From the NCBI GenBank assembly GCA_020073665.1, contig JAIQEU010000013.1, forward strand, positions 62,001 to 126,000: a stretch of DNA of 64,000 nt, given 5' to 3'. The notes under the pieces are model-generated. The model saw only the letters and a program-made list of their open reading frames with translations. It ran no database searches and had not been told where the DNA came from. The translations under genes were made by a program, and so were the position numbers. This DNA is from Terriglobia bacterium (lineage in GTDB: Bacteria; Acidobacteriota; Terriglobia; Terriglobales; Acidobacteriaceae). Each line of letters starts with the position of its first letter. Position 1 is the stretch's first letter. This document shows positions 1 to 64,000 of the stretch, in pieces.

Positions 1-199
1 CGGCCTGTTTCACGCGACTGGCATTCACCACGCCCGCAAACTGGAGGAGCGAGCCCAGGCTTGGCGTCCCTGGCGCGCCTACGCCGCCATGTATCTATGG
101 CAAGGAGTTGTTAACCATGACCATGTCTTACACCCACATCGAAAGCCCGGTCGGGCCGCTGCTGCTGGCGGCGGACGAAAAGGGTTTGCGGCAGATTGA
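1..199 (+). CDS. alkA: C-terminal end of a DNA-3-methyladenine glycosylase (AlkA/HhH-GPD family), partial
   Basis: An open frame enters from the left edge and ends at TGA 197-199. It contains AWRPWRAYAAMYLW (about 59-100), the C-terminal signature of AlkA-type 3-methyladenine glycosylases, which excise alkylated bases to start base excision repair. The frame runs about 80 nt into the next gene, ogt, in another frame, so the last 25 or so residues are unusual and could be a lengthened tail. Association with an O6-alkylguanine transferase supports a small alkylation-repair operon. The catalytic HhH-GPD region lies outside the window, so the call rests on the C-terminal motif and the neighbour. 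Confidence 0.7.
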   Translation, partial: GLFHATGIHHARKLEERAQAWRPWRAYAAMYLWQGVVNHDHVLHPHRKPGRAAAAGGGRKGFAAD

Positions 200-599
200 G
201 TTTGTGAAGGGCAAGACCCGTCCGGATTCCGCGTGGCGCGAGGATCGCGTACCACTCCGCGAAACCATTCGCCAGCTCCGCGCCTACTTCGCCGGGGAAC
301 TAGAGAGCTTCGATCTTCCGCTCGTCCCGGAAGGCACGCCTTTTCAGCTGGGGGTCTGGAAGCGTCTGTGCGATATCCCATATGGCGCGACCATTTCCTA
401 CGGCGAACTAGCTCGCCGCATCGGCAATCCCAACGCCTCGCGGGCCGTCGGCCTGGCCAACGGCTCCAACCCAATCCCCATCGTCATTCCCTGCCATCGG
501 GTGATCGGCAGCAATGGCAAACTGACCGGCTACGGCGGAGGTCTGCCCATTAAAGAAAAGCTGCTGGCCCTGGAACGGCGCCAGCTGCGGCTGCTTTGA
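117..599 (+). CDS. ogt: Methylated-DNA--protein-cysteine S-methyltransferase
   Basis: This is a suicide repair protein that moves alkyl groups from O6-alkylguanine to its own cysteine. The active-site motif IPCHRVIG is present, preceded by the helix-turn-helix region PYGATISYGELARRIGNPNASRAVG and followed by LTGYGGGLPIKEKLLALE. At about 160 residues it has the usual length of the Ogt/AGT family and lacks an Ada regulatory domain. The frame is open from TTG 108, but ATG 117 is preferred because AAGGAG (102-107) sits 9 nt upstream; ATG 123 is also possible. It overlaps the end of the alkA-like gene, which suggests translational coupling. Confidence 0.93.
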   Translation: MTMSYTHIESPVGPLLLAADEKGLRQIEFVKGKTRPDSAWREDRVPLRETIRQLRAYFAGELESFDLPLVPEGTPFQLGVWKRLCDIPYGATISYGELARRIGNPNASRAVGLANGSNPIPIVIPCHRVIGSNGKLTGYGGGLPIKEKLLALERRQLRLL

Positions 600-689
600 A
601 TCCCCGCCCCCCTGCGGTTTAAGGTTTAACCCCTTTCGGGTAACATAGACTGAGGGGTGATCGGCCCGAGTTCCCGCATCTAAATATCT

Positions 690-1277
690 ATGAAAAAACA
701 CCTCGTCCTCGCGGCGCTGGTTGTCTTGCTAGTTGCAGCGCTGGCTCCAGCTCAAGAAACCAACCCGGCTCTCCGGCCTCCGAAGGGAGCCAAGGTCGCC
801 ATCGTGGTCTTTGAGGATTTGCAGTGTCCCGATTGCCGCCGGGCGGCGCCCCTGGTGGCGCAGGCAGGAAAGACCTACAAGATTCCGGTGGTGCGTCACG
901 ACTTCCCGCTGCCCATGCACAACTGGTCCTTCGACGCGGCGGTGATTGCGCGTTATTTCGACGCGCATTCCAAGCAAATGGGAGTTGATTTTCGCGATTA
1001 CATCTTTGAGCACCAGCCCGAAATCACGCCCGACAACCTGCGCGGTTTCGCCGAGAAGTTCGCCGCTGACCACAAGGTCGATCTGCCCTTCGTGGTCGAC
1101 CCCCAAGGCAAGCTGGCTGCCGAAGTCACCAAGGACAAGAACCTGGGCAACAGTGTCGGCATCGAGCATACCCCCACCATCTACGTGGTCAGCAATAAGA
1201 CCCAGGGGAAGCCGTTTGTCGAGGTGGTGGATCGCAGCCAGTTATTTCAGCTGATCGACGCGATGAAGCAGGAGTAG
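690..1277 (+). CDS. Exported DsbA-like thioredoxin-fold protein
   Basis: An N-terminal signal peptide (residues 1-22, ending APAQ) is followed by a thioredoxin-fold domain of the DsbA/DSBA-like type. The redox motif FEDLQCPDCRRAAP carries CPDC at about residues 46-49. Further on, GIEHTPTIYVV holds the conserved cis-proline loop (TP). The likely role is periplasmic thiol oxidation or disulfide exchange; the CxxC dipeptide PD differs from the PH of classical DsbA, so redox direction cannot be assigned. The ATG at 690 begins directly at the lysine-rich signal-peptide n-region. It converges with the M28 peptidase gene and has its own 90-nt leader after ogt. Confidence 0.85.
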   Translation: MKKHLVLAALVVLLVAALAPAQETNPALRPPKGAKVAIVVFEDLQCPDCRRAAPLVAQAGKTYKIPVVRHDFPLPMHNWSFDAAVIARYFDAHSKQMGVDFRDYIFEHQPEITPDNLRGFAEKFAADHKVDLPFVVDPQGKLAAEVTKDKNLGNSVGIEHTPTIYVVSNKTQGKPFVEVVDRSQLFQLIDAMKQE

Positions 1278-1316
1278 TGGTTTTGAAAGCTTGCTCCACC
1301 TCGTGAACCGTGCAGG

Positions 1317-2927
1317 CTATTCTCCTGCCTGCGCATACCGCCGGAAGAAGCTGTCTGCCTTCCACTGTGGCCGCTGAGTGTCGTTCGCAACTGAAATCAT
1401 CAGTCCGCGAATCACTTCTTCATATTGAGCAGCCGCGGGAAGTTCTACCGGCTGGTTCAGATCATCCGAGGGCGCGTGATAACGCTGCGTCAGCCAGTCT
1501 TTGTACTTCTGTTTCTGTTCCGCCGACGCCGGATCGGGGCTAACCCCCATGGCCAGTGCGGGAATCCCGTGCCGGATGAAGTTGTACTGATCGCTGCGGA
1601 TGAACGCATTCCGCAGCGGCTGTGGATCCGCCTGCACCGCGACGCCGCGAGCTTGCGCCGCCTCTCGGGCCATGTCGCCCAGATCGGATTCCGCCAATCC
1701 ATACACGGTCAGCACTTTCAGCGGAACGATGGGCAGGAACATGTCGATATTGATATCGGCGACCATCGCATTTGCCTTCACCGTGGGCTTGGCCGTGAAG
1801 TATTTCGACCCGAGCAGCCCCTTCTCTTCTCCGGTAACAAACACAAACAGAATCGACCGTTTGAGCTTCTCCGGAGACTTCTTCAGCGACGCCGCCACAT
1901 CCAGCAGCACGGCCGTGCCGGAAGCGTTATCCATGGCCCCGTTGTAAATGCGGTCGCCATTAATGGGCTCGCCAATTCCGATGTGGTCCACGTGCGCCGA
2001 GAGCACCACGTACTCGTTCTTCAGTCGGGGATCGCTGCCCGGAAGCTTGGCGACCACGTTGGCCGATTCCACGTCTTCCTTCTCGACCTTGGCGGTTGCT
2101 TTGATGGCAACCGTGAGTGGGAAGCGCGGCAGCGGCTTGCGGTCTTTACCCAGCTCGGCGATTTCCTGAAAAGTGTGCCCGGATCCGGCAAAAAGCTGTT
2201 CCGCCTTGGCCGGATTGAAGGTGACTGCCAGCTGCTCGCCCGGCGTCTCGTCGAACTGCGGACCAGCCAGCGCCATGCTCGGGTGCGCCCGGTTCAACGA
2301 AATGCGTGACCACGGAATATCCATCACAGCGGGATTGGGGATTCCGATCACCCCCACCGCTCCGGCCTTCTGCAGGGCCTTCCAGCGCTCGGCTGCCGTC
2401 TGATAGTGCGAAGCCAGGGCGCCAGGCATATCCGCAGGTGACCCGGTGAACAACACCGCGACCTTGCCCTTCAGGTCCAGGCCGGCGAAGTCGTCATAGC
2501 CTTTCTCCGGAATGCTCAGTCCGTACCCAACAAACACCAGGGGCGCTTCCACGCGCGGAGCCAGATCCACCCGTGTGCTGAAGATTGCGTCCTCGCCCAG
2601 GCTAAGCGGCTCCGCTTTGCCGTCGCGCACCAAGGCGAGACTCGATTCCTTCTCCACGATCTGTCGCGATTGGAATTTCACCGGCTGGTAGAAGCCGTCG
2701 CTTCCCGCAGGCTGCAGCCCAGACTTCTTCAACTGATCGACCACATAGGCTTCGGCCTTGCGCAGGCCCGCGCTTCCCGTCTCGCGCCCTTCCAGATTGT
2801 CATCGGCAAGCACCTTGACGTGGTCCCACCACGTTTTGCCGTCGAAATGGCCTGGCGCCGGCTGTTGCGCATGCGCTGGTAGCACGGCCAGAAGGCCGGC
2901 CAGGAACAGCGCGGCCTTTTTCAGCAT
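1317..2927 (-). CDS. Exported M28-family metallopeptidase
   Basis: This is a secreted zinc aminopeptidase-like enzyme. After a signal peptide (MLKKAALFLAGLLAVLPAHA) comes a region with a protease-associated (PA) insert, then the M28 catalytic core. The core has VVLSAHVDHIG (first metal His/Asp), NGAMDNASGTAVLLDVA (bridging Asp), VTGEEKGLLGS (catalytic Glu-Glu) and DINIDMF (metal Asp). Start choice is open: ATG 2927 gives a clean signal peptide, while TTG 2975 has the better ribosome site (AGAGGGGG) and would overlap the upstream gene by 11 nt, suggesting coupling. It probably forms an operon with the hypothetical gene at 2965-3633. Confidence 0.9.
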   Translation of the reverse strand: MLKKAALFLAGLLAVLPAHAQQPAPGHFDGKTWWDHVKVLADDNLEGRETGSAGLRKAEAYVVDQLKKSGLQPAGSDGFYQPVKFQSRQIVEKESSLALVRDGKAEPLSLGEDAIFSTRVDLAPRVEAPLVFVGYGLSIPEKGYDDFAGLDLKGKVAVLFTGSPADMPGALASHYQTAAERWKALQKAGAVGVIGIPNPAVMDIPWSRISLNRAHPSMALAGPQFDETPGEQLAVTFNPAKAEQLFAGSGHTFQEIAELGKDRKPLPRFPLTVAIKATAKVEKEDVESANVVAKLPGSDPRLKNEYVVLSAHVDHIGIGEPINGDRIYNGAMDNASGTAVLLDVAASLKKSPEKLKRSILFVFVTGEEKGLLGSKYFTAKPTVKANAMVADINIDMFLPIVPLKVLTVYGLAESDLGDMAREAAQARGVAVQADPQPLRNAFIRSDQYNFIRHGIPALAMGVSPDPASAEQKQKYKDWLTQRYHAPSDDLNQPVELPAAAQYEEVIRGLMISVANDTQRPQWKADSFFRRYAQAGE

Positions 2928-2964
2928 GAAAGAACGTCTGCCGCCAATCTGCGAGCGAAATTCT

Positions 2965-3633
2965 TCAACCTGCAATTTTTTGCCCCCTCTCGTACGCGTG
3001 CTTCTTCTCCAACTCCTCCAGTGCAGTCCGCATGTCTACCTCGAACTTTGCCGCCTGTGCCATCAGCGCTGGATTTGCGGTGGCGTACCGGCGCTCCATT
3101 TTGATCAGTCCCTGCGTCATCAAGGTTTTCGCCACTTCAGCGATATGATCGGTCGTGGTCTGCACGTAGAGGGCTTCCGTCTGGTCGCCGAGCCACACGT
3201 CCCCGCCCACCAACCGGGTTTGCCAATACACTTTGCGGGCAATCAGCGACGCCATGTCTTCGTCGGTCGCCTTGCCGAATACCCAGTGGCCGCGCTTGAA
3301 GTCGTAATGCCGGCTGGAGAATTGCACCGGCACCAGCTTGCCCGACTTCACGAACTCCAGTTGCCGCCGGTCCACTTCCTTGCGCAGAGCGTTGATCACC
3401 GGTCCCTCGACGTCTTTCGGTTCCAGCGATGGCAGCACTTCATGCAAGGTCGCCGAAAGGTTTACCGCCACCGGCGCGTGCAGCCCGTCCGAATTCTCCA
3501 GGCGAATGTCAGCGTGCAGCACCCAGAAATCCGCTCCTGACGTGGATTTGCGAAACGGCCACTCCAGGTGGAAAGAGAGTGGCAGCCCGGCCAGCGTGAC
3601 GTAAATCTTCTTTCCCTCAGTTTGATCACTCAT
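2965..3633 (-). CDS. Conserved hypothetical protein, about 222 aa
   Basis: I do not recognise a family. The product starts MSDQTEGKKIYVTLAG, has no signal peptide or membrane span, is rich in charged residues and ends with a helical, lysine/glutamate-rich segment (ALEELEKKHAYERGQK). The ATG at 3633 opens a frame with normal codon usage. The gene lies just upstream of the M28 peptidase on the same strand and overlaps its possible TTG start, so the two are likely co-transcribed. Confidence 0.7.
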   Translation of the reverse strand: MSDQTEGKKIYVTLAGLPLSFHLEWPFRKSTSGADFWVLHADIRLENSDGLHAPVAVNLSATLHEVLPSLEPKDVEGPVINALRKEVDRRQLEFVKSGKLVPVQFSSRHYDFKRGHWVFGKATDEDMASLIARKVYWQTRLVGGDVWLGDQTEALYVQTTTDHIAEVAKTLMTQGLIKMERRYATANPALMAQAAKFEVDMRTALEELEKKHAYERGQKIAG

Positions 3634-3777
3634 GCAGATTCGTTCCCAAGAAATTGAAATCAGCGGGATATTTTACTTCTTTGTCCCACTTCCGTGCCTA
3701 AATCACGCCATTGAAAACGGGAGACTCCGCGTGAAGATGCGCTTCATTCCACGTTTACTCTTCAGATTCGTGCTGTT

Positions 3778-3798
3778 CTCGGTACTCGGTACTCGGTA
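3778..3798. repeat. Heptanucleotide tandem repeat, 3 x CTCGGTA
   Basis: Three perfect copies of CTCGGTA lie 5 bp beyond the stop codon of the kinase gene (read on the minus strand). Related 7-bp arrays occur after several other genes in this window. The remainder of 3634-3803 shows no gene. Confidence 0.85.
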
Positions 3799-3803
3799 CT
3801 GAC

Positions 3804-6662
3804 TTACTGCAGTTTCCCATACGCGGATTTCGCCTCCTGCAGAATCGGCAGGTCAGCATCCGCATCCTTCCACACCGAAAAAAACTCCTGATAAGCGGTT
3901 TTTGCTCCTGCGGTGTCGCCGCTCGCAGCCCGGGCACGCGCCAAGCCCAGCCGTGCCAGCGCCCCCAGCGGGAAATTTAATACCACGCCGCGATGATCAA
4001 TAATTTTCTGGAACTCGCCCGCGGCGGCACTGGCTTGACCCGCCGCCAAGTAGGCCTGTCCGCGCACGTAGATAGGATAAAGCGTTCCCAGCTGAAAGGG
4101 CTGCGGACTGCCCAACTCGTAGCTGCTCGCCGCGCCCATCAATTCGACCGCGTTTGCCCCATCCTTCTGCTGGATGGCGATCTCCGCCCGGATCGTCGGC
4201 AACCAATAGTTGTTTAGTAGCGTGTCCGCCGGAAAACGCTGACCCAGGTCATCGGCCATGTCCTTCGCCTGTGCGGTATCGCCGCTCTGGGCGAGCGCCA
4301 ATGCGCCCAAAGTCTGAACGTCACGAGTGGAAGCCAGAGCCAGCGCGGCAGTCACACCCTTTCGTGCCAAGTCGCTGTTGCCAACCGCAGCTTCCCGCAA
4401 CGCCGCCTCGACCTGGTAAAACGCCGCCGTCTCCAAGTCTCCATTGCGACGGGCCGCGTCGATCGCCCGTTGCGTCAGTTCCCGCGCTTTCGCGAAACGG
4501 CCATGATACGCCTCGGTATCCGACTGCTGCCCCAGAACGACATCCTCGGACCCCGGCTTGCCCGCGGCTCCGGCTACCAGGTTCTTCATCTCGTCGGCAT
4601 CGTCGTGCAGGAAGGCGAGGAAGTAGCGGTTCGACAACAGGAACTCGCTCTCCAGTTTGCGCGCTCGCGCCTGGTCCAGCACTTGCTGCACCTGGTCGGG
4701 ACGGTTCAGCGCCAGGCACGCGCCCGCCAGGCTCAGATAGCAGGTCGCGTTGTTAGGATCGAGCGCCAGCGCCTGCCGCAATTCGGCTTCCGCTTTCTCG
4801 TAATTCCCCAGATAGTAATAAAGAGCACCCAGGTTGGCGTGTGGTACCACATCCCGCGGGTAGGTGTGGCTCCACACCTCAAACACCTGCGCCGCTTTGT
4901 CCAGTTCTCCGGTCACGTAGGTGTAGTAGTGAGACTCGATGTAGACGCTTTCACGCTCAGAGACGCGCTGCCGCAGCTCATGTGCCTTCCTGGTGTTCTC
5001 GCTGGCCAACCCCGCCTGGGACAGGTTGAAATACGCAGTTCCCAGCCGCGCATAGGCCATGGCGAAGTTCGGATCCAGCTCAATCGCGTGCTTCAGAAAT
5101 GGGATGGCGGCCTGCTCTCCCTTGTTCGCCCAGGTGTTCAAAGCAAGGCTGTAGGCCTGCAACGCCTCGAGCGACGGCGTGGTTGCCTGCTCTACCGGAG
5201 TATCAAACTTCCGAATCGATGCCAGCGACTCACCTAACCTCTCCCGCATGTGGGTAGCGGCTTTGCCTACCGATCCCAGCACGTGTTCGCGGTTGTCGGC
5301 TTCCACCTGCTCGCTGCCCAGGGAATCGCCGGTCGTGCAGTTCATTGCGTTCAGGCCAACCACATAGTGAGTGCCCAGGTTGGTGATCGATCCCATCAGC
5401 ATGGCCTTGCTGCCTGCGCGCTGGCACACTTCCCGCGCCAGGTCGGGCGTGAGCCGCTCGTCTTTCGCGTGCCCCATGTACTGAAGTTGTTGGGCGACCT
5501 TCTGCTCCGACAACACATTCAGAAACGGCGACTGCTCCAACTGCACGATCAGCGCCTGCTTCAGCGTGCCGTCGAATACTGGCTCGCCCGTTGAATTGCT
5601 GAAATCCGCCAGCACCAGGGTGTCTTTTTCCGTCAAAGCCGGCCGGCGCCAAAAGAAGAACGCTGTTGCCGCCACGGCCAGGATGACAGCAACCAACGCC
5701 GTCAAGCCGATCTTCTTCTGATTGCTCCTCTCCTGTTCCACTGGAGGCCTGATCACCGTGGTCATGTAGGCGGCGCTGTGGCCTGGCTGGGTGTCCCGTC
5801 TCAACCGCTGCAGGTCAGCCCGGATTTCCGACGCATGCTGGTAGCGCAGGTCCCGGTCTTTTTCCAGCGCTTTGTGGATGATCGGCTCCAGCGCAGGCGG
5901 AAGCCCAGGATTGAATCGCACTGGCTGCGCCGGAACCTGGTGCAGGATGGAATCGAAAAGCGCCGCCGAAGTCTCCCCGCGAAACGGCAACTCGCCGGTC
6001 GCCATCTCATAGAGAACCGCTCCGAATGAGAACAGATCGGTGCGTGCGTCCAATTCCTTGCCCAGCGCCTGCTCCGGCGACATATAGGCAATCGTGCCCA
6101 TCGCGGTGCCGGGGCTGGTCAGGCTCCGCTCCGCGCCCGCCGTTTCCTGCAACCGCGGGTCATCGCTACTTTCGCTCCCGCCGCCTTCCTTGGAGGTCAC
6201 CTTGGCCAACCCGAAATCGAGGATCTTGGCGTGCCCGCGGCTGGTGATGAACAAATTTGCCGGCTTGATGTCGCGATGCACGATGCCCTGGCTATGCGCC
6301 GCATCGAGCGCATCTGCGATCTCGATGCCCCATGCCAGCAGGGTTTCGCCGTCGAGAGGCTTGCCCGCGATGCGGTGCTTCAGCGTCATGCCATCCAGAT
6401 ACTCCATGGCAATAAATCGCCGGCCTTCATGCTCGCCGATTTCGTAGATGGTGCAGATGTTGGGATGGTTGAGCGCCGAAGCCGCCCGCGCTTCCCGCCG
6501 GAACCGCTCCAGCACTTGGGGGTTATGAGCGACCAGTTCAGGCAGGAATTTCAGCGCGACAAAGCGGCCAAGCTGCAGGTCTTCGGCCTTGTACACCACT
6601 CCCATCCCGCCCCCGCCGAGTTTTCCCACGACGCGGTAATGAGATATGGTTTTGCCTAGCAT
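3804..6662 (-). CDS. Membrane Ser/Thr protein kinase with C-terminal TPR domain
   Basis: This is a 952-residue Pkn2/PknB-type kinase. N-terminal kinase motifs are [16 protein letters not shown] (P-loop), VALKFLP (ATP-binding Lys), [10 protein letters not shown] (catalytic loop), DFGLAKV and MSPEQALG (activation segment). A single membrane span ([19 protein letters not shown], about residue 325) separates the cytoplasmic kinase from an exported part. That part starts with an [21 protein letters not shown]-type segment and continues into about seven TPR units, for example [16 protein letters not shown] and [24 protein letters not shown]. This architecture is common in Acidobacteria and probably couples a protein-protein sensor to phosphorylation. 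No cognate target is adjacent. Start is ATG 6662. Confidence 0.93.
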
Positions 6663-6814
6663 GATAGCGGCGCATAGACGGAACGACGAGGGCCATCATA
6701 GGTCGGCGTCTAAGCCAAGTCAAAGAGGAGGCCACCTGAGTCGTGGCCCCAGGAGCCCCTGCCCGATCTGAGCGTCTGGCTCATGGTCAGCCGCGGAGCG
6801 GCGCAAGAACGAAG

Positions 6815-6834
6815 CCCACGGCGCAAGCCGTGGG
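6815..6834. other. Hairpin in the kinase/STAS intergenic region
   Basis: CCCACGGC and GCCGTGGG form a perfect 8-bp stem with a GCAA loop. It lies in a 250-bp spacer between the kinase and the STAS gene, next to a CCCCGAAGGGG inverted repeat (about 6860). It resembles dispersed intergenic hairpin repeats rather than a terminator because no T-run follows. No gene is seen at 6663-6909. Confidence 0.5.
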
Positions 6835-6909
6835 TGATGCGAAGCTGGAGAGCCAAGCCCCGAAGGGGCGAAAGAAAACTTTCCTGATCCCCACACCAAA
6901 ACCCCGTAC

Positions 6910-7602
6910 CTACTTCAGGGCGGCACGAACCTCTTCCATAAGCCGCTGCGCGGCTTCGCCCGCATCCTGCTGGCTGAAGTCGCCGGCCAGCGACAACACC
7001 TGGGCCGAGGGATCGATACGGGCAAGGATCTCTCGCGTCGATTGGCCGTGTACTAAGCTCACTCCCGCTCCCAGGATAATGAGCCTGACTTTCGCCGCTT
7101 TCAGCAGAATCTTGGCATCATGCACGTTACTGCTGGTCAGGGCACGGTAGCCGGCACTGCGCAGCAACTCCGCCAGGTAGGCCCGCAGGTCGGCGGATTC
7201 CTCCACGCAAAGAACTCTGATCGCTGTTTCCGCGGCGGGCGCACTCTGCGTTTGGCTGCCACTATACGCCGCAATGATCGCGTCTCCCTCTGACTCGTAG
7301 GTCGGAAACAGCTTCAGGATGTTGGTCAGCTTCAGAGTTTGCTGCACCGGCTTCGGGATGTTGCAAAGGCGCAGTTCCCCTCCTGACACCCGCGCATGCT
7401 GCAACAGGCGAACCAGGGCCCCCAGCCCGCTGCTATCAATGAAGACCACGTCCTCCAGATGGAGGACAACTTCCCTCATCTCCGTCAAGGTACCTTTGAC
7501 GTGATGTTGCAGTGCCTGCACTTCCTCACCGGCCACTATGCGGCCGCCGCAGCGGATCACCAGTACATCTCCCACCGCGCGACTCGCCATCTGCAACCGC
7601 AT
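6910..7602 (-). CDS. STAS-domain protein with degenerate receiver-like domain
   Basis: The N-terminal about 110 residues form a STAS domain of the anti-sigma-factor-antagonist type (SpoIIAA-like), with DVVFIDSSGLGALVRLL around the serine that is phosphorylated in that family. The second half starts IRVLCVEESADLRAYLAELL and resembles a response-regulator receiver, but the strand that should end in the phosphoacceptor Asp reads VRLIILGAGVS, so it probably cannot be phosphorylated there. The role is likely as a partner-switching regulator, with partners outside the window. ATG 7602 is preferred over TTG 7620 because GAGGTGG lies just upstream. Confidence 0.8.
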   Translation of the reverse strand: MRLQMASRAVGDVLVIRCGGRIVAGEEVQALQHHVKGTLTEMREVVLHLEDVVFIDSSGLGALVRLLQHARVSGGELRLCNIPKPVQQTLKLTNILKLFPTYESEGDAIIAAYSGSQTQSAPAAETAIRVLCVEESADLRAYLAELLRSAGYRALTSSNVHDAKILLKAAKVRLIILGAGVSLVHGQSTREILARIDPSAQVLSLAGDFSQQDAGEAAQRLMEEVRAALK

Positions 7603-7649
7603 GTTCCACCTCGACCTCAAAATGTTTACGGAGGGATTTCGTGCGACGG

Positions 7650-8693
7650 TTAGAACAACGAACTCTGCCGCCGGTTCGGCGTGATGCCGAAATGATCGTA
7701 CGCCAGCTGCGTCGCCACCCGGCCGCGCGGAGTGCGATTCAAAAACCCGATCTGCATCAGGAAGGGCTCGTAGATTTCTTCAATGGCGTCCGCCTCTTCC
7801 GCCAGCACCGCCGCCAGGGTATTCACCCCAACCGGGCCGCCCTGGTACTTTTCGATGATGGTTAACAACAGTTTGCGGTCAATCTCGTCGAAGCCGTGAC
7901 GGTCGACTTCGAGCATCTGCAACGCCGCTTGCGCCGTCGGCAGGTCGATTTTCCCCGCGCCGCGCACTTGAGCATAGTCTCGCACCCGCCGCAGCAGGCG
8001 GTTGGCGATCCTGGGCGTGCCACGCGACCGGCTGGCAATCTCCAGCGCCCCCGGCTTGTCGATCTCCACGCCCAGGATATCGGCCGAGCGCTCCACGATG
8101 ATCTGCAAGTCTTCGTGGCTATAGAACTCCAGCCGCAGCACGATGCCAAACCGCGAGCGCAGCGGTGACGAAAGCAGTCCAGCGCGGGTGGTCGCTCCCA
8201 CGAAGGTAAATGGCTTCACCTCCATGGTATGAGTACGCGCCGCCGGGCCTTGTCCAATGATGATGTCGAGCTTGTAATCTTCCAGCGCAGAGTACAGGAT
8301 CTCTTCCAGCGCCGGCTGCAACCGGTGTACTTCGTCAATGAACAACACTTGCCGGTCGCGGACGTTGGTGAGAATCGCCGTGAGATCGCCCTTAATCTGC
8401 AAAGTCGGGCCCGAAGTCTGCTGGAACTGCACCGCCAGTTCGTTGGCGATGATGGTGGCCAGCGTGGTCTTGCCCAATCCCGGCGGCCCGTAGAGCAGGA
8501 CATGATCGAGGGCTTCGCCGCGCGACCGCGCCGCCTCAATCGCTACCGACAAGTTCTCTTTGACTTTGGATTGCCCAATGAACTCCGCCAGCCGCTGCGG
8601 GCGCAGCTTCAGCTCAAAAGAACTGTCGTCCTCGACCGGCGCCGCCGACACCAACCGCTCTTTGAGGTTGGGAATGTTCTTGAGAGTGGCCAC
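7650..8693 (-). CDS. ruvB: Holliday junction branch-migration ATPase RuvB
   Basis: RuvB is the hexameric AAA+ motor that drives branch migration of Holliday junctions with RuvA. Visible are the family start [19 protein letters not shown], Walker [12 protein letters not shown], Walker [10 protein letters not shown], sensor 1 [18 protein letters not shown], and the C-terminal winged-helix with [15 protein letters not shown] and [13 protein letters not shown]. At 347 residues it is the normal length. The start is GTG 8693. ruvA is 26 kb away at 34635, so the classical ruvAB operon is split here, and no ruvC is seen. Confidence 0.97.
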
Positions 8694-8806
8694 GTTATGG
8701 CGATACTAAAGCGAAAGCACGCGCGATGCAATGCCAGTGTGGGCGCGGGCGACTCGCCCGCGCTGGTTTGAAAAAAGCGGCCCCTCACGGTGCACTCGAC
8801 CCCAGA

Positions 8807-9433
8807 TCAAAACACCCTGGCAAGCTCCGCCAATACGATGTCCCCATACTTTGGGTCTTTGACGGAAAACTCCCCCTGGTGATTGGCCAGGTTGAGGTTC
8901 AGAAAAACTTCGCCTCTCCCATTGGCCAGAACAACCTTCATCGCCGTCCAGGTGCCTTTGGGCTTATCGGTGAAAGTGCCATCGGACAACCGGGCCTCGT
9001 CTTCGCCGAGAACTTCATAGTCAAAAGGCAGCACATCCGCCTTCTGGACATTCCGCGGCATCCGCTTGGCCCCAAGCGCCTTCTGCAAGCTGTCCAGGAG
9101 AGGTATCGGATCCGATCCCGTCTCTGCCAGAAACCTGCCTTGCTGGCCCAGTTCAATCCGAAATCGGGTAGTCCTGCCTTCGTCGGTGTAGCTGGCCAGC
9201 CATTGGTGCGCGGCCTCCGTGCCGCCGACAGGAAGGATGTCGAACTTCACCGCCCCGCCGGTTGGAACATAGGATTGCGCGAAGGGCGCGCTGGATTCCT
9301 TGCGCGCACGCGCTTCGGGCGTTGAGGAATGTTGACGGCAGGCAATCAGGACCGAAATCGTAAGCAGCGCCAGGAACACCCGCGCACCAACTTGGGGATG
9401 GCGCGTACGTGGCGAGTCCGGCGGCAACCTCAT
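8807..9433 (-). CDS. Putative lipoprotein, hypothetical
   Basis: I do not recognise the family. The N-terminus has a basic stretch and a hydrophobic segment ending in SVLIAC, consistent with a lipobox whose Cys would be lipidated. The rest is a soluble domain of about 170 residues with alternating beta-type sequence (TRFRIELGQQGRF, KADVLPFDYEVLGEDE, EVFLNLNLANHQGEF). ATG 9433 is used. The gene follows the VOC-like gene at 9440-10378 by only 6 nt on the same strand, so they are probably co-transcribed. Confidence 0.65.
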   Translation of the reverse strand: MRLPPDSPRTRHPQVGARVFLALLTISVLIACRQHSSTPEARARKESSAPFAQSYVPTGGAVKFDILPVGGTEAAHQWLASYTDEGRTTRFRIELGQQGRFLAETGSDPIPLLDSLQKALGAKRMPRNVQKADVLPFDYEVLGEDEARLSDGTFTDKPKGTWTAMKVVLANGRGEVFLNLNLANHQGEFSVKDPKYGDIVLAELARVF

Positions 9434-9439
9434 GCGGGC

Positions 9440-10378
9440 TTACTCTACCACTCCCAGTCTGGCCCCATGCAACTTCTCAGCATCGAACCACGCCACCTTG
9501 CGTCCGAACCAGGAAGCATCTCCCGACAGCTTGAAGCGCTTGGTGGAACTGGCAAAATCCTTGGTCCCGATCAGCAACCCGATCGGCCCTTGCCCGGACT
9601 TCTCCAGCTGCCCTGTCAGCCAGGAACTCTTATCCAGAGGAGCCGCCAGCAGCACCGGAGTTCCCGCAAAGTACGCCATCCTGGCCCCGAAACTCGCATC
9701 GGTGGCCAGGGTCGGTGCCGGCCATCCATACGCTTTGCGAACCAGCGCAATGCTCGCGTCCAGGTCCTTCACGCCGAGAACCACCCACTCGATTCCCCTG
9801 AGTTCGCTGCCCGTCACGCTGGGCGAAGGCTGGATGCGAGTGCTGCGCCGGCTGCGGTCTTCAATAAAGAAAGGCAAAATGTCGCCGCCGCCTTTCTGGT
9901 CGATCGCAGCGGTGTCCCAGACCACCAGAATCCCGTCCGGCCGCTTGCGACTTCCCAGCTGCGGGCTCTGGATGTCGAAGCCATGCTGTCGAAGCGTCTG
10001 CACAGCATTCGGAATATTGGTGGTGCCCGTGGCCCAGAAGCAAGTTTGCGCCCGGTCAGGCTTGAGCGCCTCATAGTCTCGAGCGTCAGCTTTGCTCATG
10101 CTCTCGGGATGCTGGGGCGCGATCAACTCAAGATACGAACCGTCATCGAAGCCAAGCAAAGCATTGTGAGTACCGCCGGTCGCATGCGCCCCGCCATACA
10201 AGGTCTCCAGTCCCACGCTGGCGAACGCCTTCTGGACAGGCTCGAGTTGGTAGGCACAGATACCCGCATGGTCTACGTTGATCTTCATAGGAGAATCAGA
10301 TGGCGGCTGCTGGCCCACCGCCGCAGAAAGAATCCCAAGCACCATTGCTGCCACCATCGTTAGCCTACTCTGCCGCAT
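9440..10378 (-). CDS. Exported glyoxalase-like (VOC) domain protein
   Basis: After a signal peptide (MRQSRLTMVAAMVLGILSAAVG), the sequence INVDHAGICAYQLEPVQKAF opens a VOC (vicinal oxygen chelate) module. It matches the glyoxalase-like Pfam family that carries a conserved GGTHNALLGFDDGSYLELIAPQ block. A second VOC-like half (IEWVVLGVKDLDASIALVRKAYGW) follows. The catalytic activity is unknown; these proteins bind metal and small substrates. ATG 10378 is chosen for the signal peptide; GTG 10390 is upstream in frame. It lies just ahead of the lipoprotein gene at 8807-9433 on the same strand. Confidence 0.75.
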   Translation of the reverse strand: MRQSRLTMVAAMVLGILSAAVGQQPPSDSPMKINVDHAGICAYQLEPVQKAFASVGLETLYGGAHATGGTHNALLGFDDGSYLELIAPQHPESMSKADARDYEALKPDRAQTCFWATGTTNIPNAVQTLRQHGFDIQSPQLGSRKRPDGILVVWDTAAIDQKGGGDILPFFIEDRSRRSTRIQPSPSVTGSELRGIEWVVLGVKDLDASIALVRKAYGWPAPTLATDASFGARMAYFAGTPVLLAAPLDKSSWLTGQLEKSGQGPIGLLIGTKDFASSTKRFKLSGDASWFGRKVAWFDAEKLHGARLGVVE

Positions 10379-10419
10379 CACGAACCCCACGTTTCAAGAT
10401 TACTGCTTCAAGATACAAA

Positions 10420-10437
10420 GGGCGGCCGCAGCCGCCC
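10420..10437 (-). terminator. Possible terminator after the EF-G gene
   Basis: On the minus strand GGGCGGC and GCCGCCC form a 7-bp stem with a 4-nt loop, followed by TTTGTAT. It is placed about 30 nt after the EF-G stop codon. The T-run is short, so termination strength is uncertain. Confidence 0.45.
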
Positions 10438-10440
10438 GAA

Positions 10441-10475
10441 CTCGGTACCAGGTGCTCGCTACTCGAAGCTACTCT
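10441..10475. repeat. Degenerate heptanucleotide array at the 3' end of EF-G
   Basis: Five consecutive heptads (CTCGGTA, CCAGGTG, CTCGCTA, CTCGAAG, CTACTCT) run into the last codons of the EF-G gene; the stop codon lies inside the last one. The unit matches the repeat next to the kinase gene. Confidence 0.6.
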
Positions 10476-12577
10476 TCCTCTTCCTTCACCACCCCGCGCT
10501 CCGCCTTGGCCTTCTCAATAATCTTCTCCTGCAGCAGCGCCGGCACCGTATCGTAGTGATGCATTTCCATGTTGAAGCTGCCGCGGCCCTGGGTCATAGC
10601 GGTCAGATCGACGCCGTAGGTCAGCATCTCCGCCATCGGTACTTCTGCTTTCACCACGGTGTTGCCGCCTTTATTGTCCATGCCCTGGATGCGCCCCCGC
10701 CGGCTGTTCAGATCGCCCATGATCGAGCCTGCGAACTCATCCGGCGCCGTGATCTCGACCGCCATCACTGGTTCCAGCAGCGTGGGCTTGGCCTGTTCCA
10801 TGGCTTTCTTGAAGGCGATGCGGCCGGCCATCTGAAACGACATGTCGTTCGAATCCACATCGTGGTACGACCCGTCATACAGAATCACTCGGAAATCCAC
10901 CACCGGAAATCCCGCCAGATACCCGCGTGACGCCGCATCCTTGATTCCCTTTTCGATCGCGGGAATGTAGTTTTTCGGGATGGCGCCGCCGAAAATGTCG
11001 TTTACAAATTCAAACTCTCCGCCGCGCACCATCGGCTCCATCTTGATTTTGCAATCGCCGTACTGGCCGTGACCGCCGGTCTGCTTCTTGTGCCGTCCTT
11101 GCACGTCGGCCTTGCCCCGTATGGTCTCGCGGTAGGGAACCTTGGGCGCTTTCAAAATCACTTCCGTGTGGTACCGCTTCTTCATCTTCGAAACCACCAC
11201 TTCGATGTGCTGCTGCCCGGTGCCCGCGATCAGGAACTCCTTGGTCTGCGGATCGCGGAAGAATCGCAGCATGGCGTCTTCTTCCATCATCTTGTGAATG
11301 CCCACGCCCAGCTTGTCTTCGTCCGCCCGGCTCTTCGGCTCGATAGCAAACGTAATTGCCGGCTCCGGCAAATGGACCTTGGGATACTGGATGGGCGCCG
11401 ACTTATCACCCAAGGTGTCTCCCGTGACCGTGTCTTTCAGCTTGGCCACCGCGCCAATGTCTCCGGCATGAAGTTCGGTTACCGGGACCGCGGTCTTGCC
11501 CTGCATGATCCCAATATGTGCAAACTTTTCCGATGACCCGCGGGTGAAGTTCTGTACCGTGACGTCGTTCTTCAACACCCCCGAGAAAACCTTGAAATAG
11601 GAGATGCGTCCGGAGAAAGGATCAGAAACGGTCTTGAACACGTACAGCGAAACCGGTTCGTTGTCGGTCTCATGACGCTTTGGCGGCTCGCCATTGCCCG
11701 ACGCCGCCGCTTCGCCCTGGACCCATTCGTGCTCCGAGGGCGCGGGGGTGTAGTCAACGATGAAATCCATCACCCGGTCGGCGCCGATGTTGCCCAGCCC
11801 CGAACCGAAGATGACCGGGAAAATCTTGTCTTCGCGGATGGCGTTGTGCAGCGCCGGAACCAGGTCTTCCTCCGGAATGGTTCCCTTGTCAAAGAACTGT
11901 TCCAGCAGGGCGTCGTTGCCTTCCGCAACCAGTTCTACCAGTTTTTCGTGGGCTTCCTGCGCCTGGCCCTTCAGATCGGCGGGAATCTCGGTCTCTTTGC
12001 CCTTGCCGTCTCCGCCCAGTTCATAGGTATAAGCCTTCATCCGCACCAGGTCGACCACCCCGGTCAGGCTTTTCTCGCGCCCGATGGGCATCTCCAATGG
12101 GATCACGGAACGCCCAAAGGCCTTGGTCAGCGAATCGAGCACGCGTTCGGCGTCGGCGCGCTCGCGGTCCATGCGGCTGGCCACGATCAGCCGCGGCGTC
12201 TTGTATTCCTCGCAGTACGCCCACACCCGCTCCGTCACCACCTCCACGCCGGCCACGCCATCCACCACCACCACCGCCGCGTCCACCACCGGTAGCACCA
12301 TCTTGGCTTCGTGAACGAACATGTTGAACCCAGGGGTGTCGACCAGGTTGATCTTGGTCTTGCCCCACTCCACGTACGCCAAGCTGCTGGCAATCGACAT
12401 CTTGCGGGCGATTTCTTCTTCGTCGTGGTCGGTGGTAGCGCTGCCGTCGTCCACCCGGCCCAGCCGCTGGGTGGCCCCTGCGGTATACAGCATGGCGGAG
12501 ATCAGCGAGGTCTTGCCCGCATGCCCATGCCCGACTACTGCAATGTTCCGGATGTTCGCGCCTTCGTAGACTTTCAA
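10469..12577 (-). CDS. fusA2: Elongation factor G paralogue (EF-G2 type)
   Basis: This 702-residue translational GTPase has all EF-G domains: the G domain (DTPGFNMFVHEAKMVLPVVDAAVVVVDG), domain II, domain III, domain IV (GGHGQYGDCKIKMEPM) and domain V (RRGRIQGMDNKGG). The P-loop reads GHGHAGKTSLI rather than the GHVDHGKTTL of housekeeping EF-G, which places it with the second EF-G class. In those members ribosome translocation is often weak and roles in recycling or stress have been proposed. The start is TTG 12577 with GGAG 7 nt upstream. The acidic C-terminal tail is VVKEEEE. It is monocistronic, without rpsL/rpsG/tuf neighbours, which supports the paralogue assignment. Confidence 0.9.
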   Translation of the reverse strand: MKVYEGANIRNIAVVGHGHAGKTSLISAMLYTAGATQRLGRVDDGSATTDHDEEEIARKMSIASSLAYVEWGKTKINLVDTPGFNMFVHEAKMVLPVVDAAVVVVDGVAGVEVVTERVWAYCEEYKTPRLIVASRMDRERADAERVLDSLTKAFGRSVIPLEMPIGREKSLTGVVDLVRMKAYTYELGGDGKGKETEIPADLKGQAQEAHEKLVELVAEGNDALLEQFFDKGTIPEEDLVPALHNAIREDKIFPVIFGSGLGNIGADRVMDFIVDYTPAPSEHEWVQGEAAASGNGEPPKRHETDNEPVSLYVFKTVSDPFSGRISYFKVFSGVLKNDVTVQNFTRGSSEKFAHIGIMQGKTAVPVTELHAGDIGAVAKLKDTVTGDTLGDKSAPIQYPKVHLPEPAITFAIEPKSRADEDKLGVGIHKMMEEDAMLRFFRDPQTKEFLIAGTGQQHIEVVVSKMKKRYHTEVILKAPKVPYRETIRGKADVQGRHKKQTGGHGQYGDCKIKMEPMVRGGEFEFVNDIFGGAIPKNYIPAIEKGIKDAASRGYLAGFPVVDFRVILYDGSYHDVDSNDMSFQMAGRIAFKKAMEQAKPTLLEPVMAVEITAPDEFAGSIMGDLNSRRGRIQGMDNKGGNTVVKAEVPMAEMLTYGVDLTAMTQGRGSFNMEMHHYDTVPALLQEKIIEKAKAERGVVKEEEE

Positions 12578-12770
12578 GGTTCGCTCCTTTTGCCCGGTCG
12601 AGACTGCTCCATGCGTGGGTCAGCGAATCCGAGGGGATCGCCAGGGGCTCCCAGTGGCCAGGAAAGAAGAGGCTGGATAACGGCCAAGATGGAACAGCCT
12701 GCCAAAACCTAGGATGCTAACACATGCCAAATTGCGGGCTCAACTGGTGGGCCAAGAGCGCTGCGGTCGT

Positions 12771-12845
12771 GGGGAAGGGCACCACCTCAGTCGTGCCGTT
12801 AGCGGCTGCAGGCAAGTGCGGCTTCAGCCGCTGAGGCTCAGCCCT
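12771..12845. repeat. Dispersed intergenic hairpin repeat (family R2), copy 1
   Basis: The sequence contains GGAAGGGCAC, TCGTGCCG and CGGCTTCAGCCGCTGAGG. A copy in the opposite orientation is at 24092-24174. It forms short GC-rich hairpins and has no coding potential. The rest of 12578-12937 shows no other gene or RNA that I can support. Confidence 0.55.
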
Positions 12846-12937
12846 CCCCCGCCTGCCCATCTTGCCTTCTTCCCCCGACTATCCTATCCTCTACTAGTCA
12901 GTCTATAGAAGCAGGTGTGGGGCCTGCCCGAACCACC

Positions 12938-13282
12938 ATGCACCGCTTAACCGCCAGATTGCTCGTTGTTCTGCTGCTCGTGGGAGTGTTCGCCCCGGCG
13001 GCTCTGGCGATCTCTGCGCCTGCTCCTCACGCCTGCTGCATGCGGAAGCCCATGGCCCAGCCCACTCCGCATGACGCCCAATTCAATACTCCCGACTGCT
13101 GTAACCACAACTGCTGCCGGCCGCTCACGGTTTCGCAGTGGACTCAAGTCCGTCCGTCCCGCAGCGTCAGGACCGCGCCGCAATCCACCAGTTTCCTGGC
13201 GGAATCGCGCCCGGTCCGCCGCACCGCGCAATACGACGACGCCCACTCCGGACGCGCCCCTCCCGTTTCCTCCATCGCCTGA
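12938..13282 (+). CDS. Small exported Cys/His-rich protein, putative metal binder
   Basis: A signal peptide (MHRLTARLLVVLLLVGVFAPAALA) precedes a short domain rich in cysteine and histidine: HACCMRK, then PHDAQ, then DCCNHNCCRP. The rest is basic and low in structure. The Cys-Cys pairs and His suggest binding of a soft metal such as copper, but that is inference. It is 138 nt upstream of a TonB-dependent receptor on the same strand, so the two probably work together in uptake or handling of a metal. GTG 12917 is an alternative start; ATG 12938 begins at the signal peptide. Confidence 0.65.
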   Translation: MHRLTARLLVVLLLVGVFAPAALAISAPAPHACCMRKPMAQPTPHDAQFNTPDCCNHNCCRPLTVSQWTQVRPSRSVRTAPQSTSFLAESRPVRRTAQYDDAHSGRAPPVSSIA

Positions 13283-13419
13283 TTTAGTAAGAAGTAGGTT
13301 TTTGGGGACATGCCACTGCTCGTGTGGGGACGGCCGCCCTCGGCCTTCCATGCGGAGCAACGCTCCGCCATTCCTGGCCTGCTTCCAGCATTTCAGTGCT
13401 TTTCAGCTTTGGAGGATCC

Positions 13420-15645
13420 ATGCGCACCATCCGTATCGCGCTCCTGGCTGGCCTGCTGCTGTTTGCAGCCACCATGAGCGCCACCATCTTCGGCTCCGTC
13501 CGTGGTCTAATCCACGACCCGCAGCATCGCCCCGTCCAGGGCGCACAGGTCACCATCAAAGCCGAGGATTCCGACTGGACAAAGACTCTCACTTCCGACG
13601 ATGCCGGAGAATTCCGCTTCGACGCCGTCCCCCTCGGCGCCTACCGGGTTACTGTCCAACTCCCCAGCTTCACCACCCAGGAACAGAAGGTGGTCATGAG
13701 TTCCGGCCGCGATGCCCGCCTGCATTTCGGCCTGGCCATCGCCAAGACCAGCGAAACCGTCGAGGTCACCGACGCCGCTGCTGCCGTGAATCCGGAATCC
13801 TCTACCACCTCCAGCGTCATCAGCCGCCAGCAGATTGCCCAGGCCCCCGGCGCCGACCAAACCAACAGCCTGGCCATGATCACCAACTACACGCCCAGCG
13901 CCTACATGGTGCACGACCAGCTGCACATCCGCGGCGGACACCAGGTCTCCTGGCTGCTGGACGGCGTTCCCGTGCCCAATACCAATATCGCTTCCAACGT
14001 CGGCCCGCAGTTTGATCCCAAGGACATCGACTACCTCGAAGTCCAGCGCGGAGGCTATTCCGCCGAGTACGGCGACCGCACTTACGGTGTATTCAACGTG
14101 GTCACCCGCTCTGGCTTCGAGCGCAATCGCCAAGCCGAACTGGTCGCCGGCTATGGCAGCTTCAACAACACCAACGACCAGATCAGCTTCGGCGATCACA
14201 CCGAGCGCTTCGCCTACTACGGAAGCGTGTCCGGCTACCGCACCGACCTGGGTCTGGAGACCCCGAGCACCAAGGTTCTGCACGATCAATCGGCCGGCCT
14301 GGGCGCGTTCGCCTCGCTCATCTTCAACAAGACGCCCAACGACCAGCTTCGCCTCATCACGTCTCTACGCGGCGACCACTACCAGGTTCCCAACGATCCC
14401 AGCCTGCAGGCGGAAGGTATCCGGGACACCGAGGATGAACGCGACGACCTGATCAACTTCACCTGGCTGCACACCATGAAAGATGGCGCGCTGCTCACCA
14501 TCTCGCCCTTCTACCACTTCAACCGCGCTCACTATGTCGGCGGTTTCACCGGCGATCCAGCCGATGCCGTCGTCATTCCTGCCGACGATCGCGGCTCCAA
14601 CTATTTCGGAGGCGTCGCCCAAATCGCCATCACCCGCGGCCGCCACAATGCGCACGTCGGACTCCAGGTTTTCGGCGATCGCGATAACCAACTGTTCGGC
14701 CTGGTCACCAGCGACGGCAGCAACCCGCCGCTCAGCCAGCGGGAAATGGCCTGGGGCAATGTCGAAACCATCTTTCTGGAAGACCAGTTCAAGGCCGCCA
14801 GTTGGCTCACGCTCAATGGCGGAGTGCGCCTCACCCACTTCGGCTCCACCATCTCCGAGAATGCTGCCGACCCGCGCATCGGCGCTGCCGTTCGCATCCC
14901 TAAACTCGGTTGGGTGGCGCGCGCCTTCTACGGACGCTACTACCAGCCCCCGCCGCTGCTTACGGTCAATGGTCCCCTACTCGAACTGGCCGCGCAGCAG
15001 GGTTTCGGATTCCTGCCGCTTCACGGTGAACGCGACGAGCAGCACGAGTTCGGGCTGACCATCCCCTTCCGTGGCTGGACGTTCGACGTGGCCAACTTCC
15101 GCACCGGCGCCCGCAACTTCTTCGATCACGATGTGCTGGGAAATTCCAACATATTTTTCCCGCTCACCATAGCGCGCGCCCGCATCCACGGCTGGGAAGC
15201 GACCGCAAACTCCCCCCTCATTGGCCGCCTGGCACAGTTCCATGCCGCGTATTCGCACCAGTACGCCCAAGGGTTCGGCGGAGTCACTGGAGGCCTCACC
15301 GACTTCTCGCCGCCGGACAATACCTATTTTTTCCTCGACCATGATCAGCGCGACACTGTCTCTACCGGCTTCAATCTCACGCTGCCCTGGCGCACCTGGG
15401 CCGACTTTAACCTCAACCACGGCTCCGGCTTCGTCGACGGCGAAGGCCCGCAACATCTGCCGGCCCATACCGGTTTTGATTTGTCGTTAGGGAAATCCTT
15501 CGGCGAGAACTGGAGCGCCCAGGTCACCGGGTTGAACCTGTCCAACAACCATTACATGCTCGACAACAGCAACACCTTCGGAGGAACGCACTTCGTCAAC
15601 CCCAGGGAGATCTCGGTCCAGGTGAAATACCGGTTTCACTACTAG
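13420..15645 (+). CDS. TonB-dependent outer-membrane receptor with N-terminal CarboxypepD_reg domain
   Basis: A signal peptide (residues 1-20) is followed by a carboxypeptidase-regulatory-like beta domain (GSVRGLIHDPQHRPVQGAQVTIKAED). Next come a plug domain (QLHIRGGHQVSWLLDGVPVPN and YLEVQRGGYSAEYGDRTYGVFNVVTRSG) and a beta-barrel ending in an aromatic residue (ISVQVKYRFHY). At 741 residues it is shorter than the giant Oar-like receptors of this phylum and resembles transporters of metal or siderophore ligands. ATG 13420 is preceded by GGAGG 4-5 nt upstream. Coupling with the Cys-rich protein upstream suggests a metal ligand; the substrate is not determined by sequence. Confidence 0.9.
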   Translation: MRTIRIALLAGLLLFAATMSATIFGSVRGLIHDPQHRPVQGAQVTIKAEDSDWTKTLTSDDAGEFRFDAVPLGAYRVTVQLPSFTTQEQKVVMSSGRDARLHFGLAIAKTSETVEVTDAAAAVNPESSTTSSVISRQQIAQAPGADQTNSLAMITNYTPSAYMVHDQLHIRGGHQVSWLLDGVPVPNTNIASNVGPQFDPKDIDYLEVQRGGYSAEYGDRTYGVFNVVTRSGFERNRQAELVAGYGSFNNTNDQISFGDHTERFAYYGSVSGYRTDLGLETPSTKVLHDQSAGLGAFASLIFNKTPNDQLRLITSLRGDHYQVPNDPSLQAEGIRDTEDERDDLINFTWLHTMKDGALLTISPFYHFNRAHYVGGFTGDPADAVVIPADDRGSNYFGGVAQIAITRGRHNAHVGLQVFGDRDNQLFGLVTSDGSNPPLSQREMAWGNVETIFLEDQFKAASWLTLNGGVRLTHFGSTISENAADPRIGAAVRIPKLGWVARAFYGRYYQPPPLLTVNGPLLELAAQQGFGFLPLHGERDEQHEFGLTIPFRGWTFDVANFRTGARNFFDHDVLGNSNIFFPLTIARARIHGWEATANSPLIGRLAQFHAAYSHQYAQGFGGVTGGLTDFSPPDNTYFFLDHDQRDTVSTGFNLTLPWRTWADFNLNHGSGFVDGEGPQHLPAHTGFDLSLGKSFGENWSAQVTGLNLSNNHYMLDNSNTFGGTHFVNPREISVQVKYRFHY

Positions 15646-15663
15646 CGCCCGCCGGATCCCATG

Positions 15664-15700
15664 GGTTACAAAACTTTACATTCTTTTACTAACGTTTTAC
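15664..15700 (+). promoter_or_regulatory. Periodic TTAC repeats upstream of a candidate small RNA
   Basis: TTAC occurs at 15666, 15676, 15686 and 15697, each as (G/C/T)NTTAC with 10-, 10- and 11-bp spacing. This resembles the 11-bp-period boxes farther right but is less regular. A possible -10 (TAAAGT, about 15723) and a terminator (15753-15799) follow. Confidence 0.4.
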
Positions 15701-15734
15701 CTGGTGTCTGCTCGTCCCGGTCTAAAGTAGTCGG

Positions 15735-15799
15735 GAACTCCATTCGAAGCTCAAGATCCCGCCGCCAAGGTTCTCTCCCCGCGCGCGGGATCTTTTTTT
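15735..15799 (+). ncRNA. Candidate short transcript ending in a strong terminator
   Basis: The segment between the TTAC repeats and the terminator has no open frame. The terminator stem pairs AAGATCCCGC (15753-15762) with GCGGGATCTT (15785-15794), followed by seven T residues. It is about 110 nt past the TonB receptor stop, so it could simply end that transcript; a separate RNA of about 65 nt is inferred from the promoter-like elements in between. Confidence 0.35.
15753..15799 (+). terminator. Rho-independent terminator
   Basis: A 10-bp perfect stem (AAGATCCCGC / GCGGGATCTT) with a 22-nt loop is followed by a T-run. It lies downstream of the TonB receptor and upstream of the dioxygenase gene. 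Confidence 0.85.
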
Positions 15800-15885
15800 G
15801 GTTTGTCATGCGCTGGCCTTCAGCTCCCCAAGAAGCGGGATAACTGGTACTCTCCCAGTTTGCCGCCTTAGAGACGCGCAGAACC

Positions 15886-16710
15886 TTGCACCCCAGCCGC
15901 AAATCCGACTCACTCCCCACCCTGTTCATCCCTCACGGCGGAGGCCCTTGCTTCTTCATGGATTGGGACCCGCCCGATACCTGGCACAGGATGGCCGCAT
16001 GGCTGAAGCAACTGGGCGCTTCAATCGGGGCCGCTCCCACGGCTATCGTCGTGATTTCAGGCCACTGGGAAGAAGCGGAATTCACGGTGGGGACTCACCC
16101 CCATCCGCCGCTGATCTATGACTACTCGGGATTTCCTCCGCATACCTATGAGCTCAAGTATCCCGCAACCGGTTCTCCGGCCTTGGCCCAGCGGGTCAAA
16201 GAATTGCTGGCGCAAGCCGGAATCCCGTCGCGTTCCGACCCGCAGCGCGGCTTGGATCATGGCGTCTTCATTCCTTTCAAACTGATTTACCCCAACGCCG
16301 ATGTCCCGATCATTCAGCTATCCCTGCAGGCGGGGCTCGACCCTGCCGCTCACCTCGCCGCTGGGCACGCGCTTCAACCTCTACGGCAGCAAGGCGTGCT
16401 GATCGTGGGCAGCGGCATGAGCTATCACAATATGCGGGGTTTCCGCGCCGGAGGCGTGATCCCCGCCTCGGACCGGTTTGACGCCTGGCTGGCCGAGGCC
16501 GTTTGCGAACCCGACCCCAGGGTTAGAAACGAAAAGCTCGCTCAATGGACGCTCGCCCCGGCAGCGCGTGAGGCTCATCCCCGCGAAGAACACCTGCTTC
16601 CCCTGATGGTCGCCGCCGGCGCTGCCGGAGACGATCCGGGAAGCCGTATCTTCACCGATCGGGTGATGGGCGCAACTGTCTCGGCTTACCAGTTCGGCAG
16701 GTCTGGTTAA
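15886..16710 (+). CDS. ygiD: Class III extradiol ring-cleavage dioxygenase, DODA/YgiD type
   Basis: The product matches the LigB/4,5-DOPA-dioxygenase family: TLFIPHGGGPCFFM near the N-terminus (metal His), VVISGHWEEAEFTV (second His), GLDHGVFIPFKLIYP (His of the active site), and LIVGSGMSYHNMRGF. The Fe or Zn dioxygenase would open aromatic catechol-type substrates; YgiD of E. coli acts on L-DOPA. At 274 residues the length fits. The start is TTG 15886, because the next ATG (15958) would delete the first metal motif. It stands alone between a terminator and a small membrane protein gene. Confidence 0.88.
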   Translation: MHPSRKSDSLPTLFIPHGGGPCFFMDWDPPDTWHRMAAWLKQLGASIGAAPTAIVVISGHWEEAEFTVGTHPHPPLIYDYSGFPPHTYELKYPATGSPALAQRVKELLAQAGIPSRSDPQRGLDHGVFIPFKLIYPNADVPIIQLSLQAGLDPAAHLAAGHALQPLRQQGVLIVGSGMSYHNMRGFRAGGVIPASDRFDAWLAEAVCEPDPRVRNEKLAQWTLAPAAREAHPREEHLLPLMVAAGAAGDDPGSRIFTDRVMGATVSAYQFGRSG

Positions 16711-16816
16711 CGTTGTCGTCTGGGCATATGACCTTCGTTACCTCCCAACTGGGGCAAAATCACAGCGCCGGACCAGCCTTCTCCGGCAAGATCACTTGCA
16801 GAGGTGCTCTGGTCGC

Positions 16817-17038
16817 GTGCTTAGGCTCGACTATCTGTCCTGTGTACTGACGATTCTTTCGACCATCCTGGTGGGAAGAAGGTGCTGGAAAGGCTGGATT
16901 CTTGCGGCCATCAATAGCGTCATCATCTGCATCATCGCCGTGCGCACGGCGCAGTTGGGCTTTATCCCCGCTAATGTCTTCTGTATCGTGCTCTACGCCA
17001 TCAACCTCCGCACCTGGCGCAAATCGGAAGCCGGTTGA
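16817..17038 (+). CDS. Small membrane protein, about 73 aa
   Basis: This hypothetical protein has two predicted membrane spans (LDYLSCVLTILSTILVG and AAINSVIICIIAVRT) and a third hydrophobic stretch (PANVFCIVLYAINL), ending in a basic tail (RTWRKSEAG). The topology and the W/N-rich turns resemble half of a PnuC-like small-molecule transporter, but the resemblance is loose. Start is uncertain: GTG 16817 or TTG 16796. Normal codon use and a strongly hydrophobic pattern argue that it is real. Confidence 0.6.
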   Translation: MLRLDYLSCVLTILSTILVGRRCWKGWILAAINSVIICIIAVRTAQLGFIPANVFCIVLYAINLRTWRKSEAG

Positions 17039-17050
17039 TTTTGCTTTTCG

Positions 17051-17064
17051 CTAGGTACTAGGTA
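17051..17064. repeat. Heptanucleotide repeat, 2 x CTAGGTA
   Basis: Two copies of CTAGGTA overlap the stop codon of the peroxiredoxin gene (the TAG on the minus strand is part of the second copy). It belongs to the 7-bp repeat family seen after other genes. Confidence 0.65.
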
Positions 17065-17546
17065 CTGATCTTGCGAATTGCCGCCAGCAGTTCCTGATTG
17101 TCCGGCACCTGGTCCAGCGGGTACACCTTGGCAAACGCAACCTTGCCGCTCTTATCCACGATGAACGCTGCCCGCTCGCTGATGCCTGCCACCGGCGGCC
17201 CGTCCCGCAGGATGCCGTAGGCCTGCGTCACTGCGCCATGGGGATAGAAATCCGCGCACATCGGCAAGTGCATCGTGCCGAGCTCTTTTTTCTGCCACGC
17301 CAGGTGGCTGGGGATGGAATCAACGCTGATGTCCAAGACCTGGGCATCCAGTGCGGCGAACTTCTCGCGATCCGAGTCGAACGCCGGCACCTGCGCCGCT
17401 CAAGTCGGCGTCCAGTCCAGCGGATGAAAGGTCACCACCACATGTTTCTGGCCGCGGAAATCGCTGAGCTTCACCTGCAGGCGCTGCTCGCCCGCCACCG
17501 CCGGCAGCTCAAAATCCGGGGCCAAGTCCCCTACCTTTAAAGCCAT
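17058..17546 (-). CDS. Peroxiredoxin with in-frame UGA at the peroxidatic cysteine (candidate selenoprotein)
   Basis: Reading from ATG 17546 gives [39 protein letters not shown], then TGA (17402-17400), then [17 protein letters not shown] and the normal peroxiredoxin C-terminus through [16 protein letters not shown] to TAG 17058. The TGA is codon 49 of 163 and is exactly where the family has the peroxidatic Cys of the PxxxTPxC motif. Both halves are in one frame with no other disruption, so the simplest reading is a selenocysteine codon in an AhpE/BCP-like thiol peroxidase that reduces peroxides. A hairpin follows the UGA. A conventional gene caller would report only the fragment from 17390. 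Alternatives are a sequencing error or a young pseudogene. No sel genes lie in the window. Confidence 0.8.
17355..17385 (-). promoter_or_regulatory. Candidate bacterial SECIS hairpin
   Basis: Downstream of the in-frame UGA, GGCG/CGCC forms a lower stem and CTCG/CGAG an upper stem with a 5-nt apical loop GATCG that starts with G, about 27 nt after the UGA. Bacterial SECIS elements sit inside the coding region at about this distance. The internal loop is large, so this fold needs testing; an alternative 6-bp pairing (GCGGCG with CGCCGC) starts right after the UGA. Confidence 0.45.
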
Positions 17547-17640
17547 AAGAAGAACCTCGCCCCCAGTCTAGCAGCAGACCGTAGCGCCGGCGGCCCGTCG
17601 GCTGTCGGGGGGGCGGCCCGCCCCACCCGCAGCGGATGGC

Positions 17641-17671
17641 AAAAAATAAGGGCGGCCATCCCTGGCCGCCC
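17641..17671 (-). terminator. Terminator of the cold-shock gene
   Basis: On the minus strand GGGCGGCCA and TGGCCGCCC form a 9-bp stem with a 4-nt loop, followed by TTATTTTTT. It lies 29 nt beyond the csp stop codon. Confidence 0.85.
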
Positions 17672-17699
17672 TCGGTATCGAATTTTTTCAGTCAGTGGC

Positions 17700-17900
17700 T
17701 TACGCCGGCTTTACGTTCTCCGCCTGCCACCCTTTCGGGCCTTTGACCACATCGAACTGGACCTGCTGGCCTTCCTGCAGGCTGCGAAACCCGCTGGCCT
17801 GAATCGCTGAGAAGTGTACGAACACGTCCTCCCCGTTCTGGCGGCTGATGAATCCATAGCCTTTGGCGTCGTTAAACCACTTTACTGTTCCTGTTTCCAT
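17700..17900 (-). CDS. csp: Cold-shock domain protein (CspA family)
   Basis: This 66-residue single-stranded nucleic-acid chaperone has both RNA-binding motifs: KGYGFISRQ (RNP1) and DVFVHFSAI (RNP2), with the start [18 protein letters not shown] typical of the family. ATG 17900 is used. The 240-bp region upstream, to 18141, has no gene and is AT-richer than average; it probably holds the long leader usual for cold-shock genes. A strong terminator follows, so the gene is monocistronic. Confidence 0.97.
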
Positions 17901-18141
17901 GGTGTTGCTTTGTTCCTTTTTCTTAGATGTAGCGCTGAATTACTCGCAGAACTCTGCAGGCAGGATCATGCTGTTGAGCGGAGATACTGGTTGCTGCAAA
18001 AATCGCAAGATCAAACGCACCAATATCTTACCGCAATTGCTGCGTGATTCGCCAACTAAATTCTAGGGAGATTGGATAAATCATTCAGTGACAATAATTT
18101 AACGGCTACAGAACGGGCCTGACTCCACTGCAACCTGGCTT

Positions 18142-18543
18142 TCAGTGTTTTCCGAAGAATTGAAACGTCATGTAGAACAGCTGCACCACCGTCACCCCGA
18201 TCAGGACGTAGGTCGCAATCTCCAGCCTCCGACCCGATAGCTTCGTGTCTTTGACCATATCGTTCAGCTCGACCGTAGTCCGGTTGAGGGTTTCGCTGAG
18301 CTGCTCGAAGTGTTCGGTGGAGCTGCGCATTTTTTCCAGCACCCGCGACGTGGCCAGCAGCGCGGCCGCCATCTGTTCCCCGTTGCGGGTATCGAGTTCG
18401 GTCTTGCAGGCCGACCACCACGGGCTGCCCGGCGGATTATCGTACATCCGTTGCCGGATTTCCTCGTAGGAGCGGCTGCGCAGCAACTGCACCAGCGCAT
18501 GCACCCGGTCGAGACCCTTCGCGTTCTCCGTCGTCGTCGTCAT
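18142..18543 (-). CDS. Tail-anchored coiled-coil hypothetical protein
   Basis: The 133-residue product has a soluble helical N-terminus (LDRVHALVQLLRSRSYEEI), a heptad-rich central part (RVLEKMRSSTEHFEQLSETLNRTTVELNDMV) and one C-terminal membrane span (IATYVLIGVTVVQLFYMTF) with a 5-residue tail. The function is unknown; the layout would fit a membrane-attached scaffold. ATG 18543 is used. It is upstream of csp on the same strand but well separated. Confidence 0.7.
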   Translation of the reverse strand: MTTTTENAKGLDRVHALVQLLRSRSYEEIRQRMYDNPPGSPWWSACKTELDTRNGEQMAAALLATSRVLEKMRSSTEHFEQLSETLNRTTVELNDMVKDTKLSGRRLEIATYVLIGVTVVQLFYMTFQFFGKH

Positions 18544-18649
18544 TCCAGCGCGAGTCTACCAGTTAACCGAGCTGACACTCATCTGCCGGAAGGTCATGGA
18601 CTGGGCATGTTACCCGCCCGGAGATTCTCTTTAAGGTACTTAAAATTAA

Positions 18650-18829
18650 CCACTTAAGCACCTCATTGTCATTCCCAAACGCAGCCAGAAGATTCTCCCT
18701 GCCGCCGCCCTGCTCGCCGTAGCCTATGCGGACCAACCTCTCATGACCTCCGCTCTGCAGAACCTGGGGGAAGCAGAGCAAGCCTGGTTGCGGGCCGACG
18801 CCGATAAAGGCGGGCATCGTGCCCCCTGA
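18650..18829 (+). pseudogene. Possible gene remnant without a start codon
   Basis: An open frame between TAA 18647 and TGA 18827 encodes LIVIPKRSQKILPAAALL and ends RADADKGGHRAP, followed 7 nt later by a strong terminator. No ATG, GTG or TTG occurs before an internal ATG near its middle (MTSALQNLGE). The combination of coding-like sequence and a terminator suggests the 3' remnant of a lost gene, but the family is not recognised. An upstream segment (about 18630-18660) has several TTAAG-type motifs. Confidence 0.35.
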
Positions 18830-18835
18830 GGGTGC

Positions 18836-18865
18836 CCCGTCCAAGCTTCGCTTGGGCGGGTTTTT
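18836..18865 (+). terminator. Rho-independent terminator upstream of rsmG
   Basis: CCCG-T-CCAAGC pairs with GCTTGG-G-CGGG around a 3-nt loop, followed by TTTTT. No intact plus-strand gene precedes it, only the remnant at 18650-18829. Confidence 0.8.
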
Positions 18866-19021
18866 CGTCCGATCACCGATTTGGCTGAATACTTCAGAGT
18901 TGCGCCGGGTGCTCCATCCCTTGGCACGGGGCCTTTTGTATCGCGCCCTTCAGACTTTGGAAGTAACTTTCCCGCCGTTCGCAAACCATCCCATTCCCCA
19001 TCTACTACAATCAGCAGTCAC

Positions 19022-19663
19022 ATGGATGCCGCCCGCATCGCGGAACTGCTGCAGCCTTTCCTGACCGCACCAGCCCAGCTCTCGGCCGCCCAGTTGAATA
19101 ATATATCGACGTACATCGATATACTTCTCCGCTGGAACGCCCGCATCAACCTCACCGCCGTCCGCGATCCCGAGCAGATCGTCACCCGCCACTTCGGAGA
19201 GTCGCTGTTTGCCGCCCGCCACTTGTTCCCCGCTGACGACGGACGACCGACGACCGACAACTGTGTTGACGTCGGCTCCGGGGCCGGCTTTCCCGGCCTG
19301 CCCCTCAAACTCTGGGCGCCCGCCATCCACCTCACCCTGGTCGAGTCGAACCACAAGAAGGCGACTTTTCTGCGGGAGGTGGTCCGCAGCCTTACATTGA
19401 CAAATGTCAATGTATTCGCCGGCCGTGCCGCAGACTTCCCCGCCGCAGCCCAGGTGGTGACCCTGCGTGCCGTCGAACGCTTCGAGACCGCCCTCTCCAC
19501 CGCCACCCGCCTTCTCGCCCCCGGCGGCCGCCTGGCCCTGCTCATCGGCCAAGCCCAGGTCAACCGAGCCCAGGAACTTGCTCCCGAACTCGATTGGTCC
19601 TCCACCGCCCTGATCCCCCTGTCCTCCACCCGCGTACTCCTCATCGGAACCAGCAGAACCTAG
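19022..19663 (+). CDS. rsmG: 16S rRNA (guanine-527-N7)-methyltransferase RsmG
   Basis: RsmG (GidB) methylates G527 of 16S rRNA. Visible family blocks are YIDILLRWNARINLTAVRDPEQIVTRHFGESL, the SAM site DVGSGAGFPGLPLKLW and LVESNHKKATFLREVV. ATG 19022 is the natural start; upstream in-frame codons are not conserved-looking. TACAAT (19006-19011) lies only 10 bp ahead of the ATG, so transcription may begin at or near the start codon (leaderless), which is an inference. The gene heads the rsmG-parA-parB set but is separated from parA by a 430-bp parS region. Two 22-bp palindromes are inside the coding region. Confidence 0.95.
   Translation: MDAARIAELLQPFLTAPAQLSAAQLNNISTYIDILLRWNARINLTAVRDPEQIVTRHFGESLFAARHLFPADDGRPTTDNCVDVGSGAGFPGLPLKLWAPAIHLTLVESNHKKATFLREVVRSLTLTNVNVFAGRAADFPAAAQVVTLRAVERFETALSTATRLLAPGGRLALLIGQAQVNRAQELAPELDWSSTALIPLSSTRVLLIGTSRT
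19102..19123. promoter_or_regulatory. 22-bp palindrome, copy 1 (inside rsmG)
   Basis: The half sites are TATATCGAC and ATCGATATA around GTAC. It uses rare ATA isoleucine codons in a GC-rich gene, which suggests selection on the DNA sequence. It shares 9-4-9 geometry with three other copies. Confidence 0.5.
19393..19414. promoter_or_regulatory. 22-bp palindrome, copy 2 (inside rsmG)
   Basis: TACATTGAC and GTCAATGTA are perfect 9-bp inverted arms around AAAT. Codons here (ACA, TTG, AAT, GTA) are atypical for this gene, again pointing to a DNA-level site. Confidence 0.65.
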
Positions 19664-19820
19664 AAGGTAATAGTGGAGCGCAAGATGGCATTTGAGTCTG
19701 ATTCGTGTGGGGTTTCGCTTCCAGTCTTCGCGATCCGGGATACAAAGTGGGAAGACATCGGTATTTCCAGCAAGATTCTCACAATGACACGACACGAACT
19801 CAGTTCGGCGAGTTCCCCAG

Positions 19821-19836
19821 TGTTCCACGTGGAACA
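19821..19836. promoter_or_regulatory. parS: parS centromere site 1
   Basis: TGTTCCACGTGGAACA is a perfect 16-bp palindrome and differs from the canonical parS TGTTTCACGTGAAACA only by a symmetric pair. It is the first of three copies between rsmG and parA and is the expected ParB loading site. Confidence 0.93.
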
Positions 19837-19863
19837 CTTCAAACCTTTCACACGCCAATTGAA

Positions 19864-19879
19864 TGTTCCACGTGGAACA
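19864..19879. promoter_or_regulatory. parS: parS centromere site 2
   Basis: Second identical copy of TGTTCCACGTGGAACA, 43 bp (start to start) from site 1. Confidence 0.93.
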
Positions 19880-19930
19880 TTCCTCATAGTCCCCGGGACC
19901 TTGAGATCATTTCATATGGAACGCTTCCAA

Positions 19931-19946
19931 TGTTCCACGTGGAACA
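19931..19946. promoter_or_regulatory. parS: parS centromere site 3
   Basis: Third identical copy, 67 bp from site 2 and about 150 bp ahead of parA. The open frames across 19664-20092 are incidental, as the three palindromes dominate their sequence. Confidence 0.93.
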
Positions 19947-20092
19947 TCTGTGGAAAGTGCTGCCTGAAGAATCGCCAACAGCTTTCCGTGCAACAAAATG
20001 TCCTAGTGAATTGCTTGCACCGAATTCCGTCATTGCAATTGGGTATCGATTCGCTCTATTCTGCGCTCATCTCTGGGTTCTCCTAAAACTAA

Positions 20093-20911
20093 ATGGGACG
20101 CGTCATCGCGGTTGCCAACCAGAAGGGCGGTGTGGGTAAGACCACCACTGCCATCAATCTGGCCTCGTCCTTTGCTGCGGCGGAAGTCAATACTCTGCTG
20201 GTTGATTGCGATCCGCAATCAAATGCTTCGAGCGGCCTGGGCCTGGTCAAAGATCCCGAACGCATCAACACTTACCATCTTCTTATGGGGGCGGCGGGCG
20301 CCGACGAGGCGCTGTGCAAGCTGGAGCTTGAGCAGCTCTGGATCATTCCCTCGCACAAGAACCTGATCGGCGCCAACCTGGAACTGGTGGACGCGGAGCG
20401 GCGCGAGTTCCGGCTGCGCGATGCGCTGGCTCCGTTGCGGGAGCGGTTTCAGTTCATCGTGCTGGACTGTCCGCCGGCGCTCGATCTGCTTACCTTGAAT
20501 GCCCTGGTCGCGGCCGACTCGGTTCTGATTCCCATGCAGGCGGAGTACTTTGCGCTGGAAGGAATTTCTGAACTGCTCGACACGGTGGAGCGGATCCGCA
20601 GCGGGCTCAACCCCGAGCTGTCGATCGAAGGCGTGGTGCTGACCATGTTTGATGAGCGCACCAACCTGGCGCAGCAGGTGACGGCCGAGCTGAAGCGGTT
20701 CTTTGGGGAGAAGCTTTGTGCGACCTCGATCCCGCGCAACATACGGCTGGCGGAGGCGCCCAGCCACGGGAAGCCGGCGCTGGTGTACGACGTGCGCTCC
20801 AAGGGGGCGGAGAGTTACATCCGGCTGGCCAAGGAGATCATTTCGCACTACCTGCCGGCGGAGACGGTGGAACCGGTGGCGACCGAGACGGAGATGGACA
20901 AGAGCGCTTGA
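20093..20911 (+). CDS. parA: Chromosome-partitioning ATPase ParA (Soj)
   Basis: This is a deviant Walker-type ATPase that drives origin segregation with ParB-parS. The P-loop is KGGVGKTTTAINLA, followed by LLVDCDPQSNASSGLG (Walker A') and IVLDCPPALDLLTLNAL (Walker B), with the family blocks VLIPMQAEYFALEGISEL and IPRNIRLAEAPSHGKP. ATG 20093 begins exactly at the conserved MGRVIAVANQKGG. At 272 residues it is of Soj length, without the N-terminal HTH of plasmid ParA. The ribosome site is weak. The three parS sites are immediately upstream and parB is downstream. Confidence 0.97.
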   Translation: MGRVIAVANQKGGVGKTTTAINLASSFAAAEVNTLLVDCDPQSNASSGLGLVKDPERINTYHLLMGAAGADEALCKLELEQLWIIPSHKNLIGANLELVDAERREFRLRDALAPLRERFQFIVLDCPPALDLLTLNALVAADSVLIPMQAEYFALEGISELLDTVERIRSGLNPELSIEGVVLTMFDERTNLAQQVTAELKRFFGEKLCATSIPRNIRLAEAPSHGKPALVYDVRSKGAESYIRLAKEIISHYLPAETVEPVATETEMDKSA

Positions 20912-20933
20912 TACATTGATATACATCTATGTA
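20912..20933. promoter_or_regulatory. 22-bp palindrome, copy 3 (parA-parB spacer)
   Basis: TACATTGAT and ATCTATGTA flank ATAC, with one arm mismatch relative to copy 2. It starts right after the parA stop and overlaps the likely parB promoter. Confidence 0.5.
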
Positions 20934-20934
20934 T

Positions 20935-20956
20935 TAGATTGACGACTGTCAATGTT
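20935..20956. promoter_or_regulatory. 22-bp palindrome, copy 4 (parA-parB spacer)
   Basis: TAGATTGAC and GTCAATGTT flank GACT. It lies 1 bp after copy 3, giving a tandem pair ahead of parB. Confidence 0.5.
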
Positions 20957-21047
20957 TAGTGCGCCCGGGCCTGAAGGCATGCCCTGATACGAACCGCGCT
21001 GGCGCTTCAGGCGGTAAAGGGGAGCGGTAAAGGGGAAGAGAGGGACG

Positions 21048-22088
21048 ATGACGACTTCGGCGGAAAAGACAGCGGTAACGGAACCTGCGGGGGTGGAGAA
21101 GCCAGTGGCGGTTCCGGACAAGCGGCGGGCTTTGGGGCGGGGGTTGGAGTCGCTATTGCCGGGGCCTCGGGTAGTGGCGGGGACGACGGCGGCAACGCCG
21201 GTTGCACCTGCGGGGCCGCAGAGCACTGTGATCGGCGACTTGCAGGCGCAGGCGGCGCGTCCGGCGGGGGAGGCGGTCATCCAGATTGCAATCGATGCTA
21301 TCGACAAGAACCCCTACCAGACCCGGCACTTCACGCGTGAGTCGGAGAGCGAGGTGGGAACGCCGTCGCTGCAGGAACTGGCGGAATCGATCCAGGTGAA
21401 TGGGGTGATCCAGCCGATCACGGTGCGTCCGGGGAAAGACGGGCGCTACGTGCTGATCACGGGAGAGCGACGCTGGCGGGCATCGAAACTGGCGGGCAAG
21501 GAGAAGGTGCCGGCCATTGTGCGCCACGTCTCCGACCAGCAGGCAGCGGAGATGACGGTGGTCGAGAACCTGCAGCGGCAGGACTTGAACTGCGTGGACC
21601 AGGCGCGGGCGTTCGTGCTGCTGAGCACGCAGTTTGGCATGACCCAGGAGCAGATCGGGCAGCGGGTGGGAGTGTCGCGGGAAACGGTTTCGAACTACAT
21701 GCGCATGGTGCGCCTGCCGGATGAGGTGCTGCAGTATCTGCAAACTGGACAACTGGAATTCAGCCATGCCCGGCTGCTGCTGCAATTGATCGATCCCCTG
21801 CAGGCCAGCAAGGTGGCGCAGCGGGCGGTGAAGCAGCACCTCTCGGTGGAGCAACTGGAGGACGTAGTCTTTGAAATCAACATGCCGCAGCACCGACCGG
21901 CGGAGAATACAGAAGGTCGGGCACGGTGGGTGGATCCGAATGTACGAGCGGCGCAGACGGCGCTGGAACGGGTCCTGGGGGTGCGGGTGCGAATCCGGGA
22001 TCGCAAGGGAAAAGGGAAGATCGTGATCGAGTACGCGACGCTGGAGGACTTTGACCGGGTGGTGGAGATGCTGCAGGGGAAGGGCTGA
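21048..22088 (+). CDS. parB: Chromosome-partitioning protein ParB
   Basis: ParB is the parS-binding CTPase clamp. The N-terminal tail carries the ParA-stimulating RRALGRGLESLLPG motif. The core has NPYQTRHFTRE, LAESIQVNGVIQPITVRP and GERRWRASKLAG (CTP-binding GERRxRA box), with the HTH in FGMTQEQIGQRVGVSRETVSNYMRMV. The C-terminal dimerisation part ends VIEYATLEDFDRVVEML. ATG 21048 has AGAGGG upstream, next to a direct repeat of GCGGTAAAGGGGA. It follows parA by 136 nt, a gap occupied by two palindromes that may carry a separate promoter. Confidence 0.97.
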   Translation: MTTSAEKTAVTEPAGVEKPVAVPDKRRALGRGLESLLPGPRVVAGTTAATPVAPAGPQSTVIGDLQAQAARPAGEAVIQIAIDAIDKNPYQTRHFTRESESEVGTPSLQELAESIQVNGVIQPITVRPGKDGRYVLITGERRWRASKLAGKEKVPAIVRHVSDQQAAEMTVVENLQRQDLNCVDQARAFVLLSTQFGMTQEQIGQRVGVSRETVSNYMRMVRLPDEVLQYLQTGQLEFSHARLLLQLIDPLQASKVAQRAVKQHLSVEQLEDVVFEINMPQHRPAENTEGRARWVDPNVRAAQTALERVLGVRVRIRDRKGKGKIVIEYATLEDFDRVVEMLQGKG

Positions 22089-22092
22089 AGCC

Positions 22093-22165
22093 GTCATTGG
22101 TCGTTGGTCAAAAACCAACACCCACCACGGAGGCACGGAGAAGAGTGATGGTGAGGGGCGCGAGA
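22093..22165. repeat. Heptad array and dispersed repeat R1, copy 1
   Basis: Just after the parB stop, GTCATTG, GTCGTTG and GTCAAAA are consecutive heptads (22093-22113), continuing into CCACCACGG and CACGGAGAA. A related copy is at 23921-23995. Confidence 0.65.
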
Positions 22166-22180
22166 GATTGCGCCCTTTTT
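22156..22180 (+). terminator. Terminator of parB
   Basis: GGGCGC and GCGCCC form a 6-bp stem with an 8-nt loop, followed by TTTTT. It lies 68 nt after the parB stop. Confidence 0.8.
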
Positions 22181-22199
22181 GTTTGGAATGAGGCCACAA

Positions 22200-22241
22200 C
22201 AAAAAAGCCCCGCTTCTCGCACAAAGCGCGAGAAGTGGGGC
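22200..22241 (-). terminator. Terminator for the BNR-repeat gene
   Basis: On the minus strand a 14-bp stem (GCCCCACTTCTCGC with GCGAGAAGCGGGGC, one wobble pair) is followed by TTTTTTG. It lies about 135 nt beyond the stop of the gene at 22378-23742. Confidence 0.85.
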
Positions 22242-22377
22242 ACTCCGGTGTGGAGAAACTCGTCTGGCGAGGTCAAACGCGAACCCCAGGGGCTGAAGCC
22301 CATCAAATTCCAGACTGCTTACGCGGCCCTAAAGAGCCGCTCTTCCACGGTGCTGGCTTTACGGTACGGCCGGCATT

Positions 22378-23742
22378 TTAGTGGGGCGAGAGGCTGCCGG
22401 CGAACATGTCCTCGTGATTGGTGCCTACGCGGGAATCGGTCCAGGACATGCGGAAGACCCCCAAACCGTCCACATACTGGCCGGCGTAGTCACCGTACTG
22501 GTTGCCATCGAAGGCGCCGATGGTTTCGTTCGACTGGGCGCTGGTGATTAACTTATTTTTCTTCCAGGTCACGCCACCGTCGGTGGAAGCGGTGAAGATG
22601 CGGTTCGTCTTCTTGTTGGCGGCATCCTTACGCGTATCGTAGAACGACACACCTACGGTTCCGTTGGCAGCAACGGAAATCTGCTGGTGGAAGTGATAGG
22701 CGTGATTGGTATCGTCGTTGACCTTGGTCTCCGCCGACCAGGTGGTGCCACCGTCATCGGAGAAGCGGACGTAGGTATTGGTGTTGCTCCCCGCCGTGTC
22801 CTGGTCCAGATAAGCCTCGTACAAGCGGCCGGCATGGCTTCCGCCCTGGGCTACCGCGGTCATGGGGAAGGGGAGAATGCCGCGCACGTTCTGGGGTGGG
22901 ATGAACACGAAGAACCCGGTGGTGTTCAGGCGATAGTTGGTGACGATGTGAGCGGTGCCGAAGGTGGCGCCGCCATCGGTCGACTTGGCCACCCAGATCT
23001 TCTTGCCGCTGTAATCTTCCCAGCTGGCGTAGACCGAGCCGTCGGGCCCGGTGGCCACGTTCACGCCGATAGTAGGATTACCATGCGCGACCTGGGCGCT
23101 GCGCTTCCAGTTGGTGAAACCATCGCGTGAGTACAGGACAAACGGTGCGTTGCTGGCACCGTTGTCGTCGTATCCGATGTAGACACTGCCAAAGAACGGG
23201 CTGGTGGGCGAATTGTCCACCGTCACCATATCGCGGTCGGGGAACGAACCAGCCAGCGGACTCAGCTTGATCTCGACCCAGTTCGTAGTTCCCGCCTTGC
23301 GGTACGCGATGCGCTGATCGGAGCATTCGTAGGAGACGAAGGCATCGCCATTAGCGTTGAAAGCGTCCCAGGTGTCGTAGCAGAAGCCGGGAACCGGAGT
23401 CTTGTAGGTGCTAGTGAAAGTAACGCCCCCATCTAACGATTCGTACGCCGACGCCTCAGCGTTACCGGACGGGTTCAGGTCGTTGACGCTAGTGATGATG
23501 TCCATGGGATTGGTGGGGTTCACGGCCACGCTGGTCTCACTCTGTGCCCCGGTTTCGTTGGTCACGTTGGTATTCGGTCCCACAGTCACGTTGACTGGAG
23601 AGCTTTCGGTCAGCGGGGCTGCATGTGTGCTTCGTGTGGGCACCGTGTTGAAGCCGCGGGTTTGGGCCCCGGCTGTAATGGTTGCGCTTACAAACAATAA
23701 TCCGGCCGCTGATGCGGTCAGTCGAGCAGCAAATCGATTCAC
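22378..23742 (-). CDS. Secreted sialidase-like protein with BNR/Asp-box repeats (1)
   Basis: The signal peptide is followed by a six-bladed-propeller-type fold. Asp-box motifs occur as [26 protein letters not shown] and [10 protein letters not shown]. The family includes exo-sialidases and many propellers of unknown role. I see no catalytic set that proves glycosidase activity, so it may bind rather than cleave. GTG 23742 is chosen because GAGGAGG lies 6 nt upstream; the frame is open to 23799. A paralogue lies at 26430-27884, and both genes have matching promoters and strong terminators, which suggests high expression. Confidence 0.8.
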
Positions 23743-23867
23743 TATTGGCCTCCTCGTTTGGTGGTGGGTAACAGGGTCTTCCGAGCTGAAATGACTCACA
23801 AGAGACAGGGATAGACAAGCTGGGAGGCGGAGCGGAGCATGCGCCCAGGCTCCCGAAAAGCGGGGGA

Positions 23868-23897
23868 ACTATATGTCTAGTGTTGGGTGTCAGTCAA
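23868..23897 (-). promoter_or_regulatory. Sigma-70-type promoter of BNR gene 1
   Basis: On the minus strand TTGACT (23897-23892) and TATAGT (23873-23868) are separated by 18 bp. Transcription would begin about 120 nt ahead of the GTG start. Confidence 0.65.
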
Positions 23898-23920
23898 GGT
23901 GCAGAGTTTTGCACAGTCGG

Positions 23921-23995
23921 CGTTCGTCGTTGGCCAAAGGCTCGACATCCACCACGAAAACACGGAGAACAGTGGGGAAGCAGGGCGCGAGTGAC
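23921..23995. repeat. Dispersed repeat R1, copy 2
   Basis: Contains GTCGTTGGCCAAA, CATCCACCACG, ACACGGAGAA and GGGCGCGAG in the same order as the copy after parB. The two copies flank BNR gene 1. Confidence 0.6.
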
Positions 23996-24091
23996 TGCTG
24001 AACAGGGTGGACGGCGCAGTTTCTTTCGCCCTGCGGGGCCGACTGATTACGCGCATTTTACCCACGGCTGGCGTCGTGGACTTTATTCTGT

Positions 24092-24174
24092 CGCGGCTGA
24101 GAGCTTACCTCAGCGGCTAAAGCCACGCTCCATTTTGCTTCTTCGTGGCACGGCTTAAGCCGTGCCCTTCCCGG
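24092..24174. repeat. Dispersed intergenic hairpin repeat (R2), copy 2
   Basis: Contains CTCAGCGGCTAAAGCC and CACGGCTTAAGCCGTG, the inverse orientation of the copy at 12771-12845. No gene is seen between 23743 and 24249 otherwise. Confidence 0.55.
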
Positions 24175-24249
24175 TGTGACTTGTGGCCGGCGCTGCCTAA
24201 ATGCCCTCGGAGGCGGCGGAGTTCCCCGGTGCTAGACTGGCACTGCTCT

Positions 24250-26214
24250 ATGTTCTCGTCCTTCTTTCGCCGGGTTTCTCTGCTGCTGATTGCGGGTAGT
24301 TCGCTCTTCGCGCACGCCGCGCCGCCGAATATCGTTCTGATCACGCTGGACACGACCCGGGCTGACCGCATGGGCTTCCTGGGCTCCGAGCGGGGGCTCA
24401 CTCCGAACCTGGATGGGCTGGCGCGGGAGGCGGCGGTGTTCACGCACGCCTACTCGCAGGTGCCGCTCACGACCGCTTCTCACGCGACTATATTGACGGG
24501 GACCTATCCGCAATTCCACCAGGTGAATGATGCGGGGGTGGCGCTGGCGAAATCGGCGCCCTATGCGCCGGCGATTTTGCGCGGGGCGGGGTACCAGACG
24601 GCGGCGTTTGTGGGGGCGGTGATTCTGGATCCGACGGCGGGGGCTCCGGGATTTGGGCGGGGATTTGATACCTACGATGCCGGGTTCCGGGCGCGCAATG
24701 CGGGCGAGAGCCGCTACTCGACTTTGGAGCGGCGCGGCGGTGAAGTGGTGGCGCACGCCCTGGCGTGGATTGGCAAGCATCCGCGGGGACCGTTTTTCGT
24801 GTGGATTCATCTGTACGACCCGCACGCGCCCTACGATTCGCCGGAACCGTTCAAGAGCAAGTATGCGGATGCCTACGATGGCGAGATCGCGTATGTGGAT
24901 TCAGTCGTCGGCAAATTGCTGGAGCAGTTGCGGACGAAAAAGCTCTACGACGGAGCCTTGATCGCGGTGATGGCGGACCACGGCGAGGCGCTGGGAGAGC
25001 ATGGGGAACACGGTCACGGAATTTTTCTGTATGACCCGACGATTCGGGTGCCGCTGGTGGTGAAGCTGCCGGGGGCGCACGCTGCCGGAGAGCGCGTGGA
25101 CGCGCGGGTCGGGCTGGTGGACGTTTTACCGACGCTGCTGCAGGCGGCGGGGGTCGCGGCGCCGAAGAGCGTGCAAGGAGAATCTCTGCTGAGCGTGATG
25201 AAAGCCTCGGGCGCGCCGGCCGCGGATGAAGCTACGGCGCCGGCGGAGCGTCCGGCATACGCGGAGACGGATTACCCGCAGCGGGCTTTCGGGTGGAGCC
25301 GGTTGCGGGCGCTGCGCAGCGGCAAGTATCTGTTCATCGCGGCGCCGAGGGTGGAGTTGTATGACCAGGCGACCGATCCCGGAGAGGAACACAATCTCGC
25401 GTCCTCCACGAGCGCGGTGGCGGGCACGCTGGCATCCCAGCTCGACACGTTCCGGCAGCAGACCAGCAGCAAGCTGGCGGCACCGAATTCGAGCCTCAGC
25501 CCACAGCAGGAAGCGAAGTTGCGGGCGCTGGGGTATGTGGCGGGGGGTGGCGAGAATAAAGGTGGCGGAGCGGAAACGGCGGGAGCGGATCCCAAGGACA
25601 AGATTGAAATCGCCAACCTGATGGCCGAGGCAAATTTTCTGGTGGAAGAGGACAAGTACCAGCAGGCGATTCCGATGTTGCAAAAGGTGGTGGCGAAGGA
25701 TCCCGGCGTAGCTGCCGCGTATACGGCGTTGGGCTCGGCCTGGACTGCGCTGGGGAAATATGCGCAGGCTACGGCGGCGCTGCGCAAGGCGGTGGAGTTG
25801 CGCCCGGAGTCGGTGATGGCGCATTACGAACTGGGCATGGCGCTGTTTCAGACCGGGGAGTTGAAGGCGGCAGCGCCGGAGTTTGAGGCAGCGGTCGCGG
25901 GGTCTCCGGAGTCGGCGGACATGCATTACTCGCTGGCCAGCGTTTACGTTCGCATCAATCGCCTGGCGGATGCGCAGAAGGAGTTGGAGGCGTCGCTTCG
26001 CCTGAAGCCGTCGTTTTATCAGGCGAACCTGATGCTGGGACAGATTTTTGTGGTGGAGAAAAATCCCACCGCAGCGCTGCCTTATCTGCAGAGAGCCGCC
26101 AAGGCTCAACCGGATTCTGGGGACGCGCACGGACTGCTGGCCCAGGCTTACCTGCTATTGGGACAGCAGGAGAACGCGCAGCGCGAGCTGGGGCTGGCCA
26201 AACGCGGGCACTAG
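24250..26214 (+). CDS. Exported sulfatase/phosphatase-superfamily enzyme with C-terminal TPRs
   Basis: A signal peptide (residues 1-22) precedes a sulfatase fold: NIVLITLDTTRADRMGF (metal Asp pair), LTPNLDGLAREAAVFTHAYS, VWIHLYDPHAPY, and VMADHGEALGEHGEHGHG (metal Asp/His). The C-terminal 180 residues form about five TPR units, for example AAAYTALGSAWTALGKYAQATAALRKAVELRP. In the nucleophile position it reads VPLTTASHATILTG: the formylglycine Cys/Ser of CxPSR is replaced by Thr, so it is unlikely to be a type I sulfatase and more like Thr-nucleophile members of the alkaline-phosphatase superfamily. ATG 24250 fits the signal peptide; the frame is open from 24145. Confidence 0.85.
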   Translation: MFSSFFRRVSLLLIAGSSLFAHAAPPNIVLITLDTTRADRMGFLGSERGLTPNLDGLAREAAVFTHAYSQVPLTTASHATILTGTYPQFHQVNDAGVALAKSAPYAPAILRGAGYQTAAFVGAVILDPTAGAPGFGRGFDTYDAGFRARNAGESRYSTLERRGGEVVAHALAWIGKHPRGPFFVWIHLYDPHAPYDSPEPFKSKYADAYDGEIAYVDSVVGKLLEQLRTKKLYDGALIAVMADHGEALGEHGEHGHGIFLYDPTIRVPLVVKLPGAHAAGERVDARVGLVDVLPTLLQAAGVAAPKSVQGESLLSVMKASGAPAADEATAPAERPAYAETDYPQRAFGWSRLRALRSGKYLFIAAPRVELYDQATDPGEEHNLASSTSAVAGTLASQLDTFRQQTSSKLAAPNSSLSPQQEAKLRALGYVAGGGENKGGGAETAGADPKDKIEIANLMAEANFLVEEDKYQQAIPMLQKVVAKDPGVAAAYTALGSAWTALGKYAQATAALRKAVELRPESVMAHYELGMALFQTGELKAAAPEFEAAVAGSPESADMHYSLASVYVRINRLADAQKELEASLRLKPSFYQANLMLGQIFVVEKNPTAALPYLQRAAKAQPDSGDAHGLLAQAYLLLGQQENAQRELGLAKRGH

Positions 26215-26234
26215 TCGTGGGTCGTTAGTCAAAA
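26214..26234. repeat. Heptanucleotide array after the sulfatase-like gene
   Basis: GTCGTGG, GTCGTTA and GTCAAAA follow one another; the first G is the last base of the TAG stop. The same unit follows parB. Confidence 0.65.
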
Positions 26235-26333
26235 TCAAGAACAAAGTCTTAAACGCAGAGGACGCCGAGGGTTCTGATTTTCTGAATTCTCGGGGGCTCG
26301 GCGATCCTGGCGGTTCCAGGCTCGGAGTTTGGC

Positions 26334-26354
26334 CAACGACTAGCGACTAACGAC
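26334..26354. repeat. Heptanucleotide array after BNR gene 2
   Basis: CAACGAC, TAGCGAC and TAACGAC are three heptads; on the minus strand they read GTCGTTA, GTCGCTA, GTCGTTG. They lie downstream of the terminator of BNR gene 2. Confidence 0.65.
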
Positions 26355-26358
26355 CGAA

Positions 26359-26389
26359 ATAAAAAGCCCACTGGCCGAAGCCAGTGGGC
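26359..26389 (-). terminator. Terminator of BNR gene 2
   Basis: On the minus strand GCCCACTGGC and GCCAGTGGGC form a 10-bp perfect stem with a 4-nt loop, followed by TTTTTATTT. Confidence 0.9.
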
Positions 26390-26429
26390 GGTTAGTCAGG
26401 CGAGTGATCCGGAGATCACCGGCTGAAAT

Positions 26430-27884
26430 TTACGGAGTCTGGGCGCCGCCAACTTCGCACTGGCAGGTGCCGGTGCGGGTATCGCACCAGTTAGCGTAAA
26501 TCGCATGGCCGTCCCACACGTGGGTTCTGTAGTCGCCAAAGAAGCCGCCACCGAAGCCGTCGTTATTCGGATTCGACTTGGTGGAGCTGAGTGCGTGGGA
26601 AGCGCCAAAGCTCGCGGGGTTGCTGGTGATCGCGAGGAAGGGCTGATAGCTGAGGTTGGTGGCATCGTTGCGACGGTCGAGCCAGGTGGCTGCGATTTTG
26701 CCGTTGCTGGCCAGGTTGATCCAGGGGAAGAACTCGTCGTTCTTCGCGTTGGTGACCCGGACGGGGGCGCCGAAGGTGGAGCCGCCGTTGGTGGAGGTTG
26801 CCACTTCCACCTGCATCTGGGTGCCGGTCCAGTTGTAGAAGATGACGTAGACCTTTGCGGTTGCACCGCTACCTGAGACCGCGTTCGACGGAATGTTGCT
26901 GACGCGCTCAAAGGTGTTGGGCAAGCAACCGTAGAATGCACCGCAGCTGTCAGGCACCATGGTGATGGTGGCGACGGTCACAGGCGCGCTCCAGGTGGTT
27001 CCGCCATCGGTGGACTTGGAAAGAAGAATCGGAGTCTTGGTGCTACCGCAGTCGCCGGTGGGGCCGTTGGCTGGGCAACGAATCCAGGATAGATACACGG
27101 TGCCATCGGCGCCGATGGCCAGGTCGCTGAACTGATCCACAGCGGTGGGGTAGTGCTGCAGTGCGTCCGCCGCTACGCTGGCCCAGGTGTGACCGCCGTC
27201 GGTGGAGTGCGAAACCCAGATCTGGCTGTTGCTGCTGGAGTCAAACTGGGTGGAGGAAATGTAGATGGTGTTTTTCCTTGAGCTTTTGGTGGTGTCAATT
27301 TCCATCCACGGCTTGTCAGCGGTGTAGCCCAATTGCGCGCCGATAACCTTGATGGGGCTGCCCCAGTGGGAGCCGTTGTCGGTAGAGATGAAAGCAACGA
27401 TCTGGCCGCTTTGAATGCCGCCGGCATAGGCCACGTTGTTCAAGTCATAGCCGGTCACCGGATCGCCTTCGCCGCCGCTGCCGGGCGAGCAAACGCGAGT
27501 CCAGGTGCTGCCGCCGTCGCTGCTGGCGTAGTAACCCTGAACGTTGCCGCAGTTGTAATCGTTGGCGCCGGTCAGGAGCTGCATGGCGTTCTTGGGATTG
27601 GCCGCGAAGGGATGTTCGTTGGAAGGAGCGGAACCGCCTTCGGCTGCGTCCACGTTGGGAAATGCGCACGGCGCCGGGGTGCAGGTGAGGTCGGGGACGT
27701 GTTGATTCGCGCCAGTGGCCGGCACGTAGTGCAGGCGGCCTTCTTTAAAAGCTCTTGCTGCCAACAGTCCACCCGAGAGTGGACTCTTTTCCAATCTCTG
27801 CTGCGCGTTCAACACTGGTGTCAGCAACAGGGTCAGTGTGAGCGCGAAAATGAAGCACCAAGCTACGCGAGAAATTCTGCTCAA
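26430..27884 (-). CDS. Secreted sialidase-like protein with BNR/Asp-box repeats (2)
   Basis: A paralogue of the gene at 22378-23742. The signal peptide (SRISRVAWCFIFALTLTLLLTPVLNA) leads into Asp-box motifs: SSDGGSTWTR, STDNGSHWG, STDGGHTWAS, STDGGTTWS and STNGGSTFG. The C-terminus has FGDYRTHVWDGHAIYANWCDTRTGTCQCEVGG, with paired cysteines. No enzymatic signature is evident. The TTG at 27884 is selected because GGAGG sits 5 nt upstream and the signal peptide begins there; the frame is open to 27944. Promoter and terminator are both clear. Confidence 0.8.
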   Translation of the reverse strand: MSRISRVAWCFIFALTLTLLLTPVLNAQQRLEKSPLSGGLLAARAFKEGRLHYVPATGANQHVPDLTCTPAPCAFPNVDAAEGGSAPSNEHPFAANPKNAMQLLTGANDYNCGNVQGYYASSDGGSTWTRVCSPGSGGEGDPVTGYDLNNVAYAGGIQSGQIVAFISTDNGSHWGSPIKVIGAQLGYTADKPWMEIDTTKSSRKNTIYISSTQFDSSSNSQIWVSHSTDGGHTWASVAADALQHYPTAVDQFSDLAIGADGTVYLSWIRCPANGPTGDCGSTKTPILLSKSTDGGTTWSAPVTVATITMVPDSCGAFYGCLPNTFERVSNIPSNAVSGSGATAKVYVIFYNWTGTQMQVEVATSTNGGSTFGAPVRVTNAKNDEFFPWINLASNGKIAATWLDRRNDATNLSYQPFLAITSNPASFGASHALSSTKSNPNNDGFGGGFFGDYRTHVWDGHAIYANWCDTRTGTCQCEVGGAQTP

Positions 27885-28003
27885 GTTAGCCTCCAAAGCT
27901 AGTTCTTTTTTTTCTGGATGATTGCAGAGCTGGTGCCTGGGCACGAGGACGGAGAGTGCGGTGTCTATTCACCAGGGCGAGTCCAGAAACTAGCGTGGGG
28001 CGC

Positions 28004-28033
28004 ACTCTACCGCCGTGTCTTGCTGCATGTCAA
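28004..28033 (-). promoter_or_regulatory. Sigma-70-type promoter of BNR gene 2
   Basis: On the minus strand TTGACA (28033-28028) and TAGAGT (28009-28004) are spaced by 18 bp, as in the promoter of BNR gene 1. It implies a leader of about 115 nt. The rest of 27885-28500 has no feature I can support. Confidence 0.65.
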
Positions 28034-28500
28034 CCTGAAAGAAAATGCATAGGGGCCGTTAGACTCTGGAAGCTAGTGCCCAAGGAAAGGCAGGCCGGGG
28101 GCGGGTTTGGGCACAAATCCAAGACTCGGTTTTCCAGTGTGCCGGGTGTACATGGGGCGAACCAGAAGTGCGCAGCGCCGAGTCGAGATGGCCGGTGGCG
28201 CTCGCTTCGGCGGTGTGTGAAATCAGGCTGTGGCAGGTTGGCGGGAATACATGAGTGGGCGGCCTTTGCGATCGCCCTTTTTCCTGGCAGGGGAATTCTT
28301 TCGAAGCGAATCACCGAAAGCATGAATCAAAGTCGTCAAGAGGTGGGATGAAACCAAGGGAAAAAGGCCGAAACGGGAGCTGATCTTGCGAGTTTTGAGT
28401 TAAGAGAACTAGTGGAGTGGGAGCACGGGTTGCCGGCGGAACCCTTCGGCTTCGCTCGGGCAGGCGGCAGGCGCTGCCATAACTTAAGGACGGGTTAGCC

Positions 28501-29391
28501 ATGCGACATGCGATTTTGGGAGCGGGGGGTGTAGGCGGACTGGTCGGGGCAGCGCTGGCACATGAAGGTGACGACGTCACCCTGGTGCTGCGGCCGGAGA
28601 CGATCGCGGAGCATCCGGGGACGCTGGCGCTGGAGAGTCCGTTCGGAAAATTCAGCGTGCCGGTGAAGCGGGTGACAGCGGTCGCGGAATATTTCGACGT
28701 GTTGTGGATTGCGGTGAAGGCCACTCAGCTCGAAGCTGCGCTGAGACTGGTCACCAACAATAATAAGGATCAGCCGGGCGCGGTCGTGCCGCTGCTGAAT
28801 GGCGTGGACCACATGGCACGGTTGCGCGCGCGCTTCGGCGAAGAACGGGTGATCGCGGCGGCGATCCGGGTGGAGTCGGAGCGAGTAGGGCCGGGAAAGA
28901 TCGAGCACCGGTCTCCGTTTGTGCGGTTGAGCATTGCGTCCGCGGGCCGGGCGCGGTTGCAGAGCGCGGTGGAGAAGCTGGCGAAGTTCGGATTTACTTG
29001 CCAGTTCGAGGATAACGAGGCGACGTTGCTGTGGAGCAAGCTGGTCTTCCTGGGTCCGTTTGCGTTGGCGACTACGGCGGCGGGCATGACCAAAGGTGAG
29101 GTGGCGAGCGAGCCCGCGTGGCGGCGCCGGTTGGAATCTTCGGTGCGGGAAGCCTGCGCAGTGGCGGTGGCCAGCGGGGCGAAGGTGGATCCGGCATGGG
29201 TGATGACATTCTTCGACGGACTTCCGGCGGGGATGCGCAGCTCTATGCAAAAGGATGTGGCCGCGGGAAACGAGCCCGAGCTGGACGCGATTGCGGGGCC
29301 GATCCTGCGCGGAGCGGAAGCCCACGGGCTCGAGGTGGCGGTAACGCGGGAACTGGTGGGCATGATCGGGAAGCAGACTTCGGCGGCGTAA
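28501..29391 (+). CDS. Ketopantoate reductase-family oxidoreductase (PanE/ApbA)
   Basis: The N-terminus MRHAILGAGGVGGLVGAALAHEGDDVTLVLRPE is the NAD(P)H-binding Rossmann motif of 2-dehydropantoate 2-reductase. The family blocks VLWIAVKATQLEAALRL and VVPLLNGVDHMARLRARFG follow, and the C-terminal helical domain contains the conserved SSMQKDVAAGNEPELDAIAGPILR. In the pantothenate pathway the enzyme reduces ketopantoate to pantoate, but many paralogues act on other keto acids, so the substrate is uncertain and no pan genes are near. ATG 28501 is used. It converges with the Smr-like gene. Confidence 0.85.
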   Translation: MRHAILGAGGVGGLVGAALAHEGDDVTLVLRPETIAEHPGTLALESPFGKFSVPVKRVTAVAEYFDVLWIAVKATQLEAALRLVTNNNKDQPGAVVPLLNGVDHMARLRARFGEERVIAAAIRVESERVGPGKIEHRSPFVRLSIASAGRARLQSAVEKLAKFGFTCQFEDNEATLLWSKLVFLGPFALATTAAGMTKGEVASEPAWRRRLESSVREACAVAVASGAKVDPAWVMTFFDGLPAGMRSSMQKDVAAGNEPELDAIAGPILRGAEAHGLEVAVTRELVGMIGKQTSAA

Positions 29392-29404
29392 TGCCGGAGA
29401 TTGG

Positions 29405-29791
29405 CTATTTAAAGATGCGGGAAGTATCGCGATGGAACTCGACAATGGTGATGCCCTGGTTGTGGCGGTCGAGGTCGGAGTCGGAGTCATCTTGCAGCCA
29501 CGGGTAGCGCTGGCGCAAGTCCTGGGTACGAGCGTCGAAGATACTCCAGTTTTCTCCGAAGATGACCAGCTTGATCTTGTCTTCCTTCTCCCATTGTTGT
29601 AGCAATTCACGCAACGCAGTTCGTAACGCGCCGCCGCGACCCGTTGACCCGTAACCATGAACGATCTTCACCAACGGGCCTTTCTGCCGGGGAGAAGAAA
29701 TGAATTCGAGCAGGCGGCGCCTGGCCTGTTCAATAGTTGGCATGTCGAACTTGAGGTTGAGAACCGGCAGTTGGGGCGCGGCTGGCGACAT
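29405..29791 (-). CDS. Smr-domain protein
   Basis: The product is 128 residues. LKFDMPTIEQARRRLLEFI and VKIVHGYGSTGRGGALRTALRELL match the Smr (small MutS-related) nuclease-like domain, whose HGxGxGxLR motif is present with extra residues. Smr domains cut branched DNA or RNA, or act in ribosome rescue. The acidic/basic C-terminal tail is not typical. ATG 29791 is used. Confidence 0.7.
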   Translation of the reverse strand: MSPAAPQLPVLNLKFDMPTIEQARRRLLEFISSPRQKGPLVKIVHGYGSTGRGGALRTALRELLQQWEKEDKIKLVIFGENWSIFDARTQDLRQRYPWLQDDSDSDLDRHNQGITIVEFHRDTSRIFK

Positions 29792-29892
29792 GGGGAAAGT
29801 CTATCGTGACCAGGAAAAAACGAGGTTTTCCCGCGAGGCCGCACCGGGCTGGGTTCTGGACGCCGGTGGTTTTATGCGCAGGTGTATGGCGG

Positions 29893-30201
29893 CTACTTGC
29901 GCGAGCCGCCGCCAAAGGTGGCAAGCCGTCGCTTCTGGAAGTCGGTGACATCCAGGTCATCGGCTTCGAGGGCGGCCTCCTCTTCCTCCCATTCCTTGGC
30001 CTCGGTAGTGGCCAGTTTCTTCAGCAATTCTTGCGCGCACTTGGCACAGCAGAAACCTTTGAGGTACTGCCGTTGCCCGTTCTCTTCCTCGACGCAGTGC
30101 TCGTAAGTAAAGATGGGCGGCAGCGTGACGCACAAGCTGCACGCTTCCGGAGCGTTGAAATACAGGGGATCGAAGGTTGCGAAGAATACGCTGTCGTTCA
30201 C
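29893..30201 (-). CDS. Small cysteine-rich hypothetical protein
   Basis: This 102-residue product has CSLC at about residues 21-24 and CCAKC at 50-54, plus Cys and His between (YEHC), which together could bind a zinc ion. A Glu-rich helix follows (AKEWEEEEAALEADD). There is no signal peptide. The start is GTG 30201 with GAGGTG 4 nt upstream. Family unknown. Confidence 0.6.
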   Translation of the reverse strand: MNDSVFFATFDPLYFNAPEACSLCVTLPPIFTYEHCVEEENGQRQYLKGFCCAKCAQELLKKLATTEAKEWEEEEAALEADDLDVTDFQKRRLATFGGGSRK

Positions 30202-30478
30202 GGTACACCTCGCCGCTGCCCCTATACTGGAGCACAGTCGGGATTGCTTGCCGTGACTGGCGTCACGTAGAGATGTGCGAGCAGGACGCTAATTCCACGT
30301 CCGATAAGAGACTCCCGATTGCAGCATGGGCAGGGCGAACCAACCGTGGAAAGAACCACGTTAGTAATAGTGGAATGAGCTGCCCTTCCAGGGACGGAGA
30401 TCGTAGGCCTGTTGGGCCGAACCGGGGCTTCCAACCCCCAGCAAGTGGAATTTGATCCCATGGGCGGAGGCCAGGGGT

Positions 30479-31561
30479 TCAATGACCCATTACGAAGTGA
30501 AGAATTGTGCCCTTGGGCCCGACCACCAGAGCATTACCCGTCTTATCAATAGCCAGCGCATTCAGGTTCAGCTCCCAGGACTTTGTCCACATCCTCCTTT
30601 GTATGTCGTCGCTGTAACCGGCGCGGGTAGTGCCTACGGCCAGGATGCTGGAGCTCCGCTTCGGCAGGAATGCCACGGCCGAGAAATACGACTGGGGTGA
30701 AATCGGGGAGATTTTCCAGGTCTGGCCGCCGTCGGCGGTGAAGGCCAGGTTGGCGCCACCCTGGTCGGGGTGTTGGTAGTCTCCGCCGGCGATGGCTCCG
30801 TGCTTGGGATCACGAAAATCGATGGAGAAAATTCCGGAGGAGTCGTTGCCTTGCACGATCGGAGTATTGGCGACCGTCCAGGTTCTGCCGCGATTGGTGG
30901 AGTGAAAGACGCGCGCGACTTTTCCTCCGGTGGCAAACCAGACGTTGCTCTTGCCCGCAACCGCAATGCAGGTTCCGCTGGCGGCAAACGCGCCTTCGCC
31001 GTCGATGGCGGCAGGCAGCACTTCCGGCGGTATACGCTTCCAGTTCTTACCGCCGTCCTCGGTCGTGATCAAAACAAACTTCGGCCCTTGGGCACGCTCA
31101 TACCTTGCCGTGCCCTGGGTGATCTGCGCCGGATCACGCACCGTCGGATCGCCGAGTGCGATGCCGTGGTCGCGGTCCCAAAAGGCCATGCAATCGAAGA
31201 ATCCCTTAGGATCGCGGTTGGTGAACTGCAGCATCCAGTGCACGCCGCGGTCGGTGGTTTTGTAGATACGCGATTGCTCTCCCGGGCCGGCGGCGAGTAG
31301 ATAGGCCAGGTCAGCGCTGAAGGCTTCGACATCGCGGAAGTCGAGAGACTCCGCGCCGGGGACCTGGGCAGCCTGCCAAGTGGTTCCTCCGTCGAGGGTA
31401 CGTAGGTACGTGCCGTGGGTACCGCTGGCCCAGGCGATTCCCGGTGCGGGCGCGCTCACCCCACGCAGGTTCTCGGCCGTGTTGCTCGTCTGGGCGACGT
31501 AGTCTTGGGCGGAGCAGAGAGCAGCTATAAGAAGGAAGACCAGGAACCATGGGGAACGCAT
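30479..31561 (-). CDS. Exported YCF48/BNR-like beta-propeller protein
   Basis: A signal peptide (MRSPWFLVFLLIAALCSAQ) precedes Asp-box/YCF48-type blades: LDGGTTWQAAQVPG, TTDRGVHWMLQ, TEDGGKNWKRI, STNRGRTWTVA and TADGGQTWKIS. It resembles the HCF136/YCF48 assembly-factor family and secreted oxidoreductase-annotated propellers in Acidobacteria; no active site is apparent. ATG 31561 is chosen for the signal peptide (ATG/other starts lie upstream to 31597). Confidence 0.8.
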   Translation of the reverse strand: MRSPWFLVFLLIAALCSAQDYVAQTSNTAENLRGVSAPAPGIAWASGTHGTYLRTLDGGTTWQAAQVPGAESLDFRDVEAFSADLAYLLAAGPGEQSRIYKTTDRGVHWMLQFTNRDPKGFFDCMAFWDRDHGIALGDPTVRDPAQITQGTARYERAQGPKFVLITTEDGGKNWKRIPPEVLPAAIDGEGAFAASGTCIAVAGKSNVWFATGGKVARVFHSTNRGRTWTVANTPIVQGNDSSGIFSIDFRDPKHGAIAGGDYQHPDQGGANLAFTADGGQTWKISPISPQSYFSAVAFLPKRSSSILAVGTTRAGYSDDIQRRMWTKSWELNLNALAIDKTGNALVVGPKGTILHFVMGH

Positions 31562-31741
31562 GCCTTGATTTTGGCACAACCACAGTCTTCCGCCCATTTC
31601 GAATGGGGGCCATGGTGCACGCTAAGTCCTTGTGTCTGCTGGTCATCGGCCGCCCATGTGGGCTTGGTCTTTGGTGACGTTCTCATCGTGGCCGGGGATT
31701 GCTACCGTCACAAGTCAGGGAAGAAAGGCCCGGCTACGATC

Positions 31742-32125
31742 ATGGCGACGTCTTCATTCAAGCTCAAGATCCTCTATGGCGAGGGCGATGCGGAAGTACT
31801 GGCTGCACAAGCGGTTTCCATCCAGAAGGCGGGTCACCAGGTAGAAACCGCGGTAGGCCGCAAGGGCGTGGAAGAAGCCATGCGCCAGAAAGCTTTCGAT
31901 CTGGTTGTCCTCGGGCCGACGTTGACTCGGGACGACCGGCATCATCTTCCCTACATGGTGAAGAAGAACCATGCCGGCACTCGGGTTCTGGTCATGCACT
32001 GCGATGGAGAACGGCATCCCCAGGTGGACGCGACCATCGACACCGGGAGCAGCATGGATGTTCTGATCCAGAAGATCACGTCGGCGTTCGCCCCGAAGGC
32101 TGCTGCAGCGGCTGCGGGAAAGTAA
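31742..32125 (+). CDS. Receiver-like protein lacking the phosphoacceptor Asp
   Basis: A 127-residue product, MATSSFKLKILYGEGDAEVLAAQAVSIQKAGH, with the alternating strand/helix pattern of a CheY-like domain and an alanine-rich tail (AAAAAAGK). The beta-3 end reads FDLVVLGPTLTRDD: the phosphoacceptor Asp position is Gly, so classical phosphorylation is unlikely. It is probably a stand-alone regulatory or adaptor module. ATG 31742 is preferred; the upstream frame to 31415 overlaps the divergent propeller gene. Confidence 0.65.
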   Translation: MATSSFKLKILYGEGDAEVLAAQAVSIQKAGHQVETAVGRKGVEEAMRQKAFDLVVLGPTLTRDDRHHLPYMVKKNHAGTRVLVMHCDGERHPQVDATIDTGSSMDVLIQKITSAFAPKAAAAAAGK

Positions 32126-32192
32126 AAGTACACGTTTAGCAACGCTAACTGCAGGCCGATCGCCCTGTGCCACCTCGCTCGAGCTGTACCGC

Positions 32193-32230
32193 GAATTCAT
32201 TCCACTTCGCGCCGTGCCGAAGTGGAATTC
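32193..32230. other. Inverted repeat between the receiver-like gene and the DUF5916 gene
   Basis: CCACTTCG (32202-32209) and CGAAGTGG (32218-32225) are perfect 8-bp arms, flanked by GAATTC on both sides. There is no T-run, so it may be an operator or a weak terminator. Confidence 0.45.
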
Positions 32231-32343
32231 CAATAACCGAACACCCGTAGAATAGTTTTCTCCGCTTTGGTTTATGGTGTATCTTCCATTTCGACTCTGT
32301 GGGGGCAGAGTACGCCAAGGGGAGGCATTGCGGTCGCAACCAG

Positions 32344-34599
32344 GTGCGTGACCCTCTAAAAGTCCTGCTGCTTATCGGCGTGCTGTGTTCGGCTGTGGGT
32401 ATGGCGCAGAATGCGCCGCAACCGAACCGCGCCAAATCCTCGTCAACCCTGATCATTCCCCGCCTGGCACGCGCTCCGGCGCTGGAAGAATTTCTCAGCA
32501 TGCACCCCGAAGGGGAAGTCGCCACCGCCATGGCGAAGGTCAGCGGCTTCGTGCAGCGAGATCCGCATGGCGGCCAGCCGGCTTCGCAGCCCACCGAAGC
32601 CTATCTCGGCTACGACCAGAAGAATCTCTACGTCGTCTTTGTGTGTTTTGACGATCCCGGCAAGGTCCGGGCGCGCATGTCGCGGCGGGAAGACATCTTC
32701 AGCGACGACAATGTCGAGATCATGCTCGACACGTTCCACGACCGCCGCCGGGCCTACGCGTTTCAGACCAATCCGCTGGGCGTGCAATGGGACGCCATCT
32801 GGACGGAAATCCCGCACGAAGACAGCAACGGGAACCTGAACAACTTTGATTCGTCGTTCGACACGGTGTGGTCCTCGCGGGGAAAGCTGACCAGCCAGGG
32901 GTACGTAGTGTGGATGGCGATCCCCTTCAAGAGCCTGCGCTTTTCTCCCCAGCATGAGCAGAGTTGGGGGTTGATCCTCTACCGGGGAATCCTGCGGGAC
33001 AACGAAGATGATTTCTGGCCAGAGATTTCACGCCGGGTAGAAGGACGCCTGGGGCAGGCGGCCACGGCCAACGGGATGGAAAAGATCTCACCCGGTCGAA
33101 ACATGCAGTTCATCCCCTACGGCGCGTTGCGCTCGTTTCATGCGCCTGACGCCAACCGCTCGGCGGAGTTCCGCGGAGGTTTGGATTCGAAGTTCATCAT
33201 TCATGACAATCTGGTGCTGGACGTCACCGCCAACCCGGACTTCAGCCAGGTGGAATCGGACGAACCGCAGATCACCGTGAACCAGCGGTTTGAGGTGTTC
33301 TTTCCCGAGAAGCGGCCGTTCTTCCTGGAAAATGCCGATTACTTCAAGACGCCGATTGACCTGTTTTTCACCCGGAACATTGGCGACCCGCAATTCGGCG
33401 CGCGTTTGACGGGAAAAGTGGGGCCTTACTCGCTGGGAATTCTCTCATCGGACGATCGCGGGCCGGGCAACAGCGCTCCCGTTGGCAGCCCGCTGGTGGG
33501 CGACCGGGCGACGTTTAACATCGCCCGGGTCAGCCGCGACATCTTCCGGCAATCAAGTGTAGGAGCGATCTACACCGACCGGGAGTTGCCGGGAGCGAAT
33601 GAGTTCAATCGCATCGGAGGCATCGACGGCCGGCTGAAATTTGATCCCAACTGGACGGAGACTTTCCAAGGAGTCGTCAGCTCCACCCAGAACCAGGATG
33701 GCAGCTACCAGGCCGGGCCGGCGTACAAGGGCGACGTGACCTATAACGGCACGAACCTGGACTACGAGGCGACGTACAACGACATCAGCCCGGGCTTCAC
33801 CACCGACGCGGGGTTTGTGAACCGCGTGGATATCCGGGAGATCAAGCACCAGCTGGATTATCGTTTCCGCCCCAGCAGCGGCCCGCTGCTGTCCTGGGGA
33901 CCCGACCTGTTCACCGACCACGTCTGGGCGCACGATGGCACGCGGTTGGATACTCTGTATGATCCAGATTTGGCCATCCAGCTCAAGGGGCAGACGTATA
34001 TCCATCTGACCCCGTACGTGGAATTCCGCGAGCGGCTGCGGCCGTCAGACTTTCCCACGCTTACCCAGAATCAGGACTTCCACGAGCACAACAGCAGCGT
34101 GAGCTTTGGCACCAGCTACCTGCCGAAGGTTGCGGTGCAGGGCTACTACCAGTTTGGCGATGGAGTGAATTTCGTCCCGCCGGCGAACCAGGTGCCGGTA
34201 CTGGCCAAAGCGGACTCGGCCCAGCTTTCAGTGTCGTTTCTTCCGATCACCAACCTGAAAGTCGATAATCTCTACCTGTTTGACAGGTTGCGGGACCGGG
34301 CCAGCGGCGCCAGCGTCTTCAACAACCACATTGTGCGCAGCAAGTGGAACTGGCAGTTCAATCGCGAGCTTTCCGTGCGTGTGATCCTGCAGTACACGGC
34401 GACCCTGGCTAATCCGGCCTTCACATCGCTCACGACGTCCAAGGAATTCAACGCCGACTTCCTCATCACTTATTTGCTGCATCCGGGGACGGCGATCTAC
34501 GTCGGGTACAACAGCGACCTGCAGAACAACAACGGCCCGCGGTACATCAATGACAGCCGCCAGTTCTTTGTGAAGGTCTCGTACTTGTTCCGGTTCTAG
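32344..34599 (+). CDS. Exported CBM9-like/DUF5916 domain outer-membrane protein
   Basis: A signal peptide (VRDPLKVLLLIGVLCSAVGMA) precedes a carbohydrate-binding-family-9-like domain (TEAYLGYDQKNLYVVFVCFDDPGKVRARMSRREDIFSDD, VEIMLDTFHDRRRAYAFQTNPLGVQWDAIW). A long DUF5916 region follows (PNPDFSQVESDEPQITVNQRFEVFFPEKRPFFLENADYF), with aromatic-ended beta strands that suggest an outer-membrane barrel. GTG 32344 is chosen at the signal peptide; GTG 32299 extends it by 15 residues, with GGGGAGG between. The function is unknown; it is common in Acidobacteria and Bacteroidetes. Confidence 0.85.
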   Translation: MRDPLKVLLLIGVLCSAVGMAQNAPQPNRAKSSSTLIIPRLARAPALEEFLSMHPEGEVATAMAKVSGFVQRDPHGGQPASQPTEAYLGYDQKNLYVVFVCFDDPGKVRARMSRREDIFSDDNVEIMLDTFHDRRRAYAFQTNPLGVQWDAIWTEIPHEDSNGNLNNFDSSFDTVWSSRGKLTSQGYVVWMAIPFKSLRFSPQHEQSWGLILYRGILRDNEDDFWPEISRRVEGRLGQAATANGMEKISPGRNMQFIPYGALRSFHAPDANRSAEFRGGLDSKFIIHDNLVLDVTANPDFSQVESDEPQITVNQRFEVFFPEKRPFFLENADYFKTPIDLFFTRNIGDPQFGARLTGKVGPYSLGILSSDDRGPGNSAPVGSPLVGDRATFNIARVSRDIFRQSSVGAIYTDRELPGANEFNRIGGIDGRLKFDPNWTETFQGVVSSTQNQDGSYQAGPAYKGDVTYNGTNLDYEATYNDISPGFTTDAGFVNRVDIREIKHQLDYRFRPSSGPLLSWGPDLFTDHVWAHDGTRLDTLYDPDLAIQLKGQTYIHLTPYVEFRERLRPSDFPTLTQNQDFHEHNSSVSFGTSYLPKVAVQGYYQFGDGVNFVPPANQVPVLAKADSAQLSVSFLPITNLKVDNLYLFDRLRDRASGASVFNNHIVRSKWNWQFNRELSVRVILQYTATLANPAFTSLTTSKEFNADFLITYLLHPGTAIYVGYNSDLQNNNGPRYINDSRQFFVKVSYLFRF

Positions 34600-34634
34600 C
34601 CACCCGCTTCCAGCTAACCTACAATGGCGGCAAC

Positions 34635-35216
34635 ATGATTGCCCATCTGCGTGGAAGACTGCTAGCGAAGCATCCCAACCAAGCCATTGTGGAAACTGGC
34701 GGCGTGGGTTACGACGTGACCATCAGCGTGCCCACGTTTTCGGACCTGCCCGGGGTGGGCAGCGAAGTGGCGCTGCACATCCATACCCATGTGCGCGAGG
34801 ACCTGATCGCGCTATATGGGTTTCTGCGCCCGGCGGAGAAGACGCTGTTCGAGAAGCTGATCACGGTGAGCGGGATCGGGCCGAAGCTGGCCATCACCAT
34901 CCTGAGTGGCATGGCGGCGGATGAGATGGTCGGGGCCATCCGGGGAAACGATGTGGCGAGGCTGACGCGCATTCCCGGGATCGGAAAGAAGACGGCAGAA
35001 CGCATGGTGCTGGAGCTGCGCGACAAGTTGCCGCCAGAAAGCGCTGGTGAAGTTGCGGCCGCGCCGGCGATGAGCCCTATAGAAGAAGACGTGCTATCGG
35101 CCTTGATGAATCTGGGCTACCAACGTCCAGCAGCGGAGCGGGCGCTGGCGGCAGCAGGCAAGGGCGGATCGTTCGAGGCTATATTCCGGGGGGCGCTGGC
35201 GGCGTTGTCGAAATAG
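34635..35216 (+). CDS. ruvA: Holliday junction DNA helicase subunit RuvA
   Basis: RuvA is the tetrameric junction-recognition subunit that recruits RuvB. The family start MIAHLRGRLLAK, the OB-fold HIHTHVREDLIALYGFL, and the two HhH motifs ITVSGIGPKLAITILSG and LTRIPGIGKKTAERMVLEL are present, followed by the C-terminal RuvB-binding domain (DVLSALMNLGYQRPAAERAL). It has 193 residues, normal length, and ATG 34635. It is not next to ruvB or ruvC. It follows the DUF5916 gene by 35 nt and may be read through from it. Confidence 0.97.
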   Translation: MIAHLRGRLLAKHPNQAIVETGGVGYDVTISVPTFSDLPGVGSEVALHIHTHVREDLIALYGFLRPAEKTLFEKLITVSGIGPKLAITILSGMAADEMVGAIRGNDVARLTRIPGIGKKTAERMVLELRDKLPPESAGEVAAAPAMSPIEEDVLSALMNLGYQRPAAERALAAAGKGGSFEAIFRGALAALSK

Positions 35217-35309
35217 CCAGCGCGAGGGTTGCAGGTGGCAGGTCGCGGGTGGCAAACCCGGTCACCAGCAAAAATCAGTATCTGTCGGCGAGTTCGGCGG
35301 TGATTCCTT

Positions 35310-35603
35310 CTAATTGCCCACAAATCTGAGGTGCAAATCGCGGTCGCGCTGGCAGGCCTGCGCCATTTCTTTCACCTTCTCCCAGGCTTCCTTCTGCTGC
35401 TCGTCACTCGCGCGATCGCGCACCCGTTCCCATTCTTCGAGGAAGGGTTCCATCTGCAGGTAATTGAAGACCGTCTTGCCGAAAGGATCGACACAGCGCA
35501 GGAAGGGAAAGTCCCTTTCGTCACGGGAAGGAATCACGTTGTGCAAAATGATCCAGTCGCTACGCTCGCCCAAGTTGTCCTCAAGCTTCACCACCCAGGA
35601 CAT
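35310..35603 (-). CDS. Hypothetical protein, 97 aa
   Basis: Not recognised. MSWVVKLEDNLGERSDWIILHNVIPSRDERDFPFL is followed by a charged helical segment (EEWERVRDRASDEQQKEAWEKVKEMAQAC). Soluble, no signal peptide. ATG 35603. Codon usage and charge pattern look coding. Confidence 0.6.
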   Translation of the reverse strand: MSWVVKLEDNLGERSDWIILHNVIPSRDERDFPFLRCVDPFGKTVFNYLQMEPFLEEWERVRDRASDEQQKEAWEKVKEMAQACQRDRDLHLRFVGN

Positions 35604-35848
35604 GAATTCCTCCGGCCAGAATGATTTCCTTGGGACGAATGTATCAACCTGGGAGAGAATTTTCCACCGGCACCGATCCCCCAGAACCCGTCTAGAAGTC
35701 GTTGTTCGCAGCCAACTTTGTGATTCCTTCTAGCGGTTTGTGCCGCTTACGGGTGAGAAGGGGCGGTGCCATCAAAGGCCGTGGCATTCTTAGCCTAAAC
35801 GCAAGAAATCCGCCACGATTTCCACAAAGCAGATCCTGCTCGCCTCGA

Positions 35849-35887
35849 ATTCACGTGAATTTAACTTTTCCGTCACCGGCCAGTAAC
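35849..35887 (+). promoter_or_regulatory. PHO-box-like site A (four direct repeats, 11-bp period)
   Basis: ATTCAC, TTTAAC, CGTCAC and AGTAAC start at 35849, 35860, 35871 and 35882, each separated by 5 bp. It lies 95 bp upstream of the sulfotransferase start. The -10 is not obvious here. Confidence 0.65.
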
Positions 35888-35981
35888 AGCTTGCGGCGAA
35901 GCTGGCATGGCATTTCCAAGCGTTCTTTGGCCGCGCTTCTCGACAAGAGAGCCGTTTCGATTCTCGGTTTTGGGGCGGATC

Positions 35982-36848
35982 ATGATCGAAAAGTCTTTGT
36001 CTGCTGTGAAGTCCCTGCTCAGCTCTGACCCTGCGGGCCGCAACCTTCGGGTTCATGCAGCCGACACCTTTATCGTTTCCTATCCAAAATCGGGCAACAC
36101 CTGGATGTTATTCCTGATCGCAAACCTGGTGCATCCCGAGCAGCCGGCCACCTTTCTCACCGCCGACCGCATGATCCCGGCGGTTCATCGGCAGACGGAG
36201 AGATACTTCCGGACTCTGCCCCATCCGCGGCTGATCAAGAGCCACTTCGCATTCGATCCCAATTACCGCCGGGTGCTTTACATCGTCCGCGACCCCCGGG
36301 ACGTAGTGGTGTCGCAGTATTACTACCAGATCAAGCGCGGTCACATTCAGGAAGACTATCCCCTGGAGCGATACGTGTCCCGATTCCTGGCGGGAGACGT
36401 CAGCCCGTATGGATCGTGGGCCCAGCACGTGGGCAGTTGGATGGTCTCCCGCCACAGCAGCCCGGATTTTCTGTTGATCCGCTACGAGGACATGCTGGCG
36501 CACACGACCGACCGGCTGGCCCGGACTGCCAGGTTTCTCGGCATTGAGCCCAGCCGCGAGCGGATACAGCACGCGGTGGAAATGAGTTCCGCCGATCGCA
36601 TGCGTCGCATAGAGAAAGTTGAGGCCGATAAGTGGGCCTTGACCAAAGGCTCGCGCCAGGACATCGCGTTCGTGCGGTCGGCCCAGGCCGGAGGCTGGAA
36701 GTCGGCCGTGCCGGCGGACAGCGTTGCCGAAATCGAGTCCGCGTGGGGACCCCTGATGCGCTGGCTGGGATACGAGCTCATAGCGAGTGCAAAACAGACC
36801 GCCATGGATACGGAGCTTTTGGAATCGGCAATGGGAGTGTCAGCCTAA
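35982..36848 (+). CDS. Sulfotransferase-domain protein
   Basis: A PAPS-dependent sulfotransferase by motif. IVSYPKSGNTWMLFLIANLV is the 5'-phosphosulfate loop (YPKSGTTW type) and YIVRDPRDVVVSQYY the 3'-phosphate loop. Also present are RLIKSHFAFD (catalytic His region) and LLIRYEDMLAHTTDRL. It would transfer sulfate to a hydroxyl of a glycan, lipid or small molecule; the acceptor is unknown. ATG 35982 is used; the open frame starts at 35907. It is the only gene in the group with PHO-like site A, and no PAPS-synthesis genes are adjacent. Confidence 0.88.
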   Translation: MIEKSLSAVKSLLSSDPAGRNLRVHAADTFIVSYPKSGNTWMLFLIANLVHPEQPATFLTADRMIPAVHRQTERYFRTLPHPRLIKSHFAFDPNYRRVLYIVRDPRDVVVSQYYYQIKRGHIQEDYPLERYVSRFLAGDVSPYGSWAQHVGSWMVSRHSSPDFLLIRYEDMLAHTTDRLARTARFLGIEPSRERIQHAVEMSSADRMRRIEKVEADKWALTKGSRQDIAFVRSAQAGGWKSAVPADSVAEIESAWGPLMRWLGYELIASAKQTAMDTELLESAMGVSA

Positions 36849-36906
36849 TCCGGGCGGGAAGCGACGGTGGCGAATCGAATCTACCTGTGTCTCTCCAAGG
36901 GGTCGT

Positions 36907-39255
36907 GTGACGAAGGGCGGCAATTTGTCTCTCGCTTTTTTTCTCCTGTGCCTATTTCTCGCAGTCTTGCAGGCGAGCTGCGGTGGCGGTGGCAGCAGCA
37001 TCGGAAATGGCGGCAACGGTATCGTGGTGACGATTTCCTCGCCGGTCGGTAGTCCCGGTATTGACCAGGGGCAGTCGGTCGACATCACGGCCTCGGTATC
37101 CGGCGATTCTGCCGGGGTGACCTGGAGCATCGTGAAAACCGTCGGCGGCACGATCGGGACGCTCAGCAATGCGTCCAGCACCGGAGTCACGTACAACGCG
37201 CCCAGCACCATCGCCAGCCTGACCCAGGTAACGGTGAAAGCGACCTCGGTGACCGATCCCTCGATTTCGGCTGTGGTGGGGATCTCGGTCGCGCCGCCGC
37301 CTGTCATCACCACCCCGCAGACTTCCGTCCCATTTGCCTTCGTCAAGACTTCGTTCCAATTCAGCCTTATGGAAGCGGGGGGCACGGCCCCGTTCACCTG
37401 GAGCGTGCTGTCCGGGAGCCTTCCGACTGGGCTGTCCATGGTGCCGCCTCTTACTTCCAACACGCTGATGATCGCCGGGAAGCCTGCCACTCCTGAGATT
37501 GACAACTTCATGCTCCAGGTCACAGACGCGGCCGGAGTTTCTGCCACCATGCCTTACACCATCACCGTGAGCCCGGTGGCTCTGAAGGTTCAAGTGCCCA
37601 AGGTGGTCGACGGAATTATTGGCGTGGCCTATCCCAAGACCGCGCTCGGAGTAATCGGAGGGGTCGCACCGTATACGTGGAGCGCTTCGCTGGTGCCGCC
37701 TGGGCTGTCGGTGGACAGCAGCGGTGTGATTTCCGGCACACCGACTACGCTTGGCCCCTACAGTTTCTCGGTGATCGTGACCGATGCCCAGACCCCGGTA
37801 CCAGGCATGGGCTTTGGTGTGGTGAACGGCAATATTGACGCGCCCGACAATGCCTGCCACACCGGCGCCGAGCCGCAACTAAGTTCGCAAGAACCCTATG
37901 CCTTCCTGTTCACCGGCTTCGATGCCAACGGCCCCGTGGTTACCGCCGGTAGCTTTACAGCGGATGGCACGGGAAACATCACGGGAGGGTCGGAAGACGT
38001 CAATCGAGCTAGCGGCGCGCAGACCAACCTTTCGATCGTCGCCGCCGGGAGTTCCTACACTGTCGGTCCAGACCAGCGCGGCTGCCTCACGTTGATGAAC
38101 TCGGCCGGGAGCACTACCACTTTTCGCTTCATGCTGGGTGGCCAGAACGGGGCCGTGTTCACCCGCGGGCGCATGATTGAATTCGATGACACCAGCGGCA
38201 ACGGCACTCGCGGCTCGGGATTTTTCCGGCTGCAGGACTCTACCGCATTCTCGAATGCCGGGTTCACTGGGCGGTATGCCTTCGGTTTCACCGGCAGGGA
38301 TTCCGCCGGCGGACGTTTCGCAATGGCAGGATCAACCCAGGCCAGCGGCGGGACGCTCAGCTCGATCGCCGCTGACACCAACGATGCGGGCACTCTGGGA
38401 TCCGGGCTGACTGGTGGCTCGGGAACTTACAACATCGCTTCGAATGGCCGGGGAACTGGCACCTTCACGGTTGGGCCGTCCACTTTCAATTTCGCCATGT
38501 ACGTGGTGGATGCTGCTCATGCCCTCTTCATGACGACCGACAAGCTGAGTGGCAGTCATCCTATCGCCAGCGGAGAGGCCATCAGCGCGGCCGGTCCCTT
38601 CAGCGCGGCCAGCCTGAGCGACAATCACCTGCTGCGCGTGTCCGCCCTCACTTCGGGACACCCGGATGTGACCATCGGAGTATTGCGCTTCGACGGCGCG
38701 GGCGCGCTGAATGGCTCCCTGTTTGAGGATAACGGCGGCGTCGCCACGGGCACTCCAATTACCGGGAACTACTCGGTGGATACCAACACCGGACGAGCGG
38801 CCTTCTCCGGCGCTGGCCTGGCCAATCTTCCGGCTGTGGCCTACGTCGTGCCCGGAAACTCCGGTGTCACCGCGTTCTTTGTGGGGTCCGATACTTCGGT
38901 CGCAGGCGGAGCCTCGGAGTTCCAAGTGGCGGGGACGCCGTTATTCCAGAGAAGCGCGGTTGCTGGAGTCTACCTGTTCGGGACGGGGGAGAATCTTGAC
39001 GATATGACCTCGAACCAGTCGGGCTTTGCCGTCCCTGACGGTGGCGGGAATGTCAGCGGAATTCAGGATGCAAGTGATCCAGGGGCGGGCGGCCTTACTC
39101 CAAACCAGATGTACCTGAGTAACGACACGGTGAACACGGATGGCAGCGGAACTTTCGGGGGGATCAGCGCGTCGGTCACGAACGGACCGACGCTGTTTTA
39201 CATCGACGAATCGCCTCTGAACCTTCATCCCGCGATCACCATACTGGAAAAGTAG
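36907..39255 (+). CDS. Exported lipoprotein with Ig-like/putative Ig (He_PIG) repeats
   Basis: A lipobox LQASC follows the hydrophobic LSLAFFLLCLFLAVL; a Gly/Ser stretch (GGGGSSIGNGGNG) comes next. Ig-like units include FQFSLMEAGGTAPFTWSVLSGSLPTGLSM and YPKTALGVIGGVAPYTWSASLVPPGLSVDSSGVISGTP, the latter typical of the putative Ig domain. The C-terminal half consists of repeated beta strands with T/G-rich sequence. GTG 36907 is selected because AAGGGG lies 5 nt upstream and the lipobox is in register. The function may be adhesion or carbohydrate binding. Confidence 0.78.
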   Translation: MTKGGNLSLAFFLLCLFLAVLQASCGGGGSSIGNGGNGIVVTISSPVGSPGIDQGQSVDITASVSGDSAGVTWSIVKTVGGTIGTLSNASSTGVTYNAPSTIASLTQVTVKATSVTDPSISAVVGISVAPPPVITTPQTSVPFAFVKTSFQFSLMEAGGTAPFTWSVLSGSLPTGLSMVPPLTSNTLMIAGKPATPEIDNFMLQVTDAAGVSATMPYTITVSPVALKVQVPKVVDGIIGVAYPKTALGVIGGVAPYTWSASLVPPGLSVDSSGVISGTPTTLGPYSFSVIVTDAQTPVPGMGFGVVNGNIDAPDNACHTGAEPQLSSQEPYAFLFTGFDANGPVVTAGSFTADGTGNITGGSEDVNRASGAQTNLSIVAAGSSYTVGPDQRGCLTLMNSAGSTTTFRFMLGGQNGAVFTRGRMIEFDDTSGNGTRGSGFFRLQDSTAFSNAGFTGRYAFGFTGRDSAGGRFAMAGSTQASGGTLSSIAADTNDAGTLGSGLTGGSGTYNIASNGRGTGTFTVGPSTFNFAMYVVDAAHALFMTTDKLSGSHPIASGEAISAAGPFSAASLSDNHLLRVSALTSGHPDVTIGVLRFDGAGALNGSLFEDNGGVATGTPITGNYSVDTNTGRAAFSGAGLANLPAVAYVVPGNSGVTAFFVGSDTSVAGGASEFQVAGTPLFQRSAVAGVYLFGTGENLDDMTSNQSGFAVPDGGGNVSGIQDASDPGAGGLTPNQMYLSNDTVNTDGSGTFGGISASVTNGPTLFYIDESPLNLHPAITILEK

Positions 39256-39443
39256 TGCGCGAAGGCAAGGCCATCCGAAGGCGAGCCAATCCCGCCTCTC
39301 GGTTAACAACCTTGGCTTCGCCAACGATACTCAACGGGCACGCAGCTTGCAGGGAATTTCTCCCTCCCGGTTATTTGGCTGCGTGAGACTCGCGCCAAAC
39401 GCACACCACATTGCAGAGCTTAGGTGCGTCCGGAGGAAGAGCT

Positions 39444-42248
39444 ATGAATGTGAAGCAGCCCCAACTCAGGCTGGCTTTACCACTGATACCTGCCGTCGCG
39501 GTTGGCTTGCTGGCCGCGGTTGCCGCACTGCTTTTAGGTCCGTCCAATGGAGTCGCGGTGGGCTCACATTCCGCCACCTCGGCGTCAGGCTCGAGCCTGC
39601 CATTCGCGACCTTGCGGGAAGGCAAGACCACGCTCCAATCCCAACAGCGTCTGGTCTCGGCACTCGGCAGCCTGCCGTTGACCTTTGAAGCTAATCAGGG
39701 ACAGACCGATCCGCAAGTGAAGTACCTGGCTCGCGGCCATGGATACACACTGTTCTTGACTTCTGACGAGGCGGTTTTGTCGATGGTGAGTAGCGCCACG
39801 CCGCAGCGGACGACGTCATCGACTGCAAAAGGACCAACGCACAATCCCGGCCCGATGACGGCTGTGCTGCGCATGCAGGTGGTTGGAGCCAATCGGCACG
39901 CGGAGGTTTCCGCGAGCGAGGCTCAGTCTGGAATCAGCAATTACTACATCGGCAAAGACGCAAAGCAATGGCGCGCCGGGGTACGCCACTACGGCCGCGT
40001 TGCCTACCGGAACGCCTATCCCGGTATTGACCTTGCCTTTTACGGCAAGCAGCATCAACTGGAATTTGATTTCATCGTAGGAGCCGGCGCCGACCCAACT
40101 CCGATTGGATTGCGCTTCTCCGGCGCGGAGCGCGTGTCTACCGACAGCGCGGGCGACCTGGTTCTGGCTTCGTCCGCGGGCGACATGCGATTCCACCGGC
40201 CGGTGGCTTACCAGGAAAAGTACGGTGCCCGCGAGTTGGTGGACGCCCATTTCGTGGTGGATCACGGCGAGGTGCGCTTCACCCTGGGCAACTACGATCG
40301 CAGCCGGCAACTGGTGATTGATCCCAGCCTGACCTACTCGGTGTACCTGGGCGGCGGCGGCAGCGACAGCGGCCGCGGCATCGCGCTCGACGCCTCGGGC
40401 AACGTGTATGTCACCGGTGAAGCTGGGGACGCGACTTTCCCGCACACCTCCGGCTCGTTCGCGGGTGGTGCCCATGATGCCTATGTCACCGAGCTGAACG
40501 GTTTTTCGGGAGCGACCATCTATTCCACGTTTCTCGGCGGAAACCAGGACGACACGGGAGTCGGCATCGCGGTCGATCCCAATTGCACCGCCAACTGCGC
40601 CGCCTACATCGTCGGCAATACCCAGTCGGGCGCCAGCTTTCCGGCCACGACCACATTCGGTCCGCGCGGTGGTCAGGACGCCTTCTTCGCCAAGTTCGAC
40701 GCTACCGGTGCGCTGGCCTTCGCCACCACGCTGGGTGGCACCGGGAGCGAGTCGGGCAATGCCATCGCCGTAGACAGCAATCTCAACGGCGTGCTCGGCG
40801 TCAGCAACATCTACATCGCCGGGACTACGGATTCCACCGACTTGCCTACCGTGATTCCCATGCAAGCCAGCAATGGCGGTGGTAAAGACGCTTTTGTCGC
40901 CCGGGTGGACGCTGGCGGCGCAACCTTGGTGTACTCAACCTACCTGGGCGGCAGCGGCAACGATGGAGCCAACAGTATCGCCGTAGATACCAAGGGGAAC
41001 GTGTACGTCACCGGAGGAACGGCGTCCAGCAATTTCCCCACGTTTGCATTTCCTCCCAGCGTTCCTATCGACACCACGTGCGGCAGCGATGGCACTTGCA
41101 ATGGCAGGCTGGACGACGCTTTTGTCGCCGAGCTCGATGGTGCCGGAGTGTTCGTCTATTCCACCTTCCTCGGCGGGAGCGGCTCGGATGATGGAGAGGC
41201 CATTGCTGTCGATTCGAGCGGTGCCGCCTACGTCGCCGGGAATACGAACTCGGTTGACTTTCCGACCTTCGCGATTGCCCCCAACGTCCCCGCCCAAGTC
41301 GCCTACGGCGGCGGCAGTTCCGACCTGTTCGTGACCAAGATCAGCCCAAACGCCAACGGAGTTACCCCCATCGTCTTCTCCACCTACCTGGGCGCGGCTG
41401 GTTCCGAACAAGCTTTCGGGCTGGCACTCGATCACAGCAAGAACGTCTGGGTAACCGGGGTGACCGATTCGTCCAACTTCCCGCGTGAGAACGTGGCCTT
41501 CTCGTCGCCCAACGGCGCCAGTGACGCGTTCGTCGGCGAAGTGTCCTCGACCGGAGCGGCATTCCCCTTCTCTTCTTACCTGGGAGGCAGTGGTGATGAG
41601 GACATGCTGGGCGGTGGCATTGCCGTGGATACGACCGGAAATGTGTACGTGACTGGCGACAGCAACTCGACCGATTTCCCCCTGGCCCTGAATCCCTACG
41701 GCGGTGGCTCCTCGGACGGGTTTGTGGCCCGGCTGGCTAGCCCGCCAGCTTTCGGGGTAGGTGTTGCTCCGAACAGCACCGTGGTGGCCAGCGGACAGTC
41801 CACTACGCCATTCACGATCACCGTGACGCCGCAGCCCGGTTTCGGCGGCAATGTTACATTCGCCTGCTCCGGTCTGCCGGCCCTCGCCTACTGCAACTTT
41901 AATCCCACCTTCATCGCCGGAGGTACGGGGACAACCCAGCTCACCATCGCCACGACCAGCAACTCCGCGATGCTGGCGCCGCCGGGGACAAGAACAGGGC
42001 TGGTCTATGCGCTGCTGCTGGTGCCCGGGTTCATGTTCGTCGGTGCAAGCGTCAGCCCTGGCCGCCAGCGCAAGTTCATGGGGGCGCTGCTCGGATGCAT
42101 CCTGTTTTCTGGTCTGGCGTTGACCGCTTGTGGCGGTGGTGGCGGCGGGCGAGGCACGCCTCCGGGCATTTACATGGTTACGGTCAAGGGAACGGCGGGA
42201 TCGACCGCAGTGAACGGCACTCCCATGATTGTGATGACCGTCAAGTAA
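39444..42248 (+). CDS. SBBP-repeat beta-propeller cell-surface protein
   Basis: After an N-terminal membrane-type segment, LTFEANQGQTDPQVKYLARGHGYTLFLTSDEAVL opens the conserved domain that precedes SBBP (seven-bladed beta-propeller) repeats. The repeats recur as SVYLGGGGSDSGRGIALDASGNVYVTG, STYLGGSGNDGANSIAVDTKGNVYVTG, STFLGGSGSDDGEAIAVDSSGAAYVAG, and others. The C-terminus has an Ig-like stretch (VTFACSGLPALAYCNF) and a hydrophobic anchor with a lipoprotein-like ALTAC. ATG 39444 follows GGAGG by 7 nt. Function unknown; probably exported. Confidence 0.85.
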   Translation: MNVKQPQLRLALPLIPAVAVGLLAAVAALLLGPSNGVAVGSHSATSASGSSLPFATLREGKTTLQSQQRLVSALGSLPLTFEANQGQTDPQVKYLARGHGYTLFLTSDEAVLSMVSSATPQRTTSSTAKGPTHNPGPMTAVLRMQVVGANRHAEVSASEAQSGISNYYIGKDAKQWRAGVRHYGRVAYRNAYPGIDLAFYGKQHQLEFDFIVGAGADPTPIGLRFSGAERVSTDSAGDLVLASSAGDMRFHRPVAYQEKYGARELVDAHFVVDHGEVRFTLGNYDRSRQLVIDPSLTYSVYLGGGGSDSGRGIALDASGNVYVTGEAGDATFPHTSGSFAGGAHDAYVTELNGFSGATIYSTFLGGNQDDTGVGIAVDPNCTANCAAYIVGNTQSGASFPATTTFGPRGGQDAFFAKFDATGALAFATTLGGTGSESGNAIAVDSNLNGVLGVSNIYIAGTTDSTDLPTVIPMQASNGGGKDAFVARVDAGGATLVYSTYLGGSGNDGANSIAVDTKGNVYVTGGTASSNFPTFAFPPSVPIDTTCGSDGTCNGRLDDAFVAELDGAGVFVYSTFLGGSGSDDGEAIAVDSSGAAYVAGNTNSVDFPTFAIAPNVPAQVAYGGGSSDLFVTKISPNANGVTPIVFSTYLGAAGSEQAFGLALDHSKNVWVTGVTDSSNFPRENVAFSSPNGASDAFVGEVSSTGAAFPFSSYLGGSGDEDMLGGGIAVDTTGNVYVTGDSNSTDFPLALNPYGGGSSDGFVARLASPPAFGVGVAPNSTVVASGQSTTPFTITVTPQPGFGGNVTFACSGLPALAYCNFNPTFIAGGTGTTQLTIATTSNSAMLAPPGTRTGLVYALLLVPGFMFVGASVSPGRQRKFMGALLGCILFSGLALTACGGGGGGRGTPPGIYMVTVKGTAGSTAVNGTPMIVMTVK

Positions 42249-42358
42249 GAACTAGCCGCTAGAAACAACCGGCGGCAGCTGGTTCTTATTCTTCGGAAAA
42301 AGAGCGCATTTCGGGACGCACTGTATCCTACTGGGCCGACCTGGTTCCCGGTCTGCTC

Positions 42359-42523
42359 TCAATTCAGCAGGTAACGGCACATCTCATAGAGAGTGAGGGC
42401 GAGGATGGTGATCAGTCCGGCGAGCGCAATCGCGAATCGCGCGCCACTCACCTCCTGGGACGGGGCTTTGACGTTGGGTTCGGATTTTCTGCGAAAACTC
42501 TCCTCGCAAATCGCATCCTGCAT
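42359..42523 (-). CDS. Small single-span membrane protein, 54 aa
   Basis: MQDAICEESFRRKSEPN and a C-terminal span (FAIALAGLITILALTLYEM) end in CRYLLN. ATG 42523 is preceded by GAGGAGG with 9-nt spacing, which is strong evidence for a real gene. It lies opposite to its neighbours in a 600-bp gap. The role is unknown; small membrane proteins of this sort often modulate larger complexes. Confidence 0.6.
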   Translation of the reverse strand: MQDAICEESFRRKSEPNVKAPSQEVSGARFAIALAGLITILALTLYEMCRYLLN

Positions 42524-42759
42524 TTCGACCCGCCTCCTCGAACCAGATCGTGGGATGGTCCGTGGTTGGTTGGCGCCCGCTGATCGAGTTGCTGATCCTG
42601 GGTGTCGGGTGCAGCCACCTGGCCCGCGATCAACAGATACACGCCTGGCATTACACCGCGGTGACCGCCTCATGAAACCGGCATAAATTAAGCGGTTCAA
42701 GCGCGTGTTTTTCCCACGCAGAAACCGGGCCAGCGCTCGCCCGCGCGTTGTAGAAACGA

Positions 42760-42798
42760 TTTCACCAACGTTTCACTTTCCCGCCACGCTGACTTAAC
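42760..42798 (+). promoter_or_regulatory. PHO-box-like site E
   Basis: TTTCAC, TTTCAC, CGCCAC and CTTAAC start at 42760, 42771, 42782 and 42793 (11-bp period). TAGATT (42809-42814) begins exactly 10 bp later, a good -10 element. The site serves the gene at 42872. Confidence 0.75.
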
Positions 42799-42871
42799 AA
42801 AAGAAGACTAGATTCTGCGTTCGATCCAACTGCAGTTTGGCAGCAAGCGTTCACCAGGAGGCACGGTGACC

Positions 42872-43453
42872 ATGAGCCAGCATTTGGGCCTGCGGGTTCG
42901 CAGGTCGATTTCTTCAGCATCGTGGTTGCTATCGCTGATGCTGGCTACGGCCATTCCTTTGGGATCGCTGCAAACCGATTACTACGCCGAGGCGCAGAAT
43001 TCCTCGCAAAACGCCCGAACCCAGCCCTCGCATTACTCCGCCGTGCTCTCCATGGCCCTGATCGCCAATCTCGGCACCGACGGGCCGCTGGACAACATCG
43101 TGCGCGTGAACGCGTCCTTCCTCGACCTCATTTTCGATCCTGACCGATCTGGGGAGAATGGCACTACTGCGTTGGGAGACAGCGACCGCGCCGAACTCGG
43201 GGGGTCGGTCAGCCTGAGAGCCGCCCTTGTCCACCAGGTTTCTCCACCCCCGGCGGTGACGTGGGAGTCCTGGATCGGCGGCGATCGCTTGCCGATTGCA
43301 CTGGTAGGAGCCGGCCCGAGCCAGGGAAAGAGCGGAATCGAGATACGCACAACCCAGGCATCGCCGATGGTGTCGTTGCTCCTGGCGAAGTATGCCCCGC
43401 ACACTCCGGGTAAGCCGAGAATGGCGGCGTTCTTGCTAAACGGAACACCGTGA
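42872..43453 (+). CDS. Exported hypothetical protein, PHO-like promoter
   Basis: MSQHLGLRVRRSISSASWLLSLMLATAIPLGS is a signal-like N-terminus, followed by YYAEAQNSSQNARTQPSHYSA. The mature part has VRVNASFLDLIFDPDRSGENGTTALGDSDRAELGG and an aromatic/glycine-rich end (PAVTWESWIGGDRL). I do not recognise the fold. ATG 42872 has AGGAGG 10 nt upstream; GTG 42866 is nearer (4 nt). Site E is upstream with a matching -10, so it is a candidate member of the PHO-like regulon. Confidence 0.6.
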   Translation: MSQHLGLRVRRSISSASWLLSLMLATAIPLGSLQTDYYAEAQNSSQNARTQPSHYSAVLSMALIANLGTDGPLDNIVRVNASFLDLIFDPDRSGENGTTALGDSDRAELGGSVSLRAALVHQVSPPPAVTWESWIGGDRLPIALVGAGPSQGKSGIEIRTTQASPMVSLLLAKYAPHTPGKPRMAAFLLNGTP

Positions 43454-43498
43454 GCGGCGCACTACATTCCGGCGCGCGAGAGTTTCGAGGAGGAGAAT

Positions 43499-43537
43499 TG
43501 TCACCAGATTTTCATGCCCCGTTAACCTCCACACTTT
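43499..43537 (+). promoter_or_regulatory. PHO-box-like site F
   Basis: TGTCAC, TTTCAT and GTTAAC start at 43499, 43510 and 43521; the fourth unit (CACTTT, 43532) is poor. TACACT (43548-43553) is 10 bp after the fourth. Upstream of the PEP-CTERM gene. Confidence 0.6.
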
Positions 43538-43589
43538 TCCCCGCTGCTACACTTCGCAGGTCTTCTACGTATCTCAGAAGGAGATCGTG

Positions 43590-44228
43590 ATGAGCCGGCG
43601 CCTGCTTCCCACCTGCTTTTTGTTGTTGATGTTCCTTGCCGCTCTGCCCGCCCACGCTAATTCCATCGATCACCTGTATTTCGATAACCTGAAGGATCTG
43701 GAGCCGGTGGCCAGCCGCTACTCGGGCATTGGGATTACTTTCTCTTCCAACGCGCTGGCTCTGACTTCATCTCTGGTGGGTGGACTGGGGAGTTTCACCA
43801 ACAACCCGTCCGGGAATAACATCCTCGCCTTTCAGTCGGGGACGGGAGTGACGATGAACGTAGCCCAGGGCTTCAGCAACGGCCTGGCGTTCTTCTACTC
43901 GGCCGTCAGCAAGCCTGGCACAGTCTCAGTATGGAGCGGAATGAACGGAACCGGCACCCTGTTGGCCACGATCACCTTGGGAACCAACGGCAACTCCGGT
44001 TGCCATGCTGGCACGGTCTTCTGCGTGTGGACCCCGGTCGGACTTATCTTCTCCGGCACGGCGATGTCAGTAACATTCAACGGCGCAGCCGGACAAATAG
44101 GGTTTGATAGCGTTACCGTTGGCAAGGCAATTCCGGCGGCGGTACCAGAGCCGGCATCGGTTTTCCTGCTCGGATCTGGCCTGGTGGCACTATCGTTCGC
44201 GGGACGCTTGCGAAAGTACCTGGGTTAG
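43590..44228 (+). CDS. PEP-CTERM sorting-domain protein
   Basis: A signal peptide (MSRRLLPTCFLLLMFLAALPAHA) opens the protein. The C-terminus is VPEPASVFLLGSGLVALSFAGRLRKYLG: the PEP motif, a membrane span and a basic tail, the hallmark of exosortase/PEP-CTERM substrates. The central region is a beta-type domain (LAFFYSAVSKPGTVSVWSG) of the lectin-like kind seen in such proteins. ATG 43590 has AAGGAG 6 nt upstream. No exosortase gene is in the window. PHO-like site F is upstream. Confidence 0.85.
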   Translation: MSRRLLPTCFLLLMFLAALPAHANSIDHLYFDNLKDLEPVASRYSGIGITFSSNALALTSSLVGGLGSFTNNPSGNNILAFQSGTGVTMNVAQGFSNGLAFFYSAVSKPGTVSVWSGMNGTGTLLATITLGTNGNSGCHAGTVFCVWTPVGLIFSGTAMSVTFNGAAGQIGFDSVTVGKAIPAAVPEPASVFLLGSGLVALSFAGRLRKYLG

Positions 44229-44291
44229 CGCGGCAAGGACGACCGACCGAAGCCTGGATAGTTCACTTTGTGCCGAGCCGAGGCACTCGGA

Positions 44292-45314
44292 TCAACGCGG
44301 CAGGGGCACATAGTCGGACTGGAGTTGGCCTCCGTAGTGCTCAACTACGAGCGCAGCCACGCGAGCGATCGTCTCGTGGAGGGCTGCGGTTTGTCCTCGA
44401 TGATGCCCAGTGAACACTACTAGTACGATGGGCTGCTTTCCGACCCACAGGATTCCGGCATCATTGGCAATGAACGGCTGCCCGTCACCGGTCTTGTGTG
44501 CCACGCGAACGTCGCGCAGGTATCGCGGGAAGCGATCGTTCACCTGCTGCATTTCCATCGTGTCCAACAACTGGTTGCTCGCTCCCTTGGACACGAGTTT
44601 GCCTTCGACTATCAGCTCAAGAAGGCGCCCGATGTCCCGGGCGGAGCTGTGGCCAAAATAGATTCCGGCGTCATAGATGGTGTGTCCAAACGCTTCCTCG
44701 ACCCGAGCGTCGCCATACTTGCCAAAAGCAAATCCGATGGTCTGGTCTCCAGAAGCCGTCTTGTACGCGGGATCCAGAGTCCCCAGCCAGGTGCGATCCC
44801 AGTCGAGGTCGGAAAACTCGATCGAGGTTTTCTCCAAACCGAGCGACCGCATGTACTGAGTTACGTTTCCCCGGCCAACTTTGTCGGCGAGAAGATCGGT
44901 GGCCTCGTTGTCACTGATGATGATCATCAGCGTCAGCAGATCCTTGACCGTCGGTTGCAGGCCGGGATCGAGAGCGTATAGAACTCCGGAAGGAAGCCTG
45001 CGGTCGCCGGGCTTCAGCGTGATGCGATCTGCCAGAGAAAACTTTCCCGCCTCGCTTTGGCGCAAGACCTCGGCAGCGATGGCCAGTTTTATGACGCTGA
45101 ACGTCTCGTATATGGTGTCCGCGTCCAGGGCAATCTCGTCTCCGGTGGCGAGGTTCTTCATATAGATCGCCATATTGCCCGGGAAGCCTTGCCGCAAGCG
45201 GGACAGCTCGCGTTTAAGTTGTGCGGGCGGGTGCGCCTTTGATGCTTCCTGGGCAAGGCAAAGTTGAAATGAAAAAACCATGAGAAGCGCCAACCCGAGC
45301 TCACGACGGTTCAT
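44292..45314 (-). CDS. Exported class A beta-lactamase-like serine hydrolase
   Basis: The signal peptide MNRRELGLALLMVFSFQLCLAQ precedes a penicillin-recognising fold. Motifs are SVIK (S-x-x-K) in IYETFSVIKLAIAAEVL, SDN in IISDNEATDLLA, and KTG in VAHKTGDGQPF. The omega-loop EPxLN with general-base Glu166 of true class A enzymes is not visible; the stretch at that place reads EFSDLDWDRTWLGTL. So it may be a related serine hydrolase or PBP-like protein rather than a beta-lactamase. ATG 45314 is used. No resistance context is nearby. Confidence 0.8.
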   Translation of the reverse strand: MNRRELGLALLMVFSFQLCLAQEASKAHPPAQLKRELSRLRQGFPGNMAIYMKNLATGDEIALDADTIYETFSVIKLAIAAEVLRQSEAGKFSLADRITLKPGDRRLPSGVLYALDPGLQPTVKDLLTLMIIISDNEATDLLADKVGRGNVTQYMRSLGLEKTSIEFSDLDWDRTWLGTLDPAYKTASGDQTIGFAFGKYGDARVEEAFGHTIYDAGIYFGHSSARDIGRLLELIVEGKLVSKGASNQLLDTMEMQQVNDRFPRYLRDVRVAHKTGDGQPFIANDAGILWVGKQPIVLVVFTGHHRGQTAALHETIARVAALVVEHYGGQLQSDYVPLPR

Positions 45315-45450
45315 CACTTTTTCCCGTGGTAGGATTTTTCGCAAGAAGGGGATTGTAACCCAGAGATTTGTGGCCGGAGAACTTCATAGAATGAGTGCGG
45401 CGACGGCTGCCACCGCCGTGCCGGTGATCGACCGCAGATGTTGTCTTGGG

Positions 45451-48400
45451 CTAGAAGCTTATCTTGATCCCAAACTGCATGGTGCGCGGACGATGCGCGT
45501 CCACCGGGTGCAGGAACGCGCTTCCCGTCAGGCAGTTTACCTGCGAAACGGAGCCGTCGGGGTTCAGGAAGCTGCCGCCGGCGGCGGAGTAATCTGGGCC
45601 CTGAAGATTCGGTCCGCCCACCTTGGGTCCGGGACCATAGCAACTGATGGTGTTGCTGCCGGTGTTGCCCTTGTCCGGGTTGTAGATGCGGAATTGGGTG
45701 TGGTTGAAGACATTAAACACTTCGGCGCGGAACTCCAGGCTGGTACCTTCGGTTAGCTTGTAGTGTTTCAGCAGCGCCGCATCGAAGTTCCAGCGGCTGG
45801 GATTATTCAAGAAGTTGCGGCCCGCGTCACCGAAGGTGAGCCCGCGCGGCGCCACAAATGCCGCTGCGTTCAGCAGAGCCGGCCCAAAGCTCAGCGGGTT
45901 GTTCGCCCCTGGGGGCGGGGTGCCGTGGGGATCGCCCACCACGTCGACGTAGGAACCGGCCCCGGCGCCGTTAGCTACACCGGCATTATCCAGGGCCGAA
46001 ATTCCTGTGCTGCCGCCGTTAAGCACGCTGAACGGCGTACCCGACTGATAGATGGTTACTCCGGATATTTCCCAGCCTTCCAGGATTTTGCGCGCCAGTG
46101 CATCATTGTTGGCGCTTGGAGGTTTCTGCGAGTCATCCGCGTCATCACCATGCGCCCAATCCGATATGCCTCCGAAATGGATGCGCGCCAGGGGAAGTTC
46201 GTAAACGTAGCTGACGCTGACCAAGTGCCGCTGATCGTAGTTGGAACTCGCCCGGTTCTGCTGTAGATCAAACGAATTCACGAAGGTGGCGTCGGAACGG
46301 TCGGAGGAGTTGTCGATGGAGTGGCTATACGTGTAAGAAACGCCGGCCGTGAGCGGCCCCCTGGTCCGGCGCAGCGTGGCCTGGAGCGCGTTGTAGTTGG
46401 AGTTCGCAATGTTTTCCAGTGAGTAGATCCTGCCGAACCCCGGGGCAAAGGTGCGCAGCGCGTTGGGGTCGGGGAATTGCCCCGGCTGAGTTCCAGTCGC
46501 GCCAAAACAGGCCGCCTCGAGATTGATGTATGCGGGCTGGTCCTTGCCCACCACCGTGCCGTTCAACAAGGTGAAGCCGACGTCTGGAACGTAGGTGCTG
46601 CAATCGCCGCCACCCACTCCCACCGGAACAATCGGTTCATTTTGACCGAACGGGTTGCCGGTCAGGAAAAGGCCGCTGTTGGGGGCGGCGGTGAGAGGCT
46701 TAAGCTGGTTGATCTGGCGCTCGGCGGTCAGGTGCGTGCCTTTGCTGCCCACGTACGCGAACGCGGCCACCAGGCTCCCCGGCAGTTCGCGCTGCACGCT
46801 CAAACTCCATTGCTGCACGTAAGGCCAAACCGCTTTAGTGGGAATGGCGGTCACGTTCAGCGGGTATGCACCCGACTGCGGGCAGCCGGTTCCGAATCCG
46901 CCAATGCAATCCCAACTGCGGGGAAAGTTCTGGGTCAGGCTCAGCACATTCGGCGAGCTGCCTTCGAGCGATCCGGTGTTCGCCTCGTTGCCGGTGCCGT
47001 GCTCGAAGAAGATCCCATAACCACCGCGAATGGAAGTCTGGCCGTTGCCTTTCGGGTCCCAGGCAAAGCCGATGCGTGGCGCAGGGTTGAACAGGTGGCC
47101 CTGCATGCAGCTGTTCGGTACGCCCTTGCTGACACTGCACTGCACCAGGCCGTTGGTGATGCGTGGGTCGAGGTTGCCGGGATCAAGCGGAATCGGTTGG
47201 TTGGGGTGAGACGCGTCCACCAGTTGTCCGCTAAAGAAGCTCACCGCAGCCTGGGAGGCCAGGTTCTGATCGAACGCCCCCGGCACCCAGTTCCAGGCGT
47301 TCAGATTCTTCTCGTGATACGTGCCGAACAGGCTCAGCCGCAAACCCAGATTCAGGGTCAGGTGAGACGAAACCTTCCAGTCATCCTGGATATATGGCTC
47401 TGCGATGGTATAGCGCTGGTAATACTTCAGCTGCGCACTGTCCTGGGTGAAACTGGTGATGCCCCCGCGAAATTGGTCCTGGAACAGAAAGTTGGCAAAT
47501 GGGTTGCCGGTTTCAACCGGGGTGAACCGCAAGATGCCTTGCACCTCGCCGGTAGCCGCGCCGATGGCCGCGTTGGTCTGGTTCCTCTGGTAAAAGATGA
47601 ACTGCGAACCAAACTGCAAGTTGTGCTTTCCCCAAACTTTGCTCACGCTGTCGCCGAAGACATACGTGGGGTTGGTGTGCTCCCACGGCTGGTATCCCGC
47701 GTCCACGGCAAACCCGTTGCCACCGTAGACCTGGTTGTTGCCGGCAATCACGATACCGGGGCTCTTGCCTCCAAAACCATTGCTGAAAATATTTCCGATG
47801 GGACACTGCGTGATCACATTATTTGGGTTGGGCGGATTGGGGTCCGGCGCGCACGGCGCGTCAAGTGCCGCGGGCCGCTGAAAGGATGCGCCGGGGCCAT
47901 TGGTATCGGTCAACGTGATGTGGGAATTGGCATAGCTGAACACGAACTCGTTCAACAGGGATGGCGAAATGACGTCGGTCAGGCGCACCACCGCGCTGGT
48001 TCCCGGGCCGACAAACCGGTTCTGCACGGTGGGGAAGCTGTTTTGAATGTAGCCCCACTGCGGCGTGGGCACGGTGGTGTCCCAGGAATCGTGAATGTAG
48101 CGGAATGTCCCGCGCAACCTGGCGCTGAAATTGTGGTCGACCCGGGCCAGTTCTTCCCGCCAGTAGGTGGGTGGAGAGACCACCGCGTTGTAGCAATGCA
48201 GTTCCGGAGAGCCTAAGGAAAGCTGCGCGTTGCAGCCGAAGGCAGAGTTCGGCTCCGGAATCAATCCCTGGTTCAAGATCGCCAGCGCATTCCGCTCCAG
48301 GGTGACCGAACCTAGCGGGGCGTTGAGCTGATTGTTCTGAAAAGTTTCGAGTTTGCCGGTTTGGGTATCGAGACCCTGGCTGGGACAATCCGGAAACAAC

Positions 48401-49881
48401 GCCCGCAGGAACTCAGCCGCCGGGTTGGGACAAACGTCGTTGAAGTTGCCCATGCGTTCCGCCATCGAAGGAACAGCCTGGTTATATTCAATTGGCGACT
48501 TCTCCAGGCGAAATTCTTCCGACCAGAAGAAGAACGTCTTGTCCTTCTTGGTATTGAAGACGCCGGGGATAAACAGCGGCCCGCCCAGGGTGAACCCGAA
48601 GTCCTGGCGGCGGTAAAGCGGGGCGTGGTTGCCCTGGTCAAAGTAGTTGCGCGAGTTGAAGAGCTCGTTGCGGACAAACTCGTAGGCGTTGCCATGGAAC
48701 TGCTCGGTGCCTGACTTGGTTGAAACCAGCACGGTGCCCGAGGCGGTGCGTCCGTACATTGCACCGTAGTTGGAAGTAAGGACCTTCACTTCCTGGATGG
48801 CGTCCAGGCTAGGGTAGACGATCAGCGTGCTTTCCCCGCCGTTAATGCCGGTGTTCAGCAGGTCGGAACCGTCAACTTCGAAGGTGTTGTACTCCACCCG
48901 GCCGCCGTTGACGCTGTACTTTACGCTGCCGCTGACTCCGACTTTGGCCTCGTCCTGGCCGGTCTGGTTGCTCACGCCCGGGGCCAGGGCAATGAGTTGA
49001 GTGAAGTTGCGTCCGTTCAACCCGATCTTGACCACTTCCTTCTGGGTGATGGTGCCGGAGACCTGCGCAGTTTCAGTTTCGACCTGAGCAACCTTCTCGC
49101 CTTCGACATTGACCGACGTGGTCTCACCCGCGGGCTCGAGCGCGGCTTCCAGAGGGAGGGCGTCTCCGGCTTTCAGCACGATTCCGGGCGCGGAGAATAC
49201 CTTGAATCCCTGCGAATTCACTTCGACATCGTAGGTTCCGGGAGCCAGCCCGCTGACCACATAGACGCCGCGATCATTGGTGGTTTCGGCCTGCTTGAAA
49301 CCTGCGGAATTACTCACCGTCACGTCGGCGCCGGCAATGACCGCCCCGGTCTTATCGGTGACGGTTCCCGTGATGGCCGCTTTCCCGCCCGCCAGCACCG
49401 GCATGGCCGCTTGCGAGGGAGCGAAAACTGTGGGCTGCGCGGGTGCTGCCGCGGGCTGTGAGGGCTGGGTAGCGGGCTGGCCCTGGGCCTCAGCGGCCGC
49501 GGGTTGGGCTGCCGGCCTGGCGCCTAGGATCGGGTCCATGGTGGCATCGACGGGAAGGTTGTCCCCCGCGGCCAACGCGATTCCCGGCAATTCAAAAGGC
49601 TTGAATCCATCTGCCGAAACCGACAGATCGTAGGAGCCGCGCGGGAGGCCTTTCACTGTGTAGTTGCCCTCGGCATCGCTGACTGCGGTGAAGCTCTGCC
49701 CGTTCCCGGTGAGCTTGACGTGAGCGCCGGCGATGGGCTTGCCGGCCTGATCGGTAACGGCGCCGGTGATGGTGCCGCTGGTCCGCTTGGCCGTCGCTCG
49801 CGCCGCGGTCTGCGCAGACGCAACCATAGAAGCGCCCAGCAGAAAGACAATGACGCACAAGAAAGCTTTTGCGAGCCTCAC
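45451..49881 (-). CDS. Large Oar-like TonB-dependent outer-membrane receptor with two regulatory domains
   Basis: After a signal peptide come two carboxypeptidase-regulatory-like domains in tandem: SGTITGAVTDQAGKPIAGAHVKL and AAITGTVTDKTGAVIAGADVTVSN, separated by an Ala/Gln/Pro linker. Next are a plug domain (FTQLIALAPGVSN, YSVNGGRVEYNTFEVDGSDLLN, ALNPVLTSNYGAMYGRTASGTV-type) and a barrel of about 900 residues ending in MQFGIKISF. This is the Oar-like family typical of Acidobacteria. GTG 49881 is chosen at the signal peptide, preceded by GGGGGTAGG; the frame is open to ATG 49920. PHO-like site B is upstream, so a phosphate-related ligand is possible. Confidence 0.92.
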   Translation of the reverse strand: MRLAKAFLCVIVFLLGASMVASAQTAARATAKRTSGTITGAVTDQAGKPIAGAHVKLTGNGQSFTAVSDAEGNYTVKGLPRGSYDLSVSADGFKPFELPGIALAAGDNLPVDATMDPILGARPAAQPAAAEAQGQPATQPSQPAAAPAQPTVFAPSQAAMPVLAGGKAAITGTVTDKTGAVIAGADVTVSNSAGFKQAETTNDRGVYVVSGLAPGTYDVEVNSQGFKVFSAPGIVLKAGDALPLEAALEPAGETTSVNVEGEKVAQVETETAQVSGTITQKEVVKIGLNGRNFTQLIALAPGVSNQTGQDEAKVGVSGSVKYSVNGGRVEYNTFEVDGSDLLNTGINGGESTLIVYPSLDAIQEVKVLTSNYGAMYGRTASGTVLVSTKSGTEQFHGNAYEFVRNELFNSRNYFDQGNHAPLYRRQDFGFTLGGPLFIPGVFNTKKDKTFFFWSEEFRLEKSPIEYNQAVPSMAERMGNFNDVCPNPAAEFLRALFPDCPSQGLDTQTGKLETFQNNQLNAPLGSVTLERNALAILNQGLIPEPNSAFGCNAQLSLGSPELHCYNAVVSPPTYWREELARVDHNFSARLRGTFRYIHDSWDTTVPTPQWGYIQNSFPTVQNRFVGPGTSAVVRLTDVISPSLLNEFVFSYANSHITLTDTNGPGASFQRPAALDAPCAPDPNPPNPNNVITQCPIGNIFSNGFGGKSPGIVIAGNNQVYGGNGFAVDAGYQPWEHTNPTYVFGDSVSKVWGKHNLQFGSQFIFYQRNQTNAAIGAATGEVQGILRFTPVETGNPFANFLFQDQFRGGITSFTQDSAQLKYYQRYTIAEPYIQDDWKVSSHLTLNLGLRLSLFGTYHEKNLNAWNWVPGAFDQNLASQAAVSFFSGQLVDASHPNQPIPLDPGNLDPRITNGLVQCSVSKGVPNSCMQGHLFNPAPRIGFAWDPKGNGQTSIRGGYGIFFEHGTGNEANTGSLEGSSPNVLSLTQNFPRSWDCIGGFGTGCPQSGAYPLNVTAIPTKAVWPYVQQWSLSVQRELPGSLVAAFAYVGSKGTHLTAERQINQLKPLTAAPNSGLFLTGNPFGQNEPIVPVGVGGGDCSTYVPDVGFTLLNGTVVGKDQPAYINLEAACFGATGTQPGQFPDPNALRTFAPGFGRIYSLENIANSNYNALQATLRRTRGPLTAGVSYTYSHSIDNSSDRSDATFVNSFDLQQNRASSNYDQRHLVSVSYVYELPLARIHFGGISDWAHGDDADDSQKPPSANNDALARKILEGWEISGVTIYQSGTPFSVLNGGSTGISALDNAGVANGAGAGSYVDVVGDPHGTPPPGANNPLSFGPALLNAAAFVAPRGLTFGDAGRNFLNNPSRWNFDAALLKHYKLTEGTSLEFRAEVFNVFNHTQFRIYNPDKGNTGSNTISCYGPGPKVGGPNLQGPDYSAAGGSFLNPDGSVSQVNCLTGSAFLHPVDAHRPRTMQFGIKISF

Positions 49882-49971
49882 AGTATTACCTACCCCCTGG
49901 GGAGGAACCGACTCTGTCATCCGCTACAAAACGCTGGCGCGAGAGTGAGGCCCAATACTTACATTGCGATT

Positions 49972-50010
49972 GTTACGCCACTATGACATTGAGGTTAAAT
50001 TCAGGTGAAC
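49972..50010 (-). promoter_or_regulatory. PHO-box-like site B
   Basis: On the minus strand GTTCAC, TTTAAC, TGTCAT and CGTAAC are spaced by 5 bp (11-bp period). TAAGTA begins 10 bp after the last. It faces the Oar-like receptor. The site is about 200 bp from site C, so the two form a divergent regulatory region. Confidence 0.75.
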
Positions 50011-50206
50011 AATTGCCGGATGCCGCCCGGGCGCCAGGGGGCTTCTTTGAGACTTTCCATTTGCATCCTGTCCGGACGCGTAGACGAGTTTTCAACTTGC
50101 GCGAGCACCTCCGTCACAAGAAATGCCTTGGATTTCCGGGCTCGCGCTTTTGCCCAGCGCCGCTATTTGCTGGATATCCGCGGCGCGCTTCTGAACCTCT
50201 GATGAA

Positions 50207-50245
50207 ATTCACGCCGGTTTAATCTTTGCGTCATTCGCCCGTAAC
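50207..50245 (+). promoter_or_regulatory. PHO-box-like site C
   Basis: ATTCAC, TTTAAT, CGTCAT and CGTAAC start at 50207, 50218, 50229 and 50240. GATAGT (50256-50261) begins 10 bp downstream. It serves the PstS-like gene at 50451. Other open frames in 49882-50450 look incidental. Confidence 0.75.
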
Positions 50246-50450
50246 ACAGTTCGCGGATAGTTCTCCCGACGCTCACACAGGGTTGGGGGTCTAGGTAACG
50301 CCCGGTTCTTCTGCCCAGTCCTGTTGCTGTGTCCGCTTCGCACCCGCTTGAGAGGAAGCATGGAATCTGGCGTGGCTTGGCTCCGGCACGCTGCAAACGG
50401 GGTGTCCCCTCACCCGCATTTGAAAACTTCACTTTGGAGGATTTCTAGAG

Positions 50451-52196
50451 ATGACACGTTCGAAACTGCTTTTCGCGGCACTGTTGCTGGTCGCATCCCT
50501 GGCGGTCGTACCGGCCGCCACCGCGGGACCTACAGTGCACTTCGCGGCCGTTGGATCGTCGGCGATGTACCAGGCATCGGGAGTCGCCGTGTTCAACGAC
50601 CTCGCCACCCCCATCGGCAACGCTCACCACTACACCGTGAAGACCAGCACCGCCTGTTCCGGCGGGACGCCCTGCGCCTACATTCACGAACTGCGCGGCA
50701 CGCCGGGACAGATTCCCGATGAAGCCGGCACCCTCTGGGTGGTTTGGGCCGGGAACGACGGCTCGGGAAACGCCACCGACGTATGGGCCTACCTGCAGGT
50801 GGACACGATCGTCGGCAACCGCGCCTTCTTTGCCAACCCCAGGCCACTGTTTGAGCTCAACCCCGACACCAACAACGGCGCCGTGCCGGGAGTCAACAAC
50901 ATTGACAAGAACCTGTTCGTCGGCACCCAGGCTGACGATACCAAAATCCCGAACGCCGTCTTCGCGGCCATCACCAGCAACTCCTTTACCGCGGCTCTGA
51001 GCGATGTCCGCCCGGAAGACGCTCTGTTCGAGCACAAGCGCATTGTGGCTACCCTCAGCACCTCGAACTACAACGGCTTGGGCTACGTGTACACCAATAA
51101 CGTCGGCATTCCAATCAAGAGTTCTTTCACCAATACGCAGGCCACTCCGGTCGCCTTCGCGCTGAAGGGAAAGGACCCCATCTCCGGCAACAAGGTCGGA
51201 AAGTGGAAGGCCATTCAAGTAGGCGCCGAACCGATTATCTTCATTATTAACCGCACCAACCCGAACGGGTTCGGACAGGCGGGACATTTCACCAACGCCA
51301 CCCATCAGGCCCTGCTCAACGTTTTCGACGGAGACCACTGCAACGGAGCGCAACTGGATCCCACCGCCTTGGATTTTCCAGTCATCGCCAACCTGCGTGA
51401 ACCCCTTTCGGGCACCATGACCACGACCGAATTCACCACCTTCCGCATCTACACCAGCACCAAGAAGCCCAAGACCTCGCAGGAAAAGAACGTCGGCGTT
51501 CCGACTGTGGGAACCCCGGCTAACCCGCTGAGCGCCACCGGCGTCATCCTCGACTCCGGCAAACCGTGCGCTGCGGGCGGCGGCGTGCGCAAGCGCGGCA
51601 TTGGTACCGGTGAAATCGTTAACACCGCAGTCTTCGCTCCCGTCGGTTGCCCGGGCACGCTAAGCCTCTGCGACTCGATTGGTTACACCTTCTTCAGCTA
51701 CGGCAACATTTCGAAGCTTGCGGGCAACGCCAACTTTGGGTACCTGCAAGAGGACGGGGTTGACCCACTTTTCACGTCCTACACCGACGGCAAACTGCCA
51801 GCGTGTGCATCGCCGACCTTCTGCCCGGCGCTCCCTGGGACCAGTTTCCCCCACATTCGTGACGGAAGCTATCAATCGTGGTCAATTTTGCGCGCGGTTG
51901 GTGATCCCACGGCGTCGAATTTCACCGACCTGCAAAACATCGTCAGTACCGTGCAGAACGAAATCAACACCAAGGTACCCGACCTGGTGCCCGCGGTACC
52001 GATCTCGGACGGCGACCCCGGTTTGACGGTCTATCGTTCGCACTACACCCAGGCAAGCTACACACCTGACAATTTGATCGCCACTGAGTCTGGCGGCGAT
52101 GTGGGTGGCTGTATCTTCAATGGTCCACCGGACGACGCTACCAATCACCTGAACAAGCATCAGGGCGGCGCGATCGGCGGCTCCTGCTGGCCGTAA
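50451..52196 (+). CDS. Exported PstS-like substrate-binding-fold protein (tentative)
   Basis: The signal peptide MTRSKLLFAALLLVASLAVVPAATA precedes a 555-residue mature protein. Repeated motifs of beta type occur, and GTGEIVNTAVFAPVGCPGTLSLCDSIGYTFFSYGNISKLAGNANFGYLQEDGVDPLF resembles the C-terminal half of PstS-type phosphate-binding proteins. Cys residues in PCAYIHEL, HCNGAQ and CAAGGG could form disulfides. The family match is loose, and no ABC-transporter genes follow. PHO-like site C and a strong terminator frame it as a monocistronic unit. ATG 50451 has GGAGG 10 nt upstream. Confidence 0.65.
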   Translation: MTRSKLLFAALLLVASLAVVPAATAGPTVHFAAVGSSAMYQASGVAVFNDLATPIGNAHHYTVKTSTACSGGTPCAYIHELRGTPGQIPDEAGTLWVVWAGNDGSGNATDVWAYLQVDTIVGNRAFFANPRPLFELNPDTNNGAVPGVNNIDKNLFVGTQADDTKIPNAVFAAITSNSFTAALSDVRPEDALFEHKRIVATLSTSNYNGLGYVYTNNVGIPIKSSFTNTQATPVAFALKGKDPISGNKVGKWKAIQVGAEPIIFIINRTNPNGFGQAGHFTNATHQALLNVFDGDHCNGAQLDPTALDFPVIANLREPLSGTMTTTEFTTFRIYTSTKKPKTSQEKNVGVPTVGTPANPLSATGVILDSGKPCAAGGGVRKRGIGTGEIVNTAVFAPVGCPGTLSLCDSIGYTFFSYGNISKLAGNANFGYLQEDGVDPLFTSYTDGKLPACASPTFCPALPGTSFPHIRDGSYQSWSILRAVGDPTASNFTDLQNIVSTVQNEINTKVPDLVPAVPISDGDPGLTVYRSHYTQASYTPDNLIATESGGDVGGCIFNGPPDDATNHLNKHQGGAIGGSCWP

Positions 52197-52214
52197 ACCT
52201 GTAACTACAACTGC

Positions 52215-52252
52215 GGCAGGTTGGCGGCGGTGCCAGCCTGCCTCACTTTTTT
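52215..52252 (+). terminator. Terminator of the PstS-like gene
   Basis: GGCAGGTTGGC pairs with GCCAGCCTGCC (one wobble) around a 6-nt loop, followed by TCACTTTTTT. Confidence 0.85.
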
Positions 52253-52291
52253 AGTGCCGAAATGAAATCTCACCAACCGTCGAGGGTTCCC

Positions 52292-53413
52292 ATGAGGTCG
52301 TTGTGGTTTCGCGTCGCAGTCGCAGGCCTGACCGCTGTTCTACTAACCCTAATTTTCAGCCCGATGGGTTGGGCTCAAGAAACGCCGGCAGCGGCGCCAG
52401 GCAATAGCGCCCAAGGCGCGCGGGATAAGATCCAATCCTCTTCGGCAGCTGCTTTGGTGCCGGCTGCTCCTGACCCTTCGGAAGGCAGCACCGAAAGTTG
52501 GTCCACGCCTTCCTTGGCTGGCAGCGCTTTGGAGCCAGACGAGCCCTTGCTGGGAGAAAAGGATGACGAGCACGAATTTACCCGGGAGTGGGTTCGAGTG
52601 CAGTGGCGTGCGAACGACCCTATCGACTTGTTCGTCATCCTGCCCAAGGGAGTCAAGAAGCCTCCGGTCATACTGTATTTGTTTAGTTTCCCTTCGGAAG
52701 CAGATCGGTTTGAGAACGATGATTACTGCAAACTCCTGACGAAGGATGGGGTAGCGGCCGTCGGTTTCCTCTCGGCGGTGACCGGAGAGCGCTTTCATCC
52801 GCCTCGACGGCTCAAGGATTGGTTCGTCAGCGAGATGCCCGAGGCGCTGGCCACTTCCGCGCACGACGTGCAGATGATCTTGAATTACCTGCAAAAACGC
52901 GGTGATCTCGATATGGACCGGGTCGGTATGTTCGGGGACGGCTCCGGCGCCAGCATCGCCATCCTCGCTGCCGCTGTGGATCCCCGGATCAAGACGCTGG
53001 ACTTGCTCGATCCCTGGGGCGACTGGCCGGAATGGCTGGCGAATTCCACGCTGGTTCCAGAAAACGAGCGCGCCGATTATGTGAAGGCGGAATTCCTGGA
53101 AAGGCTAGCGCCGCTTGACCCGGTGAAATGGTTCCCAGAGTTGAAGTCGCGCCAGGTGCGTCTGCAAGTGGTAGGCGATATCACGGTCACGCCCAAGACC
53201 GCCATGCAAGCCGTGGCAGCTGCGGCGCCACCTAATGTGAAGGTCGTTCGCTACCCGGATCGCAAGGCGTATTTCCTGCAGGAGGCAACGAGCAGCAAGA
53301 TCTTCGAGTGGATCAAGGGGCAGGTCCAGGCGTCTGGTAGCGCGCATCATCCAAACACTGAGAACGCGGAGAGGTCCAGGTCTGTGAGCAAGGTGGAGGA
53401 AGCGCAGCGCTAG
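52292..53413 (+). CDS. Exported alpha/beta-hydrolase-fold protein
   Basis: A signal peptide (MRSLWFRVAVAGLTAVLLTLIF) precedes a low-complexity linker and an alpha/beta hydrolase domain. RVGMFGDGSGASIAILAAAV has the nucleophile-elbow position GxGxG filled by GDGSG, so the serine would be Ser in G-D-G-S-G, and IKTLDLLDPWGDWPEW and IFEWIKGQV follow. No canonical His motif is certain. ATG 52292 (GAGGG upstream) or ATG 52262 may be the start. It sits on the same strand after the PstS-like gene but past that gene's terminator. Confidence 0.7.
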   Translation: MRSLWFRVAVAGLTAVLLTLIFSPMGWAQETPAAAPGNSAQGARDKIQSSSAAALVPAAPDPSEGSTESWSTPSLAGSALEPDEPLLGEKDDEHEFTREWVRVQWRANDPIDLFVILPKGVKKPPVILYLFSFPSEADRFENDDYCKLLTKDGVAAVGFLSAVTGERFHPPRRLKDWFVSEMPEALATSAHDVQMILNYLQKRGDLDMDRVGMFGDGSGASIAILAAAVDPRIKTLDLLDPWGDWPEWLANSTLVPENERADYVKAEFLERLAPLDPVKWFPELKSRQVRLQVVGDITVTPKTAMQAVAAAAPPNVKVVRYPDRKAYFLQEATSSKIFEWIKGQVQASGSAHHPNTENAERSRSVSKVEEAQR

Positions 53414-53471
53414 AAAACCCGCGAGGTTTTTCTCCGGCCGCTTGTGGAAAAACTCAGGCTGCTCCGCCTAA

Positions 53472-53510
53472 ATTTACACACTGTTCATTTGCCCGTCACT
53501 CCACCGTAAC
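53472..53510 (+). promoter_or_regulatory. PHO-box-like site D
   Basis: ATTTAC, GTTCAT, CGTCAC and CGTAAC start at 53472, 53483, 53494 and 53505. TTACAT (53521-53526) begins 10 bp later. It precedes the TPR gene and PhoB-type regulator. The rest of 53414-53739 shows only a weak hairpin (AAAACC/GGTTTT, 53414-53431). Confidence 0.75.
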
Positions 53511-53739
53511 AGGTGGTTGGTTACATTCTCCCATCGTTTGTAGCAGTTTCTCTGAACCAACCCTTTGGGGTTGTACCCGGCTACATTCCGCCGTCGGCGG
53601 GACCCAGTTGAGATTTGTTTTAGCGGATACCAGACAAGTTGGGAATTCTGTGCTGATGGTGCGGAGTTCCGGCTTCAGGTGTGCAGGCGGATCTCTGGGT
53701 TGCTAAGAGTGAGCAGCAATAGTTCTGCGGAGTGGACGA

Positions 53740-54552
53740 ATGAACCTTCCCCATTTTGAGCGTGCCGTCACACTTTTCGAAGCCGGTGAATTTGAACTGG
53801 CGCTCGAACAATTTCAGCAACTAGCAATCACCACTTCTGACTCCAGCCACAAAGCCAGCCTGCTGGTCGATCAAGCGACCTGCCTCACCGAGATGGGACG
53901 CATCGCTGACGCCAAGCGCTGCCTGGCGGAAGCCAAGCGGCTTACCCGAGATGATCCCAGGGAAGCCATCCTGATCGAACTCAGCCACATCTGCCTGCTC
54001 CTCCGCGAGGATGACCAGCCAGCAGCGCTGGCGCAACTTGGGCGGCTGCTCGAGGAATATGGGGACTGCCTGAGGACGGATGACTTTCATTTCCTGTATC
54101 AGGACATCCAGATGCAACGCGGTTTTCTGCTGATGCAGCTGGATCGCTACCAGGAAGCTCTGCCCATTCTCGAAGAGGTTCGCTCCTTCCAGTCGGGAGG
54201 CGAGATCTGCTGCCACTTGGGGCGCTGCTACCACGGGTTAGGACGCCACCTCTCGGCGCAGCAGCATCTGCTGTTGGCGGCCGAGGCGGGTGTTCCGGAA
54301 GACTGGCAGGCGGCCTTCCATTACTACCTTGGGTGCTCGTACCACGAACTAGGCCAGTTCGCATTAGCCAAGCAACAGTTCCTCTTCTGCATCCAGGCCG
54401 AGGCCGCGGACGCGCCAGCCAAGGTCTATCAGAAGCTGGCGGCTGCCTGCAGCCAACTGGGAGGACACGAAGACGCGGCCCACTATACGCAGTTGGCGTG
54501 CGCGACCGTCTCGACCCAGCGGTTAGCGCACGCCGCCAGTTCGCCGTACTGA
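53740..54552 (+). CDS. TPR-repeat protein
   Basis: A 270-residue cytoplasmic protein built of TPR helices, for example FERAVTLFEAGEFELALEQFQQLA, QATCLTEMGRIADAKRCLAEAKRL and HYYLGCSYHELGQFALAKQQFLFC. Likely an adaptor for protein interaction. It has several cysteines (EICCHLGRCYHG). ATG 53740 has GGAG 8 nt upstream. It is followed at 55 nt by the PhoB-type regulator, so the two probably form an operon under site D. Confidence 0.75.
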   Translation: MNLPHFERAVTLFEAGEFELALEQFQQLAITTSDSSHKASLLVDQATCLTEMGRIADAKRCLAEAKRLTRDDPREAILIELSHICLLLREDDQPAALAQLGRLLEEYGDCLRTDDFHFLYQDIQMQRGFLLMQLDRYQEALPILEEVRSFQSGGEICCHLGRCYHGLGRHLSAQQHLLLAAEAGVPEDWQAAFHYYLGCSYHELGQFALAKQQFLFCIQAEAADAPAKVYQKLAAACSQLGGHEDAAHYTQLACATVSTQRLAHAASSPY

Positions 54553-54607
54553 CCACTACATCGAGGGTGCGAGTGAAACCATGCCAAGACTGAGCCGGGT
54601 GTTTAGA

Positions 54608-55330
54608 ATGCAGACCATCGTCGTCATCGAAAGCGACACCAGCCTTTCGGATTTGTTGCAGCGCTGCTTTGGTGGGACCGATTTCGCGGTGCGGTCATAC
54701 CCGTTGGCCCACGACGTGGTCCAACAGGTGGAGCCGGCCAGCCCGGCGCTGATCATGATTGCAAACACTGTCCCCGATGCGGTCGATCTGTGTCGCCGTA
54801 TCCGCCGCCACCCGCTGCTGGCGAGAACCCCGCTGATCTGCCTGACCGATTCCGCCAACCAGCAGGAGAGCGTCCTGGCCCTGGAAGCCGGCGCCGATGA
54901 TTGCATCGCCCGTGGCCTCACCCCGCACGAGTTGGTAGCTCGCACCAAAGCGGTTTTGCGCCGCTTCTCGCCTCCGGTGTCTCCCCACGCCTATCCCGCG
55001 AATGCCTTGACCCGGCTGGGGGACTTCGAGATCGACAACTCCGCCATGCGCGTCCTGGTCCGGGGCAACGAGGTCACCACCACCACCCTGGAATTTCGCC
55101 TGATTGATTACCTGACGCGCAACCACGGCCGCGTGTTCACCCGCGACGAACTGCTGGACGCAGTGTGGGGCGATACCCGCTTCGTCACTCCGCGCAGCGT
55201 GGATACCTGCATCCGCCGTATCCGCGAAAAAATCGAGCCACAACGGACCGCCCCTACCTACCTCAAGACCATCCGCGGGGTCGGTTACCGTCTGGATGCG
55301 GTCATCAGCGGACACGCGGTAGCCCCGTAG
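54608..55330 (+). CDS. PhoB/OmpR-type response regulator with degenerate receiver
   Basis: The N-terminal receiver reads MQTIVVIESDTSLSDLLQRCF, but the phosphoacceptor strand is PALIMIANTVPDAVDLC, with no Asp at the acceptor place. The acidic pair is also altered (IESD) and the conserved Lys is replaced (ADDCIARGLT). Thr in ICLTDSA is kept. The C-terminal winged-helix is intact: FRLIDYLTRNHGRVFTRDELLDAVWG, VTPRSVDTCIRRIREKIE, TIRGVGYRLD. It is a PhoB/OmpR-class DNA binder probably regulated without phosphorylation. No histidine kinase is adjacent. ATG 54608 begins at the fold; the frame is open from 54581. Confidence 0.88.
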   Translation: MQTIVVIESDTSLSDLLQRCFGGTDFAVRSYPLAHDVVQQVEPASPALIMIANTVPDAVDLCRRIRRHPLLARTPLICLTDSANQQESVLALEAGADDCIARGLTPHELVARTKAVLRRFSPPVSPHAYPANALTRLGDFEIDNSAMRVLVRGNEVTTTTLEFRLIDYLTRNHGRVFTRDELLDAVWGDTRFVTPRSVDTCIRRIREKIEPQRTAPTYLKTIRGVGYRLDAVISGHAVAP

Positions 55331-55362
55331 AGGGCTGCAATACGGAAAGAATTCCGCGGGGA

Positions 55363-55395
55363 GAGACTTACGCCTCTAGGTGGTCATTAAGTCTC
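55363..55395. other. Inverted repeat between the regulator and mnmE
   Basis: GAGACTTA and TAAGTCTC form 8-bp arms with a 17-nt loop between two converging genes. No T-run follows, so this is a possible bidirectional weak terminator. Confidence 0.35.
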
Positions 55396-55419
55396 GCGAA
55401 CCCGGCGTAGGAGCTTGCC

Positions 55420-56790
55420 TTATTTTCCAATGCAGAAGGTGCTGAAAATCAGGTTCAGGATATCGTCGTTGGTGGTGGCGCCGGTAATTTCGTCGAGTGG
55501 GCGCAGGCTGTTGTAGAGATCGAGCAGCAGCATCTCGTGCGGAACCCGATTGTGGACCGCAGCTTCCGCGGCGGTGAGCGCCGTCAGTGCTTCCCGCACC
55601 AGGTTCTGATGGCGCAGGTTGGTGAGGAAGCCGGCTTCGGCCTGGGCGCCGGCTTCTCCGCCCGCGTAGCGGAGGATTTCGGCGCGGAGTTCGGCGATGC
55701 CGCTCCCGGTGAGTGCGGAGGTGCGTACGCTCGACAACCGGGAAATAGGTACGGCAAACTTAGAACTTTCAACGTCTGCCTTATTCGCAACAACGATGGC
55801 CCGCCGTTCGGTCACCTGGTTAACCAGTTCCTGATCTTCGGCCGCAATCGGCTGCGAGCAGTCGAGCACCACCAGCACCAGGTCGGCGTCGGCCAGGGCC
55901 TCCATGGACTTGCGGATGCCGATACTCTCGGCTTCATCGAGGGCGCGGCGGAGGCCTGCCGTGTCCACCAGCTTGACCGGGATGCCGTCCAAAGCGACGG
56001 TTTCGCTCACCAGATCGCGTGTGGTGCCAGGGGTGGCGGTGACGATGGCGCGCTCGCGTTCCACCAGCCGGTTAAACAGGCTCGATTTTCCCACGTTGGG
56101 GCGGCCGACGATTGCCAGGGTCAGGCCTTCGTGCACCAGCTTCCCGTAGGCGAACGAGCCGGCCAGCGCCTCCAGCGGCGTGCGAATGGATGCGATCTGC
56201 TGCAGGATCTGGTCAGAGGGGAGGATGGAGACATCGTCCTCCGCGAAGTCGATGCCCGCTTCGAGCCGCGCGATCAGTTCCACCAGTTTGGTCTTAATGG
56301 GCTGCAAGCGGCGCGAGAGTGCGCCTTCGAGTTGCTGGGCGGCGACCTTGGCCTGGTAAAGCGTCTGGGAGTCGATAAGGTCGCGGACGGCTTCGGCCTG
56401 GGTGAGATCGATGCGCCCGTTGAGAAAGGCGCGCATGGTGAACTCCCCGGGCTCGGCCAGGCGCGCGCCGCGGGCCAGAGCCAGTTCGACGACGTGTCGC
56501 AACACCACGGGCGATCCGTGGGCGGAGATTTCCACGATGTCGTCGGTAGTGTAGGAGTGCGGCTTCTGGAAGTAGGTAACGACGACTTCGTCGATGCGGG
56601 TGGCTGAGCTGGGCTGCTGGTCCGGTTCCAACAGCTCTCCAAAAGCAGCCCGGCCGGGCTCAAGATCGTGCTGCAGGCGCAGCATCGGTTGGGCGATGGC
56701 TCGAGCGTCAGGGCCGGCGAGGCGGACGACACCAATCCCGCCGCGTCCCGGCGGGGTGGCGATGGCGACGATGGTGTCGTCGAGGTTCAC
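55420..56790 (-). CDS. mnmE: tRNA modification GTPase MnmE
   Basis: MnmE (TrmE) forms, with MnmG, the xm5U34 wobble modification of tRNA. The N-terminal [26 protein letters not shown] matches the family. The G domain has [39 protein letters not shown] and VANKAD. The C-terminal FCIGK carries the conserved Cys. The start is GTG 56790, overlapping the preceding gene's stop by 4 nt (GTGA). It lies at the end of the rpmH block, but MnmG is not present here. Confidence 0.97.
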
Positions 56791-57188
56791 GGACTGATTC
56801 TAGCGGGTTCTTGAGACTGCGAACCGTTCTGGCGGGGTAGGTGCGATTGACACCGACGGTAAACAAAGTAGTAATAAAAAACGGCAGCGAATGGTATCAG
56901 CACGAGGATGAGGAACCAAACGGCTCTCTTCATGAAGTCCGTTTGATCGAAGCTGAAGTACAGCATGCCAACCCAAAGTAAGGCTGACCCGACGATTTCC
57001 GGATACAGAAGGACTCTGACCAGTAGTGCTGCAGACGTAGAGAGCTCGGTGCGGCCCGCAGATGACATTGCGGCATGGATGGCGATTCGAGTGCCAAACC
57101 ATGCGATGACCAGCAACGCAGCAACGAGGTAGGCCCGCTGGGCAGTCTTAGAGAATAGCCAACTTCGGCTTATGGGCAGGACCAGCAT
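56787..57188 (-). CDS. Small four-span membrane protein upstream of mnmE
   Basis: A 133-residue membrane protein with spans at [43 protein letters not shown] and [20 protein letters not shown]. Family not recognised. ATG 57188 is the start, and the stop overlaps the mnmE start by 4 nt, so translation is probably coupled. It is an extra gene inserted between jag and mnmE. Confidence 0.7.
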
Positions 57189-57258
57189 CGACCGCCAAGA
57201 TTAGCATGCGCAACACGATTCGGACTGGACGGCCGGGCCTGCTCCCTTACCCGTTGAA

Positions 57259-57795
57259 CTAAGGGATACTCTTACGTACCGGATGACTCGCGGGCTTGTA
57301 GTTCTTAGGATAGACCACCAGTGTGCGACGGCTGCCCTCTCCCTGGCTTTCGGTATACAGGTCGGTCTGTTCGCGCAGCGCCAGGTGAACAATGCGGCGT
57401 TCACGCGACGACATAGGCGCGAACTGGTACGGTGTGCCGCTCTTGCGAACTCTATCCGCAGCCACTCCGGCCGAGAGGCGCAGTTCTTCCAGGCGCATGG
57501 CACGATGGTTCATGCAATCGAAGGAAATCTTCTCGTGCTCGTTGCCGGGCAGGCGAAGCATTTCCAGCGCCAGCAGTTCGATGGCGCGCAGCAGCTCGGC
57601 GCCGCGTTCCAGCAGCAAGCCGGAGTCGGGGCCGGAAAACTCCACCAGGATTTCCGGGCGCTCCCAGTCGCGCTCTTCCTTGAGGGGCGGGTCCACAGTG
57701 ATGCGGTACTTCAGGCGAAGCCCGCCCTGCAGGACCACGCCGCGCAGAAATTCGTTGATCTTGTTGGCGGCGGCGATTTTGTCGGGAATTGGCAT
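57259..57795 (-). CDS. jag: Jag/SpoIIIJ-associated RNA-binding protein with R3H domain
   Basis: MPIPDKIAAANKINEFLRGVVLQGGL and the R3H domain (FAPMSSRERRIVHLALREQTDLYTESQGEGSRRTLVVYP) match the Jag/KhpB family, RNA-binding proteins encoded next to yidC. Between them is a KH-like central part (SFDCMNHRAMRLEELRLSAGVAAD). At 178 residues it is shorter than the two-domain Jag of Firmicutes. ATG 57795 is used. It follows yidC by 128 nt, a gap holding two heptad arrays. Confidence 0.85.
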   Translation of the reverse strand: MPIPDKIAAANKINEFLRGVVLQGGLRLKYRITVDPPLKEERDWERPEILVEFSGPDSGLLLERGAELLRAIELLALEMLRLPGNEHEKISFDCMNHRAMRLEELRLSAGVAADRVRKSGTPYQFAPMSSRERRIVHLALREQTDLYTESQGEGSRRTLVVYPKNYKPASHPVRKSIP

Positions 57796-57802
57796 AGAAA
57801 TC

Positions 57803-57837
57803 AGCTCTTAGCTACTAGCTTTTAGCTCTTAGCTCAC
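57803..57837. repeat. Heptanucleotide array, 5 units AGCTNNN
   Basis: AGCTCTT, AGCTACT, AGCTTTT, AGCTCTT and AGCTCAC follow one another just upstream of the jag start. Confidence 0.75.
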
Positions 57838-57895
57838 TGCACCGGACGAAAGGTCGCAGTCTTACTACCAGCGGCGCCAACCCCAAGCGCACTAG

Positions 57896-57923
57896 CTAAG
57901 AGCTAAAGGCTAAGCGCTAAAAG
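57896..57923. repeat. Heptanucleotide array, 4 units CTAANNG
   Basis: CTAAGAG, CTAAAGG, CTAAGCG and CTAAAAG lead directly into the yidC stop codon (CTA on the plus strand at 57924-57926). The two arrays in this spacer are inverted with respect to each other. Confidence 0.75.
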
Positions 57924-59669
57924 CTACTTGTCTTTCTTTCTCGCGCGTTTCTCCATCAGTTCGCGCATCTCGCGGCCGAGGGCGGTGCGGTTCATCACCG
58001 TCTGTTGCGCCATGGCAATCAGGTTGCCTTCGGACCAGTACAGGCACAGGCCGGCGGCCAGGTTCCAGCTGATCACACCCAGCATGACCGGCATCATGAA
58101 ATTCATCATCTTCTGCTGCGACGGATCCATGCCCGCCTGCGGCGTCATCCGCTGGGTGAGAAACATGGTGATGATAATGCCGATGGGCAGCAGGTGCCAC
58201 GGGTCAGGAGACGAGAGATCGCGGATCCAGAGCCAGGGTGCGTGGCGCAGGTCAATCGCTACTCCGAGCATGCGGTAGTAGGCGAACAGGAACGGCATTT
58301 GGATGATTAGCGGCAGACAGCCGCCGACCGGATTCACTCCCTCCTGCTTGTAGAGCGCGGCTACCTCCTGGTTCATCTCCTGCTTGCGCGGATCGCGCAT
58401 GCTGTACTTCTTGTACTTTTCCTGGATCGACTTGATCTGCGGCGCGACCTTTTGCATCTTGAGCGCAGACTTCATCTGCGAGATGCGCAGCGGCAGCAGG
58501 GCCAAGTTGATGATCAAGGTCTGGATGGCAATGGCCCAACCCCAGTTGTGCACCATGGTTTGGTAGGTCCACCGCAACCAGATGAACAGCGGGCGCGAGA
58601 TCACGCCCAGCCAGCCGAAATCCACCAGTTGGCGCAGGTCCGCATCTACGTTGGCTCCCATGCCGGTGACTGGGACCGACTCGAGCACGCTGAGGACCTT
58701 GGGACCTACAAACAGGCGCCCGACGCTGGGGCCCTTGAGATTGCCCATGGCCGCGCCCAGGACGTCCACCTTTAATGTGTCCTGCGGATTGGGTTTCTGC
58801 AGATCTTTAGGGATATCGATGGCATTGTGCAGCGCGACCATCACGGCATTTTGCGCGTCGTCCGGGAGAAACACGGCGGCGAAGTACTGGTCGGTGAGGC
58901 CACCCCAGTTCAGCGGACCCTTGATGGTGTTTCCACTGCTCACCTTCTTGGTCGAAAGCCGCTCGACGTCGCTGTTGGCCTGGTACGTGACCGTGGCAGC
59001 GGCATAGGAGGCGGCACTGGTTTCGTCGCCGAAGCCGGCGGGCCACATCGGCAACGCGGCAATGTACGCACCTTTGACGATGATCGAGGTTTCGACGCGT
59101 ACCACGTAAGTATGGTCGAAGCGGAAGGTCTTGCGGACATCCATGTCCGGGTCCGCGTATTCGAACGTGATTTCAGCGGGGGCGGTCAGCGTACCCGAAC
59201 CGGAGGCCACGTACAGCGCCGAGTTGAGCTTGTTGCGCTGCGCTTCGTCCCAGGTCCACAGCGAAAGCGGGTAGCCATACCGGTCGGAGGCGGCGCGGTT
59301 CACCAGTTCGAGCGGCTTGCCCTGGTCGTCGTCATATTTCTTCAGGATCCAGGACTTGACTTGGCCACCGCGGTTGGTAAACGTGATGCGGTACAGGTCG
59401 TTCTCGATAACAGTTTCCGCCTCCGCAGTAGCTTGCTTGCTCGCGTTCGTGGACAGCGTTTGCGCTGCCGACGCGGGCGGATTTTGGGCCGCAGGTTGAG
59501 GCTGGGGTTGGGGTTGGGCTTGCGTTTGCGGCGCCGGAGCCTGCGACTGCGGGAAATACTTCTTGAGCAGCGGTTGAAACGCCAGGATCACCAGGAAGGT
59601 AAGCGCGAACACGAGCAACAGTCTGCGCTCCATGCCTGGGTCTTGCTGGGGATTGGGAAATTCTGGCAA
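57924..59669 (-). CDS. yidC: Membrane protein insertase YidC
   Basis: YidC inserts and folds inner-membrane proteins, alone or with SecYEG. The N-terminal span MERRLLLVFALTFLVILAFQPLLKK is followed by the Gln/Pro-rich linker (QAPAPQTQAQPQPQPQPAAQ), the large periplasmic domain, and the conserved 60KD_IMP core: NWGWAIAIQTLIINLALLPLRISQMKSALKMQ, VNPVGGCLPLIIQMPFLFAYYRML and WNLAAGLCLYWSEGNLIAMAQQ. It has 581 residues, normal for Gram-negatives. TTG 59669 is the start, with AGGA upstream. The spacing to yidD is 13 nt. Confidence 0.97.
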   Translation of the reverse strand: MPEFPNPQQDPGMERRLLLVFALTFLVILAFQPLLKKYFPQSQAPAPQTQAQPQPQPQPAAQNPPASAAQTLSTNASKQATAEAETVIENDLYRITFTNRGGQVKSWILKKYDDDQGKPLELVNRAASDRYGYPLSLWTWDEAQRNKLNSALYVASGSGTLTAPAEITFEYADPDMDVRKTFRFDHTYVVRVETSIIVKGAYIAALPMWPAGFGDETSAASYAAATVTYQANSDVERLSTKKVSSGNTIKGPLNWGGLTDQYFAAVFLPDDAQNAVMVALHNAIDIPKDLQKPNPQDTLKVDVLGAAMGNLKGPSVGRLFVGPKVLSVLESVPVTGMGANVDADLRQLVDFGWLGVISRPLFIWLRWTYQTMVHNWGWAIAIQTLIINLALLPLRISQMKSALKMQKVAPQIKSIQEKYKKYSMRDPRKQEMNQEVAALYKQEGVNPVGGCLPLIIQMPFLFAYYRMLGVAIDLRHAPWLWIRDLSSPDPWHLLPIGIIITMFLTQRMTPQAGMDPSQQKMMNFMMPVMLGVISWNLAAGLCLYWSEGNLIAMAQQTVMNRTALGREMRELMEKRARKKDK

Positions 59670-59682
59670 ATTTTTATCCTGC

Positions 59683-59952
59683 TTATTTCAGTTCCATGGT
59701 GCGGCACAGCGACGCAACCGTTGCGTCTTTACGAGGCGGGGCTACCACCGGGTCGTAACCGCCCTTGGCAAAAGGATGACAGCGAAGCAGCCGCCAGATC
59801 GCGAGCGTTGCGCCGCGCAGCGCGCCGCAACGGTCCACTGCTTCCATGGCGTACTCGGAACAGCTCGGCACGTACCGGCAGGCCGGCGGAAACAGGGGCG
59901 ATATCGCCCACTTGTATGCGCGTAGCAACCCCAGCACGAATTTCCTGGCCAT
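59683..59952 (-). CDS. yidD: Membrane protein insertion efficiency factor YidD
   Basis: YidD is a small amphipathic protein that aids YidC. FVLGLLRAYKWAISPLFPPACRYVPSCSEYAMEAV has the family signature YKxxISPxxPPxCRYxPTCSxYA, and GATLAIWRLLRCHPFAKGGYDPV the second one. ATG 59952 gives the usual start MARKF; GTG 59961 is also in frame. Spacing to rnpA is 12 nt, so an operon. Confidence 0.95.
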   Translation of the reverse strand: MARKFVLGLLRAYKWAISPLFPPACRYVPSCSEYAMEAVDRCGALRGATLAIWRLLRCHPFAKGGYDPVVAPPRKDATVASLCRTMELK

Positions 59953-59964
59953 CTGGTTCACCAG

Positions 59965-60384
59965 CTACTCTCGGCCGCGCGGTTTCTCCAGCCACTTCTG
60001 GATGACTTCAAACGCCCGCCTGACCTCATTTTGTATGTCTGCGAACTCCGCCGTCAGCAGCGACTTTTTCGGGTTGATCACCACGTCCACCGGGATGCTG
60101 GCCGCCGGCCGCTGCAGCCGGACCGCCTCGCGCAGGCGCCGCTTCATCCGGTTGCGAACCACCGCACCGCCCAACACGCGTCCCACGGTGAACCCTACCC
60201 GCAGGGTGCCGCCTTCGGTCCGCCGCAAAAAGAACACGGTCATGTGGGTGGCGAAATGCCGCCGCCCTTGCTTGTACACGCGTTCAAAGTCGGCATGCCG
60301 CAGCAGGCGAGCGCTGCGCGGAAATCTGGCCGGCTTTCCTGAGCCGGGCAGTTGGGTACGGCCATTCGGAGCGAAAGCGCTCAC
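59965..60384 (-). CDS. rnpA: Ribonuclease P protein component
   Basis: RnpA is the basic subunit of RNase P, which matures tRNA 5' ends. RLLRHADFERVYKQGRRHFATHMTVFFL and FTVGRVLGGAVVRNRMKRRLREAVRL (the RNR motif with RNRMKRRLRE) are diagnostic. It has 139 residues; GTG 60384 is the start, about 54 nt downstream of rpmH. In the operon order rpmH-rnpA-yidD-yidC. Confidence 0.96.
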   Translation of the reverse strand: MSAFAPNGRTQLPGSGKPARFPRSARLLRHADFERVYKQGRRHFATHMTVFFLRRTEGGTLRVGFTVGRVLGGAVVRNRMKRRLREAVRLQRPAASIPVDVVINPKKSLLTAEFADIQNEVRRAFEVIQKWLEKPRGRE

Positions 60385-60438
60385 AACTCACAATCCAGAC
60401 TCAGGTTGCGGACTCCGCCACTTCCGGAAAAGGGGGAC

Positions 60439-60594
60439 TTATTCACGAAAACCGGGTTTCACCGACACCCGCTTGCGACCCTTGGCCCGCCGCCGCGAGA
60501 TCACCGCGCGACCCGCCTTGGTCTTCATGCGGGTACGAAATCCGTGCGTCTTCGAGCGGTGACGCCGGTTGGGTTGGAATGTGCGCTTGGGCAT
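60439..60594 (-). CDS. rpmH: 50S ribosomal protein L34
   Basis: [20 protein letters not shown], then [20 protein letters not shown] and [11 protein letters not shown]: 51 residues, the full L34 family pattern. ATG 60594 follows AGGAGCAGG. Being shorter than 60 codons it is easily missed. It heads the rpmH-rnpA-yidD-yidC-jag-mnmE block. Confidence 0.98.
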
Positions 60595-60642
60595 GAAAAA
60601 CACCTGCTCCTAGTCAGAAAGATAGCGTAAAGGCAAACCAGA

Positions 60643-60672
60643 AGTATAAATGACCGGACGCGGACCGGCAAA
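60643..60672 (-). promoter_or_regulatory. Possible rpmH promoter
   Basis: On the minus strand TTTGCC (60672-60667) and TATACT (60648-60643) are spaced by 18 bp, about 50 nt ahead of rpmH. Confidence 0.4.
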
Positions 60673-60748
60673 CGGACTTCGGGGAGCCCCACAGAGCCCT
60701 CCTGCTGTCCCACATAGGAATCCCGACCCAACGTTATCAGATCAACAA

Positions 60749-60880
60749 ATGGGAGATGGCTGGAAGGTCTTGCTGGGGCTTGTGGTGGGTGTCGCGATCA
60801 TCCTGCTTAGTACCCTCGCGGGCATGAAGGTGACTGCTTCTCACCATCTCAGCCTAGCGGGTCGGACAAGTAGTAGGTAA
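60749..60880 (+). CDS. Doubtful small membrane peptide
   Basis: MGDGWKVLLGLVVGVAIILLSTL begins at ATG 60749 with one clear membrane span, but no ribosome site precedes it. It lies in the region where oriC/dnaA would be expected. Kept at low confidence. Confidence 0.3.
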   Translation: MGDGWKVLLGLVVGVAIILLSTLAGMKVTASHHLSLAGRTSSR

Positions 60881-61000
60881 TCTTTGGGTCAATGAGTGTA
60901 ATCGGGAATTATCAACAGTTAATCCGGTACTAGAGGCTGTTATGAAGGTTGCATCTGAGTAGGCACTTTTCATGGAGTATTTGTTTGTAGAGCCTTGAGG
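60880..61000. other. AT-richer intergenic stretch with a DnaA-box-like sequence
   Basis: This part is AT-richer than its surroundings. TTATCAACA (60909-60917) differs by one base from the DnaA box TTATCCACA. Only one box was seen, so it is not enough to call an origin; dnaA is not in the window. Confidence 0.3.
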
Positions 61001-61050
61001 CGTGAGCGGAGTCAGGGGTAGGCGGGGGTATACTTCTTCACAACCCCATC

Positions 61051-61521
61051 ATGAAGCGCCACGTCCTCATCTTCGGTCTCGTCGGCGGCCTCCTCATCGC
61101 CACCCTCCAATACACCGAATACCGCTTCGTCATCATCGAGCACTCCGTCGAGCTCTACAGCGCGCTCGTCGCCATCCTCTTCGCGACCTTCGGCATCTGG
61201 CTCGGCCTCCGCATCACGCGCAGTCGCGAAACCATCCGCGAAACGGTCGTGGTGAGGGAAGTGCTTGTCCCCGCGGAAGCCCCCGCCCTCGAACCCTTCG
61301 CTCCCAATACGGCCCACCAGCAGACCCTCGGCATCACGGCACGCGAGCTCGAAATTCTCACCCTGATCGCCCGCGGCTTCAGCAATCGCGAGATCGCCAC
61401 GCAGCTTTTCGTTTCCGAAAACACCGTCAAGACACACTGTGCCCGCGCCTTCGACAAGCTCGGAGCCGCCCGCCGCACCCAGGCCGTCCAGCGCGGCAAA
61501 GAACTAGGCCTCCTGCCGTGA
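61051..61521 (+). CDS. Membrane-anchored LuxR-type transcriptional regulator
   Basis: Two N-terminal spans (HVLIFGLVGGLLIATLQYTEY and ALVAILFATFGIWLGLRIT) are followed by a linker and a LuxR/FixJ HTH (ITARELEILTLIARGFSNREIATQLFVSENTVKTHCARAFDKLGA). 156 residues, ATG 61051. It precedes a DUF4199 gene with the same orientation and the same N-terminal pattern MKR(H/T)VL(I/T)FGL, so the two form a likely pair. Confidence 0.88.
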   Translation: MKRHVLIFGLVGGLLIATLQYTEYRFVIIEHSVELYSALVAILFATFGIWLGLRITRSRETIRETVVVREVLVPAEAPALEPFAPNTAHQQTLGITARELEILTLIARGFSNREIATQLFVSENTVKTHCARAFDKLGAARRTQAVQRGKELGLLP

Positions 61522-61641
61522 CCGCGTCACCCGAAAGCACGATTTCCGCTCCATTCCTGCAAAATCATCCGAAAGGATGACGACATCCGGCCGCGTTACA
61601 CTGCATAGTGACTCCATCCTCACTCGCACCAGGAGCCTCCC

Positions 61642-62193
61642 ATGAAGAGAACCGTCCTCACCTTCGGCCTCATCTCCGGCCTCATCATGTCCGTCCTTAT
61701 GGGCGGCTCGCTTCTCCTCGCCGACAAGATCGGCTCCGGCCACAGCATGGCTCTCGGCTACACCATCATGGTGGCGTCGTTCCTGCTAATCTACTTCGGC
61801 ATCCGCAGCTACCGCGACAACACCCTCGCCGGCCAAATCTCCTTCGGCCGCGCCTTCGCCTGCGGCATCCTGATCACCCTCATCACCACCGTCTGCTACG
61901 TCGCCATGTGGGAGGTCCTCTACTTCAACTTCATGCCCCACTTCATGGACAGCTACTTCGCCGCGCAGATTCACAAGGTCCAGTCCTCCGGACTTGACCC
62001 CGCCACCACCGCCGCGCAGGTCGCTGCCATACAGCGCTCTCAGCAGCTCTACCAGAACCCCTTCGTCAACATGGCCTACACCTTCATGGAGCCCCTGCCC
62101 GTCGGCCTTATCATTACTCTCATCTCCGCTGCCATCCTCCGCCGCAAAGCCCCTGTCGAACCCACCGCCGCTCCCGCAGTCATGACCACATAA
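61642..62193 (+). CDS. DUF4199-domain membrane protein
   Basis: MKRTVLTFGLISGLIMSVLMGGSLLL, then MVASFLLIYFGIRSYRDNTLAGQISFGRAFACGILITLITTVCYVAMWEV match DUF4199, a four-span membrane family. Function unknown. ATG 61642. The LuxR-type gene immediately upstream probably controls or accompanies it. Confidence 0.88.
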   Translation: MKRTVLTFGLISGLIMSVLMGGSLLLADKIGSGHSMALGYTIMVASFLLIYFGIRSYRDNTLAGQISFGRAFACGILITLITTVCYVAMWEVLYFNFMPHFMDSYFAAQIHKVQSSGLDPATTAAQVAAIQRSQQLYQNPFVNMAYTFMEPLPVGLIITLISAAILRRKAPVEPTAAPAVMTT

Positions 62194-62194
62194 A

Positions 62195-62827
62195 TCAATA
62201 CTTCCCGTGCTCCGGAGCCTGCGGCTTCCACTGCCGCCCCAGCTCCGCCGTGTCCTTCACGTCGGCTGCCGCAGGGTTTTCGGCCTTCTTCACCTCCACC
62301 CCAAACACATAGCTCGCACCGAACAGATTGCTCGTAAAGAACACCATCGTCTTGTCCGGAGAGAACCGCACATTCGGCTCCTCACGATAATCGTGGTGAC
62401 TCATGTTCAAGTGACTGGGGTGGCAAGTCAGGTATCGATTGGCCGGCGGCGAAGTCTGCTCAACTGGCGGATTTTCACAGCGACTGACGTTCGTGGTCCT
62501 GACAGTCCCAGTAGTACCCACATACCCAAGGGGCCCCCTCCCGAGTTCATCCGTGACAGCTTCGTACGCTTCATGTTTCGAGTTTGCGGCCAATCCCGTT
62601 GCACCGTGTGAGTCAATACCAACGTAGTCGAAGGACACATAGAACCGACGCCCTGTCTTCAAAGCCTCATCCGCACAGGCGATTGCTCGGTCGGCGTTCT
62701 CGCGGTGACGTACATGACCGCAATCAAGACTGAACCAGCCAACGAGAGCTGTGCTCAAACCTCGGCAGGTGCAAAAAGAAAAGTGCGGAGTCCATCCACT
62801 CCGCACCTGGTTTATCGGCTTGTGCAC
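62195..62827 (-). pseudogene. Composite ORF: C-terminal oligogalacturonate-lyase-like fragment fused to unrelated sequence
   Basis: The last about 68 residues (SHHDYREEPNVRFSPDKTMVFFTSNLFGASYVFGVEVKKAE) match the C-terminal WD-like end of oligogalacturonate-lyase-family proteins. They lack the whole N-terminal propeller. The first about 140 residues (RFYVSFDYVGIDSHGATGLAANSKHEAYEAVTDELGRGPLGYVG) look unrelated and form a second fragment, with the join near 62400-62420. So this is a decayed or rearranged locus rather than an intact gene. Confidence 0.55.
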
Positions 62828-62837
62828 TAAGGCGCAA

Positions 62838-64000
62838 CTACGCTGCTTTTGCTACTTTGCGCAGTGATCGGAAGCCCAAGCGAACCTCTTCTGAAAGGAG
62901 TTGCGGTTGTTCCCACGCAGCAAAGTGTCCACCTTTGTCGAGCTTGTTGTAATGGATGAGTTTGGGATACGCCCGCTCTGCCCAGCTCCGCGGGGCTAAA
63001 TAGAGTTCGTCAGGGAAGACGCTCACGGCAACCGGGATGGAGACGCCTTTGGCATTGAAAAAGCCGAGTTTGCCCCAATTCTCCCAATAGAGACGGGCGC
63101 CAGAAAGCGCCGTGTTCGTCAACCAGGTGATCGTGATGTTGTCGAGGATGTCGTCGCGCGTGAGGCCTTCGGATGCTCCCTCAAAGACGCGTGAGATCAG
63201 CTCGTAGCTGCGCGCGTCGTGATCCAGGAAATAAGCCGCCAAGCCGACGGGTGAGTCCGCGATTCCATATAACGTCTGCGGTCGCAGCCCCATCTGGTAC
63301 CCGTAGGCGATTCCCTTTTGATATACGAACTGCAAACGCTCGTAAGCGACCTTCTCATCGGCTGAGAGACCCGATGGCGCCGGCGCCCCGGAAAGAGCCG
63401 CCTGGTCAATGTCGACTGGAAAGATGCCCGGCATGTTGGTGTGAATGCCGAGCAACTCCGGCGCGGCGTGCACGCCCATCACATCGGTGACAATCGCGCC
63501 CCAATCGCCGCCTTGCGCCACAAATTGCGTGTATCCGAGGCGCTTCATCAGCACCACCCAGGCGCGCGCGATGTGGTCGGGATCCCAGCCAGTGGTGGCC
63601 GGCTTGCCCGAAAATCCGTAGCCCGGCATTGACGGAATCACCAGATGGAACGCATCGGATGCGCTGCCGCCATGCGCCGTGGGATTGGTCAGCGGATCGA
63701 TGATCTTCATCTGTTCGATGATCGAGCCGGGCCATCCGTGGGTGACGATGAGCGGCAACGCGTTCTCATGTTTCGAACGAACGTGGATGAAATGAATGTC
63801 CAGCCCATCGATCTCGGTGATGAACTGCGGTAGGGCATTGAGTCGTGCCTCCACCTTGCGCCAGTCGTATTCCGTCCCCCAATAGCGCGCGAGCGCCTGA
63901 ATCGTCGCGAGCTGCACGCCCTGCGTGGCATCCGTGACCGTTTCCCTTTCAGGCCACTTTGTTGCGTTGATGCGCCTGCGCAACTCGGTTAGCTCCGCCT
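62838..64000 (-). CDS. Epoxide hydrolase with EHN domain, 5' end cut by the window
   Basis: RRRINATKWPERETVTDATQGVQLATIQALARYW is the EHN N-terminal domain, preceded in frame by AELTEL up to the window edge, so the gene continues beyond 64000. The alpha/beta hydrolase core has THGWPGSIIEQMKI (oxyanion region), FVAQGGDWGAIVTDVMG (Asp nucleophile in GGDWG) and GGHFAAWEQPQLL (catalytic His). Epoxide hydrolases of this group open xenobiotic or lipid epoxides. TTG 63983 is not a true start. Confidence 0.93.
   Translation of the reverse strand, partial: AELTELRRRINATKWPERETVTDATQGVQLATIQALARYWGTEYDWRKVEARLNALPQFITEIDGLDIHFIHVRSKHENALPLIVTHGWPGSIIEQMKIIDPLTNPTAHGGSASDAFHLVIPSMPGYGFSGKPATTGWDPDHIARAWVVLMKRLGYTQFVAQGGDWGAIVTDVMGVHAAPELLGIHTNMPGIFPVDIDQAALSGAPAPSGLSADEKVAYERLQFVYQKGIAYGYQMGLRPQTLYGIADSPVGLAAYFLDHDARSYELISRVFEGASEGLTRDDILDNITITWLTNTALSGARLYWENWGKLGFFNAKGVSIPVAVSVFPDELYLAPRSWAERAYPKLIHYNKLDKGGHFAAWEQPQLLSEEVRLGFRSLRKVAKAA

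Follow-up and report, generated by a model that had tools for sequence, protein, structure and literature searches.

Peroxiredoxins that carry selenocysteine (Sec) in a TxxU motif are an established family of bacterial selenoproteins (PMC1794560, PMC13188914), catalogued since at least 2006, with 12 proteins in one survey (PMC1794560) and 91 proteins in 78 organisms in another (PMC5029168). Written out further, their motif is PxxxTxxU (PMC13188914). In this study I describe a gene that resembles this family, found on the minus strand of a window from a Terriglobia bacterium, the window being the whole stretch of 64,000 nucleotides that was analysed. An intact gene, the Sec machinery, the exchange of Cys and Sec and a conserved hairpin are all confirmed in the sequence, and the fold is predicted. 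I read the gene, with a probability of about 0.95, as that of a one-Sec AhpE-like peroxiredoxin, the UGA49 of which would be decoded as Sec via SelB and directed by the hairpin.

Results and discussion

The gene and its surroundings

The minus-strand frame from 17546 to 17058 has one TGA, at codon 49 (17402-17400), as its sole interruption, and in the peroxiredoxin frame this TGA is preceded by FHPLDWTPT and followed by AAQVPAF. Direct reading therefore bears out the frame described in an earlier sequence-only reading of this DNA. That reading also predicted that gene callers would start at 17390, and an open reading frame of 110 amino acids does start at GTG 17390 under table 11; standard-code gene finders would call only these 110 residues. 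It could be argued from this open frame that the shorter protein is the real product and that the upstream part is a separate short open reading frame. However, such a protein would be without the first strands and the entire catalytic motif, and conservation in the family extends through the TGA over a single domain, all of which makes this explanation very improbable.

Directly upstream, on the same strand, lies a cold-shock domain gene (window 17700-17900), followed by a terminator-like hairpin (17673-17648). Given this hairpin, the peroxiredoxin gene is probably its own transcription unit, transcribed separately from the cold-shock gene. Past its 3' end a LigB-type aromatic-ring dioxygenase family protein is encoded on the opposite strand (window 15886-16710, plus). 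At five homologous loci (L025, L110, L111, L119 and L129) the Sec peroxiredoxin gene is adjoined on the opposite strand by a redoxin-like gene that may be deiodinase-related and has the motif FGSATCPMT; this neighbour is absent beside the gene in the window.

Table 1. Positions in the window of the Sec peroxiredoxin gene and of the elements associated with it.
Feature	Position	Strand	Remark
Sec-containing peroxiredoxin gene	17058..17546	-	ATG 17546 to TAG 17058, 162 aa
SECIS-like hairpin	17352..17388	-	kept, with compensatory changes, in 39 Sec homologues
Apical loop GAUCG	17368..17372	-	begins with G, 27 nt from UGA
Possible ribosome-binding site GAGG	17555..17558	-	8 nt 5' of ATG, read from sequence
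Terminator-like hairpin and T-run	17648..17673	-	between upstream cold-shock gene and Sec peroxiredoxin gene

Protein family and active site

When the TGA is read as a residue, the Pfam AhpC-TSA domain matches residues 5-138 (E 3e-31, 108 bits against a cut-off of 26), and codon 49 is the peroxidatic position in PLDWTPTU, which fits PxxxTxxU. The earlier placing of the UGA at the peroxidatic position is thus supported by the motif, the domain and the presence of Cys at the same codon in homologues. The active-site residues are P42, T46, U49 and R125, and the alignment of the homologues shows little or no variation at P42, in the Cys/Sec column and at R125. An AF2 model shows a peroxiredoxin fold (pLDDT 97.2, TM ~0.9 to solved peroxiredoxins), and the first 50 Foldseek matches of this model, which differ little in score, are Prx1/2/3-like chains. 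With phmmer, the best solved sequence match is the mycobacterial AhpE Rv2238c (E 7e-24), with plant 2-Cys Prx close behind, so that the AhpE-like label given earlier is supported by sequence. A conserved resolving Cys was not found among the homologues, whose Cys positions are scattered; several of these proteins are free of Cys.

Membership in two curated NCBIfam families is ruled out, as both scores lie far under the cut-offs: 84.3 bits against 270 for PrxU (NF040737, E 1e-23), which bears the name of a known Sec-peroxiredoxin, and 53.5 bits against 298 for Prx-SUH (NF045827, E 2e-14).

Among the AhpC/TSA selenoproteins there are also Prx-like thiol:disulfide oxidoreductases, which have UxxC or UxxU motifs (PMC13188914), and the product could accordingly be a Sec protein that acts as a thiol:disulfide reductase or a chaperone-like AhpC/TSA member instead of a peroxidase. 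This seems unlikely, as UxxC is absent from the protein and as PxxxTxxU together with Arg125 are features of peroxidases.

Codon 49 in the homologues

The homologue set consists of 80 loci found by scanning a single genome per species, plus more from 150 genomes of the same order. At the aligned codon 49, about 40 acidobacterial homologues have TGA, others have TGC or TGT, and one paralogue clade has AGC. Both TGA and Cys forms are present among the closest homologues (83-70% identical), and the Cys/Sec swap that the sequence-only reading named as the usual signature of such proteins is indeed seen. Against near relatives, dN is ~0.1-0.2 and dS ~0.4-2, before and after the TGA alike; the sequence after the TGA is under purifying selection, and the degraded downstream sequence that would have refuted that reading is not seen.

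These observations also bear on the possibility that a nonsense mutation or a miscall has produced the TGA in a former Cys gene. A single in-frame stop, which a change of one base would turn into the Cys codon TGC or TGT, is what a pseudogene or a sequencing error would give. However, independent genomes supply ~40 homologues in which this codon of the alignment is likewise TGA, which excludes chance, sequencing error and decay, and with dN low relative to dS after the TGA and the hairpin kept only in TGA genes (see below), the probability left to this explanation is next to nothing.

Of the 150 genomes of the order, 24 have the TGA form, and selA is present in 23 of these versus 39 of the 126 others (Fisher p ~1e-9, with kinship ignored). 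The sole genome with the TGA form in which selA was not found, G145, has selB. One homologue, in G157, was considered as a case of UAA at the Sec site and was rejected, as it is a Cys gene (TGT) in which the listed internal TAA lies elsewhere.

Sec-decoding machinery and other selenoproteins

The same genome contains selA (533 bits), selB (383 bits), selD (350 bits summed) and a tRNA-Sec (70.6 bits; ARAGORN call SeC, anticodon tca (UCA)), so that the search for selA, selB, selC and selD proposed earlier is answered with all four genes. The selD gene has an in-frame TGA at the catalytic Cys/Sec site (VKAAGUASKLSP), and SelD, judged by this sequence, is itself a selenoprotein in the source genome. 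Its locus (L010, G000:C47:45138-46145) lies ~16 kb left of the window. An in-frame TGA is also found in the gene for the formate dehydrogenase alpha subunit FdhA (CNRTUHAPSVVGL; L140, G000:C4:104129-106006), which brings the selenoprotein genes in the source genome to at least three (Sec peroxiredoxin, SelD and formate dehydrogenase).

As I infer both the insertion of Sec at UGA49 and the peroxidase activity from sequence, it could be proposed that the UGA is read through as another residue, for instance as Trp or by near-cognate suppression. However, TGA is the normal terminator of several homologues of this same gene, the genome has the full Sec machinery, and codon 49 exchanges with Cys; readthrough of this kind is hardly credible, and the reading of UGA49 as Sec is preferred.

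The hairpin downstream of the UGA

A bacterial SECIS element (bSECIS) is expected to have a loop of 3-9 nt, an upper stem of 4-16 bp, a G in the first two loop positions, a spacing of 16-37 nt and an MFE of at most -7.5 (PMC13188914). The window hairpin has a 5-nt loop, a 4-bp upper stem, a spacing of 27 nt and a stem-loop energy of -13.7 kcal/mol, and lies within these constraints. In its outer stem 17386-17382 pairs with 17358-17354, and in its inner stem 17376-17373 pairs with 17367-17364. The sequence-only reading had noted a hairpin about 27 nt after the UGA; the hairpin is present, but it is the apical loop that lies 27 nt from the UGA, and the outer stem begins after 13 nt. In the window sequence the family stem lacks its two lowest outer pairs. 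The simple MFE of the window hairpin is unremarkable for its base composition (z -1.0), and is by itself uninformative as evidence.

The bSECIS rules hold for 31 of 43 Sec genes versus 42 of 66 Cys genes and were rejected as a sole classifier; as they fail to separate Sec from Cys, I used covariation and synonymous resampling. The region after the UGA aligns free of gaps over 39 distinct Sec sequences, in which columns 15-21 pair with columns 45-51 in 82.8% of cells and 5 of 7 pairs show compensatory changes, although these sequences are related and the pair counts overstate their independence. Over the whole structure 49 cells are changed on both sides, versus 22 in shuffles, and when the partner strand is slid along, the pairing is lost. 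When codons were resampled synonymously with third-position GC matched, Sec genes had 5.79 pairs observed against a resampled mean of 4.43 (z = 8.8), and Cys homologues 2.52 against 2.77 (z = -2.2); the hairpin is therefore specific to Sec genes and does not simply follow from the protein that is encoded. The SECIS element sought in the earlier reading is therefore found as a covarying hairpin 3' of the UGA, in Sec forms only.

Probable loss of Sec and a Ser paralogue

In a tree of 82 proteins, the root of which is not fixed and from which I infer the direction of Sec/Cys change, nearly all acidobacterial Sec forms fall into one group, inside which several distinct Cys groups are nested (L020/L021; L113/L114/L116; L016 and neighbours; L037). 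These nested groups are best read as Sec-to-Cys reversions, and the topology suggests that Sec is old in the acidobacterial AhpE-like group, with several reversions to Cys. Another acidobacterial AhpE-like protein (L061), with TGA in FTGGU, is placed among actinobacterial-type AhpE Cys forms and is perhaps an independent gain of Sec.

The clade with AGC consists of six rows (L133, L135, L136, L137, L031 and L035; support 100/99), nested among the Sec forms. In its motif, WEPVS, Ser stands at the Sec position and the catalytic Thr is replaced by Glu or another residue. The Ser paralogue coexists with the Sec form in the source genome (L133, G000:C27:90033-90503) and in three others. This paralogue is conserved, and is probably a pseudo-peroxiredoxin that arose from the Sec form. 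That the paralogue serves as a selenoprotein-derived pseudoenzyme with a regulatory, scaffold or mixed-oligomer role together with the Sec enzyme is a speculative and rather doubtful extension of this.

Proposed mechanism and significance

According to the proposed mechanism, SelB and Sec-tRNA would insert Sec at UGA49 under direction of the coding-sequence hairpin just 3' of it. The selenolate, positioned by Pro42, Thr46 and Arg125, would then attack the hydroperoxide and yield a selenenic acid, which an external thiol, thioredoxin- or glutaredoxin-like, would most likely regenerate; resolution by an external thiol is proposed because a conserved resolving Cys is lacking.

Gene finders would truncate this gene across a large group of soil Acidobacteriota and hide a selenium-dependent enzyme of peroxide defence. 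The alignment, which combines a clean set of Sec genes with Cys reversions close to them and a single Sec-to-Ser paralogue, could be used to examine the reasons for which Sec is retained or given up, and is useful for calibrating bacterial SECIS models.

Comparison with known systems

No description of the acidobacterial AhpE-like Sec group was found in the searchable literature, although survey counts for Acidobacteria may include members. Like the bacterial Sec-peroxiredoxin family, the protein has an AhpC/TSA domain, Sec at the peroxidatic position of PxxxTxxU and Cys homologues, with a hairpin after the UGA and the Sec machinery in the genome; it differs in that this subgroup is acidobacterial and AhpE-like. 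It matches both curated peroxiredoxin models, PrxU and Prx-SUH, albeit below their cut-offs. With AhpE Rv2238c of Mycobacterium tuberculosis (PDB 5c04, 4x0x, 1xxu), which it matches over residues 3-151, it shares the D-F-W/Y-P-H-G segment and the lack of a conserved resolving Cys. However, AhpE uses Cys (FTGICQGE) where this protein has Sec (WTPTU), and the AhpE-like actinobacterial homologues are only ~40% identical to it. The evidence for this gene as a new Sec-peroxiredoxin is good, and proteins of this type were known from bacteria before.
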